From: Puniceicoccales bacterium
GTDB lineage: Bacteria > Verrucomicrobiota > Verrucomicrobiia > Opitutales > UBA953
Direction: 5' to 3'
DNA length: 64,000 nt
Assembly (NCBI GenBank): GCA_031256995.1
Contig: JAIRPL010000053.1
Coordinates: 1-64,000, forward strand
Part shown: in pieces, positions 1 to 64,000 of the stretch
How positions within the stretch are numbered: the stretch's first letter is position 1
Layout: every line of letters begins with the position of its first letter
Program-made: the position numbers and the translations under genes
The notes under the pieces: model-generated
Database searches by the model: none
Seen by the model: only the letters and a program-made list of their open reading frames with translations
Told to the model about the DNA's origin: nothing

Positions 1-118
1 AGGACGGTCTACTCCCGTCCATAAACTTCCACAAAATAACCGACAAAAGAACCAACAATAAACCTTCCCCCGCCCTCCACATGCCTCCACAAATGTGCGA
101 AACTTTCCGGACACAACC
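1..118. repeat. Dispersed 118-bp repeat, copy 1
   Basis: This segment recurs at 463-580 with about five base differences, in the same orientation. The last 70 bases or so also recur inverted near 32.2 kb. Read on the plus strand, the shared core encodes the short phrase MPPQMCETFRTQP. The repeat begins at or before the window edge, so its true left boundary is unknown. It flanks an IS256-type transposase remnant and is probably an IS-derived or miniature repetitive element. Confidence 0.8.
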
Positions 119-182
119 AAGAGATAACGTCCGGAATCTTACGCAGATTTTTAAGGCCATGAGAGTGGGGAAAACAATCCCG

Positions 183-449
183 ATGAACCAAAATCCCAAA
201 AAAACCAATGAAAGCGGCGAAGCAACCGCGAACAATCAAGCCATGCCCGGCGGAGTGATCCGGGTGGACGAAGAGATGATCCGAAGCCATCTGGACAAAG
301 CGGAGGGAGCGTTTCCCGACGGCAACTCTGCGATACTTCTGGTGGCCGCCCGCCTGCGGCATATATCCGGAAGCCAATGGGGCCAAAAACGCTATCTTGA
401 CATGAGCCACCTGAAAATCCACGCCATGGAGGAACGGCGGACGAATTAA
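183..449 (+). pseudogene. IS256-family transposase remnant, internally deleted
   Basis: The 88-codon frame joins two ends of an IS256/mutator-type transposase. The N-terminal part carries GGVIRVDEEMIRSHLDK, the usual start of these proteins. It runs directly into AFPDGNSAILLVAARLRHI and then WGQKRYLDM, which is the usual C-terminus. The roughly 300 or more catalytic-domain residues normally between them, including the DDE triad, are missing, so the product cannot transpose by itself. The frame is still open, which suggests a clean internal deletion rather than decay by point mutation. The stop codon lies inside an 8-bp inverted repeat, TTAAACTT-TC-AAGTTTAA at 446-463. The family assignment rests on recognised end motifs, not on a search. 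Confidence 0.75.
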
Positions 450-462
450 ACTTTCAAGTTTA

Positions 463-580
463 AGGACGGTCTACTCCCGCCCATAAACTTCCACAAAATA
501 ACCGACAAAAGAACCAACAACAAACCTTCCCTTGCCCTCCACATGCCTCCACAAATGTACGAAACTTTCCGGACACAACC
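463..580. repeat. Dispersed 118-bp repeat, copy 2
   Basis: Direct copy of 1-118 lying just after the transposase remnant, with about five substitutions. The two copies have their first bases 462 bp apart and bracket the remnant. Both end at the same point, after ACTTTCCGGACACAACC, beyond which the sequences diverge. That suggests a real element boundary. Confidence 0.8.
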
Positions 581-802
581 CGCCACCACGCGCTTCCTTG
601 AATCCTGCGATAACGTCCCTCTCGCAAGAAGGTTTTCGCGAAATATGCCGTGCCCTTTCTTTGATTCCATTTTGGGACGGGGAGCGGTCTGATTTTTCGC
701 ACAGCTTCCCCAAGGCATTTTTTTTCACAATAGGGCGGACAAGCGGTTTCGCGCCAAAAAGCGGACCTTGCAAAGTGTCACTTGCGATAATGTCCCAACA
801 TT
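581..802. other. Intergenic debris without a recognisable gene
   Basis: No frame here resembles a known protein. The phrase GCGATAACGTCCC or a close variant occurs near 606 and again near 784, and a similar phrase follows the first repeat near 121, so small fragments of the same repetitive family may be present. Otherwise I see nothing in this stretch. Confidence 0.5.
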
Positions 803-841
803 AAAACGGCTTCGCTGGCAATAAACCAACGAAGCCGTTTA
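803..841 (-). terminator. Terminator of the S10-spc operon
   Basis: An 11-bp perfect stem, AAACGGCTTCG at 804-814 paired with CGAAGCCGTTT at 830-840, encloses a 15-nt loop. On the minus strand it is followed by a short T run. It lies about 30 bases after the rpsH stop codon, the right place to end the operon. Confidence 0.75.
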
Positions 842-873
842 GGACAGCGATTCCGCCAGAAATGGCCTTGATA

Positions 874-1269
874 TCACCAAACCTGCGCAAGAAGCTCGCC
901 ACCTGTCTTCAATTGCCGCGCACTTCGATCCGCAAGGAGGCCGCGGGAAGTCGTAAGAATGGAAATGCCCATGCCACCGATGACTTTCGGAATTTCCTGA
1001 TAGCCTGTGTAAACACGCCGGCCCGGGGTGCTGACACGTTTGATTCCTGTAATGGCGGGAACGCGGTTGACGTACTTCAGGGTGATGACCAAGACAGGAA
1101 GGGCATTTTCTTCTCGTTTGACATAATCAGCAATATAGCCGTTATCTTTGAGAATCTTCGCGACGCCCTCGCGAATGTTGGACCATTGCGCGCCAACTGT
1201 GGAAAGTTGCGCGGAATAACCGTTACGGATGATGGTGAGAAAGTCGCCAAGGGTATCGTGGGAGGCCAT
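874..1269 (-). CDS. rpsH: 30S ribosomal protein S8
   Basis: 131 residues, normal for bacterial S8, which binds the central domain of 16S rRNA and in many bacteria also represses the spc operon mRNA. The N-terminus (MASHDTLGDFLTIIRN) and the C-terminal GGMGISILTTSRGLL region with final QVW are typical. It is the last gene of the operon in this window, 65 bp after rpsN, and is followed by a hairpin terminator. In most bacteria rplF, rplR, rpsE, rpmD, rplO and secY would follow, but here they do not. Confidence 0.97.
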   Translation of the reverse strand: MASHDTLGDFLTIIRNGYSAQLSTVGAQWSNIREGVAKILKDNGYIADYVKREENALPVLVITLKYVNRVPAITGIKRVSTPGRRVYTGYQEIPKVIGGMGISILTTSRGLLADRSARQLKTGGELLAQVW

Positions 1270-1334
1270 GGTATTTTTTCTTATGTACGAAGGTTTGCAG
1301 GAATGTTAATCTAAGGCACGGAATGTGCGCGGAA

Positions 1335-1640
1335 TCACCAGGAAGCCTTGGTCACACCGGGAAGTTGTCCGGTGGTTGCAAGTTCCCGGAAGGAAAGACG
1401 GGAGAGGCCAAATTTGCCGATGTAAGCGCGCGGACGCCCCGTGAGGGAGCAACGGTTGCGAAGACGAACCTTGGAGGAATTACGTGGAAGCTTGGACAGT
1501 GCCCGTTGGGCGGCAAAAAATTCTTCGTCGCTGGTCTTGGGGTTGGCAAGGGTGGCCTTAAGGGCGGCACGCTTCTCGGCATGCTTGGCGACAAGGCGTT
1601 CGCGTTTTTTGTTACGTTCGATAATGGACTTTTTAGCCAT
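1335..1640 (-). CDS. rpsN: 30S ribosomal protein S14, long zinc-free form
   Basis: 101 residues. This is the long form of S14 without the CXXC zinc ribbon. The conserved end [19 protein letters not shown] is present, with only one Cys in that motif. It helps assemble the head of the 30S subunit. It sits between rplE and rpsH as in the classical spc operon. Confidence 0.97.
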
Positions 1641-1714
1641 GAGATTAGCGGAGGTATTGTGTGCGGTTGTTGTTGAAAATGCGCGGCAATCAGCGTTTGA
1701 AAAGGAAAAACGCC

Positions 1715-2296
1715 TCAGGCGGCAGCCTGTCCGGCCGTTGTCGCGGCGGTCGCTTTGCGGAACGGAAGACCAAGAAGTCGAAGAAGCTCACGCCCCTCCT
1801 CATCGGTGGTCGCGGTGGTGACAATGCTGATATCAAGACCAATGTTCTGGTGTTGGGAGCCGTCAACCTGTGTCTCGGGAAAAATCGTGTGGTCTGTGAT
1901 GCCAAGGGAGTAGTTGCCCCGGCCATCCAATTTATTGGAAACCCCACGAAAATCGCGGATCATGGGGAGCGCCACGGCAGTAAGGCGCAGAAGAAACTCA
2001 TACATATTATTGCCGCGGAGCGTGACCATGACACCAAGGGGCATCCCTTCACGAACCTTGAAGTTTGAGATGGATTTGCGAGCCTTGGTGACGACCGGTT
2101 TCTGACCAGCAAGTTTGCCAATCTCCTTGAGGACCTCGGCCTGATGCCCCTTATCCGCATCCGCCTTGAACGCAGAATTGATGACTATCTTCGTGATGAC
2201 CGGCACCTGGTGACGATTCTTATAGCCGTGCGCCTTGGTCAACTCAGGAACGATGCTCTCCTGATAGATTTTCTTGAGAACTGGAATGTATGCCAT
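1715..2296 (-). CDS. rplE: 50S ribosomal protein L5
   Basis: 193 residues counted from [12 protein letters not shown]. The frame stays open 25 codons further upstream, but those residues do not resemble L5, so I chose the internal ATG. L5 binds 5S rRNA and contacts S13 across the subunit interface. Recognisable parts are [19 protein letters not shown] and [20 protein letters not shown]. The C-terminus carries an Ala/Thr-rich tail ([10 protein letters not shown]) beyond the usual end. It lies between rplX and rpsN, transcribed with the operon. Confidence 0.96.
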
Positions 2297-2416
2297 TGGT
2301 TTTGAAGTAAGCGATGTCCCAGCTAAGGATGCGCACGACACTGCCGTGCCACCACTCCCCGGAACAATCATGGGTTGTGACTTGCTGTTTTTTGACGTTG
2401 GAAAATGCGGGAAAAA

Positions 2417-2731
2417 CTACTCCTTGGCGGTCTTCCCCTCGGGTTTCTTCCCTTTGTAGGTTGCCAAAAGAGCGAGCTTCGCGCGGGGAAGCGGCGCTTC
2501 GCGCTCATGAATTCCGGCCTCGTCATTGCCCTGTTTTTTGTCGTGATGCTTGACGAGATTGATGCCGGCAACGAGATAGCGCGGGCCTGTGCTGGTGCGT
2601 GGACGCGGAAGCCCCGCCTTGGTTTTGGCAACCTTGGCAGGAAGAACCTCAAGGACTTCGCCAGAGCGACCTTTGTTTTTGCCGGAGATGACGACGACCT
2701 CATCGCCTTTCTTAATGATGTTTTTGCTCAT
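2417..2731 (-). CDS. rplX: 50S ribosomal protein L24
   Basis: 104 residues with an N-terminal KOW domain (KKGDEVVVISGKNKGRSGEV). This assembly-initiator protein binds the 5' end of 23S rRNA. Compared with the E. coli protein, about 20 basic residues are inserted before VAGINLVKHH, and the C-terminal half is shortened and ends in a lysine-rich tail. Neighbours rplN and rplE support the call. Confidence 0.95.
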   Translation of the reverse strand: MSKNIIKKGDEVVVISGKNKGRSGEVLEVLPAKVAKTKAGLPRPRTSTGPRYLVAGINLVKHHDKKQGNDEAGIHEREAPLPRAKLALLATYKGKKPEGKTAKE

Positions 2732-2773
2732 GTTGTCGGATGGCTTGATGTTTTGGGTGCAGGCCTTGACGGG

Positions 2774-3139
2774 TTAGAGAACTTCCGGCGCAAGCGAGAT
2801 GATTTTCATGAAATTTTTCTGCCGGAGCTCACGGGCGACAGGGCCAAAGATGCGAGTTCCCTTCGGGGCGCCTTGCGCGTCAAGAATGACAACGGCATTG
2901 GAATCAAAACGAAGGTAGGAGCCATCGGCACGGCGGATGGGAGCCTTGGTGCGGACGATCACAGCCTTGACAACACTGCCTTTTTTCACTGTGGCATCAG
3001 GCGTGGAGTCCTTGACGGAACAGACGATGATATCGCCGACTCCAGCGGTATCCGTGATCTGGCCGAGACGACGAATCATTTGGACTTCCTTGGCGCCTGT
3101 GTTATCGGCGACATTCAGTCGGGAAAGCATTTGGACCAT
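2774..3139 (-). CDS. rplN: 50S ribosomal protein L14
   Basis: 121 residues, standard length. It starts [20 protein letters not shown], the conserved L14 N-terminus, and contains [20 protein letters not shown] and [14 protein letters not shown]14 binds 23S rRNA and helps form bridge B8 with the small subunit. It lies in the usual place between rpsQ and rplX. Confidence 0.98.
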
Positions 3140-3201
3140 ATTGGTATCTCTTTCTGCTTGTGTGGTGATTATGGATTAAGATGGCAGGCTCCCGGCGCGG
3201 A

Positions 3202-3504
3202 TCAAGCAACGATGGCGCCGGCAATTTTCGCGGCTTCGACGACACGGACAACACGCCAGCGCTTAAGCTTGGACAAGGGGCGCGTCTCGGCAATCTCGAC
3301 CTTGTCGCCCAGTTTGCATTCATTTTTTTCGTCATGAACGTGAACAACGGTACGACGCTTGATTTCCTTGCCGTAGAGAGGATGCGGGATCTTGTAGAAA
3401 TAGGTGACTTTTATGGTTTTGTCGCCAGAACGGCTGGTGACTTCGCCGATAAGGTCTTTGCGCTGGTTGCGCGGCGCGGTGGCGCTGGATGTTGTGTCGG
3501 ACAT
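3202..3504 (-). CDS. rpsQ: 30S ribosomal protein S17
   Basis: 100 residues from MSDTTSSATAPRN. An earlier in-frame start 18 codons upstream gives a non-homologous extension and was rejected. The OB-fold protein contains LIGEVTSRSGDKTIKV, HPLYGKEIKRR and KLGDKVEIAETRPLSKLKRWRV, the family signature. The Ser/Thr-rich N-terminus and the C-terminal AAKIAGAIVA are slightly longer than in E. coli. Operon neighbours are rpmC and rplN. Confidence 0.97.
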   Translation of the reverse strand: MSDTTSSATAPRNQRKDLIGEVTSRSGDKTIKVTYFYKIPHPLYGKEIKRRTVVHVHDEKNECKLGDKVEIAETRPLSKLKRWRVVRVVEAAKIAGAIVA

Positions 3505-3554
3505 GAGTGATTGATGATGTTGGTTTCGTGCGGGATTCCAGAGATTGCCAGCGT

Positions 3555-3809
3555 TCAAACGGCTTTCTTTTGGGATGTGATTGTGTGAATACGTGCGATT
3601 TCGCGGCGGAGAGTGCGAAGGCGGATGGGGTTGTCAAGCTGTCCACTGCCTTTACGGATGCGAAGATCAAGGAGCTCAGCCTTGGCTTTGACAAGGATGG
3701 CGTCAAGATCAACAACGGATTTGTCTCGTAAATCGTTAGCCTTGCTGCTGCCCGCATGTTTCGCCTTGTTTTTCGGGGCGGCGGATTTATTGGATGCTTC
3801 TTTGTTCAT
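3555..3809 (-). CDS. rpmC: 50S ribosomal protein L29
   Basis: 84 residues from the ATG at 3809. A TTG start at 3857 would overlap the rplP stop and add 16 unrelated residues. The C-terminal two-helix L29 fold is recognisable (AELLDLRIRKGSGQLDNP, then LRTLRREIARIHT). About 25 lysine- and serine-rich residues at the N-terminus (MNKEASNKSAAPKNKAKHAG) exceed the usual 60-70 residue protein. L29 sits at the peptide exit tunnel and contacts trigger factor and the signal recognition particle. Confidence 0.93.
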   Translation of the reverse strand: MNKEASNKSAAPKNKAKHAGSSKANDLRDKSVVDLDAILVKAKAELLDLRIRKGSGQLDNPIRLRTLRREIARIHTITSQKKAV

Positions 3810-3853
3810 TTGAGTAGATTTCAAGGTTCTTTCGCGTGTGCGTGCGCAAGCAA

Positions 3854-4282
3854 TCAATATTTCTCGAGTTCCTCCCGGGAGATAAAGCGACAGCGGACCT
3901 GCAATTTGCTGTCGGCAAGGCGCATGGCCTCGCGGGCTGCGGAAGCGGGAACGCCCGCAACTTCAAAGAGCATGGTTCCCGGCTTGATTGTGGCAACGTA
4001 AAACTCAACACCACCCTTGCCAGAACCCATGCGGACTTCCGCAGGTTTCTTGGTGACCGGGATGTGCGGAAAAACGCGCATCCACATTTTGCCTTTGCGT
4101 TTCAGGCTGCGTGAGATGGCCACGCGGGCGGCCTCAATCTGGTTCGCGGGCATGCGGCAGCGTTCAAGGGCCTGGATTCCAAAATCGCCGAATGCGAGTG
4201 AATTGCAGACGGTGGCGTTGCCGCGGTTGCGCCCTTTCTGGACTTTGCGGTGTTTTGTGCGTGCAGGTTGGATATTTGCCAT
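3854..4282 (-). CDS. rplP: 50S ribosomal protein L16
   Basis: 142 residues, slightly longer than the 136-residue E. coli protein. Core motifs are TKHRKVQKGRNRGNA, FGDFGIQALERCRMPANQIE and GSGKGGVEFYVATIKPG. L16 organises tRNA positions in the A and P sites. It follows rpsC and precedes rpmC in the standard order. Confidence 0.98.
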   Translation of the reverse strand: MANIQPARTKHRKVQKGRNRGNATVCNSLAFGDFGIQALERCRMPANQIEAARVAISRSLKRKGKMWMRVFPHIPVTKKPAEVRMGSGKGGVEFYVATIKPGTMLFEVAGVPASAAREAMRLADSKLQVRCRFISREELEKY

Positions 4283-4370
4283 GTCAGGACGTGATTTAAA
4301 TGTTTAACGGATTGTGGTTTAGCAATTTATTTCCATGCTATTGCGCGGTCTTGGCGGAAAGGATGGAAAA

Positions 4371-5003
4371 TCAGACTACATCGGCGTCCTTGGCGCAAAT
4401 CCAGCATTTGACACCAAGTTTTCCGTACGGAGTCCATGCTTCGGTAAAACCATAGTCAATGTTGGCGCGAAGTGTATGGAGGGGAACACGCCCGACACGA
4501 GCCGCCTCGACGCGTGCAATCTCGGCTCCCCCAAGACGCCCGGCCAAGCGAACGCGAATTCCGTCGGCACCTGCGTTCATTGTGGATTGCACCGCCTTTT
4601 TCATGGCCCGTCGGAAGGCAATGCGACGCTCGAGCTGAAGAGCAATGTTTTCAGCGACAAGTTGGGCGATGAGATCCGGTTTCTTCACTTCCTGCACATC
4701 AAGGATGACATCACGGCCCGCGATTTTCTGAACTTCCTCGCGAAGCTTATCGAGATCATTGCCGCGCTTGCCGATAATGACGCCCGGCCGCGCGGAAAAG
4801 ACGCGAACGCGGACACGTCCACTGGCCCGTTCGATGGAAATGCGCGGAACGGCGGCCTGGCGCAGTTTCTCTCGAAGAAATTTGCGAATTTCAAAATCTT
4901 CCTTGACGAAGGTTGGAAAGTCCTTGCTGGAGGCGTACCAGCGGGATTCCCAATTACGACGAACGGCAAGGCGGAAACCGATCGGATTAACTTTCTGGCC
5001 CAT
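4371..5003 (-). CDS. rpsC: 30S ribosomal protein S3
   Basis: 210 residues, starting MGQKVNPIGFRLAVRRNWES as in all bacterial S3 proteins, with the KH domain (RPGVIIGKRGNDLDKLREE) that lines the mRNA entry channel. The usual GVKVW phrase near the end reads GVKCWICAKDADVV. The C-terminus is therefore short, and basic tails found in many S3 proteins are absent. It lies between rplV and rplP. Confidence 0.98.
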   Translation of the reverse strand: MGQKVNPIGFRLAVRRNWESRWYASSKDFPTFVKEDFEIRKFLREKLRQAAVPRISIERASGRVRVRVFSARPGVIIGKRGNDLDKLREEVQKIAGRDVILDVQEVKKPDLIAQLVAENIALQLERRIAFRRAMKKAVQSTMNAGADGIRVRLAGRLGGAEIARVEAARVGRVPLHTLRANIDYGFTEAWTPYGKLGVKCWICAKDADVV

Positions 5004-5061
5004 GTTTGGTGTTTTGTTTACTGTTTGTGTTGCAAATTACGCTCTTCGTGGAAGGGAGGGG

Positions 5062-5409
5062 TTATTTGTCCCTTTCGGCAACCTCGGCAAGCACGACCGT
5101 GATGTGTGTCGTGCTTTTACGAATGGGGTGCGCGCTTCCCTTGGCGGAAGGACGAAAACGTTTCAAGACGGCACCTTGGTCAGCACGTGCCGAGGCGACA
5201 ACCAAATTCTCCACGGAGAGGTTGTTGTTGTTTTCCGCATTGGCGATGGCACTGGCAAGCGTCTTGCCAAGAAGGCGGGCGGTCTTGCGCGGAATAAAAC
5301 GAAGGGCATCCACCGCCTTTGAGGCGGAAAGTCCCTGAATTACGCGAGCGACTTCACGTACTTTCTGGGGCGTGGAGCGGACATTGCGTGTGATGGCTTT
5401 TACTTCCAT
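5062..5409 (-). CDS. rplV: 50S ribosomal protein L22
   Basis: 115 residues. RNVRSTPQKVREVARVIQG, ALRFIPRKTARLLGKTLASA and the beta-hairpin RADQGAVLKRFRPSAKGSAH identify L22, whose loop lines the polypeptide exit tunnel. It is separated from rpsS by the extra gene at 5454-5951, unlike the usual direct rpsS-rplV junction. Confidence 0.98.
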   Translation of the reverse strand: MEVKAITRNVRSTPQKVREVARVIQGLSASKAVDALRFIPRKTARLLGKTLASAIANAENNNNLSVENLVVASARADQGAVLKRFRPSAKGSAHPIRKSTTHITVVLAEVAERDK

Positions 5410-5453
5410 GGTATGTAATTGGTTGATGAGTTCGTGTGTACGGTATTGAAACT

Positions 5454-5951
5454 TTAGACTCCCAAGAGCTTTGGCGCCACAAAATCGCCGACGGAAAACT
5501 TTTTTCCGGGGATGATATCGAGCACGAGGGCCGCGGAACGTGCCGCAGCAATATCAACAAGGATAACCTCGCCAATGAGCGCCGATGTGGTTGAGGAAGT
5601 CACTTGGAGGACCATGCCGGGATGGAATTTTTTTTCCATTCCGGCATCAAGAATGAGGATGTCTGCGGTCGGGGATAGGTGGATGGTTTGGATTTTTGCG
5701 GCGGGAGAGGAGGAAATGGAATTTCTCAGGAGAAAAAGCCCGGCATTTCCGGCTTCCATCCGACACTCCGTCCCCGCAACAGCAGAAACAAAGGGCGGGA
5801 CATCGACAGAAGGAGAACTTGGGGCAACGAGAGCATTATCATCCGCAAAAAGTCCTCCCGCCATAACCATGCCCCCCGCGCACGCCACACCCAATCCATT
5901 TGCGAAAATGGACAAGGCTCGGCTGAGACAATAGCGGGCAGACATGGACAT
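5454..5951 (-). CDS. Secreted protein of unknown function inside the S10 operon
   Basis: 165 residues from the ATG at 5951 (a second ATG lies at 5945, and a TTG at 5996 is less likely). The N-terminus MSMSARYCLSRAL followed by a hydrophobic, Gly/Ala-rich stretch ending near GGLFADD looks like a signal peptide or membrane anchor. The last 70 residues have an alternating pattern (FHPGMVLQV, IGEVILVDI, FSVGDFV) suggesting a small beta-barrel or SH3-like domain, as in FlgT-C-like or other periplasmic modules. I do not recognise a family. It lies between rpsS (59 bp upstream) and rplV (44 bp downstream), in the same direction, so it should be co-transcribed with ribosomal genes. Codon use looks like its neighbours. 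Confidence 0.75.
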   Translation of the reverse strand: MSMSARYCLSRALSIFANGLGVACAGGMVMAGGLFADDNALVAPSSPSVDVPPFVSAVAGTECRMEAGNAGLFLLRNSISSSPAAKIQTIHLSPTADILILDAGMEKKFHPGMVLQVTSSTTSALIGEVILVDIAAARSAALVLDIIPGKKFSVGDFVAPKLLGV

Positions 5952-6010
5952 GCGTAGTGAAAACGGCTGTTGCGGTTGATTGAATTCGGACGACAACTCG
6001 GATATTGGTG

Positions 6011-6286
6011 TTACACAGCCTTCTTTGTCGGCGCAGTATGAGCCTTGAAGGTGCGTGTGGCGGCAAATTCTCCGAGCTTGTGGCCCACCATGTTCTCCGT
6101 GACGTAAACGGGAACAAAGACCTTTCCATTGTGAACGTTAAGGTTAACTCCGACAAAGTCCGGTGTGATGGTGGAGCGACGCGACCAGGTTTGGATCGGT
6201 TTACGGGAACCCGACTTTTGCGAGGCAGTGACCTTGTCCATCAGGGAAGGATCGACAAAAAAGCCTTTTTTGATTGAGCGTGCCAT
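6011..6286 (-). CDS. rpsS: 30S ribosomal protein S19
   Basis: 91 residues from [20 protein letters not shown] start 12 codons upstream adds a non-homologous hydrophobic leader. The core [20 protein letters not shown] and [20 protein letters not shown] are diagnostic. S19 pairs with S13 in the head of the 30S subunit. It follows rplB and precedes the unusual secreted-protein gene. Confidence 0.97.
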
Positions 6287-6346
6287 GTGCGATAGTAGTA
6301 GTGATATGATTATGAAAGACAAAGTGCGGTGTCAGGCAACCATGCT

Positions 6347-7207
6347 TTAACCTTTTTTGACTTTTCGCCCATTGCGTCGGGCGATAATTTGCGAATTCGA
6401 GGGTTTCGATTTCGTGCGGGTAAGGAAGCCCTTGGCAAGCTGTCCCCACGGCGAACGCAAATGCTGGCGGCCGCCACCACCCTTGGACTTGCCTTGGCCA
6501 CCTCCGTTGGGGTGATCGACCGGGTTCATCACCATGCCGCGGACGCGCGGACGTTTTCCGAGCCAGCGCGTGCGCCCCGCCTTGCCCAGCGATTGATTCT
6601 GATGCTCACGATTCCCAACGACACCAATGGTGGCGCGGCAATCGGCATTGAGATAGCGCTGCTCTTTTGAGGGCATTTGTAGAATTGCCCGATCCCCTTC
6701 AATTCCAAGAAGTTGCGCAAACACGCCCGCCCCGCGTGCAATGGCGGCGCCACGACCAGGGTCAAGCTCGATGGCATGAATTGCCGTGGCAGGAGGAATA
6801 TTGCGAAGTTTCAGGGAAAGACCGGGAGTAAACTCGGAGAGCGTCCTGTCGGTGCTGAACACCTTATCCCCGACCTTAAGTCCGTCCGGGGCAAGAATAT
6901 AGCTTTTCTCTCCGTCTGTATATTGAAGCAGGGCGATGTTGGCGGAGCGATTGGGATCGTACTCAATGGCTACAATTGAAGCCTCAACATCAAGTTTCGA
7001 GCGGCGAAAATCAATCTGCCGATAAAGACGTTTGTGTCCACCGCCGCGCCGCCGGGAGGTGATCCGACCATAACAATTGCGCCCCCCCTTGTGGTTGTGG
7101 ATGGATTCTGTAAGCTCTTTTTCCGGCCGCTTGTCGGCGAGTTCCTGCCTGTTTCTGACGAGGAAGCGCTGGCCGGGTGTCTTGGGATTGGTGGTGATGA
7201 TTGCCAT
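6347..7207 (-). CDS. rplB: 50S ribosomal protein L2
   Basis: 286 residues, slightly longer than E. coli (273). Signatures include GGRNCYGRITSRRRGGGHKR, IEYDPNRSANIALLQY and the catalytic-centre-adjacent MNPVDHPNGGGQGKSKGG, with the conserved His involved in peptidyl transferase function. The C-terminus reads SQIIARRNGRKVKKG. It lies between rplW and rpsS. Confidence 0.98.
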   Translation of the reverse strand: MAIITTNPKTPGQRFLVRNRQELADKRPEKELTESIHNHKGGRNCYGRITSRRRGGGHKRLYRQIDFRRSKLDVEASIVAIEYDPNRSANIALLQYTDGEKSYILAPDGLKVGDKVFSTDRTLSEFTPGLSLKLRNIPPATAIHAIELDPGRGAAIARGAGVFAQLLGIEGDRAILQMPSKEQRYLNADCRATIGVVGNREHQNQSLGKAGRTRWLGKRPRVRGMVMNPVDHPNGGGQGKSKGGGGRQHLRSPWGQLAKGFLTRTKSKPSNSQIIARRNGRKVKKG

Positions 7208-7280
7208 TATGGATGGTCTCCGGTAGTTCGTTTCTTGTTGCTATTGCTAATGTTGCGTGATCGGAGGATCAAAACTCGAC

Positions 7281-7571
7281 TTAGGCGAACTCTATCTTGC
7301 TCCCCTTTTCCAGGGTCACGACAGCTTTTTTGACGTCCGGCGCCTTCACGACGACGCCACGCTGGCGACGGCTTTCCTTCGCCTTGCCTTTCGCGTTGAG
7401 GATATTGACCTTTGCAACCTTGACTTTGAAGTGCTCGGCGACAGCGGCTGCGACCTGCACGCGGTCAGCCGTCCGGGAAACCTCAAAGGTATATTGGTTC
7501 AGCTCCCCTTGAAGAGTGGATGTCTTCTCGGTGATAAGGGGGCGTTTGAGTACGTTAAATGCGATGCTCAT
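7281..7571 (-). CDS. rplW: 50S ribosomal protein L23
   Basis: 96 residues. The start AFNVLKRPLITEKTSTLQGE and the central VAEHFKVKVAKVNILNAKGK are typical of L23, which sits at the tunnel exit and docks trigger factor and the signal recognition particle. It lies between rplD and rplB in the standard order. Confidence 0.97.
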   Translation of the reverse strand: MSIAFNVLKRPLITEKTSTLQGELNQYTFEVSRTADRVQVAAAVAEHFKVKVAKVNILNAKGKAKESRRQRGVVVKAPDVKKAVVTLEKGSKIEFA

Positions 7572-7615
7572 ATTCGTGTGCTTGCAGAATGTTGCGTTTG
7601 CGTGGGAGTTTGGAT

Positions 7616-8257
7616 TCAGGCGGCCCGCTGCAGAAGTTGTTGCAGCCCTGCGTCACTGATGAGTATCTGGCTGAAGCTCACGATATCAAAGGCGTTAAGA
7701 GAGGTGGCATCGGTGATGAAAAGCCGGGCGATATTGCGGGCGGCGAGGGCGGCATTGCCGGCGGGGGAGCCAGCCTCGCGCCATGCGCTGTCAGCGACAA
7801 GGAGTACCTTGCCCTCCGGCCTGATCCTGCCAAGGATCGCGTCGAATTTCTTCGTTTTGGCCTCATCAAGTTCAAATTTCTCAATGACATCCACCTCTCC
7901 TTCGGAGGCGGCATCGAAAAGCGCCCGGGCAAGGGCAAGCTTGCGGGCCTTGGCTGTGATATTCTTCGACCAATCGCGTGGGCGTGGACCGAAGACAACC
8001 CCGCCCTTGTAGAGCTGCGGGGCACGCTTGTCGCCATGGCGTGAGCCACCAGAACCCTTTTGGCGAAGAATCTTTTTCCCCGAGCCAGCAACCTCTCCGT
8101 AGTCCTTTGTCTTGGAGGTTCCTTGGCGGAGGTTGGCCTGATAGGCAATGACGGTCTGTTTGAGGAGGGCAACGCCCTTGTCTCCTTCAAACGTGGGAAC
8201 GGCATAGTCCTTTTCGGTGAAGCTGGCGCCATCGGCGCTATAGACTTTGAGTTTCAT
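7616..8257 (-). CDS. rplD: 50S ribosomal protein L4
   Basis: 213 residues, with the tunnel-lining loop region RQGTSKTKDYGEVAGSGKK followed by RQKGSGGSRHGDKRAPQ and VVFGPRPRDWSKN, which identify L4. A purine-rich AAAGGAAA stretch lies about ten bases before the ATG. In several bacteria L4 feeds back on its own S10 operon, but no matching leader structure is recognisable here. It lies between rplC and rplW. Confidence 0.97.
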   Translation of the reverse strand: MKLKVYSADGASFTEKDYAVPTFEGDKGVALLKQTVIAYQANLRQGTSKTKDYGEVAGSGKKILRQKGSGGSRHGDKRAPQLYKGGVVFGPRPRDWSKNITAKARKLALARALFDAASEGEVDVIEKFELDEAKTKKFDAILGRIRPEGKVLLVADSAWREAGSPAGNAALAARNIARLFITDATSLNAFDIVSFSQILISDAGLQQLLQRAA

Positions 8258-8278
8258 GTCTTGCGGTTTCCTTTCTGA

Positions 8279-8935
8279 TTACTTGGCTTTTTTTGCGTGA
8301 CGGACGAGAACGAGGTCACCGTTCGCGCCAGGGAAACTGCCCTTGATGAGGAGGAGGTTCTGCTCCTCGTCGATCTTCACGACCTTGAGATTTTGCACAG
8401 TGCGACGAACCTGCCCCATGTGCCCCGGCATATCCTTGCCCTTGAACACATGCCCGGGTGTCTGGCGCATGCCAATGGACCCCGTCCGGCGGTGCATCAT
8501 GTGGCCGTGCGAATCCGGCTGCCCGTCCTGATTGTGACGCTTGACGTTGCCCTGAAAACCACGGCCCTTCGTCGTGCCGATGACATCGACAACCTGGCCG
8601 GGCTGGAACCTGGCGACCGTGAGCACGTCGCCGACCCTGAGGTCGGGCGCCGCGTCATAGCGAATCTCGCCAAGGTGCGTGTGCGGGGCAATCGGCTCTT
8701 TGAGGCCGGCCTTCGCGGAGGCCTTTTCAAAGTGGCCAAGCTCGGGTTGTGTAAGACGGCTCTTCTTCTGCGGTCCGAACGCGATCTGCACCGCGTTGTA
8801 GCCGTCGGTTTCCTCGGTCTTGACCTGAACGACCGGGCAGGGTCCCACTTGGACCACGGTTACGGGAACGACGTTGTTGTTTTCGTCGTAGATTTGGGTC
8901 ATCCCGATTTTTTTGCCGAATAGTTGGAGTTTCAT
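8279..8935 (-). CDS. rplC: 50S ribosomal protein L3
   Basis: 218 residues. It starts MKLQLFGKKIGMTQIYDENN and carries GTTKGRGFQGNVKRHNQDGQ and SIGMRQTPGHVFKGKDMPGH, the L3 signature reaching towards the peptidyl transferase centre. It follows rpsJ after an unusually wide gap of 155 bp, so it may have its own promoter or a regulatory structure upstream. Confidence 0.98.
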   Translation of the reverse strand: MKLQLFGKKIGMTQIYDENNNVVPVTVVQVGPCPVVQVKTEETDGYNAVQIAFGPQKKSRLTQPELGHFEKASAKAGLKEPIAPHTHLGEIRYDAAPDLRVGDVLTVARFQPGQVVDVIGTTKGRGFQGNVKRHNQDGQPDSHGHMMHRRTGSIGMRQTPGHVFKGKDMPGHMGQVRRTVQNLKVVKIDEEQNLLLIKGSFPGANGDLVLVRHAKKAK

Positions 8936-9090
8936 TGGCTAAGAGGCAGGCGGAGCGCAGAGCGCCCCATTTGCACGAACCTGCATTAGGTCGCATTTCA
9001 TATGTCAATATCTTGATCCAAAAGACGCGCTAATGCTGCAGGCCGACCTGCGGTTTGTTGGTGGTTGAAAAGGGTTAACGTCGCGGGGGA
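8936..9090 (-). promoter_or_regulatory. rpsJ-rplC spacer with a possible internal promoter or structured leader
   Basis: The gap is much wider than others in the operon. It contains a perfect minus-strand TTGACA at 9003-9008, without a well-spaced -10 box. It also has an imperfect inverted repeat (CCTGCATTAG near 8981, CTAATGC-TG-CAGG near 9030). This could be an internal promoter or r-protein binding structure. The evidence is weak. Confidence 0.3.
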
Positions 9091-9402
9091 TTAGGTGTTG
9101 ATGATGATCTCAACGCCGGCCGGAAGATTGAGCTTGCGCAATTCCTCGACGGTCTGGGCGGTGGGGTCGACAATGTCGAGCAGGCGTTTGTGGGTGCGAA
9201 GCTCGAACGCATCCATGGACTTCTTGTCGGCGTGCGGGGAACGGTTGACGGTGAAACGTTCGATATTGGTCGGCAGCGGCACGGGGCCGGAGACTTGGGA
9301 GCCAGTTCGCTTGGCAGTCTCGACAATATCGGCTGCAGACTGGTCGAGGGTCCGGTAATCAAATCCTTTGAGCCTGATGCGGATGGTGGGTCGTGTTGGC
9401 AT
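9091..9402 (-). CDS. rpsJ: 30S ribosomal protein S10 (NusE)
   Basis: 103 residues from [20 protein letters not shown]. An in-frame start 40 codons upstream adds non-homologous sequence. S10 works in the 30S head and as the NusE antitermination factor. Motifs include [20 protein letters not shown] and [18 protein letters not shown]. It is the first gene of the operon. Neither tuf nor fusA lies upstream. Instead glnS diverges 416 bp away. Confidence 0.98.
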
Positions 9403-9818
9403 GTTGTTCGGGTGTGAAAAATACCTAAGGGGCAACGCTGTGCACCTGCCCCCGGCTCCGGCGCGCCGGACAAACAGCGAACAGAACGGCCCGCGAGGCG
9501 GCCCGGCAGGCAGCTTCGACAATGTCGGCGAATTTCGGTTGACTGTTCATTCCGTGGGTGCGTGGAAGGTTGAAAAGGGGCGGCAGGAAACGGGGGAATC
9601 TCAGAAAGGCAAGTGTTTTTTGAGAAAATTTGCAGGCCACCCGCCACGGCCATTCCAGGGCGTCCAGCGGGGAAATCCGCCATCACGCCGAAGGCATGGA
9701 CACTCGGGAAAAAGCCGCCCGCCAGGCGCGCCAAACCCGAGGCTCCGCGCACACGCACGCCCTCCCTTCTTGCCAACTTCGCGCATGGCGGCAGACTCGG
9801 CGCCTTTCCCTGCAAGCC
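9403..9818. other. Divergent intergenic region between rpsJ and glnS
   Basis: About 416 bp must hold the promoters for the S10 operon (minus) and glnS (plus). On the minus strand an AT-rich patch near 9615-9640 is followed by TTGCCT, a poor -35 candidate with no clear -10 box. I see no tRNA, riboswitch or convincing small gene. Confidence 0.5.
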
Positions 9819-11558
9819 ATGAGCCACACGCCAGTGCCAGCAAAAACCGCCCATTCCGCGACCGCGAGCGCGGCACCCGCTTCCCCCGCCACGCGTCCGC
9901 AGCATTTCATCCGGCAAATCATCCATGAGGACCTTGCCTCCGGGCGCTCAACGAGCATCGCGACGCGCTTCCCCCCGGAACCCAACGGCTACCTCCACAT
10001 CGGCCACGCCAAGTCCATCTGCCTCAATTTCGGCCTGGCGGCGGAATACAAGGGCCGCTGCCACCTGCGCATGGATGACACAAACCCGTCCAAGGAGGAT
10101 GTGGAATACGTGGACTCCATACAGGAGGACATCCGCTGGCTCGGGTTCGACTGGGGCGAGCACTACTATCAGGCCTCCGACTATTTCGGCGTGATGCACG
10201 AGTGCGCCATTGACCTCATCCGGCAGGGCGTGGCCTACGTCTGCCACCTCTCGGCCGCCGAGGTCGCCGGGCATCGCGGCACCCCCTCCATCCCGGCGTC
10301 ACCCAGCCCCTGGCGCGACCGGTCGGTGGAGGAGAACCTGGCTGAATTCGCAAAGATGCGCGCGGGAGAATACGAGGAGGGAGCCGCCACGCTGCGCGCG
10401 AAAATCGACCTTGCCTCCCCCAACATGCACATGCGCGACCCCGTGCTTTACCGCATCCGGAAAGCCACGCACCACAACACCGGCGACACATGGTGCATCT
10501 ATCCGATGTATGACTTTGCGCATCCCATCGAGGACGCCATCGAGGGCATCACCCACTCCATCTGCACCCTCGAATTCGAGGTTCACCGCCCTTTCTACGA
10601 CTGGCTCATCGACAATCTGGCGCGGCGCTTCGCACCGAGCCGCCCGCGCCAATACGAGTTCGCCCGGCTCAATCTCACCTACACGATGATGAGCAAGCGC
10701 CGCCTCCTGGAACTCGTCCGCGAAAACCTCGTCTCCGGCTGGGACGACCCGCGAATGCCGACCATCCGCGGTTTCCGCAGGCGGGGCTACACACCCGCGG
10801 CCATCCGGCATTTTTGCGAGACCGTGGGCGTCACAAAATACAACAGCCTCACCGACGTCGCCCTGCTTGAGCACGCCGTGCGCGACGACCTGAACCGCAC
10901 CTCCAGGCGTTTCATGGCCGTGCTCAACCCCGTGCGGCTTGTCATTGAGAACTACCCCGAGGGCCGGACCGAGCAACTGGTCGCGGTCAACAACCCCGAG
11001 GATCCCGCCGCCGGCACCCGTGAAATCCCATTCAGCCGGGAGCTTCTCATCGAGCGCGACGATTTCCAAGAGGTGCCTCAGGGGAAGTTTCACCGGCTTT
11101 ACCCCGGCAACGAGGTGCGCCTGCGCTGGGCCTATTTCGTCACCGCCACGCACGTCGAGAAAGACGCGGACGGCAACATCACCACCATCCACGCCACATA
11201 CGATCCCGCCACGCGCGGCGGAGACGCCCCGGACGGGCGGAAAGTCAAGGGGACGATCCACTGGGTCAGCGCCCCGCACGCGGTTCCCGCCAAAACCCGC
11301 CTCTACGACCGCCTGTTCCTCAAGGAAAACCCGAACGACGACAGCGACGGCAAGGACTGGCGCGAACACCTCAACCCCGCCTCGCTCAAGGAAATCCAGG
11401 CATACGTGGAACCCGCCCTCGCCTCCGTCGCTCCGGAGGAGCGCGTCCAGTTCGAGCGCCTTGGCTACTTCGTCGCCGACCGCTGCGAGAGCGCCCCAGG
11501 CTCCCCTGTCTTCAACCGGACCGTCCCGCTCAAGGACACTTGGGCAAGGCAAAAATGA
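9819..11558 (+). CDS. glnS: Glutaminyl-tRNA synthetase
   Basis: 579 residues from the ATG at 9819, because the upstream in-frame residues are not homologous. It is a class I synthetase charging tRNA-Gln. [15 protein letters not shown] near residue 50 is the HIGH motif in the form specific to GlnRS, and MSKRRL near residue 295 is the KMSKS loop. The C-terminal anticodon-binding beta-barrels carry the GlnRS phrase [12 protein letters not shown]. The [12 protein letters not shown] form separates it from GltX (which has APSPTG). The stop codon overlaps the start of the next gene in ATGA, so the two are likely translationally coupled. Confidence 0.96.
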
Positions 11559-12379
11559 ACGCGCGCACGGCAGACATCGGGCAACATCCCGCGCAATGGG
11601 AATGTCCCTGCGGAAAAGTCGCGGCATCCCGCGCGGGCCTCGCCACGCGGTTGCGCGCCATCGCCATCACCCTCGGCGCCTTGGTTGCGCCCGCGGGCGC
11701 GGTCATTTCCGCCGCCTCCCCGCACACTGCGGCCTCAGCCAAGGCTGATGCCGCCGCCATCGAGCCGGGCTGGAGGGGGATGCTTCGCGAATACCTCCGC
11801 CTGGAGCAGGCCGGGCTGCCCGCCCTTGACGCGCCCGAATGGGCGGAGCTGTCCCCGGCCCTCTCGCCGGAAATGCGCCGTCTCGGAGAAGCCTTCGCGC
11901 GTGCCGCCTATCCATCGGACATCAGGCTTGGACGCCGCAACTTCCATGCCCTCGCCACCAATCTCGGCATGGCAACCCCCTCCGCCGCCGACCTGCGCCA
12001 GTTTCTTCATCCCAACAAACTTCCCTGGCCGGGTTATTCCGGCCCCTGCGACGGCAATTTCCACATCCTGCTCAACACCGGGACGCTCAATCTTGATCCC
12101 GCCGATGGCTCCAGCAAAACCCACCCGGTCAGGGACCTCGCCCGCCGCCACCTCGGTTTTTTCACCACGCAGGACACCGTCAAAAAACTCGTGCAAACCC
12201 TCTCCGCCACCCTGCGCGCCGAACGGGCGTCAACCAAGGCCCTGTGCGCCGACGAGGCATCGCGCGCCGTTTTTCTCCAGAAATGCGATGCCGCATGGCG
12301 CCGGCGCTTCCCAAGGAAGCCACGGCTTGGCGCCTCCGAGATCGCCTTCCTCACCGCCCTCATCCGCTACGTGGCATAG
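11555..12379 (+). CDS. Protein of unknown function coupled to glnS
   Basis: 274 residues. The start overlaps the glnS stop as ATGA. A hydrophobic stretch at about residues 33-60 ([19 protein letters not shown]), after a region with arginines, could be a signal peptide or an anchor. The rest is a soluble Arg/Ala-rich domain with no motif that I recognise. Notable phrases are [14 protein letters not shown] and [20 protein letters not shown]. Codon use matches its neighbours, so I take it as real. Its link to tRNA charging is unclear, and the overlap may only reflect compact packing. Confidence 0.7.
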
Positions 12380-12480
12380 GCCGTCAACACCGGCCCCGCA
12401 AGAGACGCCAAGCAGCAATTTTCACCACATCCACACCCTCCGGAGAACAAGAACAGCCAACCCGCGCCACGCACCCGCAC

Positions 12481-14094
12481 ATGCCATCCACCACACCAAG
12501 CCCGAACGGCACGACCTTCTACCTCACCACCGCCATTGATTACGCCAACGGCGCGCCCCACCTCGGGCACGCCTACGAAAAGATCCTCGCCGACGTCATC
12601 GTCCGGTTCCAGCGCCTCCAAGGGCGCGGGACCCATTTCCTCACGGGTCTCGACGAGCACGGGCAGAAAGTCCAGCAAACCGCGGCCAGGCGCGGCCTCT
12701 CGCCCCAGCAGATCTGCGACGAATCCGCGGGCCTTTTCCGCGCCCTCCTCCACGACCTCAACATCAGCGTCGACGACTACATCCGCACCACCGAGCCGCG
12801 CCACAAGGCCGTCGTCGCCCGCTGCCTCCAGCAGCTCTTTGACGCCGGGGAAATCTACAAGGCGGAGTACAACGGCTTTTATAGCGTCCGGCAGGAGCAG
12901 TTCGTCCTTGAAAAGGACAGGAACCCCGACGGCTCCTGGCCGGAGATTTATGGCGAGGTCGTCACCCTTGCCGAAAGCAACTATTTCTTCCGTCTCTCCA
13001 GGCATCAGGACTGGCTTGTGAAATTCATCACCGAAAACCCGGACTGGATTTTTCCCACATTCCGCCGCAACCAAGTCCTCGAGTTTCTCAAGGAACCCAT
13101 CAACGACCTGTGCATCTCGCGTCCCGTCGAACGCCTCGCCTGGGGCATTCCGCTGCCCTTCGATCCCGGGTTCGTCACCTATGTCTGGTTCGACGCCCTC
13201 GTGAATTATGTGTCCGCCGCCGAGGCCAGCCCCGGCCTTTGGGAAAGCGGCGCGCACCACGTCATCGGCAAGGACATCCTCGTCCCGCCCCATTCCGTTT
13301 ACTGGCCCTGCATGCTCCGCGCCCTGGGCCTCGCCCTTCCCAAGCGGCTCATCGTCCACGGCTGGTGGACGCTCGGCGGGACCAAGGCCTCCAAGAGCAC
13401 GGGGAATGCCACGGAAACCCTCTCGCTCGCAAAGCTCTACGGCGCCGACACCTTCCGCTATTACCTCATCCGCGAGATGCCCGTGGGGCAGGACAGCGAT
13501 TTCTCCCGCGAACAATTGCGCATCCGCCACAAGACCGACCTTGCCAACGATCTTGGCAACCTTCTCAACCGCCTGCTTAGCCTGGCCGCGCGCCACACCG
13601 CCAGCATCGTGCCAAAAATCCAGCAACCGGGAACCCCGCCGCCGCCCGCGCGTGAAAAGGACGACGGGACGCTGGCCGCACTCTGGGCGGAGACCGCCGC
13701 CAGGTACCTTGATCTCGCCGCCGGCTTCCAGTTTCACAACGCCCTCGACGCGCTGTGGCAATTCATCCGCGCCATGAACCGCTTCACCGAGCAGCGCGCC
13801 CCATGGAAGCTCGGCAAGTCCGCAAACCCGGAGGACCGGGCCTTGCTGGAGGACACCCTTGCGAACCTCGCCGAGGGACTCCGCCTTGCCGCCACGGCCC
13901 TCACCCCGGTCATGCCGACGATCGCCGCCCAAATCCAATCCACCCTCGGTCTCACTCCCGCCGACACCTTCCTGAACGGGCAGCTCGCGTGGGATCCGTC
14001 GAAGACCGAAGGCCGCAGGCTCGCCGAGAAAGCCATCCTCTTTCCCCCCGTCGAGGACCCCGCCACGGCCGCCGGCACACAGGGGAAACCGTGA
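12481..14094 (+). CDS. metG: Methionyl-tRNA synthetase
   Basis: 537 residues from the ATG at 12481. The class I HIGH motif appears as APHLGHAYEKI and the KMSKS loop as KASKSTGN, with the MetRS phrase YVWFDALVNYVSA between them. The knuckle region lacks zinc-binding CXXC pairs, so this is the zinc-free, short form. It also lacks the C-terminal tRNA-binding (Trbp111-like) domain. The frame is open upstream for about 80 codons, but the sequence there is not homologous. The gene follows the unknown gene by 101 bp. Confidence 0.96.
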   Translation: MPSTTPSPNGTTFYLTTAIDYANGAPHLGHAYEKILADVIVRFQRLQGRGTHFLTGLDEHGQKVQQTAARRGLSPQQICDESAGLFRALLHDLNISVDDYIRTTEPRHKAVVARCLQQLFDAGEIYKAEYNGFYSVRQEQFVLEKDRNPDGSWPEIYGEVVTLAESNYFFRLSRHQDWLVKFITENPDWIFPTFRRNQVLEFLKEPINDLCISRPVERLAWGIPLPFDPGFVTYVWFDALVNYVSAAEASPGLWESGAHHVIGKDILVPPHSVYWPCMLRALGLALPKRLIVHGWWTLGGTKASKSTGNATETLSLAKLYGADTFRYYLIREMPVGQDSDFSREQLRIRHKTDLANDLGNLLNRLLSLAARHTASIVPKIQQPGTPPPPAREKDDGTLAALWAETAARYLDLAAGFQFHNALDALWQFIRAMNRFTEQRAPWKLGKSANPEDRALLEDTLANLAEGLRLAATALTPVMPTIAAQIQSTLGLTPADTFLNGQLAWDPSKTEGRRLAEKAILFPPVEDPATAAGTQGKP

Positions 14095-14178
14095 CCCCCA
14101 CCCGCCGCCCAAGGAAACAAACCCGCCAGGCCGCCGCGCGCGGCCACGCACGCCACCGCAAATCCAAGACACACCAAG

Positions 14179-15717
14179 ATGCCTGCAAAGACACCCGATG
14201 AGTTGCGCTCCGAGATCCTTCGTCTGTCCGAGGAATACTTCCGCGCCGCGCACACCGCACACCGCCCGGCGGGCCGGATCGCCGGCCCTGACGGCGCCGC
14301 GGCGCCGCCCGACCGTCGGGGCTTCATCCCTGGGAAAACGACCGTGCCCTACGCCGGGCGCGTCTTCGACGAGGCCGAAGGGCGGGCTGCCATCGCCTCC
14401 ATGCTGGATTTCTGGCTCACGCTTGGCCCCGAGGGCGCCGCGTTTGAGCGCGACCTCGCCGCCTTTCTTGGCGTGCGCCGCACCCTGCTCGTCAACAGCG
14501 GCTCCTCCGCCAACCTGCTCGCCGTCTCCGCGCTGGCCAGCCACAACATCCCCCGCGAACGGCGCCTGCTGCCCGGTGACGAGGTCATCACCTGTGCCGC
14601 CGGATTCCCGACCACCGTCGCACCCATCCTCCAGAACGCCGCCGTCCCGGTCTTCATCGACAACGACCCGGCAAGCGGCAACGCCATCGCCGCGCAACTC
14701 GAGGAAGCCTATGCGCCGGGAAAGACCAAGGCGGTCATCCTCGCCCACACCCTTGGCAACCCATTCGACCTCGGCGCCGTGCTCGAATTTTGCAAGGCGC
14801 GCCAGCTCTGGCTCATCGAGGACAACTGCGACGCCCTTGGCTCCACCTACACAATGCCGGCCGAACGCGCCGCCACCCTGGGCTTCCATGAGAACTCCCC
14901 CGGCATTCCCGCCACGCCCGGATTCATCACCCGCCGCACAGGTGCCTGGGGTGACATCTCCACGCAGTCCTTCTACCCTCCGCATCACCTCACCCTCGGC
15001 GAGGGCGGCGCCGTCAACATACTCTCCATGCCGCTCCTGAAAACCTGTGTGGAGAGCCTGCGGGACTGGGGCCGCGACTGCTGGTGCCCCAGCGGCCGCG
15101 ACAACACCTGCGCGCGGCGTTTCACCCAGACCCTCGGCGAACTGCCTCCCGGCTACGACCACAAATACACTTACTCCCACTTCGGCTACAACCTGAAGCC
15201 ACTCGATCCGCAGGCGGCGATCGGACGCGCCCAGCTCGCAAAGCTCCCCGGGTTCATTTCCGCCCGGAAAGCCAACTGGGAATTCCTCCGCGACGCCCTC
15301 GCCACGCTGGACGAGTATTTCGAGTTTTCCCTGCCAACCCATGCCACCGCGCGCGCCGCCGACGCCTCGATGGTCCCGGACGCCACCGGCTGCTCCGTTG
15401 GCTGCTCCTGGTTTGGATTCATGCTTCTCACGCGCCCATCCGCCCCGTTCTCGCGCACCGAGTTCGCCGCCCATCTTGATTCCGCGAAAATCGGCAACCG
15501 GATGCTCTTTGGCGGAAACCTCCTGCGCCAACCCGCCTTCGTCTCCCTCCGCCGCGAACGTCCCGGCGCCATCCGCGCCCCCCTGTCCGCCTACCCCGGG
15601 GCCGATCGCCTGATGAATGAGGCCGTCTTCATTGGGACCTACCCGGGCCTCACTCCGGAGATGCTTGCCTATGTCGCCGACACCATCCACGCCTTCGTCC
15701 GCTCCCGGCGCGCCTGA
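14179..15717 (+). CDS. RfbH-type CDP-4-keto-6-deoxyglucose 3-dehydrase (E1)
   Basis: 512 residues in the DegT/DnrJ/EryC1 aminotransferase fold. The active-site phrase SFYPPHHLTLGEGGAV (about 264-279) has His where aminotransferases have the PLP-binding Lys. That is the hallmark of the E1 dehydrase (RfbH, DdhC, AscC), which uses PMP and a [2Fe-2S] cluster to remove the C3 hydroxyl in 3,6-dideoxyhexose synthesis. Cluster Cys candidates are Cys217 (EDNCDAL), Cys301, Cys303 and Cys311 (CWCPSGRDNTC). It is longer than usual (about 440), with extra N-terminal residues and an insertion of roughly 25 residues at 226-252. No E3 reductase or CDP-glucose genes lie nearby. metG is upstream and murJ downstream. 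Confidence 0.87.
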   Translation: MPAKTPDELRSEILRLSEEYFRAAHTAHRPAGRIAGPDGAAAPPDRRGFIPGKTTVPYAGRVFDEAEGRAAIASMLDFWLTLGPEGAAFERDLAAFLGVRRTLLVNSGSSANLLAVSALASHNIPRERRLLPGDEVITCAAGFPTTVAPILQNAAVPVFIDNDPASGNAIAAQLEEAYAPGKTKAVILAHTLGNPFDLGAVLEFCKARQLWLIEDNCDALGSTYTMPAERAATLGFHENSPGIPATPGFITRRTGAWGDISTQSFYPPHHLTLGEGGAVNILSMPLLKTCVESLRDWGRDCWCPSGRDNTCARRFTQTLGELPPGYDHKYTYSHFGYNLKPLDPQAAIGRAQLAKLPGFISARKANWEFLRDALATLDEYFEFSLPTHATARAADASMVPDATGCSVGCSWFGFMLLTRPSAPFSRTEFAAHLDSAKIGNRMLFGGNLLRQPAFVSLRRERPGAIRAPLSAYPGADRLMNEAVFIGTYPGLTPEMLAYVADTIHAFVRSRRA

Positions 15718-15786
15718 GGACGGGACGCACGCAACCCCCTTGGCGCCCCCGGAATTTCCCGCCCCTCCATATTCCAGCGCGCGCCA

Positions 15787-17673
15787 ATGATTTCCCAAAA
15801 CACCACTTCCACGCCCGCGCCGGAAAGGCCGGACCACGAGTCCGCCCCGCGGCATGCCTCCTCCCGAAATCAAGGAGGAGGCGGCGGACATTACGGAAAG
15901 ATGGCGGTCACGGCCGCCGGGACACTGGGATCGCGCGTGCTGGGCCTGGTTCGCGACCAGTTGACGGCCTATTTTCTCGGCGCGGGAATGGCCGCCTCGG
16001 CGCTCGTGATGGCGCAGACCATCCCCAATCTGTTCCGGCGTTTGCTCGGCGAGGGAGCGCTCACGGCGGCGCTCGTGCCCGTGATGTCCAGCGAGCTTCG
16101 CGCCGGGGGGCGCGGGCAGGCATTCCGCCTGCTGAACAGGCTGCTTCGTGTCGCCGCGCCGGCAATGGCGGCGATAACGCTCGCCCTGATGATTGCCGCG
16201 TTCGCCTTTGTGCAATGGCACGGCGGAGACCCCGCCATCGCGCCGGAGGCCGGCGTGGATGGGCTGCGGACCGTGTCCACTTCCGGCGTTTCCGGACGCC
16301 ACGTCCTTGCCGCCAAACTCGTGGTTTGGTGCATGCCCTACATGCCGCTGGCATGCCTTGCGGCGGTTTTCGCAGCCGCCTTGAACATTCTGGGAAAATT
16401 TGGAGTCACCTCCCTTGGCCCGCTGCTTCTCAACGCCTGCATCATCACCTCCCTGTGCCTTGGAGGGTTCTGGTTCGCGCAAGGCGACATGGAGGCCATC
16501 GCGCTATGGGCCTGCGGCGGGATGCTTGCCGGGGGCGCCGCGCAACTTCTCGCACCCGCGCTCGCCATGCGTTTGCGCGAGGGCTGGCGGATCCGTGAAT
16601 CCCGTTTGCCGGAGGCGGCCTTTCCGGCGCCCGCCGCCACGCAGACCCCCGCTGCCACGCCCCACAGTGTCGGCACCGCCGTCATCGATGACCCCATGGC
16701 GCGTCTCCGGATGCTTTTTCTTCCGGCGCTGGCCGGCGCGGGCGTCCAACAGCTGAACCTGGCTGTCTCACGCTTTCTTGCCCTGGGGGTGGATGACCAT
16801 GCGCTCACGCTCTACCACTACGCCAACCGCATCGTGGAACTGCCTGTGGGCCTGTTCGCCATCACGGTCGCCACCGTGATATTCCCGGCGATGGCCTTGT
16901 GCGCCGCGCGGGGGGAGCGGCAGCGCATGGGGGCCGAATTTGCGCACGGCATGCGCCTCATCCTCGCCATCAACATCCCGGCAGCCTTCGGGTTGTTCGC
17001 GCTCTGCGGGCCGATCGTGGAGTTGCTCTTTGAGCAAGGCCGCTTCACCGCCACCGCCACCGCGGCCACCTTGCCGCTTTTGTGCGTGTTCGCGGCCGCG
17101 ATGCCATTCTATGGCGCCATCGCGCTCATGGGGCGCGCCCTGAATGCCGTGCATGTGACACGTCCGCAGGCGCGGCTGGCGGTGGCGGTTTTCCTGCTGA
17201 ACCTTGCGCTTTCCCCCGTGCTGGCCTGGTTTGCTGGCGCACCCGGGCTTGCGTGCGCCAACCTTGCCGGGGCCGTGTTCCAGACCGTCGCGTTGCGGTT
17301 CATGCTGCGGCGCCACGGCGCGGATTTTATCCGGGAGCCGTTGTTGCGCCCCTTGCTGCAGTGCCTGTCGGCCTCCGCCGTGATGGGCGCCGGCGCCTGG
17401 GCCGGCTGGCGTTTTGCCGCCCTGCCTCTCGCGCGGTGGCTGGGCCGCTTTTTTTCCTGCCACGGCTTGGGCGACCTGTTTGCGGGGAAACTCGCCAGCG
17501 CGCTCACGTTATCGGCCACGCTTGCCGGGGCTGTCGCACTCTACTTCGCGCTGCTCACCCTTGCGCGCTATCCTGAAGCCGAGGCGATTCGGCAAAAATG
17601 GAAACGTCGGCACGGGCATCCAAAAGAAGGCCACGCCTCCCCCTCCCGCCAGCCGGACTCCTCCGCCAAATAA
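15787..17673 (+). CDS. murJ: Lipid II flippase MurJ (MviN)
   Basis: 628 residues, a MATE/MOP-fold membrane protein with about 14 predicted helices. It moves lipid II across the inner membrane for peptidoglycan synthesis. TLGSRVLGLVRDQLTAYFLG and TIPNLFRRLLGEGALTAALV near the N-terminus are the MurJ signature. A polar, Gly-rich N-terminal extension of about 35 residues precedes helix 1. The C-terminus is a charged, Lys/His-rich tail. It starts 69 bp after the RfbH-type gene. Confidence 0.95.
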   Translation: MISQNTTSTPAPERPDHESAPRHASSRNQGGGGGHYGKMAVTAAGTLGSRVLGLVRDQLTAYFLGAGMAASALVMAQTIPNLFRRLLGEGALTAALVPVMSSELRAGGRGQAFRLLNRLLRVAAPAMAAITLALMIAAFAFVQWHGGDPAIAPEAGVDGLRTVSTSGVSGRHVLAAKLVVWCMPYMPLACLAAVFAAALNILGKFGVTSLGPLLLNACIITSLCLGGFWFAQGDMEAIALWACGGMLAGGAAQLLAPALAMRLREGWRIRESRLPEAAFPAPAATQTPAATPHSVGTAVIDDPMARLRMLFLPALAGAGVQQLNLAVSRFLALGVDDHALTLYHYANRIVELPVGLFAITVATVIFPAMALCAARGERQRMGAEFAHGMRLILAINIPAAFGLFALCGPIVELLFEQGRFTATATAATLPLLCVFAAAMPFYGAIALMGRALNAVHVTRPQARLAVAVFLLNLALSPVLAWFAGAPGLACANLAGAVFQTVALRFMLRRHGADFIREPLLRPLLQCLSASAVMGAGAWAGWRFAALPLARWLGRFFSCHGLGDLFAGKLASALTLSATLAGAVALYFALLTLARYPEAEAIRQKWKRRHGHPKEGHASPSRQPDSSAK

Positions 17674-17833
17674 CCGTCTGGCCAAACTTCATTGAGGCTG
17701 CTTCTTACACGTCGTCCGGCCCAATGCCGAAATCCGGCGTAAAAGACGCAAACAGGCGCAAATCAGACGGCACCAGCGCTTTTTCCGCGAAGCGGCGCGT
17801 TTCATCCAAGCTTTTTGGACCTTCTCTTTTTTT

Positions 17834-17918
17834 TGGTACCCGGAGAGGGTCTCGAACCCACACTCCTTTCGGAACCTGATTTTGAGTCAGGCGCGTCTGC
17901 CAATTCCGCCATCCGGGC
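17834..17918 (-). tRNA. tRNA-Leu (CAA)
   Basis: 85 nt. Acceptor arms GCCCGGA and TCCGGGT pair, with an encoded CCA. The anticodon loop is CTCAAAA within a CCTGA/TCAGG stem, giving anticodon CAA. A long variable arm of class II type and the TTCGAGA T-loop are present. The T stem has one T-T mismatch. It lies between murJ and ddl, opposite to both. Confidence 0.93.
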
Positions 17919-18089
17919 AACACAAAGTCGACGAGACGGAAGGGTGTCTGGACCCCATTCCGTGGCAAGCGTTTTTCACGACGCCCAGGGGGGGCTGACA
18001 GACCTTTTCCTGAGTGTGTGTGGACTTGTCCCAAGAGAATGTTGCCCAAAACCGCTTCCGTGGCAGATTGCCGCCAGTCACCCTCTTCA

Positions 18090-19085
18090 ATGTCATCCAA
18101 AAAATTGCCACTTTCCGGGCACGTGGAGATTGCCGTGTTGTGCGGAGCCGTTTCCCCGGAGCGCGACGTTTCGCTGCGTTCCGGCAAGGCGGTCGCCGAG
18201 GCGCTTGAGAAACGGCACGCCGGGCGCGTGAAACTCCACCAGCTCGAAGCCAATCTATTGCCTGACGGGCTTGATCCGGCGCGGCACGTTATTTTTCCCG
18301 TCATACATGGCGACTACGGCGAGGATGGCGGGATCCAAGGCGAACTTGACGCGCGAGGTTTCGCCTACGTCGGCTGCGGCGCGGAGGCCAGCCGGATTTG
18401 CATCAACAAGGCGGCGGCGAAGCAGCGTTTTCGCCAGGCCGGAGTGGCTGTTGCCGCCGGTTTTGCTTTCAATGTGGCTGTTGCCGGCAAGGAAGAAGGC
18501 GGAGTGCCGGCAAAACCATCGCCAGAGGAGATTTTTGCCGCCCTTGGTTCCGATGATATCGTTTTGAAGCCTGTGGACAAAGGCAGCAGCGTCGGCCTGC
18601 ATTTCCTGTGCGGTGCGGCGGCCGTGGCCAGCGCCCTCGCCGGGCTTCCCGCAGGACGCTGGCTTGCCGAGGCGCGCGAGACGGGCCGTGAGATGACTGT
18701 CGGCATTCTCAATGGAAAGGCCTTGGGCATTGTGGAGATTCGTCCCGCCGGGGGGCGTTATGACTATTCGACAAAATACACCGCAGGGGCCAGCGAGTAC
18801 ATCTATCCCGCGCCTGTCGCACCCGAGATTGCCACGGCCGCGGCCGCCGAGGCTGAGCGTATTTTTCAGGCTTGCGGGTGTCGCGATTTTGCGCGCCCGG
18901 ACTTCATCCTGCGTCCGGATGGCTCCCGCATATTCTTGGAAATCAACACCATGCCGGGGATGACTGCCACCAGCCTTTTCCCGAAAAGCGCCAGCTGCCA
19001 GGGCCTTGATTTCGAGACTTTGTGCGAGCGCATGGTGCAACCCGCCCTCGCGCGTTTTGCCGTCTCCGGGGCCGCACGCGGTTAA
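18090..19085 (+). CDS. ddl: D-alanine--D-alanine ligase
   Basis: 331 residues from the ATG at 18090. This ATP-grasp enzyme makes the D-Ala-D-Ala dipeptide of peptidoglycan. Motifs are VIHGDYGEDGGIQGELDARG in the N-terminal domain, VLKPVDKGSSVGL for ATP binding and ARPDFILRPDGSRIFLEINT with PGMT for metal and substrate binding. It is separated from the ftsQA pair (29.4 kb), although these often cluster. It ends 5 bp before mutY, suggesting one transcript. Confidence 0.95.
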   Translation: MSSKKLPLSGHVEIAVLCGAVSPERDVSLRSGKAVAEALEKRHAGRVKLHQLEANLLPDGLDPARHVIFPVIHGDYGEDGGIQGELDARGFAYVGCGAEASRICINKAAAKQRFRQAGVAVAAGFAFNVAVAGKEEGGVPAKPSPEEIFAALGSDDIVLKPVDKGSSVGLHFLCGAAAVASALAGLPAGRWLAEARETGREMTVGILNGKALGIVEIRPAGGRYDYSTKYTAGASEYIYPAPVAPEIATAAAAEAERIFQACGCRDFARPDFILRPDGSRIFLEINTMPGMTATSLFPKSASCQGLDFETLCERMVQPALARFAVSGAARG

Positions 19086-19090
19086 GCAGA

Positions 19091-20224
19091 ATGCCCGATT
19101 CCCCGTCCCACTGCCTGCCTGCGGCATCCGATTTGCCGGCCCTCCGCGCCATGCTGGCGGCGTGGTTTGCCAAAAATCAACGGCACATGGATTGGCGCGA
19201 GACCCCGTCCCTTTACCGGACCGTTGTCTCGGAATTCATGCTCCAGCAGACACGCGTCGACACCGTCCGGCCGTATTTCAAGCGTTGGACAACGCTGTGG
19301 CCGGATTTCAAGGCGCTGTCTGGCGCAAGCGAGGAGGCCGTGGTCAAGGCGTGGGAAGGACTGGGGTACTACACGCGGGCGCGCAATTTGCGCCGGCTCG
19401 CCATGGCTGTCGCCTCCATGCCTTCCCCGCCGTTGACAGCCCGCGAATGGGCGGCCTTGCCGGGTGTCGGCCCTTACACGGCCGCCGCCATCGCCAGCAT
19501 TGCTTGCGGCGAGCCTGTGGCCGTGGTTGACGGCAACGTCGTCCGTGTCCTCTCGCGACTCATGGGCGACACCCGCGAATTCCGGGATAATACTGCCGCC
19601 GCAAAGGCATTCGCCGCGCCTGCCGGGTGCTTGCTGGATCCCGCCGCGCCGGGCATTCATAATCAAGCCGTCATGGAACTTGGCGCGTTGATCTGCCTGC
19701 CGCGGACGCCGCTCTGCCCGCATTGTCCCTTGGAGGGTTTTTGTGTTGCGGGAAAAACGGGAAATCCAGAGGAGTTTCCGCGTTTTTTGCCCCGGAAAAC
19801 GGAAAAAATCACAATCACGCGCCTCCTATGCGTGGACTCCGGGCACATCCTGCTCTTCCGCCATGACACGAAGGCACGCCGTCTTTCCGGGATTTATGAG
19901 CTTCCCGACGTCCTCCTGTTTCCGCATTTCCACCCGGCAGCCGGGCCGGTTTTTGTGAAAAAACGCGCCATTTCCAACCAGTTGATCACCGAGGTCATTT
20001 GCCGGGCCAGCCCCGAGGAGCTTCATTGTGCGCGAAATGCCGCCGACACCGCGAACGCCGGCGTCTTTGCTGCAGGAAATGTCCGGATTCACGGCTCCCG
20101 CCATTCCACGGGCACCCTTGCCGGCAGTCTTGAATGGATGCCAGCCGGCCAGCTTTCGCAGATCTCCCTTTCCGGCCCGCATCGCAAATGGCTCTCCAGT
20201 TTTTTGCCGGTGCCACAGGCATAG
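19091..20224 (+). CDS. mutY: A/G-specific adenine glycosylase MutY
   Basis: 377 residues. It removes adenine mispaired with 8-oxoguanine. The N-terminal domain has VSEFMLQQTRVDTV, the helix-hairpin-helix LPGVGPYTAAAIASIA and the catalytic Asp in VVDGNVVRVLSR. The [4Fe-4S] motif is CLPRTPLCPHCPLEGFC, spacing C-X6-C-X2-C-X5-C. The C-terminal third is a divergent NUDIX-like 8-oxoG recognition domain. The gene is 5 bp after ddl. Confidence 0.95.
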   Translation: MPDSPSHCLPAASDLPALRAMLAAWFAKNQRHMDWRETPSLYRTVVSEFMLQQTRVDTVRPYFKRWTTLWPDFKALSGASEEAVVKAWEGLGYYTRARNLRRLAMAVASMPSPPLTAREWAALPGVGPYTAAAIASIACGEPVAVVDGNVVRVLSRLMGDTREFRDNTAAAKAFAAPAGCLLDPAAPGIHNQAVMELGALICLPRTPLCPHCPLEGFCVAGKTGNPEEFPRFLPRKTEKITITRLLCVDSGHILLFRHDTKARRLSGIYELPDVLLFPHFHPAAGPVFVKKRAISNQLITEVICRASPEELHCARNAADTANAGVFAAGNVRIHGSRHSTGTLAGSLEWMPAGQLSQISLSGPHRKWLSSFLPVPQA

Positions 20225-20364
20225 GGCGCGCCGCCACAGGGTTGTTTGGCATCCCGGAAAAGGACGGAAAACCCGGGGCAGCGCGTCACAAGCCGGCCGC
20301 CCCGCGAACAAAGGACGGCAAAACATGCCGCACGCGCGGCCGGGGCCTTTTCCCTGGCGCATGC

Positions 20365-21696
20365 TTATTCGCGCAAATCCACGGGAAGATAGTCGCGGAC
20401 GGAGGGGCCGGTGTAGATTTGGCGGGGCCGGTAGATGCGCGGGCGCCCCGCAAAGGCGACCTCGCGCCAATGGGCCACCCACCCGGGCATGCGCCCGATG
20501 GCAAACATCACCGTGAACATGTTTATCGGAATGCCGATGGCGCGCAGGATGATCCCGCTGTAAAAATCCACGTTGGGGTAAAGCTTGCGGTCAACGAAAT
20601 AGGGATCGCTCAGGGCGATGCTTTCCAGGCGGCGGGCGATGTCCAGCAGCGGATCCTTTACGCCAAGCTCATTGAGAAGCTCCTCGCAGGCCTTCCCTAT
20701 GATTTTGGCGCGCGGGTCGTAATTGCGGTAGATGCGGTGCCCGAATCCCATGAGGCGCCGCCTGCCCACCTTGGCCTCGGCAACAAAACGGGTGCCGTCG
20801 TCCTTGTCATCGTGGATGGCTTGGAGCATTTCGATGACGGCCTGGTTGGCCCCGCCGTGGAACGGCCCCCACAGGGCGCACACGCCGGAGGCCGCGCTGG
20901 CGAACAGGTTGGCGCCGGAGGAGGCGACCATGCGCACGGTTGAGGTGGAGCAGTTCTGCTCGTGGTCGGCGTGGAGAAGCAGGATGAGGTTGAGGGCGCG
21001 GGAGACGACGGGCGGGCACTCAAAATGCTCATAGGGATCGGAGAACATCATGTGCAGGAAGTTCTCGCAGTAGTTGAGGCTGCGCTTGGGGTAGATGACC
21101 GGAAGCCCCTTGCTCATGCGGTATGCCATCGCCGTGATGGTGCGCACCTTGGAAATGAGCGTCGCGGCCGCCTCGTCAAAATTGTCCGTCTCGCCAAAAT
21201 GGGTGTTTGTCGCCAGATGAGGGTAATAACAGGCGAGGGCGTTGACCATCGCCCCAAGGAGGGCCATCGGGTGGGCGTCGCGCGGGTAGCTCTCAAAAAG
21301 ATAGACCATGCGCTCATGGATGTGCGCGTTTTCGGTGAGCAGGGCCGAGAAGCGCGCGCGCTGCGGGCGCGTGGGCAGCTCGCCGTAGATGACCAGATAG
21401 GCGGTCTCGACAAAGTGCGAATGCTCGGCGAGCTGCTCGATGGGGTAGCCGCGATAACGCAGGATGCCCTTTTCGCCGTCTATGTATGTGACATTGCTTT
21501 GGCAGGAACCGGTGTTGGCATACCCCTCGTCAAAAGTGATGGAGCCGGTCTGCTCGCGCAGGCGCGTGATGTCAAAGGCAGGCTCGCCCTCGGTGCCCCT
21601 GAGAATGGGCAGCAGGACATCCCTTCCGTCCGGCAGGACGAGCCGGGCAGAAGGATCTGGGGCGGTGGTGGTCGCGGGGAAGGCTTGTTGATTCAT
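20365..21696 (-). CDS. gltA: Citrate synthase
   Basis: 443 residues, the long hexameric (type II) form typical of Gram-negative bacteria. It condenses acetyl-CoA and oxaloacetate to citrate. Catalytic regions include [30 protein letters not shown] and [14 protein letters not shown], with [13 protein letters not shown] containing the Asp. It is convergent with mutY across a 140-bp spacer, and upstream lies hisH in the same direction. Confidence 0.97.
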
Positions 21697-21838
21697 GGAG
21701 GTATGCTGCGTTCAGTCGTTGATGTTCGTGGTTGTCGCATCGGCGCATCCGAACGGGAAGACGCCGCGCCACTTTGCGCCAATGCATCCGGCACGGCACA
21801 CACGCCGCCGGTCTGGCGCGCGCCAAGGCGCCACGCCA

Positions 21839-22528
21839 TCAGAGGGCGGCGGCGTGGGTTAAGAAATTCCGGTAAAGTTGCAACCCTTTAGACTGGCTTT
21901 TTTCCGGGTGATACTGCGTGGCAAAACAGTTGCCACGCCAGATCCCGCTCGCAAAACGAAAGCCATACTCCGTCTCGCACCAAACAAGTCCGGGCGGGAC
22001 CTCGGCAAGGTGGTAGCTGTGCACAAAATAAAACGCCTCGCCGGATGCGCGAAGCCCCTGCGCAAGCGGGGCGCCGGCGCGGAAGTCCACGGTGTTCCAG
22101 CCCATGTGCGGCACCTTGAGCGCCGTGTTGCGCGGAAAACGCCGCACGACTCCGGGAAAAATGCCAAGACCCTCGCAATTGCCCTCCTCCGAGTGCCCGA
22201 AAAGCGCCTGCAGCCCAAGGCAGACGCCAAAAAACGGGCGATCGGCGGCGATCCACTCACGAATAAGCCCGTCAAAGCCCGTCCGGGACAGGCAATCCAT
22301 GCAGTCCACAATCGCCCCTTGTCCTGGAAACACCAGCGCGCGCGCGTCAGCCGGGATGTCCGCAGGCCGCGCCGCAAGCGTCACGACCGCGCCGCAATGC
22401 TCAAGGGCGCGCGCCACGCTGCGCAGGTTGCCCATCCCATAGTCGATCACGGCGACGGGGACGCGGGGCGTGGCGGAGGCGGCAGTGGCATTGGGCGCGA
22501 TGGTGCTGGTGGGAGTGGCGTCAGGCAT
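21839..22528 (-). CDS. hisH: Imidazole glycerol phosphate synthase, glutaminase subunit
   Basis: 229 residues. This class I glutamine amidotransferase supplies ammonia to HisF in histidine synthesis. The nucleophile Cys lies in [11 protein letters not shown] and the His-Glu pair in [12 protein letters not shown]. The phrase [18 protein letters not shown] is the HisH start. A Thr/Ala-rich stretch of about 20 residues precedes it, so a downstream start is possible. hisF is not adjacent. Confidence 0.93.
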
Positions 22529-22705
22529 GTTTTTTGCGCCGCCAACCTATGTCCAAACGCACGACCTTGTCGAGCGCTCCAAACCTGCGGCAGAATTTCT
22601 TGGCAAAACACGCCTCCCTTCCCAAAAAAACAGCCCATTTTCCTGCGCCAAAAGGTTGACATGCCCGGCGGGTGCGGCATCCTCCGCCCTCCAATTCCAA
22701 TTTGC

Positions 22706-22975
22706 ATGGCTAACATCAAGTCCTCCGAAAAAGACATCCGCCGCACGGAAAAACGCACCGCCGCCAACAAGGCAGTGCGCAGTCGTCTTAAGACCCTCAC
22801 CAAAACCGCGCGCGAGGCTGTCAAAGGCAACGACACCGACAAGGCGAAGGCGGCGGTCGCAACCACCGCCAGCGCCTTCGACAAAGCCGCAAAAACCGGT
22901 ATCGTCCACAAGAACAAGGCGAACCGCCTTAAGTCACAGCTGGCCAAGGCCGCCGCGAAAACCAAGGCTGCGTGA
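22706..22975 (+). CDS. rpsT: 30S ribosomal protein S20
   Basis: 89 residues, starting MANIKSSEKDIRRTEKRTAA, the conserved S20 N-terminus. It is Lys/Ala-rich and helical throughout, as expected for this primary 16S rRNA binder. I chose the ATG at 22706, as upstream in-frame sequence is unrelated. A TTGACA at 22656-22661 could be the -35 box of its own promoter. The gene diverges from hisH. Confidence 0.96.
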   Translation: MANIKSSEKDIRRTEKRTAANKAVRSRLKTLTKTAREAVKGNDTDKAKAAVATTASAFDKAAKTGIVHKNKANRLKSQLAKAAAKTKAA

Positions 22976-23163
22976 GGCGCCCTCCGCCCTCCCCATCACG
23001 CCGCCGGATATGACGCTCCCAGGGTCCATTGCGACCTTGGGGCGTGTTGTTTTTTGCCTTCTTCCCGCCCCCCTGCGGGAATCCCCTTTGCGCCCTCACG
23101 CGGACGCGCCGCCCCGCCCCCAACCTTGACAGCCTGAATCGAGGCGGCAACCTCGGGCGCGTC

Positions 23164-23883
23164 ATGGATTATTCAAACCGCACCTACCTTGTTTCCGCCG
23201 CGCCGGCAGATGTGCGCGCCAGTTTTTACCGCAAGACCTATGGCACCGCCGCGCTTGCCTTCGCCGCGTGGGCCGTGCTGCTTGGCGGACTCTTTGAATC
23301 CGGTGCCGCCGTCCCGATCATCAAGCTCATGTTTGCCGCGAAGTTCAGCTGGCTGCTCGTGCTGGGGGTTTTCTGGGTCGCCACCCACTTCGGGCAGCGT
23401 TTTGCCTTCGGGGAGACCCGCGCGACACAATACCTCGGCCTCGGCATCCACATCGCCGCCTACGCCGTGCTTTTCGTTCCCCTCATTGGCGTGGTGCTCG
23501 TTCAATCCGGAGGCAACCCCGACGACGCGTTTGCCGAGATACTGCTTCCTGCCGGCGTCTCCACCGCGGCCCTCTTCGCGGCGCTCACGGCCACGGTGTT
23601 CATGACAAAGACCGACTTCTCCTTCCTGCGCACCGCCGTCATCATAGGCTCCTTCCTCGCGCTGGGGGCGATTGTCCTGTTCACGCTGTTCGGCGTCACC
23701 GTCGGCGTCTGGTTCGCGATCGCCATGACTCTTCTCATGTCCGCCGCGATACTCTGGCAGACGCACCAGCTCAAAAATTCCTGCGACACAAGCCAGCACA
23801 TCGGCGCGGCAACCATCATCTTCGCCGCCTTCATGACGCTGCTTTGGTACGTCATCCAGATCTTTTTGACCCGTCGCGACTGA
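23164..23883 (+). CDS. Bax inhibitor-1 (YbhL/YccA) family membrane protein
   Basis: 239 residues with about seven hydrophobic helices. The N-terminal RASFYRKTYGTAALAFAAWA and the helix-6/7 region WQTHQLKNSCDTSQHIGAAT are features of the BI-1/TMBIM family, calcium-leak type membrane proteins. The usual family phrase ending in a polar Asp near the C-terminus is only loosely conserved. It ends 5 bp before tlyA, so they may be co-transcribed. Confidence 0.85.
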   Translation: MDYSNRTYLVSAAPADVRASFYRKTYGTAALAFAAWAVLLGGLFESGAAVPIIKLMFAAKFSWLLVLGVFWVATHFGQRFAFGETRATQYLGLGIHIAAYAVLFVPLIGVVLVQSGGNPDDAFAEILLPAGVSTAALFAALTATVFMTKTDFSFLRTAVIIGSFLALGAIVLFTLFGVTVGVWFAIAMTLLMSAAILWQTHQLKNSCDTSQHIGAATIIFAAFMTLLWYVIQIFLTRRD

Positions 23884-23888
23884 CCGCC

Positions 23889-24659
23889 GTGGAAAAACCC
23901 CGGAAAGTTCGCGCGGATGAGTTGCTCGTTCTGCAAAACAAAGCGCCTTCACGTTCCATCGCGAAGGCGCTTGTCATGTCTGGCAAGGTGCGCGTCGGCC
24001 CGGACAGCGTGGTGGGCAAGCCTTCCGACCTGTTCCCGATCGACGCGCCGCTGTCCGTCGCGGCGCCTCCGCCCTATGTCAGCCGGGGCGGGGAGAAGCT
24101 TGCCGCCGCCCTTCGCCGCTTCCAGATAAACCCCGCGGGCCTCCATGCGCTCGACATCGGCGCCTCGACGGGGGGCTTCACCGACTGTCTCCTGCAGAAC
24201 GGCGCGGCTGGCGTGGTGTGCGTTGACGTCGGGCGCGCGCAACTCCATCCCCGCCTGAGGAGCGATCCACGCGTCACCAATCTTGAGAAAATCAATGCCC
24301 GGCTGCTCGACGACACAGTCCTGCCCCTTCCCATGTTCGGGATTGTCGTCATGGACCTTTCGTTCATCTCCCTCAGGAAAGTGCTCGCCCCCGCCTGGCG
24401 GCGCGTTGCCCGGTCCGGCTGGCTTGTGGCGCTGATAAAACCCCAGTTTGAGGCCGGGAAAGCCGAGGTGGACAAAGGCCGCGGAGTCATCCGCGATCCG
24501 CAAGTGCATGAGCGCGTCGTTCGCGAAATCACGGAATTTGCCTCCAAGGAACTTCCCGGCATCCAGTCTTCCCACGTGACCGACTCCCCGATCGAGGGCG
24601 GTGACGGAAATCGCGAATTTCTCTTTGCGGCGCAAAAAGCCGCGCCACCCCCCGGATGA
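23889..24659 (+). CDS. tlyA: TlyA family rRNA (cytidine-2'-O)-methyltransferase
   Basis: 256 residues from a GTG at 23889. The start is chosen because it lies just after the previous stop and immediately before the S4 RNA-binding domain (KVRADELL to KVRVGPDSVVGK). The FtsJ-like methyltransferase domain follows, with SAM motif LDIGASTGGFTDCLLQNGA, motif IV VVMDLSFISL and KPQFEAGK. TlyA methylates 16S and/or 23S rRNA cytidines and was once annotated as haemolysin A. Confidence 0.92.
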   Translation: MEKPRKVRADELLVLQNKAPSRSIAKALVMSGKVRVGPDSVVGKPSDLFPIDAPLSVAAPPPYVSRGGEKLAAALRRFQINPAGLHALDIGASTGGFTDCLLQNGAAGVVCVDVGRAQLHPRLRSDPRVTNLEKINARLLDDTVLPLPMFGIVVMDLSFISLRKVLAPAWRRVARSGWLVALIKPQFEAGKAEVDKGRGVIRDPQVHERVVREITEFASKELPGIQSSHVTDSPIEGGDGNREFLFAAQKAAPPPG

Positions 24660-24721
24660 AACGTCCGTGCCGAGTTTTCTTTTGCGGAATGACACGAAAA
24701 ACGGCATCTTGGGGGCAAAAC

Positions 24722-25870
24722 ATGGATATTCGCCAGTACTTCGCCCAAAAATTTCACACCACGCCAGCCTTGGTGGCCCGCGCGCCGGGTCGCTTGGAAT
24801 TCATCGGGAACCACCTTGACTACAACGGCGGCCCGGTGATCGGCGCCGCCATTGACCGCTACGTGACCGCCGCCATCTCGCCCCGCGATGACGCCAAAAT
24901 CCTTCTCGCAAGCGACGCGCGCGAGACCATCGCCGAGGTCGCGCTGGCGGACATCGCCCCCCTCACCGGGGACGCCATGTGGGCCAACTATGTACTTGGC
25001 GTCTTCAAGGTGCTGCGCGACGCCGGCCTGCGGGCGGAGCGGGGCTTTAACATCGCCCTCGTAAGCGATCTTCCCATCGGCGCCGGACTCTCCAGCAGCG
25101 CGGCAATCGAGCTTGCGGCCGCCTACGCCATTGCGCGCCTCCACAACTTCCCGCTTGATCCCCGAAGTGCCGCCATCCATGGGCGCGCCGCCGAGAACAC
25201 CTTCGTCGGGATGCCCTGCGGCATCCTCGACCAGGGCACCAGCGCCTTCGGGAAAGCCGGCTCGCTCGTCCTGATCGATTGCGCGGAAAACACCTTTTCG
25301 ACATGCCCGATGCCCGGTGGCGCGCGCTTCTGGGTGTTCAACACGCGCAAAAAGCACGCGCTCATCGACGGCCTCTACGCCGAGCGCAACCGCGAGTGCC
25401 GCGAGGCATTTGCCATGCTCGCCGCGGCAACCCCGGGCCTGCGCAATCTGGCCTCGGCCACCAGGGAGCAGGTCGCGGCGGCGGAAGCCGCGCTGGGTGT
25501 CGCACGCCACAAGCGCGCCCTGCACGTCGTGGACGAAACCGGGCGCGTCCACGCCACCCTTGCCGCGCTCAAGACAGGCGACCTTGCGGCGGTCGGTCGC
25601 GCCCTGAATGCATCGCACAACAGCTCGCGGCTGCTCTTCGAAAACTCCTGTGACGAGCTTGACCACCTCGCCGCGCACCTCGCCAAGACACCGGGTGTGT
25701 ACGGCGCGCGCCTCACGGGCGGCGGCTTTGGCGGGGCCGTCATGGCCCTCACCGACGAATCCTTCGACAGCCGGTCCGCGGAGCAAGTCGCCGCGGCCTA
25801 CGCTGAAAAATTTGGAGACAGCCCCTCGGTCTTTCACGCCATCACAGGCGATGGCGCCACCTTGCTTTAA
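24722..25870 (+). CDS. galK: Galactokinase
   Basis: 382 residues, a GHMP kinase that phosphorylates galactose at C1. The galactokinase signature appears as GRLEFIGNHLDYNGGPV, with Asn where the usual motif has Glu (GEHTDY). ATP binding is at LPIGAGLSSSAAIELA, and motif 3 is LTGGGFGGAVMAL. The catalytic Asp and Arg regions are PCGILDQGTSAF and the N-terminal GR. The start at 24722 was chosen as the first ATG matching family length. The exact sugar could differ, as GHMP kinases vary. Confidence 0.87.
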   Translation: MDIRQYFAQKFHTTPALVARAPGRLEFIGNHLDYNGGPVIGAAIDRYVTAAISPRDDAKILLASDARETIAEVALADIAPLTGDAMWANYVLGVFKVLRDAGLRAERGFNIALVSDLPIGAGLSSSAAIELAAAYAIARLHNFPLDPRSAAIHGRAAENTFVGMPCGILDQGTSAFGKAGSLVLIDCAENTFSTCPMPGGARFWVFNTRKKHALIDGLYAERNRECREAFAMLAAATPGLRNLASATREQVAAAEAALGVARHKRALHVVDETGRVHATLAALKTGDLAAVGRALNASHNSSRLLFENSCDELDHLAAHLAKTPGVYGARLTGGGFGGAVMALTDESFDSRSAEQVAAAYAEKFGDSPSVFHAITGDGATLL

Positions 25871-25980
25871 GCGCGAAAGGCACGCGGCCAGCCTTGGAAA
25901 GACACCCGCCACCACAAGCCGCCCGCCCCGGTGGCAGCCCGTCCGCCGCAGGCCGGGCGCACGGGATCCCCTTTGAAAAC

Positions 25981-27588
25981 ATGAGCACAACAGCCTCCAC
26001 AGAGAATCCACGCGTCTCCATCTACGACACCACCCTGCGCGACGGCGCGCAGGGGGAAGGCATATCCTTCGCCGACTCCGGAAAAATCCTGTTTGCCCAC
26101 CTGCTCGACGATTTTGGCGTGGATTTCATCGAAGGCGGCTTTGCCGGCTCAAATCCACGTGACCGGAAATTCTTCAGCCAAATCCGGATGGAAAAGCTCC
26201 GGCACGCCAAAATCACCGCATTCGGCAGCACGCGGCGCGCCGATCTCGACGCCAGCGACGACCCCCAGCTCGCCGGCCTGCTCGCCGCCGGCACCGAGCA
26301 TGTCACCATCTTTGGCAAAAGCTCCCTGCTCCAGGCGCGCGAAGTCCTTCGCGTCACCCCGGAGGCCAACCTTCAGATCGTGGCCGACAGCGTCGGATTC
26401 CTCAGCCAGACGCACCACCGCGTCGTCTTCTTTGACGCCGAGCATTTTTTCGACGCTTACAAGGAATCCGCCGCCTACGCCCTTTCCGTCCTTCGCGCCG
26501 CGCACGCGCACGGCGCCGCGGCCCTCGTGCTGTGCGACACCAACGGCGGCACGCTCCCCCACGAGATACACGCCATCACCACCGCCGTCCGCGCCGAGTT
26601 CCCCGGTGTCCAGATAGGCATTCACGCCCACAATGACGCCGGATTGGCCGCCGCCAACTCCCTTGAGGCCGTGCGCGCCGGCGCAACCCAGGTTCAAGGC
26701 ACCATCAACGGCTACGGTGAACGGACGGGCAACGCCGACCTCATAACCATCATGCCCTCCCTTGAGCTGAAGCTCGGCCGGCACGCCATCGGCTCCGGCT
26801 CCCTGCGCGGTTTGCGGACCCTTTCCACGCGCGTGGCCGACCTCGCCAACCAAAAGCCCGACCGGCGCCAGCCCTACGTCGGGCGCGACGCCTTCTGCCA
26901 CAAGGCTGGCGCGCATGTGAACGCCGTGGCGAAATCCCCCGCCACCTACGAACACATCGACCCGGCCCTCGTCGGCAACCAACGCCACATCCTTGTCTCC
27001 GAACTCGCGGGGGCCGCCAACATCCAGCTCAAGGCCTCCGAGCTGGGCCTGTGCACCGCGAATGCCGGGCGCGACCAGCTGCGCGTGGCGCTGGATGCCG
27101 TCAAAAGCCGTGAGAATGAGGGCTACTCCTACGAATCCGCGGACGGCTCCTTCAAGGTGCTCTTCCAGCGCGCGCTCGAGGGCAGCCCGCCCAAGGTGCA
27201 GCTGGACAGCTTCCGCGTCATTGTCGAAAAACGCGAATCCGGCGGGCGCACGGTCAGCGAGGCCACGGTGAAAGTCCGCGTGAACACCGGGGGCGAGGAG
27301 GTGATGCACCACACCGTGGGCGAGGGCGACGGCCCCGTGGACGCCCTGCACGCCGCGCTCGTCGCCGCATTGGAACGCACCCACCCCGGCGCGGCGGGCA
27401 TCCAGCTCACAGACTACCGCGTCCGCATCCTCAACCCCGAGGCCGCGACCCGGGCCACCACGCGAGTCCTCATCGAGTCCGGCGACGGCTCCGCCCATTG
27501 GAGCACCGTTGGCGTCTCGACAAACATCATCGAGGCCTCCGTCCAGGCGCTGCTGGACGGCATCGAGCATAAACTGCGCTTCCCATAG
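25981..27588 (+). CDS. cimA: (R)-citramalate synthase
   Basis: 535 residues. It condenses acetyl-CoA with pyruvate to start the threonine-independent isoleucine route. The N-terminal TIM barrel has IYDTTLRDGAQGEGISF, HAHNDAGLAAANS and QGTINGYGERTGNADL. FCHKAGAHVNAVAKSP lies in the linker, and the C-terminal LeuA-type allosteric domain runs from about residue 400. The TLRDGAQGEG form and the length distinguish CimA from 2-isopropylmalate synthase. It follows galK by 110 bp. Confidence 0.93.
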   Translation: MSTTASTENPRVSIYDTTLRDGAQGEGISFADSGKILFAHLLDDFGVDFIEGGFAGSNPRDRKFFSQIRMEKLRHAKITAFGSTRRADLDASDDPQLAGLLAAGTEHVTIFGKSSLLQAREVLRVTPEANLQIVADSVGFLSQTHHRVVFFDAEHFFDAYKESAAYALSVLRAAHAHGAAALVLCDTNGGTLPHEIHAITTAVRAEFPGVQIGIHAHNDAGLAAANSLEAVRAGATQVQGTINGYGERTGNADLITIMPSLELKLGRHAIGSGSLRGLRTLSTRVADLANQKPDRRQPYVGRDAFCHKAGAHVNAVAKSPATYEHIDPALVGNQRHILVSELAGAANIQLKASELGLCTANAGRDQLRVALDAVKSRENEGYSYESADGSFKVLFQRALEGSPPKVQLDSFRVIVEKRESGGRTVSEATVKVRVNTGGEEVMHHTVGEGDGPVDALHAALVAALERTHPGAAGIQLTDYRVRILNPEAATRATTRVLIESGDGSAHWSTVGVSTNIIEASVQALLDGIEHKLRFP

Positions 27589-27665
27589 GCAACCCGCCCG
27601 CCAAGCCGGCTCCCAGCCGGAACTCCACCACAACAACGCTGTTACAGCCCACAACATTTCCGCAC

Positions 27666-29117
27666 ATGCACAACGCCAACACGCCCTCCGCTGGCGCCGC
27701 TCCCGTTTCGCGGCGCAACTTTCTGAAAACTGCCGGCGCCGCCGCCGGCTTCCTTATCATCCCCTCGGGATGGTTGCGCGGGCAGGACGCCCCAAGCAAC
27801 CGTGTCAACATCGCCGCCGTCGGTTTCGGCAACCAGGGCAAGACGGACATCAAAGGCATGAAAATCGGCCAGGCCACCATCCGCGGCCTGTGCGATGTGG
27901 ACTCCAAACGCTTGGCGGAGGTGTGCGGGATGTATCCCGAGGCCGCCCCCTTCGAGGACTACCGGGTCATGCTCGACAAGCTGCAAAGGGAAGTGGACGC
28001 CGTCGTGGTCTCCACCGGGGACCACAGCCACTTCACCATCGCGCTCGACGCCATCCAGCGCGGCAAGCACGTCTATGTCCAAAAACCGATGGCCCACAGC
28101 CTCGACCAGGTGCGGCGCCTCTCCAAGGCCGCGGCTGACGCAAAGATCGTCTCCTCGATGGGCAACCAGGGCCACTCCAGCAATCACATCCGCATGGTGA
28201 AGGAGTGGCGTGAGGCCGGTTTCTTCGGCGAAATCCAAAAAGTGGATTGCTGGGATGGGCAGCACATGGGCGCGGTGCAGTCTTTCCCCAAGACACGCCC
28301 CGTGCCGGCCAACCTCAACTGGGATCTCTGGCTCGGCCCCGCCCAATATCGCGATTACATCCCCGGATTGCACCCCGGGACGTGGCGCAACTTCCACGAA
28401 TTTGGCAGCGGCTCGCTCGGCGACATGGCCGCCCACATCATGGATCCGGCCTACTATATTCTTGACCTGGATATCCCGGAAAAAATCGAGATTCTCGAAC
28501 TCAAGGAGACCTCCCCCATCACTTACCCCGGCCACGCCAAGATGGTGTTTCATTTCCCGGCCAATGCCACGCGCGGCCCCGTCAAGATCGTCTGGTGGCA
28601 TGGAAGGAACTTCCGCCCGGTCCCCCCGGAAGGCCTCCACTATCAAGGAAACCGTGAGGACGATGAGAACCTTCCGGAGAACCCGGCGCTCAATCTTCAC
28701 CCAGGCGCCGTCAAAAACGGCGGCCTCGTCCGACGCCAAAAAGACGGCCTGACCCTCAACGGAAGCCTGTTTTACGGCGAAAAACTCGCCTTCAATATGG
28801 GCCAGTACGGCGACTATTTCTACACCGCCCCACATGAAAAATTTGCCGAGCTGAAAGCGAAGGCGCCGCCCCAAAAATACGGACGGTTCAAGGGCGGCCA
28901 CTACAAGGACTTCGTGAATGCGATCCGAAACGGGAAAAAGGCGGTCTCGGACTTCAGCTACGCCGGGCGTCTGACACAGGTGATCTGCATGGGCAACATC
29001 GCCCTGCGGCTGCGCCGCACGCTGAATTGGAGCTTTGCCAAGGAGGAGTTCATCAACGACCCCGAGGCCAACGCCCTGATCAAATCACCCGCCCCGCGCG
29101 CCGGATTCCACGCATAG
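27666..29117 (+). CDS. Tat-exported Gfo/Idh/MocA family oxidoreductase
   Basis: 483 residues. The N-terminal SRRNFLKTAGAAAG is a twin-arginine signal, so the protein is likely exported folded with its NAD(P) bound. The Rossmann motif AAVGFGNQGKTDIKG follows, and YVQKPMAHS replaces the common EKP motif that holds the catalytic Lys. The C-terminal half is an alpha/beta domain with many Trp and His residues. Such enzymes oxidise or epimerise sugars and inositols. The substrate cannot be told from sequence. It ends 322 bp before ftsQ. Confidence 0.88.
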   Translation: MHNANTPSAGAAPVSRRNFLKTAGAAAGFLIIPSGWLRGQDAPSNRVNIAAVGFGNQGKTDIKGMKIGQATIRGLCDVDSKRLAEVCGMYPEAAPFEDYRVMLDKLQREVDAVVVSTGDHSHFTIALDAIQRGKHVYVQKPMAHSLDQVRRLSKAAADAKIVSSMGNQGHSSNHIRMVKEWREAGFFGEIQKVDCWDGQHMGAVQSFPKTRPVPANLNWDLWLGPAQYRDYIPGLHPGTWRNFHEFGSGSLGDMAAHIMDPAYYILDLDIPEKIEILELKETSPITYPGHAKMVFHFPANATRGPVKIVWWHGRNFRPVPPEGLHYQGNREDDENLPENPALNLHPGAVKNGGLVRRQKDGLTLNGSLFYGEKLAFNMGQYGDYFYTAPHEKFAELKAKAPPQKYGRFKGGHYKDFVNAIRNGKKAVSDFSYAGRLTQVICMGNIALRLRRTLNWSFAKEEFINDPEANALIKSPAPRAGFHA

Positions 29118-29439
29118 GCCTCCCTCGCTCCCCGGCCGCGCGCCGCGTTAAAAAAGAACACCTCTGGACGGAATGAAATGCCCGCCCCAGGGGTGTTCGT
29201 CGCAAAGCCGGCCCGCCTTCTGGCATGAACCTGCGTTTTTCCGGGCAAAAGCCAGAAAACCCTTCGCAGGCCTGTTGCATGCATCAGAGCAACCCCGGCG
29301 GCGTGAATCCGGAAGCGCATGCGCCATTGCGGGAGCCGGCGCTGAAACCGGTGATTCGCGTTGACGTGCGCGTGAATGGACGGCTTTTCTCACGGGCACG
29401 ATAATCCCTCGGGCAAAAGGCCGGGGGCGGGACACGAAA
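29118..29439. other. Intergenic region with a minus-strand hairpin
   Basis: 322 bp between two plus-strand genes. Apart from the strong hairpin at 29150-29198, I see only short open frames on the minus strand that end near it. They have no recognisable homology. Whether a small transcript is encoded here is open. Confidence 0.5.
29150..29198 (-). terminator. Terminator-like hairpin pointing against its neighbours
   Basis: A 12-bp stem, GAACACCTCTGG at 29156-29167 with CCAGGGGTGTTC at 29187-29198 (one G-U pair). On the minus strand it is followed immediately by TTTTTT. The plus strand has no T run after it. It has the form of an intrinsic terminator for a minus-strand transcript, yet no minus-strand gene is recognised upstream of it. 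Confidence 0.65.
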
Positions 29440-30612
29440 ATGGAACCAATCAAGAAAGAGCGTCAGATCGAGGATCTTCTCAATAACGAAGTCGCCGGCT
29501 TTGGGAAAAGCAGCGCACCACAACCCCACGCACCCGCAAAAACCCCTTGGAAAAGTTCAGACATTGCCCTCATCACATTCTTCGTCTGCCTCATCGCCTT
29601 AATTATTTTTTTCGCATGGGAATACGGCGAAACACTCAGCACCAGGGCACCGGTGCCAGCCCGTCTCTCCTCCTTCAAAAGTTCAGAACCCTTTCTCACC
29701 GAGACATGGTTCAAACAAAACATCCTCGCCCCCAAAGGCTCCGCTCCACTGACCTCCGGGCAAGTACTCGAAAAACTCTACAAACTTGAGCAAATCAAGC
29801 ATGCCTCCTTCACGCCCCAACTCGACGGGAATGACATAAAATTTTCCGTTTGGGAACGCACTCCCGCCTTTCGCTATGTCCAGAAAGGCTCCAACGGCCC
29901 GATAATGCGATTTGTGGACAACGAGGGCGTGATTTACAGCGCCATCAACTACCCTTCAACACTCCGCCGGCAGCTTCCGGAAATCCGTGACATACCAGAA
30001 TCGGAAATCACTCTCCCGGAGGAGAATGAGGATAAAAAAACGTCCCCCAATCCCCATCCCCAGACATCCGCGCACACGGCCAAAAAAGACGATGCCCCAT
30101 CACCACCCACCCCCATGGCACTTTCCGCCATCCGGGGTGGCGCAACGCTGGCCATGTTCGCAAAGATTGCCGCGCAAACACTTGGGGATGAGATGCAAAA
30201 ATGGCTCTGCATCTCCGCCCGGGACTACCGGGCGCTCCCTCCCGCCATCGGAACCGAAAGTGCATCTGCACCAACATTTTATCAAGTAAAACGCCCCCCC
30301 GTTTACATTCGCGTCATCCTTGACCCGCAACGCCAGCCATTCCCCATGCCTGCGGGCACGCGTCTGCGCCAACTCGTTTTTTCCGCCGAACCGGAACGCT
30401 TCGCCCGCGAATTGCGCGAATACGCAAAGTCCGGCGTGCGCCAATGGATAACCACAAAAATGACACAGGAATCCGCCCAGTTTTCCCAATTCGACCTATG
30501 CATGTACGAGGAAAAAACCAGCCCCGGAACCAATCAAAGCCAGCGGGTGGTGCTCCTGCGGCCCGTCATTGACTCGCGCAAGACCGAATTCCCGGATCCC
30601 AACCACCCATGA
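29440..30612 (+). CDS. ftsQ: FtsQ-like cell division protein
   Basis: 390 residues with a short cytoplasmic N-terminus, one membrane segment at about 42-63 (IALITFFVCLIALIIFFAW) and a large periplasmic part. The phrases WERTPAFRYV and FVDNEGVIYSAINYP match the FtsQ/DivIB beta-domain signature (a VD..G motif). A Pro/Thr/Asp-rich linker at about 185-225 is unusual, and the protein is longer than E. coli FtsQ (276). FtsQ scaffolds the divisome with FtsL and FtsB. Its stop overlaps the ftsA start in ATGA, which supports the identification. AT content is a little higher than its neighbours. Confidence 0.8.
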   Translation: MEPIKKERQIEDLLNNEVAGFGKSSAPQPHAPAKTPWKSSDIALITFFVCLIALIIFFAWEYGETLSTRAPVPARLSSFKSSEPFLTETWFKQNILAPKGSAPLTSGQVLEKLYKLEQIKHASFTPQLDGNDIKFSVWERTPAFRYVQKGSNGPIMRFVDNEGVIYSAINYPSTLRRQLPEIRDIPESEITLPEENEDKKTSPNPHPQTSAHTAKKDDAPSPPTPMALSAIRGGATLAMFAKIAAQTLGDEMQKWLCISARDYRALPPAIGTESASAPTFYQVKRPPVYIRVILDPQRQPFPMPAGTRLRQLVFSAEPERFARELREYAKSGVRQWITTKMTQESAQFSQFDLCMYEEKTSPGTNQSQRVVLLRPVIDSRKTEFPDPNHP

Positions 30613-31847
30613 GCGCCGATTCCCAATACATTGCCGTCACGGACATCGGCACCTCGAAAGTCGTGGTCATCGTCGGGGAGCGCCCAAGGCCGGGGCAGAA
30701 CGTTTTTCCAAAAATTCTCGGGATGGGGGAATGCGAGACCGGCGGCGCGCTTTGCAAGGGCAGGGTTCTCGACGAAGGAAAGCTCGCGGAAGCATTGGGA
30801 AAAGCCTGCCAGAAAGCCGAAAATGACGCTCATTGCAGGATTAAAATTTCAACCTCCGCCATCTCCATCACCGGCCCCACACTCCTCGGAAAACGCCTCA
30901 CTGGAGAAATCGCCATCCCCCCAAACACACTTGTCCGCCCTCAAAACCTCCGCGAGGCACAACGCGCCGCCATCGCAAAAGAGTCCTTTCCGCCGGGATA
31001 CACACGCTGTTTCAGCCGCGGGCAACCAACCTTCCTCGACGGCATCCTGACTCCCAAGCCCATTGGAAAACCGGCACGGTCACTGAAATCCGGTTACTGG
31101 GCCGTCGCCTTGGACCACGAATACCAAAGCCTTCTCTGGCACCTCGAAACCCGGCTCGGCCTGCACTTCGACCTCATGCTGCCATCCAGCTGCGCATCCG
31201 CCTTCCTGCATTCCACGCCAAGGGACCGCGAAACCGGCGTGCTCGTCCTGGACATCGGCGCGGGCGTCACCGACTACGTGCTTTACGCCCGCGGCCACAT
31301 CGTCGGCACGGACGTCCTGCCCGTGGGCGGGGACCATTTTGACGAGGACCTTTGCGTGGCCTTTGGTCTCAAAAATCATATTGTCGCCAGCAAGTTACGC
31401 TGTGAAAACGGGTTAAAATCCAAACCTTGGCCGCAAACCCTGCCAATCCCCTCCGACACAAACGACGCCGTTGCCCAGGATGGATTTTCCGCCAACAACC
31501 GCATTCCCACCCACGCCGTCAGGCAGGTCCTTCGCGCACGCGCCGCGGACCTCTTCGCGCTCATCCGCGCAAGAATTGGCCCACTGGCCTCCCCCGAGCA
31601 TCTGGTAAACGGCCTGATTCTTACCGGGGGCATGGCCTATCAAGACGAGATCGACGACGTCGCGCAGAGCGTTTTTGGCCGTCACGTCTCCCCCGGAGCC
31701 TTCCCGGAATGGGTGCCCGAGAAACTTTTTTCATTCAAATACAGCACCGCCCTCGGCCTCTTCGCCGCCGCGCACGCGGAAGCCGCGATGCCGCCGCCAC
31801 GACGCAAATCCTTGTGGGAGCGAATCTTCCGTCCAAAAAACGTTTAG
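30609..31847 (+). CDS. ftsA: Cell division protein FtsA
   Basis: 412 residues, an actin-like ATPase that tethers FtsZ to the membrane. Phosphate-1 is TDIGTSKVVVIVGE, phosphate-2 LVLDIGAGVTDYVLY and the adenosine motif NGLILTGGMAYQDEID. The C-terminal RRKSLWERIFRPKNV is a Trp/Phe/Arg amphipathic helix that fits the membrane targeting sequence. The 1C domain is diverged. It overlaps ftsQ by 4 bp. ftsZ, the normal next gene, is absent: repeat debris and an unrelated minus-strand gene follow. Confidence 0.93.
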   Translation: MSADSQYIAVTDIGTSKVVVIVGERPRPGQNVFPKILGMGECETGGALCKGRVLDEGKLAEALGKACQKAENDAHCRIKISTSAISITGPTLLGKRLTGEIAIPPNTLVRPQNLREAQRAAIAKESFPPGYTRCFSRGQPTFLDGILTPKPIGKPARSLKSGYWAVALDHEYQSLLWHLETRLGLHFDLMLPSSCASAFLHSTPRDRETGVLVLDIGAGVTDYVLYARGHIVGTDVLPVGGDHFDEDLCVAFGLKNHIVASKLRCENGLKSKPWPQTLPIPSDTNDAVAQDGFSANNRIPTHAVRQVLRARAADLFALIRARIGPLASPEHLVNGLILTGGMAYQDEIDDVAQSVFGRHVSPGAFPEWVPEKLFSFKYSTALGLFAAAHAEAAMPPPRRKSLWERIFRPKNV

Positions 31848-32002
31848 GCCGTCCCGCGGCAGGGCGGTGGACAAAATGTTGGGACGCCACCTGTTGTCTG
31901 ACAGACCTTGCCATCCGACAAGATTTCGCGGCGGCGTGATGGGGCGGGCGCCCTGTTCGCCGGGGATCGCGGAAGACTCCCCGCGCAAGGCATCCTGGAA
32001 AC

Positions 32003-32112
32003 CCCGGCCGATGCCGCCGCTTTTGGCAATCGGGCGCGGCTAACTTAGCTTTACCCTTGCGAGGAAGTCTCGCCCGGCCGATACCGCCGGTTTTTGGCAA
32101 TCGGGGCGCGGA
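32003..32112. repeat. Imperfect direct repeat, about 70-bp period
   Basis: Two about 38-bp units, 32003-32040 and 32073-32112, share CCGGCCGATNCCGCCG and TTTTGGCAATCGGG with a few changes. The spacing between like bases is about 70 bp. No coding function is apparent. Confidence 0.7.
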
Positions 32113-32215
32113 GCCGGTCAACACGGGGCGCGACGGTTTGCGCATCCAGCGCGGAGACGGCTTTCAGGGCCTTGGCAGACATGCGCGCGGGGGAATCATA
32201 AAATGGGGCGTCGAT

Positions 32216-32370
32216 GGGTTGTGTCCGGAAAGTTTCGCACATTTGTGGAGGCATGCGGAGGGCGAGGGACGGTTTGTTGTCGGTTCTTTCGGGATTTTGG
32301 TTCATCGGGATTGGCTCCTCCTCATTCTCATGGCCTTAAAAATCTGCGCAAGATTCAGGGCGTAATCCGC
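32216..32370 (-). repeat. Dispersed repeat, inverted partial copy 3 plus IS256 leader
   Basis: 32216-32290 is the reverse complement of the shared core of the repeats at 1-118 and 463-580, ending at the same GGACACAACC boundary. Next to it (about 32290-32370) is the IS256 start region also seen at 146-200, including AGATTTTTAAGGCCATGAGA and the ATGAACCAAAATCCC start. The pieces are joined in a different order than at the left end, showing rearrangement. Confidence 0.75.
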
Positions 32371-32515
32371 TTGGTGTGGAGACCTTTATTTCGTCGCATG
32401 TGGGAAACGGCCCTGTGTCACGCCACAGTCAGGCAGTTCTGATAACACACCTCCAGGGTGCAGCCTAACGCAAAGGCAGACTCTGCGAGACGTTTTTTTA
32501 TTTGCGGAAGAATAA

Positions 32516-32549
32516 ATAAAAAAGTTCTAAATGGATTGGGATGTAGAAC
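32516..32549 (-). terminator. Possible terminator of the nuclease-helicase gene
   Basis: On the minus strand a 6-bp stem GTTCTA/TAGAAC (32544-32549 with 32524-32529) with a 14-nt loop is followed by TTTTTTATTTATT. The stem is short, but it lies just after the gene and has a long T-rich tail. Confidence 0.45.
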
Positions 32550-32604
32550 CTTGTGTCCTGAAATTTTATTTCTCAATTCTTAGAACTAAGGATTCGTATT
32601 TCTC

Positions 32605-34680
32605 TCAATAGCCCTTATCCTCAATTGCAGGGAGCGGTAAAATTTCTGGAATTCCAATTGACCGTAAATACTCATAGGTATTGTCGAAATATTTTTGATC
32701 CCGTGTGGCATCTGGAGGATTGTTTCCATGAGGCACAAAAATAACCATGCCCTGCCGTGCCCGCGTGAGTAAAACGCGATAGGCATTTTTTAGATAATCC
32801 CGATTTTGCTTATGATGGATATTCTCCCATTTGTTGCCTCGGAAATTATGATACGACCACGAATTATTTTCTGAAATGCGCAAGTCTCCGTCCCACGCGA
32901 CACATGTCCAATCCAACTCCAACCCTTGAATTTGAAATTCAGTTGCGACAGATTCGAGATAGAAACTGGAACGCGGGTCATCCTTGCCTTCGAGAAAATA
33001 GTGAACAGGGTCGGCTCCCATGCCAACATCTATGGCATAAGGTTTCAGGCGCAATGCTTTGGAAGATGCGAGTAATCCAATGCGTTCGGAGCCACGTGCT
33101 TTCGTGCGCAGCCAATCCTTAGCAAGATGCAAATTGCGTGTTATCACAATTGGGTATTTGGAAAGTTTCCCAAACAACTCCCGCCCGCGGATAATATCCA
33201 AATCCAGCAGTGCTTTGACAAACGCGGACACTTTCTCCGAACGGAAGGAACGCATGGAAACGTCCAAATGTAATTGTGGATAAAATGTTGTTCGATTGGC
33301 GCAGTTTTTCGCTTTTTCAACAGTGTTTCCTGAAGCATATTCATCATCGGTAATTTTGTCAGATAAACAAATTTTCCAATGCGGAAATTTTATAGTTGCG
33401 GCCTCTATCCATGCGCCAATTCCCGCTTCGCCAGTGTTGATTTCCTGCCCACCTCCGACGAGGCAAACGATTACCGCCCAATCTAAATGTCTGTCCATAT
33501 AGGAAATAAGAAATTCCGGTTCTGATTGATTGAAACCAAGGATTTTCTTTTTTCGCTGCATGAAATTTCGTGTCATCTGTAAGTTCCACGCGCGCTGGGC
33601 TTCGTCAAAAATAACAACATGTTCGGAAGGTGCTGCCGTGTTGCGGATAGCCTCGTCCCGAAAATGATGAACGTTTTGAATGAACGATTTTACCTCCGTT
33701 GCCACGTCACCTTTTCGTTTTCGTTCACCTCTTTGCGCCATCCGGGCTATTTCATCCCTCACCAGCGCCTCGTTTAACACGGAAACCAATGGGCCGTTTC
33801 CTGACAAATAAACAGCATGAGTTTGAGAGCGTTTTTCGTGTTTCAAGGTCGCAATATTCAGGCCAACCAAGGTTTTCCCCGCCCCCGGCACCCCTGTTAC
33901 GAAACAAATGGTTTTTTGTTTTTTACGCGCTGCTCCTTCGATAATAGTTTTCACGCAAGCCGATGTGCTTGTAATGTTTTTCGCACCCGCATCATTGCGG
34001 GTGATCTCCATTACGGAATGTTGTGAATAAAGGGAGCGCGCGGCTTCGATAATTGTTGGTGTCGGGCAATACGCGGTATTTTCCCATTCATTCCCCATTG
34101 AGGTAAGATTTCCATTCCCGTTTGATAGTTGGTTCAGAAATGTCCGTGTTCCTTTGATTCCAAGAAAGAGTGGGCGTGCAATGTTGTCGGACGAAAATTT
34201 GAGATCAACGGCCCTTCGTTCGGTTTTTGTTGCAATACATATTGGAATTACAACAGCAGAATGGCTTCCCTTGTGAAAATTTTTCAGGTCAAGCGCATAA
34301 TCCCAAACTTGGTCAATGTCAGATTGTTTGAATCTTTTTTCGCCTACTTTGAATTCTATAATCACTATATGCGGGACATTGGCCAACTTAAATAATAACA
34401 GAGCATCAATCCTTCGTCCCATACGCGGGATGTTAAATTCGAGAAAAATTCTGCATGGCAAAGTTTCCGGGATGATGTTTTGTAAAATTCCAATTTCCTC
34501 CAGCCAAGCGTTTGTCTGGGCTGGAGTCGTATCGAAGCCATCACGACAACTGTTTATAGCAAGCTCCCCGATAATTTTCTCTGATGTTGTCGAAAGAAAA
34601 GCTATTTTATCCGCACGATACCAAGCTCGATGGGTAACATCGAGTGGGACCCGGGTTTCTAATGTTCTTTCAGTTGGCAT
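32605..34680 (-). CDS. PD-(D/E)XK nuclease fused to a DUF2075-type helicase, probable defence protein
   Basis: 691 residues. Residues about 30-190 look like a PD-(D/E)XK nuclease: Glu39 (IIGELA), Asp92 (GRRIDALLL), Glu109 and Lys111 (IVIIEFKVG), then QVWDYALDL. From about 245 a superfamily-1-like DUF2075 helicase follows: Walker A GVPGAGKT (263-270), Walker B VVIFDEAQRAWN (about 330) and YRVLLTRARQGMVIF near 645. Single-chain nuclease-helicase proteins of this kind are known in phage defence (for example Nhi). That comparison is from memory and not verified. The gene is strikingly AT-richer than its surroundings, stands alone and borders IS debris, so it was probably acquired. Walker and nuclease residues look intact, so it may be active. 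Confidence 0.8.
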   Translation of the reverse strand: MPTERTLETRVPLDVTHRAWYRADKIAFLSTTSEKIIGELAINSCRDGFDTTPAQTNAWLEEIGILQNIIPETLPCRIFLEFNIPRMGRRIDALLLFKLANVPHIVIIEFKVGEKRFKQSDIDQVWDYALDLKNFHKGSHSAVVIPICIATKTERRAVDLKFSSDNIARPLFLGIKGTRTFLNQLSNGNGNLTSMGNEWENTAYCPTPTIIEAARSLYSQHSVMEITRNDAGAKNITSTSACVKTIIEGAARKKQKTICFVTGVPGAGKTLVGLNIATLKHEKRSQTHAVYLSGNGPLVSVLNEALVRDEIARMAQRGERKRKGDVATEVKSFIQNVHHFRDEAIRNTAAPSEHVVIFDEAQRAWNLQMTRNFMQRKKKILGFNQSEPEFLISYMDRHLDWAVIVCLVGGGQEINTGEAGIGAWIEAATIKFPHWKICLSDKITDDEYASGNTVEKAKNCANRTTFYPQLHLDVSMRSFRSEKVSAFVKALLDLDIIRGRELFGKLSKYPIVITRNLHLAKDWLRTKARGSERIGLLASSKALRLKPYAIDVGMGADPVHYFLEGKDDPRSSFYLESVATEFQIQGLELDWTCVAWDGDLRISENNSWSYHNFRGNKWENIHHKQNRDYLKNAYRVLLTRARQGMVIFVPHGNNPPDATRDQKYFDNTYEYLRSIGIPEILPLPAIEDKGY

Positions 34681-34884
34681 TCTGATATTTTAATTTGTCA
34701 TGCACAGTATCGCGAATTTGCCGTTTGTTGAATGTTTTTCGGAAACAAAGTTCCAGCCTTTTATAGAAATTGGGAATCCCAAGCCGCCTTTGAGAGTTCA
34801 TTGAGTTGGGTTAATTGTTGTGGCATTTTCTGTGTTTTAGGTTGGATTTTTTCACGTCGGCCGGGTGCGGCGCGGGTGGCGAGG

Positions 34885-36969
34885 TTAGTCGATGATGCGC
34901 ACGCCGCCGAGGTCGGCGCTGGCGACGGTGCGGGCGTAGGCGCGGAGGGACTTCGGCACGGGGCGGGCGCGGGAGGGTTTGTAGGCGAGCGGGCCTTTGG
35001 CTTGCTCGGCGGCGCGGCGGGCGTCAAGCTCGGTGGCGCCCAGGCGGACGTTGATGGCGCGGGCGGGGATGTCGATGTCGATGAGGTCGCCGTCGCGGAC
35101 GAGGGCGATGTCGCCACCGGCGGCGGCTTCGGGGGAGATGTGGCCGATGGAGAGGCCGGAGGTGCCGCCGCTGAAGCGTCCGTCGGTGATGAGGGCGCAG
35201 TGTTTGCCGAGGTGTTTCGATTTGATGTAGCTGGTGGGGTAGAGCATTTCTTGCATGCCGGGGCCGCCGCGGGGGCCTTCGTGGGTGATGACGACCACGT
35301 CGCCGGCTTTCACTTGGTCGAGGAGGATGGCTTGGACGGCGGCGTCCTGGGAGTGGTAGACTTTGGCGGGGCCGCTGAATCGGTGGATGCTGGCGTCCAC
35401 ACCGGCGGTTTTCACGACGCAGCCGTTCCGGGCGATGTTGCCTTTGAGGATGGCGAGGCCGCCGTCCTGGGTGTAGGCGTGGGCGGTGTCGCGGATGCAG
35501 CCGGTGGCGCGGTCGGTGTCGAGGGTGGCGTGGGTGGCGTCCTGGGTGCCGAGGGCGTGGCTGGGGCGGCGGCCGGGGGCGGAGGAGTAGATGCGGAGGG
35601 CTTCGGCGGTGGGGACGGCAGGGGTGGCCGGGGGCGCGTCGGTGGCGGCGGTGGCGGACGGGGTGGGGATGGTGGACGAGGTGGACGAGGCGGACGGTGC
35701 GACGGCGGGTGCGGTGGCGGCAGCTTGGGTGGTGATGGCGGTGGCGGCGGTGATGGTGGACGGGGCTGCGACGGCGGTGGCAGACGGGGCGCCGGTGGAG
35801 ATAGTGGACGGGGCGGGGGGTGTGATGGCGGCGGGGGTGGGGAGGATGGTGTGGCGGGCGATGGCTTGGGCGAGGGTGAGGCCGTCGGCGCGGCGGGTGG
35901 TGGTGTCGATGAGGTTGGCGGCGGCGAGTTGTTCCATGATGGCGAGGATGCCGCCGGCGCGGTTGACGTCCTGGATGTGGTATTTGGGGGAGTTGGGGGC
36001 GACTTTGCACAGGCAGGGGACGCGGCGGGAGAGGGCGTCGATGTCGTCCATGGTGAAGTCGACCCCGGCTTCGTGGGCGATGGCGAGGAGGTGGAGGATG
36101 GTGTTGGTGGAGCCGCCCATGGCGATGTCGAGGGCCATGGCGTTGAGGAAGGCTTGTTTGGTGGCGATGGCGCGGGGGAGGATGGTGGTGTCGCCGTCGC
36201 GGTAGTGGCGGCGGGCGTTTTCGACGATGAGGCGGGCGGCGTCGTGGAAGAGGCGGGCGCGGTTTTTGTGGGTGGCGACGATGGTGCCGTTGCCGGGGAG
36301 GGCCAGGCCGATGGCTTCGTTGAGGCAGTTCATGGAGTTGGCGGTGAACATGCCCGAGCAGGAGCCGCAGGTGGGGCAGGCGGCGTGTTCGAGGGCGGTG
36401 ATGGCGGCGTCGGGGATGGTGGTGTCGGCGGCGTCGGTCATGACGTTGATGAGGTCGAGGTGGCGGTCGCCGAGTTCGCCGGCTTCCATCGGGCCGCCGG
36501 AGACGAAGAGGGCGGGGATGTTGAGGCGCATGGCGGCCATGAGCATGCCGGGGGTGATTTTGTCGCAGTTGGAGATGCAGAGCATGGCGTCGGCCTTGTG
36601 GGCGTTGACCATGTATTCGACGGAGTCGGCGATGAGGTCGCGCGAGGGGAGGGAGTAGAGCATGCCGTCGTGGCCCATGGCGATGCCGTCGTCGATGGCG
36701 ATGGTGTTGAACTCGGCGGCGAAACAGCCCGCGGCCTCGATCTCGCGTTTCACCGTCTGGCCGATTTCGTGGAGGTGGGTGTGGCCGGGGACGAATTGGG
36801 TGAAGGAGTTGACGATGGCGATGATGGGGTTGCCGAACTGGCTGTCTTTCATGCCGTTGGCTCGCCAGAGGGCGCGCGCGCCGGCCATGCGGCGGCCTTG
36901 GGTGCTGGTGGCGCTGCGGAGCGGGATGGCGTATTGAGTGGGATTGCTGGAAGTGCTGCTACAGCTCAT
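34885..36969 (-). CDS. ilvD: Dihydroxy-acid dehydratase with low-complexity insertion
   Basis: 694 residues from [14 protein letters not shown]. It dehydrates dihydroxy acids in valine, leucine and isoleucine synthesis using an Fe-S cluster. Cys-containing motifs are [12 protein letters not shown] and [19 protein letters not shown]. The end carries [18 protein letters not shown] and [17 protein letters not shown]. coli IlvD has 616 residues. The excess is about 80 Pro/Ala/Ser/Thr-rich residues at 35598-35845, after [11 protein letters not shown] and before [12 protein letters not shown]. Homologous sequence resumes in frame after it, so the gene is probably functional with a flexible loop. 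It works downstream of CimA in isoleucine synthesis. Confidence 0.95.
35598..35845 (-). repeat. Low-complexity insertion within ilvD
   Basis: About 248 bp encoding Pro, Ala, Ser and Thr almost exclusively. The plus strand is correspondingly a G-run-rich tract (GGTGG, GGACGGGG and similar units). It is absent from the usual IlvD family. Multiple G-runs make it a candidate for G-quadruplex formation and for replication-slippage length variation. Confidence 0.85.
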
Positions 36970-37472
36970 GTTGTTTATTGCGAAAAACTCAGGCTCTATG
37001 AAACGAATCCTTGGTGCGAGAGGAATTTTTCGGGGGGAGGGCAGGGAGCTGGTTTTCACGCGGGCAGGATGCGTGGAGGATAAGCGGAAGACTCCCGGAA
37101 CCGCCGTCCTGCGGGATCCTATCTACTGCTTTTGCAATAAGATGTAGAATCGTATTTTCCCGATCTGCCAGGCCGCCCCATGCCGATGCATTCCTGCCCG
37201 CAGGCATCGGGGAATTCTTTTAGATTCTTGGTCGCGAGAAGATTTCCCGGATAAATTTCACCTTATCTCTCGCAAATTGAGATACTTGCAACATGCGCAC
37301 CCCGCCGCGCTCCGGAGGAGATCCAAGATGGCCAGCTTCGAGGGAAAAGCCTTGAAAGAGATCGAGGCGTTTTTTTATTTATCGGGTCCCCTTCGGGACT
37401 TTCCCTTTATGCCAACGACCCCGGATTGTAGTCTAAATTATTCTCATTTCGCATGTTCCGCCATCTCGCACG
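36970..37472. other. Intergenic region upstream of ilvD with two Fur-box-like sites
   Basis: 503 bp. It contains CGCAAATTGAGATACTTGCAA at 37271-37291 and, on the minus strand, AATGAGAATAATTTAGAC near 37434-37451, both resembling Fur-box half-sites. A well-placed GGAGGAGAT precedes an ATG at 37328, opening a frame that runs antisense into panE and is unlike any known protein. A small GTCCC-CTTC-GGGAC hairpin lies near 37387. I recognise no riboswitch or T-box. Confidence 0.4.
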
Positions 37473-38516
37473 TCAGCCAGCGCGAACGGGTTGCCCATGG
37501 GCGCAAAGGTGCTGAAGGAGGGAATGGAGCATGGAAAGCCGGGGCATGGGGACATTGTGGGCGAGGCCGCGACGCAGCGGTTCGCCCCAGATGGCTTCGA
37601 CCTCGACAGGGCGCCCGGCAAGGTAATCCACGAGGCTGGATGGTTTGTAGGCGCCAATTTTGGGAAGGTCGTCGAGCTGGCGCTGGATGTGATGCCCGGG
37701 GATTTCCACACCATCGGCGGCCGCGGCGGCGGCGACTTCGCGCAAGAGGTCCATGGCAATCTCGCGCAGGGGCGGGCTGGCGCAAATAATGTCGGTGGTG
37801 ACCCCTCCGGCGGCGATCGCGAGGCCGTTGAAGGGAATATTCCAGCAGAGTTTGAACCACAAGGCGCGGGCCAATGAGTCAAGCGCGGCACATTTGGCGC
37901 CAGTGGCGGATTCGACAAGGGAGGCAAGCCAGCGCGTGCGGTCCGTGGCGGGACCCTCGCTTTCGGCGAATTGGATGCGCCCTATTTGCGTGTTCGTGAC
38001 ACGCCCGGGCGCCGTGCGAACATTGCATGTGAAACACAGGCCGGCCGTGGCGCGCCCGGCTCCAAAAAGACGCGCGAGCACCTCAACGTTTCCCATTCCG
38101 TTTTGCAGGGTGACAAACACCGTGTGCCCGTCCGGGCTGTCCAGCGGTGGAAGCAAGGCTGGCATGCTGGCGTTGGCCACGGCCTTGAGGGTCACGAACA
38201 CAAGGTCGCACGCGCCCGCCTCCCTCACGTCGGTGAAGACCTTGAATTGCGACGGGGGCACCCGCCACTCGCCCGCAAGAGTGGAGACTGTAATCCCTTC
38301 ATTGCGAATAACTTCAGCATCTGAACGTGCAATGAACCGCACGTCGTGTCCCGCGCGGGCAAGGCCGGCGCCATAAAACAGGCCGATGGCCCCTGTGCCC
38401 AGAATGGCGATCTTGAGCGCGGCGCGGTTGTCATCCCGCGTAAAATTCAATGGTGGATGGACGGAGGGCGTCTCCCTTGATGAAGTCATTGGAACGTCAC
38501 TTGCAGGCAGCACCAT
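37473..38516 (-). CDS. panE: 2-dehydropantoate 2-reductase
   Basis: 347 residues from the ATG at 38516, preceded by AAGGAAAGG about nine bases upstream and overlapping the previous gene by 20 bp. An ATG at 38489 is an alternative start. The Rossmann motif ILGTGAIGLFYGAGLARAG follows about 35 extra residues. VFVTLKA holds the catalytic Lys, and LCWNIPFNGLAIA and AIWGEPLRRG follow in the ApbA C-terminal domain. It reduces ketopantoate to pantoate using NADPH. It is downstream of an exported hydrolase in the same transcript. Confidence 0.9.
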   Translation of the reverse strand: MVLPASDVPMTSSRETPSVHPPLNFTRDDNRAALKIAILGTGAIGLFYGAGLARAGHDVRFIARSDAEVIRNEGITVSTLAGEWRVPPSQFKVFTDVREAGACDLVFVTLKAVANASMPALLPPLDSPDGHTVFVTLQNGMGNVEVLARLFGAGRATAGLCFTCNVRTAPGRVTNTQIGRIQFAESEGPATDRTRWLASLVESATGAKCAALDSLARALWFKLCWNIPFNGLAIAAGGVTTDIICASPPLREIAMDLLREVAAAAAADGVEIPGHHIQRQLDDLPKIGAYKPSSLVDYLAGRPVEVEAIWGEPLRRGLAHNVPMPRLSMLHSLLQHLCAHGQPVRAG

Positions 38517-39417
38517 TGGCGCGCCTTTCCTTTGTTTTCTTGAGAATGAAATCGACGATGGGCGAAGGATCGTTTTCCAAGCCGTGCGGGTGATGCCCAA
38601 CCCCTTCCTTGCGAATCACAAGAATTTCGCCGCCAAGTTCGCGATAACGCTTTTCCAGGACAGCGGTGTTTTCCTCCAACGGGACGACTTTGTCCGCCGT
38701 GCCGACGACACTTATGATGGGGACGCGGTGCCGGGCGACCGGCGCGAGATTATCCACGGGGTTCCCGGTGTAAGCCATCAGTTCCTCCTCCGTCTTGAAT
38801 CCATAGGACCTCATGATCTCCATTTTTCCATTCCGCGCCCGTTGTCCCTTCCAAAGTCCCATCGGCCAGCTCTTGAAGTCGCAAACGGGGGCGTCCAGAT
38901 AAACGGCGGCAACCTTGTCGGGATGGCGGGCCGTCCAATTCATGGCGTAAAGTCCGCCGCGACTGACGCCGACAAGCACGGGAGTCGGGGAGAGCTTGAG
39001 GGTGTTTGTCGCGTGTTCGTAAAATCCATCCATCGCATCAAGGGCGACCGGGGCGCCGTAGAGGTTGGAGACTTTATAGTAGGCGACATGCCAGCCTTTC
39101 GCCAGCAAAGCCTTGTCCGTGGCGGGGGCGCTGTCGGGAAATTCCGCGCGCCAGAGCCAGGGGTTGCCCGTCGCGGCCGCGCGTGGTTTGACCAGGCGAA
39201 CCGCGCGCCCGGAGAATGTGTAGTCCTGCCGTTCATAACCATTCCAACGGGAGACGCGGGGGGGTTCGGAAGTGAGGGCCTTCGCAACGCCTGGTTCCAC
39301 CGGTTTCGCGCGAACCGGGGTCTCCGCCGCCAAAAGAGCGGGCGGAGGGACCGCCCCGCCAGGAATGATGCATGACGAGAATGCCAGAAAAAGGAACCGG
39401 GCGAAGCCGCGACGCAT
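38497..39417 (-). CDS. Exported alpha/beta hydrolase
   Basis: 306 residues from the ATG at 39417. RRGFARFLFLAFSSCIIPGG is a plausible signal peptide, so the protein is likely periplasmic or outer-membrane linked. The nucleophile elbow is GVSRGGLYAMN, the Asp region VVGTADKVVPLEE and the His region EGVGHHPHGLEN. Together these form a complete catalytic triad, though the elbow differs from the common GXSXG only at the flanks. Homologues are often found in polysaccharide-degrading bacteria. The substrate is unknown. Confidence 0.8.
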   Translation of the reverse strand: MRRGFARFLFLAFSSCIIPGGAVPPPALLAAETPVRAKPVEPGVAKALTSEPPRVSRWNGYERQDYTFSGRAVRLVKPRAAATGNPWLWRAEFPDSAPATDKALLAKGWHVAYYKVSNLYGAPVALDAMDGFYEHATNTLKLSPTPVLVGVSRGGLYAMNWTARHPDKVAAVYLDAPVCDFKSWPMGLWKGQRARNGKMEIMRSYGFKTEEELMAYTGNPVDNLAPVARHRVPIISVVGTADKVVPLEENTAVLEKRYRELGGEILVIRKEGVGHHPHGLENDPSPIVDFILKKTKERRANGAACK

Positions 39418-39682
39418 TTTGGGAGGACACGAAGGAACGCAAAGGGCCGGGATTTTTCTCATCACAAGCACCTTCTTGTATGAGACAGGAGCAGGCGTTC
39501 AACTTGAAAAAGTCTCCCCCCAGGCGCGAGGAAAGAGGGAAAAACAAAAAGGCGGTGTTGTTGAAAAAGCAGGAAATGAAACAAGCGGATCCCCCACGTT
39601 TTCCGTTCCGCCTTGCAACCCCAGACGGGGCGGATAGCGTCGCAATTCGTTTCCACAAGCACCCAATCACATAGTTTCCAAC

Positions 39683-42600
39683 ATGGCACGATTTTTTATT
39701 GACCGCCCCGTTTTTGCATGGGTCATCGCAATCTTCCTCATGGTCGCGGGAGCCATCAGTATTACGCAACTTCCTGTTGCCCAATATCCCACAATCGCTT
39801 CTCCCTCGGTCAGTGTCCGCGTGGCCTATCCAGGCGCCACCTCGGAAACCTTGCACTTGATGGTCACCGACCTCATCACGCAGGAACTCAACGGCGCGGA
39901 TGGCCTTCGTTACTATGAAGTGTCCAACGAGGCCAACGGGCGGGCCACCATCACGGCGACTTTTCAGCCCGGGACCAACCAGGACCTCGCGGCGGTGGAC
40001 GTGCAAAACCGCATCAAACGCGTCGAGCCGCGCATCCCCGACGCGGTGAAACAGCAGGGCATCACCATAGAAAAAGCCAATTCCGGATTTCTTTGCATGG
40101 TGGCGATGTACTCGCCGGACGGCAGCAAATCCAACTTCGACATCGGCGACTATGCGGCGCGCAACGTTTACAATGAGTTGAAACGAGTCCCCGGGGTTGG
40201 AACGGCGCAATTGTTGGCCTCCGAGAAAGCCATGCGCATCTGGGTGGATCCCGCCAAGCTTGTTGGTTACGGCTTGTCGTTCAGCGAGGTGAACGCGGCC
40301 ATCCGTGAGCAAAACAACCAGATTCCCGCTGGCACGCTTGGCACACGCCCGTCCCCGCGTGTCACACAGAGCACCACCATCCTCGTCGCCTCGGGCCAGC
40401 TGGAAAACGCCAGGCAATTCGAGGACATCCAGCTTCGCGCCAACCCTGATGGCTCCACCGTGCGCCTGAAAGACGTGGCAACCGTTGAGCTTGGCGCCGC
40501 CGAATACGGGTTTGAGGGCCATTACGATGGAAAACCCGCGGCCACCATCATCATCCAGTCCACCCCCACGGCCAACGCCTTGGAAACCGCCAACGGGGTC
40601 CGTGCCTGCATGGAGCGCCTGCGCCCCTACTTCCCCAAGAATGCCGCCGGGCAGCCGGCGATTGACTTCGCCATTCCCTACGACACGACGCCGTTCATCA
40701 ACGTTTCCATCGGGGCCGTGGTCCGCACCCTTGTGGAGGCCATCGCGCTCGTTTTTGTCGTCATGTTCCTCTTTTTGCAGAACATCCGCTACACATTCAT
40801 CCCGATAATCGTGGTGCCGGTGGCGTTGCTGGGGGCGTTTGCCGTGCTGCTGGCACTGCATTTCTCGATCAACGTGATGACGATGTTCGCCATGGTGCTC
40901 GTCATTGGAATTCTTGTGGACGACGCCATCGTGGTCGTGGAAAACGTCGAACGCATCATGCGCGAGGAACACCTCCCCCCGCGCGAGGCCACGCGCAAGG
41001 CCATGAAGCAAATCACGGGAGCGATCATCGGGATGACGCTCGTCCTGTCCTCGGTGTTCATCCCGATGGCCTTCTTCCCGGGCGCGGTCGGCATCATATA
41101 CCGCCAGTTTTCGCTGACGATGGTCGCGGCCATCCTCTTTTCCGCCCTGCTGGCGCTCTCGCTCACGCCCGCCCTGTGCGCCAACCTGCTCAAACCGCAT
41201 GACGCTCCTCTCGTGAAACGGCGCGGCATTGGCGCCATCCTGTTTTTCCTGCCCGACATGTTTCACAAGGCGCTCTTTGCGCCGATGTTCAGCGGCTTTC
41301 CCAAGGCGCTCCCCGCCGGCGTCCGCGTGCTTGTGGCGCTGCTGGGGCTGGCCTTCCTTGGCGCCTTTGGCTTCGCCGGCGCGCTCCCGTTGGCGGGAGA
41401 GGCGTTGATGTTTGCCCGCGCGGCCCTTGTCTTCCTCGGCGCCTACTGCCTGTTTGTGGCCGGGAACGGGTTTAACAACATTTTCGAGGGTCTCACCAGG
41501 GCCTACACCACCGTCACCCACCATATCGTCCGCCTCGCCTTCCTGATGATGCTGGCCTATGTGGCGGTTGTTTATGGCTTTGGGCACTTCTACTCCACGC
41601 TGCCAAAATCCTTCATCCCCTTGGAGGATCAGGGAAACATCATCAACATCATCCAGCTCCCGCCGAACGCCTCCGCGCACCGCACGGGTCTGGTGTTCAA
41701 GCAAATAGAGGATTTTTATGCGAAGGATCCGGCGGTGCAGGTCACCGCCGGCGTCATCGGCTTCAGTTTCTCGGGCGGCGGGGAAAATTCCGGCATGGTC
41801 TTCGCCACGCTGAAACCGTGGGACCAGCGCGACGCCGGGCACGGCCGCATCGCGCACGCCAAGGCGCTGGAATCGGCCAAAAAAAGCGGGAACAAGCCCA
41901 TGCTCGCCTACCTTGACAGAGTCAACCCGGAGGAATTTCTCTCCCACACGGAGACCCGCAACCGTGCCCTCGCCTATTTTTCCCAAATTCGTGACACCTA
42001 CATCGCCATGCCGATCCTGCCACCCGCGATCCCGGAATTGGGCATGTCCGATGGCGTGACATTCCGCCTCCAAGACCGCGGAAGCAAAGGGCACTCCGCC
42101 CTCCTGCAAGCGCGCGGCATCCTGCTCGGCATGATGTACGGGGACGCCATGGGACCCAACCCCACCCTTTCCGCCAACGGCACCCGCCCCGACGGCGTTG
42201 AGGATTCCCCGCAACTCGAGATCAAGATAGATCGTGACGCCGCCGGGGCGATGGGGGTCAGCTTTGGCGAGATAACCTCCGTGATCGCCACCGCCATCGG
42301 CTCCAACTACCTCAACGACTTTCCCAGCAGCGGACGCATGCAGCGCGTGATCGTGCAAGCCCAGGGCAATTTCCGCGTCAACCTTGAGGACCTTGGCAAC
42401 CTTTACGTGCACAACAAGGCAGGGGGCCTGGTGCCCATCTCCGCGTTCACAAAGTTTGCGTGGATAATGGCGCCCGCGCAGGTCATCAGCTACAATGGCT
42501 ACCCCACGATGCGCATTGAGGCCGGCGTCGCCCCAGGGAAAACCTCCGGCGCGGTGATGGCAAAAATCCGCGAGTTTGAGGGTGCCCTGCGCTCGATGCC

Positions 42601-43282
42601 CGGTTTTGACAGCTTCGCGGTTGAGTGGGCCAAGCAGACGCTGGAGGAATACGAGACCAACAAGCCCATCATCGCCACAGAGGCGGGTTCCTGGTATTCA
42701 TTCCTCGGCAAAATCACGATGGATCAGGCCCTCATAGGCATCTCGCTTCTCTTCGTCTTCCTGCTCATGGCCGCCCTCTATGAGAGCTGGAGCATCCCGT
42801 TTGCCGTCATGCTCGTCGTCCCCGTTGGCGCGCTTGGCGCCGTCCTGGCCGTCGTGTTCCGTGGTTATCCAAACGACATATACTTCCTCATCGGCATGGT
42901 CGCCATCGTCGGTCTTTCGGCGAAAAACGCCATCCTCATCATCGAGTTTGCCAAGGAGCAGCAACTTCAGGGCAAGGACCTGCTCACCGCCACCATGGAA
43001 GGGGCGCGCCTGCGCTTCAGGCCGATTTTGATGACCTCGTTTGCCTTCGTGCTCGGCGTGCTGCCGCTTTTCAAGGCCAGCGGCGCCGCCAGCGCCAGCC
43101 AGCGCGCCATCGGCACAGGTGTCATCGGCGGCATGCTGGCATCCACCCTGCTCGGCGTGTTCTTCATCCCGGCGTTCTACGTCGTCGTCCGCAAACTCAC
43201 CGGCAACCGCCTGTCGCATTACGACAAAATCCACCTGCAAGACCTCGCCGACAAACGCGAGCAGGACGAACCCTCCGCCTGA
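39683..43282 (+). CDS. RND efflux transporter, HAE1 (AcrB-like) family
   Basis: 1199 residues against about 1050 for AcrB. The start MARFFIDRPVFAWVIAIFLM is typical, and proton-relay residues lie in GILVDDAIVVVENVER and GLSAKNAILIIEFAKEQ. The protein exchanges protons for substrate in the inner membrane. Between about residues 505 and 610 an extra segment contains further hydrophobic stretches (VRVLVALLGLAFLGAFGF and ALVFLGAYCLFV), probably two extra helices, before the usual THHIVR loop. No periplasmic adaptor or TolC-like gene is adjacent, so partners must be elsewhere or the pump is incomplete. Confidence 0.93.
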   Translation: MARFFIDRPVFAWVIAIFLMVAGAISITQLPVAQYPTIASPSVSVRVAYPGATSETLHLMVTDLITQELNGADGLRYYEVSNEANGRATITATFQPGTNQDLAAVDVQNRIKRVEPRIPDAVKQQGITIEKANSGFLCMVAMYSPDGSKSNFDIGDYAARNVYNELKRVPGVGTAQLLASEKAMRIWVDPAKLVGYGLSFSEVNAAIREQNNQIPAGTLGTRPSPRVTQSTTILVASGQLENARQFEDIQLRANPDGSTVRLKDVATVELGAAEYGFEGHYDGKPAATIIIQSTPTANALETANGVRACMERLRPYFPKNAAGQPAIDFAIPYDTTPFINVSIGAVVRTLVEAIALVFVVMFLFLQNIRYTFIPIIVVPVALLGAFAVLLALHFSINVMTMFAMVLVIGILVDDAIVVVENVERIMREEHLPPREATRKAMKQITGAIIGMTLVLSSVFIPMAFFPGAVGIIYRQFSLTMVAAILFSALLALSLTPALCANLLKPHDAPLVKRRGIGAILFFLPDMFHKALFAPMFSGFPKALPAGVRVLVALLGLAFLGAFGFAGALPLAGEALMFARAALVFLGAYCLFVAGNGFNNIFEGLTRAYTTVTHHIVRLAFLMMLAYVAVVYGFGHFYSTLPKSFIPLEDQGNIINIIQLPPNASAHRTGLVFKQIEDFYAKDPAVQVTAGVIGFSFSGGGENSGMVFATLKPWDQRDAGHGRIAHAKALESAKKSGNKPMLAYLDRVNPEEFLSHTETRNRALAYFSQIRDTYIAMPILPPAIPELGMSDGVTFRLQDRGSKGHSALLQARGILLGMMYGDAMGPNPTLSANGTRPDGVEDSPQLEIKIDRDAAGAMGVSFGEITSVIATAIGSNYLNDFPSSGRMQRVIVQAQGNFRVNLEDLGNLYVHNKAGGLVPISAFTKFAWIMAPAQVISYNGYPTMRIEAGVAPGKTSGAVMAKIREFEGALRSMPGFDSFAVEWAKQTLEEYETNKPIIATEAGSWYSFLGKITMDQALIGISLLFVFLLMAALYESWSIPFAVMLVVPVGALGAVLAVVFRGYPNDIYFLIGMVAIVGLSAKNAILIIEFAKEQQLQGKDLLTATMEGARLRFRPILMTSFAFVLGVLPLFKASGAASASQRAIGTGVIGGMLASTLLGVFFIPAFYVVVRKLTGNRLSHYDKIHLQDLADKREQDEPSA

Positions 43283-43364
43283 GCACCGCAAGCGCGACGC
43301 GCGACGGGCGCGCCCAGACGGGCGCGTCCAAGCCGCATTTTTCAATCCAGCAGCACCACCATCC

Positions 43365-44411
43365 ATGTCCACGACCGCATCATCCTCCCTCAGCCGCAGG
43401 CATTTCCTCGCCAAAGGCGCCCTCGCCGCCACGGGCATCGCCATTCCGGGCGCCTTGAATGCCGGGCATGCCGCCGACCCCAAGCCCCTGGTCACCGCCA
43501 CGCCCAACACGGCTGCGCCCACGCCAATCGACGGCACCTCCCAGCACCGCTTCAAACTGGGCATCGCCACCTACTCCTACTGGCATTTCCAACCCAAGAA
43601 ATTCCCCATTGAGGCCGTGATCGACAAGGCGGCGGCCCTGGAGGTGGAAGGCGTCGACATTCTTCACCGCCAGATGGAAAGCGAGGAGAACGCCTACTGC
43701 CAGCGCATCAAGCGCCACGCGTTCCTCAACGGCATCGACTTGATCTGCCTCTCGATGCACCAGAATTTCGTGAACTACAACGTCGCGAAACGCCAGTTTG
43801 ACCCCGAGAAACGCGCCGCCCAGGTCGCCCACACCCACAAATGCCTCGAGATTGCCAGCCGCCTCGGCATCCCCTCCATGCGCATCAATGCCGGGCAATG
43901 GGGCACCACCAAAAGCTTCGACAAACTCATGGAAAACCGCGGCATCGAGGCGATCCCCGAGGGTGCCACCGAGGATGACGCCTTCAAATGGGCCATCGAA
44001 AGCATCCGCCAATGCCTTGACCGGGCCGCCGAGCTTGGTGTCATCCTTGCCCTTGAAAACCATTGGGGCCTCTCCAGCACCCCCGAGGGCATGCTGCGCA
44101 TCCACAGGGAAATCAACAGCCCCTGGCTCGCGCTTCTTCCCGACACGGGCAATTTCCTCGAAAACCCCTACGACAAACTCGCCAAAGTCTTCCCCCATGC
44201 GGCCTACGTGCAGGCCAAGACCTATTACGGCGGCGGCGAGTGGTACACGCTCGACCTTGACTACAAGCGCATCTTCCGCCTCTTGCGCGACGCCGGCTAC
44301 AAGGGCTATGTCGGCATTGAATTTGAGGGGAAAGCCCCCGGCGACGAGGGGACGCGCCTCTCCGTGGAACACCTTCGCGCCTGCAGCGAGGCCACCAGCG
44401 GCAAACGATAG
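43365..44411 (+). CDS. Tat-exported xylose-isomerase-like TIM-barrel protein
   Basis: 348 residues. The N-terminal SRRHFLAKGALAATG is a twin-arginine signal. The rest matches the sugar-phosphate isomerase/epimerase (AP endonuclease 2-like) TIM barrel, with metal-ligand candidates in DILHRQME, ILALENHWG, ALLPDTGNF and YVGIEFEGK. It may act on exported sugars or inositol derivatives, like the Gfo/Idh/MocA protein near 27.7 kb. The substrate is unknown. It follows the RND gene by 82 bp. Confidence 0.85.
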   Translation: MSTTASSSLSRRHFLAKGALAATGIAIPGALNAGHAADPKPLVTATPNTAAPTPIDGTSQHRFKLGIATYSYWHFQPKKFPIEAVIDKAAALEVEGVDILHRQMESEENAYCQRIKRHAFLNGIDLICLSMHQNFVNYNVAKRQFDPEKRAAQVAHTHKCLEIASRLGIPSMRINAGQWGTTKSFDKLMENRGIEAIPEGATEDDAFKWAIESIRQCLDRAAELGVILALENHWGLSSTPEGMLRIHREINSPWLALLPDTGNFLENPYDKLAKVFPHAAYVQAKTYYGGGEWYTLDLDYKRIFRLLRDAGYKGYVGIEFEGKAPGDEGTRLSVEHLRACSEATSGKR

Positions 44412-44539
44412 CCCCCTTCCACCTCCGGAGCCTCCATCGGGGCGCCCCGCATGCAATCGGAAGACCGCCCCGGCCCGGGCCGCCTCCAAGATTGACGCCC
44501 GCGCCACCTTTCCCCAAAAGCCCCGCCCCGCGAGAACCC

Positions 44540-45073
44540 ATGCCCCTGTGCATCATCATCGGCGGCCCCAACGGGGCTGGAAAAACCACGTTCGCCCAGC
44601 AATACCTCCCAAAGGAGGCGGGCGTCCTGCGTTTTATCAACACCGATGAGATCGCGCGCGGACTATCCCCCTTCGCCCCGGAGCTTGCCTCCCGCTCGGC
44701 ATCGCGCATCGCCATCCATGAGATGCGGCAGGCCTGCGAAGCCGGCGTCAACTTCGCCATTGAAAGCACGCTGTCGGGCCGGACCCACGTCGTCTTCATC
44801 CGCCAATGGAAAGCCGTCGGCTACAAGATTGAGCTGGCCTACCTGAAAGTGGATGTCCCCGAACTCTCCGTGATGCGCGTTGCCGCGCGCGTGCAGCAGG
44901 GCGGGCACTCCGTCCCGGCCGAGGTCATCCGCCGCCGCGTCACCCGCAGTTGGGACAACTTCAACAACCTCTACCGCAAACTTGCCGACGACTGGTGGGT
45001 CTTCGACGCAAGCACCCAGGAAATGCTTGACGCAAGAATCCGCGGAAGTAAATTCACAGGATGGAAAGTCTGA
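44540..45073 (+). CDS. Zeta-toxin-like P-loop kinase
   Basis: 177 residues from MPLCIIIGGPNGAGKTT, where the P-loop is GGPNGAGKTT. NTDEIARGLSP and FAIESTLSGRTH fit the zeta-toxin/UDP-GlcNAc kinase-like fold, and RRVTRSWDNFNNLYRKLAD fits the C-terminal helix. Zeta toxins phosphorylate UDP-N-acetylglucosamine and block cell-wall synthesis. Chromosomal members may have other roles. A small basic protein is encoded 30 bp downstream. Toxin activity is inferred only. Confidence 0.8.
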   Translation: MPLCIIIGGPNGAGKTTFAQQYLPKEAGVLRFINTDEIARGLSPFAPELASRSASRIAIHEMRQACEAGVNFAIESTLSGRTHVVFIRQWKAVGYKIELAYLKVDVPELSVMRVAARVQQGGHSVPAEVIRRRVTRSWDNFNNLYRKLADDWWVFDASTQEMLDARIRGSKFTGWKV

Positions 45074-45103
45074 TAAGGACTGAATCCAAACAATAATCAC
45101 AGC

Positions 45104-45295
45104 ATGTCGAAGAACATAACCGCAAAAATAAGCGCCCGGCGCACACGCCAGATTCGCGTCGCGTTGCAGCGCGCGCAGGTCGCCGCCGCAAAGAAGGCCC
45201 TCGAATTTGGCCAGCTTCTTTATGTTTCGCAGGGCGGGCGCGTGGTGGGCGTTGATCCACGCAGCGTTCTTCAGGCGGCGCACGCGACGGCATGA
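45104..45295 (+). CDS. Small protein, possible partner of the zeta-like kinase
   Basis: 63 residues, MSKNITAKISARRTRQIR onward, basic and probably mostly helical. It contains no recognised domain. It lies 30 bp after the zeta-like gene in the same direction, the arrangement seen in toxin-antitoxin pairs where the antitoxin follows the toxin. The antitoxin role is inference from position and size. Confidence 0.6.
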   Translation: MSKNITAKISARRTRQIRVALQRAQVAAAKKALEFGQLLYVSQGGRVVGVDPRSVLQAAHATA

Positions 45296-45482
45296 GCGCG
45301 CCATTGGTGAGCGGGATGTTTTCGCCTGGCAAAACGCGTGAGGGCGCGGCGCCCCGGACGCCCTTGGCGCATGCCCAAGAACCTCAAAACACGACTGGGG
45401 CGCGCCGGTAGGGTGCCCGTGTGAATCCCTCCCGCCGCAGCAATTTTCGCAGTCCCCACGCCGTCTCCCAATTCCCCATCCA

Positions 45483-46046
45483 ATGCTCCTTGTCATCGAT
45501 AATTTTGACTCGTTCACCTACAATCTCGTCCAGTATTTCGGACAACTTGGGGTCGAGCAGCGCGTTTTTCGCAACAACGCCATCACCGTCGAGGAGGCGC
45601 TGGCGCTAAACCCCGACCGGATAATGATATCCCCCGGCCCATGCTCACCCACCGAGGCCGGGGTGAGCATCCCCATCATTGCCGCCTTTGCCGGGAAAAA
45701 ACCCATACTTGGCGTCTGCCTCGGCCACCAGGCCATCGGGCAGTACTTTGGGGGGCATGTCATCCGCGCCCAGCGGCTCATGCACGGCAAGACCTCGGAA
45801 ATCCGCCACAACAACGAGGGTCTCTTCAAGGAGATCCCCAATCCATTCCGCGCCACGCGCTACCATTCCCTCATCGTCGAACGTGAGACCCTTCCCGCCT
45901 GCCTTGAGATCACCGCCGAATCCGAGGAGGGGGCCATCATGGGGCTTCGTCACAAGACACTTCCCATCCACGGCGTGCAATTTCACCCCGAATCGCACGC
46001 CACCGAGCACGGGCTGAGGCTGCTCAAGAATTTTCTGGAAACATAG
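45483..46046 (+). CDS. Anthranilate/aminodeoxychorismate synthase component II
   Basis: 187 residues, a class I glutamine amidotransferase. [20 protein letters not shown] starts it, the nucleophile is in [11 protein letters not shown], and the His-Glu pair in [14 protein letters not shown]. It supplies ammonia for tryptophan (TrpG) or folate (PabA), and many bacteria use one protein for both. No trpE or pabB neighbour decides which. The KTSEIRHN loop is typical. Confidence 0.93.
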
Positions 46047-46200
46047 CCCCCGCCGGCGCCCCCGCGCCGCATGCCGGGAGGAATGACGTCAAAGGCAGCG
46101 GCTCGCGACCTTTTCAGAGACACCGCCGGTTTCGGATGTCGTTCTGCCGCCAAGATTGGCGGTTCACAAACGGGGGAGGAAGGGTTTAATCGAGGGCAGC

Positions 46201-47700
46201 ATGAGAATCTTGATGATTGCCCCGGAGGCGGCTCCCTTTGCGAAAACAGGTGGGTTGGGCGACGTGGTCGGCGCGCTTTCGCGTGAGATGGCGATGGCGG
46301 GCCATGAGGTGCGCGTCGTCATCCCCGCCTACGGCAGCGTCCGTCATCGCGACGGCTGGGCGCCCCACCCCGATCCTGTCGCGGTGCACATCTCCCCGTG
46401 GAACACCCTCTTCTGCCGCTTCTGGACGCTCAACCCGCCCGCCCATCCCGCCCCGCCATCCGCCCCCATTTTCCATTTTGTCGAGCACAACGAGTTCTTC
46501 GGGGAAAATGCGATTTACACCGAACCCCGGCGCGACGCCTATCGTTTCGCCTTCCTGACCCTGGCGGCACTGGATTTCTGCCTGCAAACCCAATGGCACC
46601 CCGACGTCGTCCACGCGCACGACTGGCCGGCCGCGCTCGCGCCCGTGTTCCTGAACACCACGCGCCGCGGCACCGCCCTCGGTCGCGCCGCCAGCGTTTT
46701 CACCATCCACAACCTCTTTCACCAAGGCATCGTGCCCGCCTCGCTGATGGAGTGGCTGCGCCTGCCCTCCTGGTTGTACACCGCCGACAACCTTGAATGT
46801 TTTGGGGCGCTCAACCTGATGAAGGGCGCGCTCTACCACGCCACAAAAATCACCACCGTAAGCCCCAACTACGCCCGCGAGATCCAGACCTTGGAGCATG
46901 GCTGCGGCCTTGATCCTGTGCTTCGCCACCGGGCCGGCGACCTCGCCGGAATTCTCAACGGCATTGACCTTGCCGAGTGGAATCCGGCCGCCGATCCGCA
47001 TATCGCGGCGCGTTTCAATGCCGCGGATGCCGCCCAAGGCAAGGCCGCCAACAAGGCCGCCCTCCAGCACGCCCTCCAGCTCAACCCGGACGCCGGCATT
47101 CCGCTGTTCGGCGTCGTCTCACGCCTCTACGAGCAAAAAGGCCTCGATCTGCTGGCGGACCTTCTCCCCGCGTTGCTGGAAAATGCGCACATGCAATTCG
47201 CATTGCTGGGGAGCGGCGAGGCGCGCCTGGAGGATTGCTACCGGAATCTCGCCGCGCGCTTCCCCGGTCGCTGCGCCGTCCGCCTTGGGTTCGACAACAA
47301 GCTCGCCCATCTCATCGAGGCTGGCGCCGATTTCTTCCTCATGCCAAGCCGTTTTGAACCCTGCGGCCTCAACCAAATGTACTCCATGCGCTATGGGACC
47401 CTCCCCATCGTGCGCGCCACCGGCGGCCTTGCGGACACCGTGGAAGACTGGGGTTCCGGCCATGGTGCCAAAACCGGGACGGGCATCGTATTCCATGAAT
47501 TCAACCACGGAGAGATCCTTCACGCCATTCACCGCGCGCTTCAGCTTTACTTTGATTTCCCGCCCGAATTCACCGCCCTGCGCCGCAACGCCCTCGCCCG
47601 GGACTTCTCCTGGAAAAAACCCGTCGCGGCCTACCTCAATGTCTACGCCGAGGCCCTGAAATCCAGGCGCGGGCAGGGTGCCGCCACGCCGCCGGCGTAA
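46201..47700 (+). CDS. glgA: Glycogen synthase (ADP-glucose)
   Basis: 499 residues from MRILMIAPEAAPFAKTGGLG, where KTGGLGDV is the ADP-glucose-binding motif of GT5 enzymes. The C-terminal catalytic phrases PSRFEPCGLNQMYSMRYG and ATGGLADTV are diagnostic. It extends alpha-1,4-glucan chains. Upstream in-frame residues are not homologous. The other glycogen genes are not nearby. Confidence 0.95.
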   Translation: MRILMIAPEAAPFAKTGGLGDVVGALSREMAMAGHEVRVVIPAYGSVRHRDGWAPHPDPVAVHISPWNTLFCRFWTLNPPAHPAPPSAPIFHFVEHNEFFGENAIYTEPRRDAYRFAFLTLAALDFCLQTQWHPDVVHAHDWPAALAPVFLNTTRRGTALGRAASVFTIHNLFHQGIVPASLMEWLRLPSWLYTADNLECFGALNLMKGALYHATKITTVSPNYAREIQTLEHGCGLDPVLRHRAGDLAGILNGIDLAEWNPAADPHIAARFNAADAAQGKAANKAALQHALQLNPDAGIPLFGVVSRLYEQKGLDLLADLLPALLENAHMQFALLGSGEARLEDCYRNLAARFPGRCAVRLGFDNKLAHLIEAGADFFLMPSRFEPCGLNQMYSMRYGTLPIVRATGGLADTVEDWGSGHGAKTGTGIVFHEFNHGEILHAIHRALQLYFDFPPEFTALRRNALARDFSWKKPVAAYLNVYAEALKSRRGQGAATPPA

Positions 47701-47833
47701 ATTTTCAAACACAACGTCTTTTGCGGTTGCGCGGGCGGAGTGCCATGCATGTCTTGTGCCTTCCGCGCGGGGCGCCGCGTGGTTTCGCAGGGTTCCCGCC
47801 AAGACGCCGACGCCGACAACTTCCAATGCAGAC

Positions 47834-48808
47834 ATGAAAGCCACCATCCCCCTCATCTCCACAGCCTTTCTTTGCACCTGCGGAAACCTCTCCGCGCTAC
47901 AAACCCAGACTGACACCCCCACCCCCCTGCCCGCCGCGCGCAAATCCGTTCGACAGCCGCAGGCTGCGGACCTTGACGTGCTGTCAGCCGCTGCGGGCCA
48001 GGTCGCCGTCGATGATCAGGGCTTCGTCCCCCTGGACGCGGACCTTGACGTGCGGTCAGCCGCCGCGGGCCAGCGGCACGCGCGGATGTCCTCGACGCCG
48101 CAGGCTGCGGACCTTGACGTGCTGTCAGCCGCCCCCCTGCCCGCCGCGCGCAAATCCGTTCGACAGCCCTATTTTGTCGACCTCGCACTTGGCGCCCAAT
48201 CCGTCCAGTTCAAGGACGGGGACACCCAGGACCCCACCCTCCTTGGCGGCACAATTTCTGTTGGCGGCTATCTCTCCAAGACGCGTCCGGGCCTCAAAAA
48301 CCTCCTTCTGACATGCGACGTGGGATTGTTTTTGGGGGACTACACCGACACGATGCTCAACAACACAACCCCGTATGGGAGTGGCAGTCTGCTGAACCAC
48401 GAGATTCTCACGCGCAAAAACACGCAATACAGCGTTCCCGCGCACATCACACTCGCCTACGAATTGCCATTGGGAGACTTCCGCTTCCGCATCGGCCCGA
48501 CACTCGGATTCACCTGGGTCTCCATCAAATCCAAATTTGAAGGGCGCAATGGGATCTCCAATCCCTTGGACCCGTCCGACCCCAACTCCAACGGGCCTCA
48601 GAATTGCGTTTCCCTGACAAAGTCCGCCTCCGAAGCCGTTTTTAGCTACGGCGCCACGGCTGGCGTGTCATGGGAGATCACCAACCGGCTCCGTCTCGAC
48701 CTCCAATACCGCCTCATCTCCAACGGCGCGCTGGATTTCGGAGACATGCGAAACTTCGGGACGTCACTCTCCCACCAGGCCACCATCGGCCTGGGCTGGC
48801 GCTTCTAA
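47834..48808 (+). CDS. Outer-membrane beta-barrel protein with internal repeat cassette
   Basis: 324 residues. MKATIPLISTAFLCTCGNLSA is a signal peptide, possibly cleaved after LSA. Residues about 31-112 are a repeat region built from PAARKSVRQP and AADLDVLSAA units. The rest looks like an outer-membrane barrel: alternating strands such as FRFRIGPTLGFTWV and RLDLQYRLISNG, ending LGWRF with a terminal aromatic residue. The barrel starts at YFVDLALGAQSVQF. The repeats split the signal peptide from the barrel and are probably an insertion tolerated in a linker. The start at 47834 was chosen because the signal peptide begins there. Confidence 0.8.
   Translation: MKATIPLISTAFLCTCGNLSALQTQTDTPTPLPAARKSVRQPQAADLDVLSAAAGQVAVDDQGFVPLDADLDVRSAAAGQRHARMSSTPQAADLDVLSAAPLPAARKSVRQPYFVDLALGAQSVQFKDGDTQDPTLLGGTISVGGYLSKTRPGLKNLLLTCDVGLFLGDYTDTMLNNTTPYGSGSLLNHEILTRKNTQYSVPAHITLAYELPLGDFRFRIGPTLGFTWVSIKSKFEGRNGISNPLDPSDPNSNGPQNCVSLTKSASEAVFSYGATAGVSWEITNRLRLDLQYRLISNGALDFGDMRNFGTSLSHQATIGLGWRF
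47922..48168 (+). repeat. In-frame repeat cassette within the outer-membrane protein gene
   Basis: A 37-bp unit (47922-47958) recurs exactly at 48132-48168, offset by 210 bp, which is 70 codons. The sequence between them has three copies of a core containing GCGGACCTTGACGTG, at about 47959-48000, 48034-48072 and 48100-48130. Because 210 is a multiple of three, the frame is kept. It looks like a repetitive element or its duplication that inserted into the gene. Confidence 0.85.
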
Positions 48809-48898
48809 AAAATCACCCGCCACGGGCAGGCCTTTTTCCACGCCCGAAGCCGTGCGCCCCGAAATTTCCCGCAATCGAAAAACACGCCACAACCCTGC

Positions 48899-50257
48899 AT
48901 GAGAAAACCGCAAAAACCGCAGCAAGCGCAACAGCCGTTGAAGATCGGCCTCGGGATCATCGGCTTTGGAACCGTCGGGCAGGGCGTCTGGAAACACCTC
49001 TCCGCCAGCAAGAAGGCGATGGAGTCCCGGATGGGCGTGAAGATCGAACTCATCGGCGTCTGCGTGCGCGACCCTGAGAAGAAACGCGGCGTCCAGATCC
49101 CGCGCACCCAGATCCACACCGATCCCGGCGCCATCATCGACGACCCGCGCGTCAACATCATTTGTGAACTCATGGGAGGGACCACCACGGCCCTCGACGT
49201 CACCCTGCGGGCGCTCCACCAAGGCAAGGTCGTCATCTCGGCCAACAAAGCCCTCATTTGTGAGCACGGCGCCCGGATCTTTGCGGCCGTCAGCAAACAC
49301 GGGGGGCAATACCTCTTTGAGGCCAGCGTCGCCGGTGGCGTCCCCATCATCAAGTCCCTGCGCGAGGGCCTTGTCGCCAACCGGTTCAGCGAAATCGCCG
49401 GCATCATCAACGGAACCTGCAATTACCTCCTGACCCGCATGGAAAAAGAGGGGCTGGCATACGAGACCGTCCTGCGGGACGCCCGCCGCCTTGGCTACGT
49501 GGAGGCCGACGAATCCTTGGACCTTGATGGCGTGGACGCCTATCACAAAGCCGTCATCCTCGCCTTTCTCGCCCATGGCAAATGGGTCCCCCGCGCCAGC
49601 ACCCTTGTTGAGGGGATCCGCGCCGTCACACTCGAGGACATCCAGCGTGCCCGTGACTTCGGCTACCGCATCAAACATCTCGCCGTCATCCGCCGGAATT
49701 TTGCCAAAGGCCACATGACGCTCGGCGTCTACCCCGCCCTTATTCCCTTGGACAAGGTGCTTGCCCGCGTGGACGGCGTCTACAACGGCATCTCGCTCAC
49801 AGGGGACGTCGTCGGCACCACCACCCTCGTCGGGCGCGGCGCGGGGCAGGACGCCACGGCCAGTGCCGTCATCGGCGACATCGTGGACGCCATCCGCGCG
49901 CTCAAGGGCGCCGCCTTCAAATTCCTCACCCAGGCCGATCTTGACTCCTACTCCGCCCTCGGCTCCACGGTCCGCATGGCCGGGCTGGACGAGATCCAGA
50001 CCTCCTTTTACCTGCGATTCCGCCTGCGCGACAAGCACGGCGTCTCGGCGGAGGTCTACCGCATTCTCGCCGAGGAAAAGATTTCCGTCTCCCGCGTCAT
50101 CCAATACGAGAATCCGGGCACCCGCGAGGGCACCCACACCCTCTCCACCTACCCCGTCACCGAGGCCGCAATGGAGAATGCCCTGCGCAAGTTCCGAAAA
50201 ATCCGCACCGTGCTCGAGCCGCCGCTCGTCCTGCGGATCTTCAATCCGGAGAATTGA
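48899..50257 (+). CDS. hom: Homoserine dehydrogenase
   Basis: 452 residues. It reduces aspartate semialdehyde to homoserine for threonine and methionine. The NAD(P) motif is LGIIGFGTVGQGVWKHL, after a short Gln/Lys-rich N-terminus. The catalytic region is KALICEHGARIF to GGVPIIKSL and INGTCNYLLTRM, with Asp and Glu in YVEADESLDLDGVDAYHK. A C-terminal ACT domain (VSAEVYRILAEEKISVSRV) suggests feedback control by an amino acid. Confidence 0.95.
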   Translation: MRKPQKPQQAQQPLKIGLGIIGFGTVGQGVWKHLSASKKAMESRMGVKIELIGVCVRDPEKKRGVQIPRTQIHTDPGAIIDDPRVNIICELMGGTTTALDVTLRALHQGKVVISANKALICEHGARIFAAVSKHGGQYLFEASVAGGVPIIKSLREGLVANRFSEIAGIINGTCNYLLTRMEKEGLAYETVLRDARRLGYVEADESLDLDGVDAYHKAVILAFLAHGKWVPRASTLVEGIRAVTLEDIQRARDFGYRIKHLAVIRRNFAKGHMTLGVYPALIPLDKVLARVDGVYNGISLTGDVVGTTTLVGRGAGQDATASAVIGDIVDAIRALKGAAFKFLTQADLDSYSALGSTVRMAGLDEIQTSFYLRFRLRDKHGVSAEVYRILAEEKISVSRVIQYENPGTREGTHTLSTYPVTEAAMENALRKFRKIRTVLEPPLVLRIFNPEN

Positions 50258-50501
50258 AAAATCAGGACAAAACTCGCACGGCCGCACGATGTTGCGAAAT
50301 GGATTCGCGTGAGCGGGCGGCTTTTTCAATTTTCCCCAAAAACGCGGTGCCCCCCGGAACACCAGCAGCCAAGCCACATTTCCCGACGCCAGGCCACCGC
50401 CAGGCCCCGCCCGTTTCACACGAACAAACCGCGCCCCGGAAAACTTCCCACCGATCCCGGAGAAGGCAGCTTTTCAATCCTCCCGCAACGCCCTCGATTT
50501 C

Positions 50502-51182
50502 ATGAACCAAAAGCCCGAAGCCATCGCGCACCCCGGCGCCAAGCGTCTTTTCGACATTCTGTTTTCCGCCACCGTCCTCCTCTTCGCCAGCCCGCTGATC
50601 CTGCTATTGGCGATCCTTGTCCGCAGGTATCTTGGGAGTCCCGTCTTTTTCACCCAAGACCGCCCGGGGATTGGCGGCAAGATCTTCAAGCTGATCAAAT
50701 TCCGCACAATGACCAATGCCAGGGACGCCGCCGGGCAATTGCTGCCGGATGCCGAGCGCCTCACCCCGCTGGGCCATTTCCTGCGCCGGACCAGCCTCGA
50801 CGAATTCCCCGAGTTCTGGAACGTGCTCCGGGGCGACATGAGCATCGTCGGCCCCCGGCCACTGCTCCCGCATTATCTCCCGCTTTACACCCCGGAACAG
50901 GCGCGCCGCCAGGAAGTCCGCCCCGGCCTTACCGGGTGGACCGCCGTCAATGGACGAAACTCCCTCACGTGGGAGGAAAAATTCCGCCATGACACTTGGT
51001 ACGTCGAGCACCAAAGCTTTCTCCTGGACCTCAGGATCATCCTGCTCACCGCGCTCAAAGTCCTGCGCCGCGAGGGTATCTCCGCCTCCGGCGAAGCCAC
51101 GATGCCCGAATTCACGGGAAGTCCGGCCACCACCCGCACGCCACAAGACGCCGCCGCGGCAGCCCCCTCCGCTCCCCCATGA
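50502..51182 (+). CDS. Initiating sugar transferase, PglC/WcaJ type
   Basis: 226 residues of the bacterial sugar transferase family. One N-terminal membrane segment (ILFSATVLLFASPLILLLAI) is followed by QDRPGIGGKIFKLIKFRTM, SLDEFPEFWNVLRGDMS and VGPRPLLPHY, the catalytic D/E motifs. It transfers a phospho-sugar to undecaprenyl phosphate, the first step of a glycan such as O-antigen, exopolysaccharide or an N-glycan. The short form without extra helices is monotopic. Its stop overlaps the next start in ATGA. No glycosyltransferase cluster is seen. Confidence 0.92.
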   Translation: MNQKPEAIAHPGAKRLFDILFSATVLLFASPLILLLAILVRRYLGSPVFFTQDRPGIGGKIFKLIKFRTMTNARDAAGQLLPDAERLTPLGHFLRRTSLDEFPEFWNVLRGDMSIVGPRPLLPHYLPLYTPEQARRQEVRPGLTGWTAVNGRNSLTWEEKFRHDTWYVEHQSFLLDLRIILLTALKVLRREGISASGEATMPEFTGSPATTRTPQDAAAAAPSAPP

Positions 51183-52000
51183 TCCCTGGCGCCAACACGG
51201 CGGCCCCCGCCACCAACGCCTCCCCCACGAAAATCATCCCCGACGAGCTTCCGGAATGGGTCGTCGAGGACGATGACGACTTCCTCGTCTTCAACAAGCC
51301 GGGCAACATCGTTTGCCACCCATCCAAGGACGGCCCATGGTCAAGCATGGTGGGCGCGGCAAAAGCTTGGAAAGGCCTCGAAACGCTCCACCTTGTCAGC
51401 CGGCTCGACCGCGAAACAAGCGGGGTGCTCGTCATCGCCAAAAACCGTGACGCGGCCCGCCGAAGCCAGGTTGCCATGGAGAGGCGCCATGTCTCAAAAA
51501 CCTATTACGCCGTGCTCCGCGGCCATCTTGCCGCCCCGGTGCAGGTGGATGAACCCATCCAGCGCGCCACCACGAGCGAGATTGCCGTGAAGCACACCGT
51601 CTCCCGGGACCCGGCGGCGCGCCCTTCCGCCACATTCTTTGAACCCCTCCACCACGCCAACGGCTACACATTCACGCGCGTGATCCCGTTCACGGGACGA
51701 ACGCACCAGATCCGCGTCCACGCCCAGTGGCTGGGCCTCCCGCTTGCGGGTGATAAACTCTACGGCCCCGACGAGCGCCTCTATTTGGAATTTGTCGAGC
51801 AGGGCTGGACACCCCGCCACGCGCAACTCCTCGAATTCTCGCGCCACGCACTCCACTCCGCGCTTCTTGAGTTTCGCGCCCCCGACTTTCGGCGCGCATT
51901 CCGCGCCCCGCTGCCGCCGGATCTTTACGAGTTCTGCCTCCACACCGCCGGCGTCCCGCCCGCCCTGTTGCGCGCCGTGGGGTCCGCCGAACCCCATTGA
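51179..52000 (+). CDS. RluA family RNA pseudouridine synthase
   Basis: 273 residues. The catalytic Asp lies in HLVSRLDRETSGVLVIAKN, and GRTHQIRVHAQWLGLPLAGD is the second family motif. It converts specific uridines in rRNA or tRNA to pseudouridine. It lacks an N-terminal S4 domain. The start overlaps the sugar transferase stop by 4 bp. Confidence 0.92.
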   Translation: MIPGANTAAPATNASPTKIIPDELPEWVVEDDDDFLVFNKPGNIVCHPSKDGPWSSMVGAAKAWKGLETLHLVSRLDRETSGVLVIAKNRDAARRSQVAMERRHVSKTYYAVLRGHLAAPVQVDEPIQRATTSEIAVKHTVSRDPAARPSATFFEPLHHANGYTFTRVIPFTGRTHQIRVHAQWLGLPLAGDKLYGPDERLYLEFVEQGWTPRHAQLLEFSRHALHSALLEFRAPDFRRAFRAPLPPDLYEFCLHTAGVPPALLRAVGSAEPH

Positions 52001-52061
52001 CCCAAGGCGGCGGCATTTGGCGAACGGCAGGCATCCCTCTCCCGGTCCTTCGGCGGCACGC

Positions 52062-52622
52062 TCAGCCGTTTTTCTTCAACCCCCGCACAAACTCACGCAC
52101 AAGGTCGCGCGAACGCCCTTTCACATCGCGCGCCGCAGTCTGCTCCGTAAGGATGCCCACCGTGCGGCGAACCTCAAAGATCACCGCCGGAATCTGCTCC
52201 TTGTTTCGCAAGATTTGCACCTTGTCCGACACGCTCAATTCAAGCACGCAATCCGTGCGCCCCATGGCGCGCTCCCACTTGAGGTTCAGCCGTAAAAAAG
52301 GCAGCGCGTTTTCCGCCACATCCGTTGGGGAGAGCGCGCGCACCGCAAGGTTCTGGCGCCGCAGCTCCAGCTCAATGATGTCGCGCAACTCATTGCGCAG
52401 CTCCGCCTCATCATTGGCATTGGTCGAGGATGTGACATCAATGTGGAAATAGGAGATGCCCCGCAGGCGCTTGTAGCCGGCATCCCCGGACAACGCCGCC
52501 GGGGCCGGCCCCCCCGCCGTTCCCACCGCCGGGGCCAGGGCCTCCTGCGCGGACGACGACAAAAGCGGGAAAACGGCAAATGCGGAAAAAATAAAAAACA
52601 GGGAGGAGGGGGGAGTCTTCAT
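52062..52622 (-). CDS. Small exported protein of unknown function
   Basis: 186 residues from the ATG at 52622. MKTPPSSLFFIFSAFAVFPL followed by LSSSAQEA looks like a signal peptide with an Ala-X-Ala-like site. After a Pro/Ala linker, the domain ISYFHIDVTSSTNANDEAEL to FVRGLKKNG has the alternating hydrophobic pattern of a small alpha/beta domain. I do not recognise a family. Its convergent neighbour is the pseudouridine synthase. Confidence 0.7.
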   Translation of the reverse strand: MKTPPSSLFFIFSAFAVFPLLSSSAQEALAPAVGTAGGPAPAALSGDAGYKRLRGISYFHIDVTSSTNANDEAELRNELRDIIELELRRQNLAVRALSPTDVAENALPFLRLNLKWERAMGRTDCVLELSVSDKVQILRNKEQIPAVIFEVRRTVGILTEQTAARDVKGRSRDLVREFVRGLKKNG

Positions 52623-52699
52623 GGGAGACAGCGTGCTATCCAAAAAAAGACCCCGACGGAAGAAGAAAGGCATCCCCCAAAAAAATCATTCCAAAAAAA

Positions 52700-52775
52700 T
52701 GGTGCCAGAGGGCGGAATCGAACCGCCGACCTTAGGCTTATGAGTCCCGCGCTCTACCGACTGAGCTACTCTGGC
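52700..52775 (-). tRNA. tRNA with CAT anticodon (Met or Ile2)
   Basis: 76 nt. Acceptor GCCAGAG/CTCTGGC, D stem GCTC/GAGC and T stem GGCGG/CCGCC are perfect, and CCA is encoded. The anticodon loop is CTCATAA. The stem beside it, CGGGA with GCCTA, pairs at only three of five positions (one of them G-U), which is unusual. CAT could be elongator Met or, with lysidine, Ile. Sequence alone does not decide. Confidence 0.85.
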
Positions 52776-52980
52776 GTAAAAGGGAAGGGCGGGCAGGATG
52801 CGCACCCGGGCCATGTTGTCAACCAAAGAGCGCAACCTCCTGCGCCATATTTGCAAAATAACGCCGTCGCCTGCGGAACATGCGCGACAGTTCGGGGTTG
52901 AAATAGAATGATTTGCGCAGTTCGCGGGGTGTCCCCTCGCGTCGCAAAAACACCCATGACACATTCACTCACATCATCTC

Positions 52981-54063
52981 ATGAGTAACATCAATCCCGC
53001 TGGTATGACGATCGCCCCCGTCAACACCTATCCAAAATTACACAACGCGGCCTGGCCAGGAATCGTTGGAAAAGGGGATCCCGGTTCCGAGCCAGCCATC
53101 AGCTTCGACACCATCCTCGATCTCACCGCAAATGCGGAGGTCAATGGGCAGCGCTTCGACGGCATCAACCTCAACCTCGCCGCCCCCCATTTTGACATAG
53201 ATTCTGATGCCGACGCCATCAAGCGCCTCGCGGATAAAGTGCTCGCCCGGGGTCTCGTCATCGGTTCCGTCGGCGCCCCCGTCTGGCCCTCCACAGGCGG
53301 CGGACGCGCCCTTGGGGATGAGGCCGAGCGCGCACGCTACCTTGCCCAAGTCCGAAAGGCCTGCGCCATCGCCCGCAAACTCACCGACCTCGGGGCGCGC
53401 CCCGACGGCATCGTGCGCATTGACTCCGCCTGCTCCGTCGCCGAATGGCACGAGGCCCCGCGCGAGAACACAAAAAAAATCATAGCCACCTTCCAGGAGG
53501 CCACGGCCATTGCCGCCGGTCATGGCGAACGCCTCGCCGCCGAGGGCGAGATCTGCTGGGGCGCCATGCAATCCTGGAAATACATGCTCCAGGTTCTCGA
53601 AGGCGTCGGACAACCCGAACTGCTCGGATTCCAAGCCGACATGGCCCACACCCTCCTCTATATTCTCGGCCACAACGCCCCAACCCAGCACCGCATCGTT
53701 CCGGAAAATTTCTCGTGGGAACCAGGGAGGTTTCATATCGCCATGAAAAAACTCACCTCCGCCCTCCGCCCTTGGACGCTGGATTTTCACGTCGCCCAAA
53801 ACGACGCCACAGTCAAAGGCTCAGGCTCCCACGACAAGACCGGACGCCACTGCCTCCCCACTGACATCAACGGCAAGCTCAACATCCCCCGCGACGCCGG
53901 TTACTGGCTGCGCGACGGGCGCGGAACCCTCACAAAGAAAATCCGCCACATTTGCTGGGACGGCTGCATGTTCACCAACGAGACTCTGCTCAAGCAACAG
54001 ACTTGGAACGACATCCTCGCCATCATGCTTCAAGTCCGCGCCAACCACGGCTGGCGCGAATAG
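52981..54063 (+). CDS. TIM-barrel sugar isomerase/epimerase-like protein
   Basis: 360 residues with no signal peptide, so cytoplasmic. The pattern GEICWGAMQSW, LGFQADMAHTLLY and TLDFHVAQNDATVKGSGSHD suggests a xylose-isomerase-like barrel with metal ligands Glu, Asp and His. It ends with a strong terminator just downstream. The function may be conversion of a sugar or sugar acid. I do not know the substrate. Confidence 0.8.
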   Translation: MSNINPAGMTIAPVNTYPKLHNAAWPGIVGKGDPGSEPAISFDTILDLTANAEVNGQRFDGINLNLAAPHFDIDSDADAIKRLADKVLARGLVIGSVGAPVWPSTGGGRALGDEAERARYLAQVRKACAIARKLTDLGARPDGIVRIDSACSVAEWHEAPRENTKKIIATFQEATAIAAGHGERLAAEGEICWGAMQSWKYMLQVLEGVGQPELLGFQADMAHTLLYILGHNAPTQHRIVPENFSWEPGRFHIAMKKLTSALRPWTLDFHVAQNDATVKGSGSHDKTGRHCLPTDINGKLNIPRDAGYWLRDGRGTLTKKIRHICWDGCMFTNETLLKQQTWNDILAIMLQVRANHGWRE

Positions 54064-54090
54064 CCGCCCCATTCCGTCTCCGTTTTCACG

Positions 54091-54128
54091 AAAGTTTCGC
54101 GCGTGGACACACGCGCGGGACTTTTTTT
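54091..54128 (+). terminator. Rho-independent terminator
   Basis: An 8-bp perfect stem, CGCGCGTG (54098-54105) and CACGCGCG (54110-54117), closes a GACA tetraloop. AAAGT/ACTTT extend it, and seven T bases follow. It is 27 bases after the stop of the TIM-barrel gene. Confidence 0.9.
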
Positions 54129-54363
54129 GCAAAATGCCGGAGCCGGAGAGCGTGCCGGGGAGGATTCTGGATAAAAAATCTTCAAGACAGGCGGTGCGTT
54201 TCCTCCAAACGAAGCTGGCGCGCGGCGACGAATCCCGAGGCGGATAAGGACAGGCATCCCCTTGCGAATTTTTCCTGTCGCCGGCCCCGGTGATGGGAAA
54301 TCCACGCCCGCGTTTTTTCAGGCCCGCTTGGACACCGCGTTCCTTTTTCAGTTTTCACCTCTT
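54129..54363. other. Intergenic region, nothing recognised
   Basis: About 235 bp between the terminator and the stop of the minus-strand membrane protein gene. I see no tRNA, convincing gene or obvious repeat. Confidence 0.4.
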
Positions 54364-56109
54364 TCACTGTCCCCGCTGGCGCCGTGAGAAAATCCGGGAA
54401 ATCGCCTTGCGGGGATCGGCCTCCGAGCAGCGTGCGATTCCATAAGCCGCGACAATGGCCAAAGGCAGAAGCATCGGGATGGCGTAACGAGGCAAAACCT
54501 CCCAAAATAGATAAAAGAAGAATCCGCAGAGTGGAATTGTCGCAAGAAGCGGGACAAACGGATTTGGGATGGATTTCCGGTCGCGAAAAAGCAGGAAAAA
54601 TCCAACGGCGGAAAACAGGAAAACAAGGAATTTCCAGCCTTCGTAAACATTCCTGATCCCGGAATGGCCAAGCCCGTCCTTGTCAAAGAAAAATCTGCCA
54701 GCGGCATTGGCATTTCCGACATCCCATGCAAAATCATAGGCCCAGAAACACAGGCGCCCTTTGATCAGCGCCATGTCACTGAGCGGCGGGGTGACCCAGA
54801 GAACGGCAATTTTCCGGATGGAAAAATGCGCGGCGTACAAAGGATCCCTCGCAAAGCCCAGAAAACTTTTCCCAACGGACTCGCGGGCACGGGCCTTCAA
54901 TGCCTCCTCGGAAAGTTCTCCGCGCCCGTGCAAGACAAACGCATTCCAAGTGCCGCACCATTTTCCATTCAAACTCTTTGGGGAGGTGACATGGTCGACG
55001 GTTCTTCCATTTTCCGGATCGAAACGATCGCTTTGCAGTCCCATCGCCACCCAGCATGCCTTGGGCAGGCGCGGAAATTTTCTGCGATCCGGGATTTCAT
55101 TCCGATTCGCCTCGGATGCCACTTGCTCGCGGATCGCATCCGCCCTGTTCTTTGCAAAATCTGGCATGTACCTCGCCTCATAGAAACGAATGAACTGCTC
55201 CTGCGCAAACAACGCCGAGGCAAAACATAAAACCGGCATGGCGAAATGGGAAATCTTCCTGTTGGAGACAAAGGAAAGGAATCCCCACAGCATCCAAAAC
55301 AAGACATAAATCAGAAAAGTGCCCTTGAACAGGATGGCAAGGATGGAGAATAAAACGCAAATCACTGCGCACCAAAATTTTTTGGAATCAACCTTGGAGA
55401 TGAAAACGCACAATGCCACCAAAAAGCAGGCCAGCGCGGGCCAGTCGTTGAAGCATGAATGGAGAGTGTAGGCGAACGGGAAAAACGCGGCCATCAACAA
55501 TAGCAGGATCACGGTGGTTTTGTTGTCCTTGAAGACGGCATCCGTTATTTTGGCAACCGTCGCCACGATCACGCCGACACAAGCCAGATTCATAAATGCA
55601 TAGGGCAGATAATTCCCAATTCCAAAGAATCGGTTGAAAAACCGGATTAAGAAAACATAGAAATCCTGGTGTGGCATCTGCAAAAGATAGCCATGCTCCC
55701 TGCCGCTGGCGGATTCAATCATTGCTAGCGTGTCACCGGCGACAACGCACCCGGAATTTATGGCTGCTATATAGGACAAACCAAGCGCGGAAACATAACA
55801 CAAGACTCCACAAAGAACGCGGCGTTTCACCAAATCCGTCATGCGAACATTTCGCGACAATGTCAGGAGAATCAAAAATCCAATCAATCCACAGGCGCAT
55901 TTTCTTATGATGGAATCGGGTCTGAGCACCTCATCCGAATAAATCAAATCCCGCAGCCCTCCAAAAAGAAGATTCACCAGAAAAAGAACGAGCGCCACAA
56001 CGCCAGCCGTTGCCAGAAGCAGTCCCCTTTCCCCGAAAATTGCGCGAGATTTTGAGATCAATCCCGGCTTCGCCAAGACGGATTCGTTGTCCTTCTTTGT
56101 CTTATTCAT
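54364..56109 (-). CDS. Polytopic membrane protein, GT-C glycosyltransferase-like
   Basis: 581 residues, with roughly ten or more hydrophobic segments (e.g. GLLLATAGVVALVLFLVNLL and VILLLLMAAFFPFAYTL). A large soluble loop lies in the middle. The shape resembles the GT-C lipid-linked-sugar glycosyltransferase or DUF6020-type membrane proteins, but no diagnostic D/E motif is certain, although GDTLAMIESASG lies in the first periplasmic loop. Base composition is noticeably more AT-rich than the neighbours, pointing to transfer. A TATAAT-like -10 lies at 56165-56170. Confidence 0.6.
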   Translation of the reverse strand: MNKTKKDNESVLAKPGLISKSRAIFGERGLLLATAGVVALVLFLVNLLFGGLRDLIYSDEVLRPDSIIRKCACGLIGFLILLTLSRNVRMTDLVKRRVLCGVLCYVSALGLSYIAAINSGCVVAGDTLAMIESASGREHGYLLQMPHQDFYVFLIRFFNRFFGIGNYLPYAFMNLACVGVIVATVAKITDAVFKDNKTTVILLLLMAAFFPFAYTLHSCFNDWPALACFLVALCVFISKVDSKKFWCAVICVLFSILAILFKGTFLIYVLFWMLWGFLSFVSNRKISHFAMPVLCFASALFAQEQFIRFYEARYMPDFAKNRADAIREQVASEANRNEIPDRRKFPRLPKACWVAMGLQSDRFDPENGRTVDHVTSPKSLNGKWCGTWNAFVLHGRGELSEEALKARARESVGKSFLGFARDPLYAAHFSIRKIAVLWVTPPLSDMALIKGRLCFWAYDFAWDVGNANAAGRFFFDKDGLGHSGIRNVYEGWKFLVFLFSAVGFFLLFRDRKSIPNPFVPLLATIPLCGFFFYLFWEVLPRYAIPMLLPLAIVAAYGIARCSEADPRKAISRIFSRRQRGQ

Positions 56110-56441
56110 TTATCGTCAATTTTCTTTATCCTTTTACACTATGTTACCCGTCTGTCAAAGACGTATTATAATTCGTTATGCGGATTTTTTATGGCAAAGC
56201 TATCCGGCAAGGGTGGTCTTGGGGATCTGTCGGATTTTGCGCGGCACATCACATATTCCGTTTTCTTTGGAGTGCGCGAGTTCCCGCCGCTTTTTTCCTT
56301 TCACTGGCGGAGAACGACAAATCGACTTGCGCAAAACACCGAGGATGCCACTCAAGCTCTCCCGTCGGCCCCGTCCTGTGATGACACTATAACCGCATGG
56401 GATGAGACGGGGTGCTGGAGGGAGGGTGGAGAAAAAAGCTG
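56110..56441. other. Intergenic, upstream of the membrane protein
   Basis: 332 bp. It should hold the promoter of the minus-strand membrane protein: TTGACA at 56154-56159 and a TATAAT-like -10 at 56165-56170 are present on the minus strand, but their spacing does not fit one promoter. Otherwise I see nothing beyond a GC-richer tail towards the terminator. Confidence 0.4.
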
Positions 56442-56496
56442 AAAACACAGTGCCCGCACCGCGGAAAGGGCGCGGATGCGGGCACAGGGTGTTTTT
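56442..56496 (-). terminator. Bidirectional terminator after mutA
   Basis: A long stem, GTGCCCGCACCGCG (56450-56463) pairing with CGCGGATGCGGGCAC (56471-56485) with one bulge, extends via AAAACAC/GTGTTTT. T runs follow on both strands (TTTTTT on plus, TTTTC then TTTTTT on minus). It ends mutA and could also stop plus-strand transcription. Confidence 0.85.
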
Positions 56497-56509
56497 TGGG
56501 GGGGCAGAG

Positions 56510-58459
56510 TTATGCCGGAATTGCGCCAACCTTTTGGAGATATTGGCGGTTTGTGGCATAGTTGTCCGACTTGACGAAGATGAAGGAGTCGAGGCCGGCC
56601 TCTTTGTAGGAGGCCTCGTTGTCGCCAGGGTTTCCGGCGAGGAGCACGATCACCGAGGGAGCCTGGGCTTTGATTGCGCGGGCAATGGCTGGGACGTGGA
56701 TTGGGTAATCCTCGTCGTGGCCGCAGATGACGACGATTTTGGCGCCTGAAGCGACGGCCTTGCTGGCGATGAGGGCGTCATCCGTGGATCCCTCGGCGCC
56801 TGTGATCTCAAATCCCCCGGTCTCGAAGAAGCCGCGCGTGAAGTCGGCGCGGGCCTTGTGGCGGCGCAGGGCGGCGATGTTGGCCAAGTGGATTTTGGGG
56901 CCATGCCCGTGCTGCTGTTTGTAGGCGGACGAGGCGGCCCGAAGTGCCTCATAGGGGGCGGCGAGGCGGGTGGAGGGCAGGGCGCGGGCGACGACGCCTG
57001 ACGTGTCCTTGGATGCCTGGGCTGGGGAGTCTTGGAGGGGATTTCCGGAGAGGGGGGACTCGGTGACGTTGGGGTATTGGTTGGTGCCAATGAGAGAGTG
57101 GCGGCGTTGCCCGAGGAGTTTTTCGCGTCCCTTGCGGGTGGTGGCGATGGTTTCCTGGATGAAGCCGGCCTGAAGCGCGGCGGCGGCCCCGCCCTTTTCC
57201 TCGATTTGCTGGAAAAATTCCCATGCCTTGCGGGCGATGTCGTCGGTGAGTTTTTCGACGTACCAGGAACCGCCCGCCGGGTCGATGACGGAGGTAAGCT
57301 CGCACTCCTCCTGAAGAATGACTTGGGTGTTGCGGGCGATCCGGCGCGAGAATTCCTCCGGGACACGGATGACCTCGTCGAACGTGCCGACGGTGAGGCT
57401 TTCGACCCCGCCAAGGACGCCGCCGAGGGCCTCCGTCGTGGTGCGCAGGATGTTCACATAGGGGTCGTGGCGGGTTTTGTTGAAGAGTCCCGTGCGGGCG
57501 TGCTGGTGCATGGCCTGGGCTTCCTCGTTGCCGCCAAGCTCGGCGACGACACGCGCCCAGAGGATGCGCGCGGCCCGCAACTTTGCGAGTTCCACGAAGA
57601 AATTGCCGCCGATTGCAAAGTGAAACGCGGTTTTTGAGGCTGCGGTTGAGATATCCACACCACGCGCGGCAAGTTCGCGCAGATACTCAACCCCCGTGGC
57701 GAGCGCGGCGCCGAGTTCCTCGGTGGCACTGGCCCCGGCATTGTGATAGGCGCGGGTGTTGACGCCGACGGAGGTGAAGAGCGGGAGGTTGGCGCCCGCG
57801 ATTTTCACCGCGAAAGCCAGCTTGTCATAAATCCCCTCTTTTTCGCGGGTGCGCTGGAGCGGGTTGGCGAGGGACCCCGTGGCGGCAAGGGTGCCGAGCG
57901 GGTCATAGTTGAAAGATCCCTGTACTTTGTCGGTTTTGCCGTTGTGGGCGACGAGCCAGGAGTAGAAGAGCTTGATGATGTCCGGGGTGCGCTCGCCGGC
58001 GTGGAAATGCCATCTGAGGGCGTCGGGGATGACCTTGTTGAAGGCGCTGACGATGTCGGCGGGCTTTTCGAGCCGCAGCGGGGCCGGGCCTGTGAGGTCT
58101 ATGGAGACGGCGTTGAGGCCGGACTCGAGATCGTGCAGAAGGGCCGTGTTGAATGCGGCGGGATCGGAAAAGTGGATCTCCTGGGCGATGTCCCACGGGG
58201 CCTTGAGGTAACCGGCGGCCGTTGTGCCGCGAAGGTAGCCGTCCTGGCCTGGGAATGTGTCCGTGGTTGGCAGGGCGCCGAGCACGTCGCGCTCGTAGAT
58301 GGGCTGGAGCGTGATGTTTTCGGGCGTCGCCGTGAGCATGATTTTGTCAAAAGGGGCCCCCTTGAGGAGCTTCTCGGCGGCGGCCTTCCACTCTTCGTGG
58401 GTGCTGGCTGGAAATTCGGCGGCAAGCTTTTCGTTTTTTTGGCTTTCGGCGTCGGACAT
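56510..58459 (-). CDS. mutA: Methylmalonyl-CoA mutase small subunit
   Basis: 649 residues from MSDAESQKNEKLAAEFPAST. The TIM-barrel part has GTFDEVIRVPEEFSRRIARN and IDPAGGSWYVEKLTD. The C-terminal flavodoxin-like domain lacks the B12-binding DXHXXG motif of MutB (it reads RADFTRGFFETGGFEITGAEG), so this is the non-cobalamin small subunit. It needs MutB to interconvert succinyl- and methylmalonyl-CoA. mutB is not adjacent: a terminator lies directly downstream, and upstream the gene diverges from a TonB receptor. Confidence 0.93.
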   Translation of the reverse strand: MSDAESQKNEKLAAEFPASTHEEWKAAAEKLLKGAPFDKIMLTATPENITLQPIYERDVLGALPTTDTFPGQDGYLRGTTAAGYLKAPWDIAQEIHFSDPAAFNTALLHDLESGLNAVSIDLTGPAPLRLEKPADIVSAFNKVIPDALRWHFHAGERTPDIIKLFYSWLVAHNGKTDKVQGSFNYDPLGTLAATGSLANPLQRTREKEGIYDKLAFAVKIAGANLPLFTSVGVNTRAYHNAGASATEELGAALATGVEYLRELAARGVDISTAASKTAFHFAIGGNFFVELAKLRAARILWARVVAELGGNEEAQAMHQHARTGLFNKTRHDPYVNILRTTTEALGGVLGGVESLTVGTFDEVIRVPEEFSRRIARNTQVILQEECELTSVIDPAGGSWYVEKLTDDIARKAWEFFQQIEEKGGAAAALQAGFIQETIATTRKGREKLLGQRRHSLIGTNQYPNVTESPLSGNPLQDSPAQASKDTSGVVARALPSTRLAAPYEALRAASSAYKQQHGHGPKIHLANIAALRRHKARADFTRGFFETGGFEITGAEGSTDDALIASKAVASGAKIVVICGHDEDYPIHVPAIARAIKAQAPSVIVLLAGNPGDNEASYKEAGLDSFIFVKSDNYATNRQYLQKVGAIPA

Positions 58460-58647
58460 GGTTGCTGGAGGGATGCTTGTTGTTGGAAAAGACTGGCTTG
58501 CCCGTGGTTCTGCGCCATGGGCGAAGGGAGGCGTGCAGGGAATGTTTTTTGGGCATGGAGGCAAGGGGTTTCGTGGATGTCCGCAGGGAGGAGGGAAGGG
58601 TGGAAAGTTTCTCGCCGGACGTTCCCTTTTTTGCCTCTATTTTGCCG

Positions 58648-60843
58648 ATGCACAAACGTCCCGCCTGTCTTCCCCGCGCGAAACGCCTTTTTTTCGCCCC
58701 CCATGTGTTTTTCCTGGCCGCCGTGTTTTTTTCATGCCCTCCCGCGCATGGGGAGCCGGCCCGTCCGGGGCTGGATCCGGGGCAAGGGGCGGATGGGGGG
58801 GGCGTGACTGCCGGCCCGCTTCAGGAGGGGGGGGCGGCGGACGCTGGCGGCGGGTCGCCACAGGTCGCCGAGGATGTGACGGCGCAGAAGCTGCCCCGCG
58901 TGCTTGTCACGGCGCAACCCATTCTCGAGAGCAATGAGCTGGATGCCCATGGCTTCGCCTCGGCTGTTGTCGGGCGGGCGCAGATTGTGGAACTCAACGC
59001 CTTTGATGTCGGCTCCGCGTTGCGCACGGTACCTGGCGTGAGCATTGCCAGACGCAACATCGCCGGTTCCTATGGCGGTGGCGGCGGCGGCGCATTTTAC
59101 ATTCGCGGGATGGGGTTGAGCCGCCCCGGGGGGGAGATCACGACGCTTTACGATGGGGTGCCGCGCGTTGGCGCCGTTTTCAGCCACCCCCTGCTCGATT
59201 TGCTCTCGATGGATTCCGCCGACTCCGTGCGCGTGCTTAAGTCGCCGCAACCGCATGAGTTTGGGAATGCTTTTGCCGCCATTGCCATTGAACCGCGCCA
59301 CGCGCCGGCCGGTTTTCTGTCGACCCCCTGGGGGACGCCGCCTGCCGATGGGGTCGGGGGCGAAATCGCGGCGGCGTATGGCACGAACGACACGGTTGTG
59401 GAGTCCGCCGTGGCGCATTTGCGCAATGGTGGCACGGAGCTTTCCCTTGGGCAGAGTTTCCGCCGCAGCGCCGGGCACCGCCCCAATTCCGGGGGGGAGT
59501 TGCAGGATTATTTCGCGCACGCCAGCCAGCGCCTCAGCCCGAATTGGACAGGGTCGCTCACCTTTGACCACACCGACAACCGCGCGGAAGACCCCGGCGG
59601 CGAGGGGGCGGAGACGCGGATGGGGGACTATTCCACGCACGACTACATGACGGTTCTCACCCTTGCCAACCGTTTCGAGGATGCCCGCGGCCACATCAAG
59701 TTCTACTGGCACAATGGGGCCGCGCTCTGGCTTGACCAGAATCCGTCCGGGGCGGGGACGGCCACGCGCGACACCGCCATGCGCTGGGACAGTTATGGGA
59801 TCCGCATGCGCGAAGTCATCACGCCCGTCGAGGGTGGCGAGGTCACCGCCGGCCTTGATTATGACGTGCAATCCGGGAAAATGACATTCAGCCGCAATGA
59901 TGGCACCGCGGGAAACCCCTACCGGCGCGATGAATTTCAGATCTACTCCCCCTATGCCGCCATCAGCCAGATTTTCGGGGAGACAAAAGGTTTCCATGTC
60001 ATCCCCTCCGCCGGATTGCGTTTTTACGCCCACAACCATTTTGGCTCCGCCACCGCCCCGCACGCCAGCCTGGTGCTGGGGCATGGCGACCGCACGCGCG
60101 TCCATTTCACCGCTTCCCGCGGGGTGAATTACCCCGGAATGAACGTCGCCATCTTTGCGCAAAACACCATTCCAACCATTGCCGCGACCACCGCGGGGCG
60201 TCGCAGCTGGCATACCTTACGCAGCGAGGCCTTGCGCCATTTTGAGGTGGGGGTCTCCCGAAGATTTCATGAGATCCTGCAGGGGTCGCTCACAGGTTTT
60301 TACGACGAGAGCCGCCACCGCTATGTCATGGGGCCGAATTCGGGCACGTCCGGCCCGCCGCAGCGTTTTCTCAACGGCCCCGGCTATTGCGTCCGTGGCG
60401 TGGAGGCTGTCCTTTCCTGCAATCCCGCCGATGATCTCAGTTTGTTTGCCGGCGGCACGTGGCTTGATTCCTCGGTGGAGGGCCTGCCTTACGCCCCGGA
60501 ATGGAGCGCCAGCGCGGGTTTTTCGTGGAAATTTCTCCGCCATTTCCGTCTTGGCGTGGATCTTTCCTATCAGGACACGATGCGCATCTCGGAGGGCTTT
60601 GGGCGCGTTGTGACGGCCTACGGGGCGGCCGCCAGCAACCGCCGCGTCCCTGCCATCCTCCTGCTCAATGCCCGCCTTTCGTATGCGTTCACGTTGCATG
60701 CCGCGCGTTTGCGCCAGTGCGAGGTGTTTCTTGCCGGGGAAAATCTTCTCGACCGCACCTACTACTACGGCGCCGACGGCACGGGCAAACTCTACCCCAT
60801 GCCCGGCGCCGGCGTGCTGCTCGGCCTGCGCGCGACATTTTGA
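58648..60843 (+). CDS. TonB-dependent outer-membrane receptor
   Basis: 731 residues from MHKRPACLPRAK, with a signal peptide around LFFAPHVFFLAAVFFSC ending near AHG. A plug domain runs from about 75 (PRVLVTAQP) and includes DVGSALRTVPGVSIARRN and FYIRGMGLSRPGGEITTLYD. A 22-strand barrel follows, and the protein ends LGLRATF with a terminal aromatic residue. It probably imports a siderophore, vitamin or glycan. No transport gene nearby indicates the ligand. It diverges from mutA across 188 bp. Confidence 0.93.
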   Translation: MHKRPACLPRAKRLFFAPHVFFLAAVFFSCPPAHGEPARPGLDPGQGADGGGVTAGPLQEGGAADAGGGSPQVAEDVTAQKLPRVLVTAQPILESNELDAHGFASAVVGRAQIVELNAFDVGSALRTVPGVSIARRNIAGSYGGGGGGAFYIRGMGLSRPGGEITTLYDGVPRVGAVFSHPLLDLLSMDSADSVRVLKSPQPHEFGNAFAAIAIEPRHAPAGFLSTPWGTPPADGVGGEIAAAYGTNDTVVESAVAHLRNGGTELSLGQSFRRSAGHRPNSGGELQDYFAHASQRLSPNWTGSLTFDHTDNRAEDPGGEGAETRMGDYSTHDYMTVLTLANRFEDARGHIKFYWHNGAALWLDQNPSGAGTATRDTAMRWDSYGIRMREVITPVEGGEVTAGLDYDVQSGKMTFSRNDGTAGNPYRRDEFQIYSPYAAISQIFGETKGFHVIPSAGLRFYAHNHFGSATAPHASLVLGHGDRTRVHFTASRGVNYPGMNVAIFAQNTIPTIAATTAGRRSWHTLRSEALRHFEVGVSRRFHEILQGSLTGFYDESRHRYVMGPNSGTSGPPQRFLNGPGYCVRGVEAVLSCNPADDLSLFAGGTWLDSSVEGLPYAPEWSASAGFSWKFLRHFRLGVDLSYQDTMRISEGFGRVVTAYGAAASNRRVPAILLLNARLSYAFTLHAARLRQCEVFLAGENLLDRTYYYGADGTGKLYPMPGAGVLLGLRATF

Positions 60844-60940
60844 GGGGTGTCACCGGAAAAAGGCCCCGCGCACGGGTGTTTTCCCGGCTGGCTCTGATTC
60901 CGCGTTTACGAGGCGTCTTCGCCCCCCGCGCGCCGGGGTG

Positions 60941-61492
60941 TCACACCATGATGTCCTTCGCAACCTGCCCCGATGACGCGGAGGAGGTGATCCGTGCCAC
61001 GAGGGCGAGGGCGAAGTCGACAGCCGTGCCCGCGCCGCGCGAGGTGATGAGATTGCCATCCTGCACGACGCGCTCCCCGCCGATGGCGCCAGGCAGCTCA
61101 TCCCACACGGAATCGTGCGCGGTGTGGCGCCGGCCATCAAGCAGGCCGGCGTCCTTGAGCAGCAACGGGGCGGCGCAAATCGCCCCGATGGGCAGCCCGG
61201 CGGCCGCAAATTTCCGGATGATCTCAATGATGACGGGTTGTTTGCGCAAGGCGGGGACGGCGGGGCCGCCGGGCAGGACGAGCAAGTCGTAACCCTGGGG
61301 CAGGGTGGCCAGGTCGGGGACGGGGCCATCGGCTTGAATGGCAAGCCCGCAGCGCCCCCTGACAAGCGGCGCCCCGTCGACCGAGGCGATGTTCACGGAC
61401 ACGCCGGCGCGCCGGAGTATGTCGATGGGGGCGACGGCCTCCAGTTCCTCAAAGCCGTTGGCAAGGAGCAAAAGTGCGGATTTTTGGGGCAT
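60941..61492 (-). CDS. DJ-1/PfpI family protein
   Basis: 183 residues. The fold signature is LVLPGGPAVPALRK, with the reactive Cys in IGAICAAPLLLKDAGLL. GFEELEAVAPIDILRRAG matches the YajL/DJ-1 subgroup, which acts as a redox-responsive chaperone or deglycase. It follows pta by 66 bp in the same direction and may be co-transcribed. Confidence 0.9.
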   Translation of the reverse strand: MPQKSALLLLANGFEELEAVAPIDILRRAGVSVNIASVDGAPLVRGRCGLAIQADGPVPDLATLPQGYDLLVLPGGPAVPALRKQPVIIEIIRKFAAAGLPIGAICAAPLLLKDAGLLDGRRHTAHDSVWDELPGAIGGERVVQDGNLITSRGAGTAVDFALALVARITSSASSGQVAKDIMV

Positions 61493-61558
61493 GATGTCGG
61501 CAGGTGGTTGGAGTGATGGGTTTTCGGGCCGGGCCTTGGCCGGCCTCCCGCAAGGGCG

Positions 61559-62650
61559 TCACGACGGCGGCACCGCCGATCTTTTGGGCGGCGTGTCGGG
61601 CGCGGGCTCGTCGGCGTGGAACGGGTGGAGGAAACGCCGCTCCACGGCCTGCGCGGCGGTGATGACGGCGGTGCCGAAAATGTCATGCGCGCTGGAACTT
61701 CTGGAAACCTCCGCCGCGGGGCGCTCAAGCCCGGAGATGATCTGTCCGTAGGCGGGGATCCCGGCGAGCACCTGCACCATCTTCGAGGCGATGTTGGCGG
61801 AGTTGAGGTCCGGGAAAATGAGCACGTTGGCCATCCCGGCGACGGAGCTTTCGACGCCTTTTGTGGCGGCGGAAAAGGGGTCGATCGCCACATCCACCTG
61901 CAGCTCGCCGTCAACTTCCACGGGAACCCCGAGCTGCTTGATGCGCTCGCGCGTGGCGGCGGTCGCGGCCTTCACGCGGTCAATGGAGGAGGACTTTGTT
62001 GTGGAACTCTTGGTGCAGTAGGCGAGGAGGGCGACGCGCGGGGTGTCGTTGAGCAAATGGCGGGCCAGCATGGCTGTCGTGGTCGCGATGTCGCAGAGTT
62101 GCGCGGCGCTGGGTTCCGGCACAATGGCGCAGTCGGAGAGGAAAAGCGTGCCATTCGCGCCAAACTTGGAGTCTTCCGCCATTTCGAGCACCTGCATTGA
62201 GGAGATGGTCTGGATGCCGGCTTGGCGCGGGAGGATCTGCATGATGGCGCGCAACCCGCTCGCGGGGTTGGTCATCGCGCCGGCCACGATGGCGTCGGCA
62301 CCGCCCGTCGCGACCATCATGGCCGCAAAGTAGTTGGGGTTGCGCAGATAATCGGCCGCCTCATGCTCATCCAGGCCGCTGAAGCGTTGGTGGCCCCTGA
62401 ATTTGACCAGGTAACCGGGAAAATCCTCGCTGCGCTCCGGTTCAACGATGCGGATGCCCTCAAGCTTGATGTTGAGGCGGGCGGCGTTGATTTTGATGCG
62501 GGAGCGGTTGCCGACGAGGATGGGGGTCCCAAGGCGGCGGGTGGCGTATTGGCGGGCGGCCTGCAGGATGCGCACGTCGGCACCTTCGGGGAACACGACC
62601 CGCTTGGGGTGATTTTGCAAACGTACGGAAAGCCGGTTGATAAGAGACAT
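61559..62650 (-). CDS. pta: Phosphate acetyltransferase
   Basis: 363 residues, the short form without the N-terminal regulatory domains. MSLINRLSVRLQNHPKRVVF starts the homologous part. Motifs include DAIVAGAMTNPASGLRAIM, FLSDCAIVPEPSAAQL, LNSANIASKMVQVLAG and GLERPAAEVSRSSSAHDI. It interconverts acetyl-CoA and acetyl phosphate. ackA is not next to it. A phosphotransbutyrylase role cannot be excluded. Confidence 0.92.
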   Translation of the reverse strand: MSLINRLSVRLQNHPKRVVFPEGADVRILQAARQYATRRLGTPILVGNRSRIKINAARLNIKLEGIRIVEPERSEDFPGYLVKFRGHQRFSGLDEHEAADYLRNPNYFAAMMVATGGADAIVAGAMTNPASGLRAIMQILPRQAGIQTISSMQVLEMAEDSKFGANGTLFLSDCAIVPEPSAAQLCDIATTTAMLARHLLNDTPRVALLAYCTKSSTTKSSSIDRVKAATAATRERIKQLGVPVEVDGELQVDVAIDPFSAATKGVESSVAGMANVLIFPDLNSANIASKMVQVLAGIPAYGQIISGLERPAAEVSRSSSAHDIFGTAVITAAQAVERRFLHPFHADEPAPDTPPKRSAVPPS

Positions 62651-62932
62651 GACGTTATCAATGAAAAGGGTTGGGTTCAGGAGAAAACGGGACGACGCGC
62701 AAATGCGGGGATGTCCGCTTGGTTTTGACAGGGCAGGGAACAGATTGTGCCACAATGCTTCAATCTGAAAACCAGCGGCAATTTTGAGGCTCCCCAGGGG
62801 CATTTTCGTCTTCCCCTTTTTGCGCGCGTGACACAGGCTTCGCGGGTGCCTTTGGACGCGCGATTGATTTCAGCCCAGCCCAGTACCCTCCCCGCACAGG
62901 GGAGGCCCCGTTTCGCGTCCGCGAATGGAAGG

Positions 62933-63274
62933 ATGGCAAATGCCACGGGAGGGTCGGGGTCGCGTGTGAAAAAATACGTGCTTCTCGGGGTGCTTGTGCT
63001 GGCGTACCCCGGTTTGTTCGGCCTGATTGTGTGGGGTGTGATGAGATGCCGCAACGGCTTGGAAGAGCTTGCCACCGAGGAGGGAAGGTTGCGCGAGGTC
63101 GAGCGGGAGGAGGTCAGGCTCCTGCACCGGAAGGCGGACCTCGACGCGCGAAAGCGCAGCATGATTCCCGGCACGGACTATTTCATGCAGGAGGTCCGGA
63201 CGTGGCTTTCCGCAAGACCCTTTGAGGAGGCCTGCATTCCAGGGGAACACATGCGGGCCTTCGATGGGGATTGA
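62933..63274 (+). CDS. Small single-span membrane protein with coiled coil
   Basis: 113 residues. One membrane helix (YVLLGVLVLAYPGLFGLIVW) is followed by an acidic, helical stretch (ELATEEGRLREVEREEVRLL) likely to form a coiled coil, then a polar C-terminus. No family recognised. The start at 62933 is the ATG that precedes the membrane helix. Real coding status is not certain. Confidence 0.5.
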   Translation: MANATGGSGSRVKKYVLLGVLVLAYPGLFGLIVWGVMRCRNGLEELATEEGRLREVEREEVRLLHRKADLDARKRSMIPGTDYFMQEVRTWLSARPFEEACIPGEHMRAFDGD

Positions 63275-63675
63275 ATCATGGTAACGAGGTAAACTCTTTT
63301 GGAATTCGCGGCGACTTTCCGCATCTCGATGCGGCTGTGCGGTGTCGTTGCAAGGCACGCCTGTCTTGCGGGTTCGAAGGCAAGCCATGGGCGGGAGGGG
63401 CCGGCTATCCACGGTGCGTTCGGGTGACGAGACGTGGAGTTTGCTTTTACCGCACTTGCTCGGGCAAAAAGGGAATGAGAAGGGGCGGCGAAAAACAAAC
63501 GATGTTTTATCAATGCGGCGTCTTATAATGCGTCTTATAATAGTACTTAAGAATCGGGACGCCGAGGATGGGACGCCAAGGATCGGGCACCAAGGACCGG
63601 GACGCTCTGACGATGATGTCCTGGCGGGATCTGCCACCCGATTACGCCGGAACGGGCAGGAAACACCCGACGAAG
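63275..63675. other. Intergenic region before an IS5 remnant
   Basis: About 400 bp with no convincing gene. It includes two GTCTTATAAT units at 63520-63542 and a run of about 14-bp degenerate tandem repeats at 63551-63604. Confidence 0.5.
63551..63604. repeat. Degenerate 14-15 bp tandem repeat
   Basis: Roughly 3.5 units of a sequence like ATCGGGACGCCAAGG. Units differ by one to three bases. No spacers of a constant length separate them, so this is not a CRISPR array. Confidence 0.65.
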
Positions 63676-63978
63676 ATTTGGCCGCTGGCGCGACAAAGGG
63701 CTGCGATACCAACGCGGTCGTGGCGGAGGCGCAAAAAATCGCGGCATGGGATGGAAAGCCACGGCATGGAAGCGCTCATCCCGCCAGAAAAGAACCGTAT
63801 CCGCCAATGTCGGCATGGCCGCTCCCTCCATAAATCGCGGCACTCGCTTGAAAACGCCTTTTTGAAACTCAAAGGTTGGCGCGAGATCTCTGCCTTCCGC
63901 CCAAACAAAAAAGACGCCGCCAGTCACCCCGCGACCGTCCGGATCCGCCATCCTTATCTTTGCCTCATTATCGCGTGA
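63676..63978 (+). pseudogene. IS5-family transposase C-terminal remnant, frameshifted
   Basis: TKGCDTNAVVAEAQ in one frame is like the IS5-type DKGYDTNAVV, with the catalytic region. Translation then has to shift frame near 63750 to read MEALIPPEKNRI, followed by SRHSLENAFLKLKGWREISA. The last phrase is the typical C-terminal helix with the third catalytic Glu. Only about 100 residues remain and a frameshift is present, so it is inactive. The family call is from these motifs. Confidence 0.7.
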
Positions 63979-64000
63979 TTACACTGCATAGGCCGCGCAG

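Follow-up and report, generated by a model that had tools for sequence, protein, structure and literature searches.

The window analysed here, 64,000 nucleotides of contig JAIRPL010000053.1 from a Puniceicoccales bacterium (assembly GCA_031256995.1), carries a solitary gene whose product joins a putative nuclease to a helicase in one polypeptide. A sequence-only reading had put it forward as a candidate phage defence system and had asked whether it belongs to Nhi, a system in which one gene is described as encoding a nuclease-helicase that nicks phage DNA and unwinds it (PMC12904381), or represents a new type. The locus thus raises two questions, namely what this protein is related to, and which function best accounts for its sequence, predicted structure and distribution. 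We addressed them through profile searches, structure prediction, phylogeny and a survey of the neighbourhoods of its homologues.

Gene, locus and mobile-element traces

The gene occupies positions 32605..34680 on the minus strand as an uninterrupted 691-residue open reading frame with an ATG start, and the genome holds one copy of it. Its G+C content is 44.6% (42% at third codon positions), compared with a mean of 61.4% (SD 4.1) for 2-kb stretches outside the island and 51–68% for other open reading frames sampled across the window. The gene is therefore about 4 SD low in G+C, and the lowest values of the whole window fall within it, in keeping with the earlier remark that it is far more AT-rich than its surroundings. 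It also stands alone, as had been noted: its neighbours, assigned with Pfam, are an ftsA-like gene (30609-31847) and ilvD (34885-37059), and neither a partner gene nor another defence gene adjoins it at this locus.

The two neighbours have peculiarities of their own. The ilvD gene contains an insert of approximately 100 residues between its two domains, rich in Thr, Ala, Pro and Ser, and in several same-genus relatives that lack the insert the two domain matches are nearly contiguous. The ftsA-like gene is only ~34% identical to same-genus copies and is not followed by ftsZ. FtsZ (PF00091), present in 51 of 57 relatives, was not found in the assembly, but with the genome at 90% completeness, the gene may merely have escaped assembly.

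The sequence-only reading had the gene bordered by repeats from mobile elements, which holds for one side only. At 32216-32369 lies a 152-bp relic of a Mutator-family (IS256-like) element, in which the two element ends meet at an 8-bp shared stretch and the interior is missing. Matches to either end of this element recur at about 34 further sites in the genome, many of them at contig ends, and the transposase encoded by a full-length copy (L144) is of the Mutator family (Transposase_mut, PF00872). The element has therefore probably broken the assembly. A second internally deleted copy was seen at 121-579 of the window. On the other side of the gene, the flank at 34660-34890 has no further copy anywhere in the genome, and a search for tandem repeats around the gene found none. 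The two flanks share no repeat, so that no mobile element with matching ends was found around the gene, and the term "island" is generous for one gene with a relic on a single side. The insertion point is not definable by comparison with an empty site, because ftsA and ilvD lie on separate contigs in the same-genus drafts.

Domain architecture and active sites

The C-terminal part of the protein (residues 256-650; 32731..33915, minus strand) matches the SF1 helicase family PF09848 with E = 3.6e-79. This family is Pfam's Schlafen group 3 helicase, formerly DUF2075, so that the proposed fusion to a DUF2075-type helicase is borne out. The helicase motifs, all encoded on the minus strand, comprise the Walker A sequence GVPGAGKT (residues 263-270, including Lys269; 33871..33894), the Walker B or motif II sequence DEAQR (residues 359-363; 33592..33606), and motif VI, VLLTRAR (residues 636-642; 32755..32775), in which R640 is a putative arginine finger. 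The predicted nuclease domain precedes the helicase (residues ~19-185; 34126..34626, minus strand) and contains the E-F-K triplet of the (D/E)xK catalytic core at residues 109-111 (34348..34356, minus strand).

Conservation was assessed in 83 homologues from many bacterial phyla and one thaumarchaeon, the others being 27-55% identical to the query. In all 83, the nuclease residues E81, R86, D92, E109, K111, Q124 and Y128 are identical, as are the helicase residues G263, K269, T270, D359, E360, Q362, R363, R477 and R640, while R642 is shared by 82. The full invariance of both sets argues that the nuclease and helicase active sites are under selection together. The window copy has every invariant residue of both sites, and the PD-(D/E)XK motif set, formerly recognized from a single sequence, is indeed intact.

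An AlphaFold2 model of the whole protein, computed from 79 homologues, has a mean pLDDT of 90.2 and a pTM of 0.89. The models place a helix at residues 53-69, strands at 77-84, 89-99 and 102-111, a second helix at 119-135, and a further strand at 143-150 in the N-terminal core, and this predicted helix–three strands–helix–strand order is the PD-(D/E)XK arrangement. In a Foldseek search, the best matches of the full model are human SLFN11 (E = 2.7e-9) and SLFN14, followed by Dna2, Upf1 and RecD of RecBCD. When the first 244 residues were modelled and searched alone, the leading matches were mostly PD-(D/E)XK nucleases, including a Pyrococcus abyssi repair endonuclease, NucS, EndoMS, Can2/Card1, McrC, Dna2, EcoO109I, MspJI and DdmD. 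The best E-value among them is a moderate 0.0065, and the nuclease assignment therefore rests on the consistency of this list together with the motif set. Structure prediction thus yields a nuclease-like fold for a domain that had been named from its motifs. A sequence search of the PDB returned nothing useful, and NCBIfam and PHROGs gave no informative match to the protein.

Family, distribution and genomic context

The choice between Nhi and a new type turned out to have a third answer. Residues 18-680 match positions 3-653 of the 657 in the PADLOC model PDC-S41 (PDLC05014) with E = 2.2e-265 and 880 bits, and on this profile match the protein belongs, over its full length, to a candidate family that had already been catalogued, and is not a new type. 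The PDC families stem from a guilt-by-embedding screen (Payne et al. 2024, preprint doi 10.1101/2024.01.29.577857, as cited in PMC12988326), and most of them are described as still awaiting validation (PMC12988326). In our searches, we found no publication that names or tests PDC-S41, and nothing in the literature that joins DUF2075 with phage defence and a nuclease.

Membership of Nhi or AbiO by the PADLOC models was ruled out, because the matches do not extend over the full length but are confined to the Walker A region (Nhi, residues 252-283, E = 5e-4; AbiO, residues 243-284, E = 3e-4). For comparison, PADLOC's Nhi model was used to retrieve three proteins of the Nhi family. PF09848 is present in all three, and the best match of Nhi-family proteins to the PDC-S41 model has E = 8e-4. 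Aligned with hhalign, the PDC-S41 and Nhi profiles match over 420 columns across both domains (probability 95%, E = 2e-8), spanning the nuclease motif, Walker A, DEAQR and TRAR, and IPRMGRRID...EFK of PDC-S41 is placed against IPQINEEFD...EIK of Nhi. With the nuclease part alone, only the core aligned, over 32 columns at a probability of 32%. Both domains align although the PADLOC models keep the proteins apart, which argues for a homologous architecture in separate families. The names Nhi and AbiO themselves seem, on sequence grounds, to cover one family. On rescanning two Nhi-family proteins (L173 and L174; L numbers are our locus labels), the AbiO and Nhi models scored nearly equal.

Homologues occur at no fewer than 80 loci in the genome scan, in many bacterial phyla and one thaumarchaeon, but their presence is patchy. 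A match was found in 51 of 388 sampled genomes of the window genome's phylum and in none of eight same-genus genomes, although these are incomplete drafts, so that absence from any one of them is weak evidence. Other sampled members of the genome's family provided only two copies (L002 and L003), which lie in a different clade with Bacteroidales, and grouping them with the window copy was rejected (p-AU 2e-61). The tree sister of the window copy is instead L090 on an IMG/VR viral contig, with an SH support of 97 in both trees. Low G+C, patchy presence and an incongruent tree support horizontal acquisition of the gene, which is not syntenic in the relatives sampled. Among the matches listed, the most identical best segment (64%) belongs to a locus from Verrucomicrobia subdivision 3 (L072, 7911-9964), where a frameshift separates the nuclease domain from the helicase domain, indicating either a pseudogene or an assembly error. 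A search for Escherichia coli copies with the DNA of the Samsonia homologue found none.

Several homologues are found among defence genes. In five loci chosen by inspection, the gene adjoins a phage integrase, an N6/N4 DNA methylase and a BglII-type restriction enzyme (L090), adjoins BrxC of BREX (L013), is clustered with a C5 methylase and a type II restriction enzyme (L006), lies with McrC and HsdM (L009), or is followed by genes annotated as McrC and AAA ATPase (L007). Copies also lie on plasmids, on a viral contig or in prophage, and most are on genome contigs in varied contexts. The genes directly next to the homologues at the at least 80 loci are of mixed kinds, with some housekeeping genes (gyrA, gyrB) among them, and of 123 neighbours scanned with PADLOC, only a minority belong to known defence families (GajB and others). 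The defence context is therefore real in several lineages without being universal, as expected for a self-sufficient single gene. Taken together, the PDC-S41 match, the homology to Nhi/AbiO, the foreign composition, the patchy distribution and the defence contexts of relatives support the original proposal of a candidate phage defence gene.

A search for a conserved partner across these loci found none, and no toxin–antitoxin-like partner is conserved. One recurrent neighbour is a Nudix hydrolase gene, which lies directly after the PDC-S41 gene in L002 (2279-2683), L006 (2660-3061) and L077 (10097-10492) and near it in L083 (11046-11450) and L084 (7634-8038). A fourth direct case, L079, is on the opposite strand and belongs to another clade. 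Nudix frames directly downstream number 4 in 81 loci versus 2 in 594 distant genes (Fisher p = 0.002), a comparison among phylogenetically non-independent loci, as the cases fall mainly in one clade (L006 was not placed in the tree). The arrangement suggests a two-gene variant in that clade; at the window locus there is no Nudix frame.

Function and relation to known systems

The PDC-S41 protein is probably a single-polypeptide DNA defence enzyme whose action most likely resembles that of Nhi and its nuclease-helicase relatives. Its Schlafen group 3 helicase would engage DNA that is single-stranded or branched, for instance the intermediates of phage replication, and would move along it at the expense of ATP (Walker A Lys269 and an arginine finger at about R640). 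The fused PD-(D/E)XK domain, through E81, D92, E109, K111 and Q124, would nick or degrade the DNA fed through, and this cleavage would stop the replication of phage or plasmid. Judged by its homology to Nhi, the protein would most likely first use ATP to load on replication intermediates and then cleave the DNA. Defence itself, from its trigger and the cutting of DNA to protection of the cell, whether by direct degradation or through cell death, is what we infer for this protein.

If the helicase instead senses viral nucleic acid in the manner of a Schlafen and the nuclease cleaves RNA such as tRNA, so that growth stops, the protein would be an abortive-infection enzyme. The helicase is indeed closest in the PDB to SLFN11, SLFN14 and the RNA helicase Upf1, and Nhi-family members also match the PADLOC model of AbiO, a family named for abortive infection. 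We nevertheless regard such an RNA-targeting role as unlikely, given that the N-terminal domain is predicted to be of the PD-(D/E)XK type with mainly DNases as structural neighbours, not an AlbA-type RNase, and that for Nhi, the closest relative to have been characterised, the literature describes nicking and unwinding of DNA (PMC12904381) and protection that does not involve abortive infection (PMC11811056).

The sporadic distribution described above (51 of 388 genomes in the phylum, none of eight in the genus) bears on a further reading, in which the protein serves DNA repair or recombination, as a housekeeping nuclease-helicase like Dna2 or AddB whose gene merely happens to be mobile. Dna2 and components of RecBCD/AddAB are among the structural neighbours, and ordinary genes surround the homologues at many loci, but the patchiness, the incongruent tree, the AT-rich composition, and the occurrence of homologues in prophage, plasmid and R-M/BREX/McrBC contexts make a repair function quite improbable. 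We give still less credence to a selfish gene that destroys incoming plasmids or stabilises its carrier element, with phage as an incidental target; it would fit the copies on plasmids and on a viral contig, whereas most copies reside on genome contigs in varied contexts and have no conserved toxin–antitoxin-like partner.

With an Nhi-like defence enzyme as the preferred reading, a broader picture may be sketched tentatively, and we hold it to be doubtful as a whole: PDC-S41, Nhi and AbiO might form one Schlafen-helicase nuclease superfamily with PDC-S41 as its broad bacterial–archaeal branch, one clade of which would be a two-gene system whose adjacent Nudix hydrolase could process a nucleotide signal or product. 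As a single gene, the window copy is ordinary, but it represents, in clean and intact form, a candidate defence family of wide occurrence. Sequence profiles here tie this family to Nhi/AbiO, and the predicted fold ties it to the group III helicases of Schlafens. These ties predict what should matter, namely K111 and K269, DNA rather than RNA, and the phage single-stranded DNA-binding protein SSB, on whose variation Nhi activity is described to depend (PMC12904381, PMC10732053). For a family that spans many bacterial phyla and reaches at least one archaeon, they would also make the mechanism of Nhi a sensible hypothesis to begin with. Should the helicase truly be a prokaryotic relative of an SLFN11-type sensor, a mammalian antiviral helicase would be linked to bacterial immunity.

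Among known systems, PDC-S41 is the same family, from which the window copy differs only in standing alone beside ftsA with no visible defence island. The helicase part has its best structural matches in the group III Schlafens SLFN11 and SLFN14 and shares their Pfam family name. The RNase core of Schlafens has another fold (AlbA-type), whereas the N-terminal domain of the window protein is predicted to have the PD-(D/E)XK fold, and Pfam gave no SLFN_AlbA match in it. Hna also combines a helicase and a PD-(D/E)XK nuclease in a one-protein defence (PMC13381803), but its helicase is of SF2 with the nuclease at the C-terminus, whereas the window protein has an SF1 helicase and an N-terminal nuclease. 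The Nhi-like system (Millman et al. 2022) is listed as containing the nuclease-related NERD domain (PMC10952713), and 20 of 78 PDC-S41 N-terminal domains match NERD weakly (best E = 0.012), a likeness that was compared by description only. The closest resemblance is to Nhi (Staphylococcus epidermidis SERP2475) and AbiO, which likewise consist of a single gene for a PD-(D/E)XK-like nuclease (IPxxxxxxD...IExK) followed by a PF09848 SF1 helicase ending in TRAR. In contrast, identity to Nhi is approximately 18%, the fetched Nhi-family proteins have ~500-525 residues rather than 691, and the Nhi proteins aligned have Gly at the position of E81, the first catalytic Glu of PDC-S41. This sequence comparison places PDC-S41 best as a sister family distantly related to Nhi/AbiO, and an Nhi-like mode of working is plausible for it.
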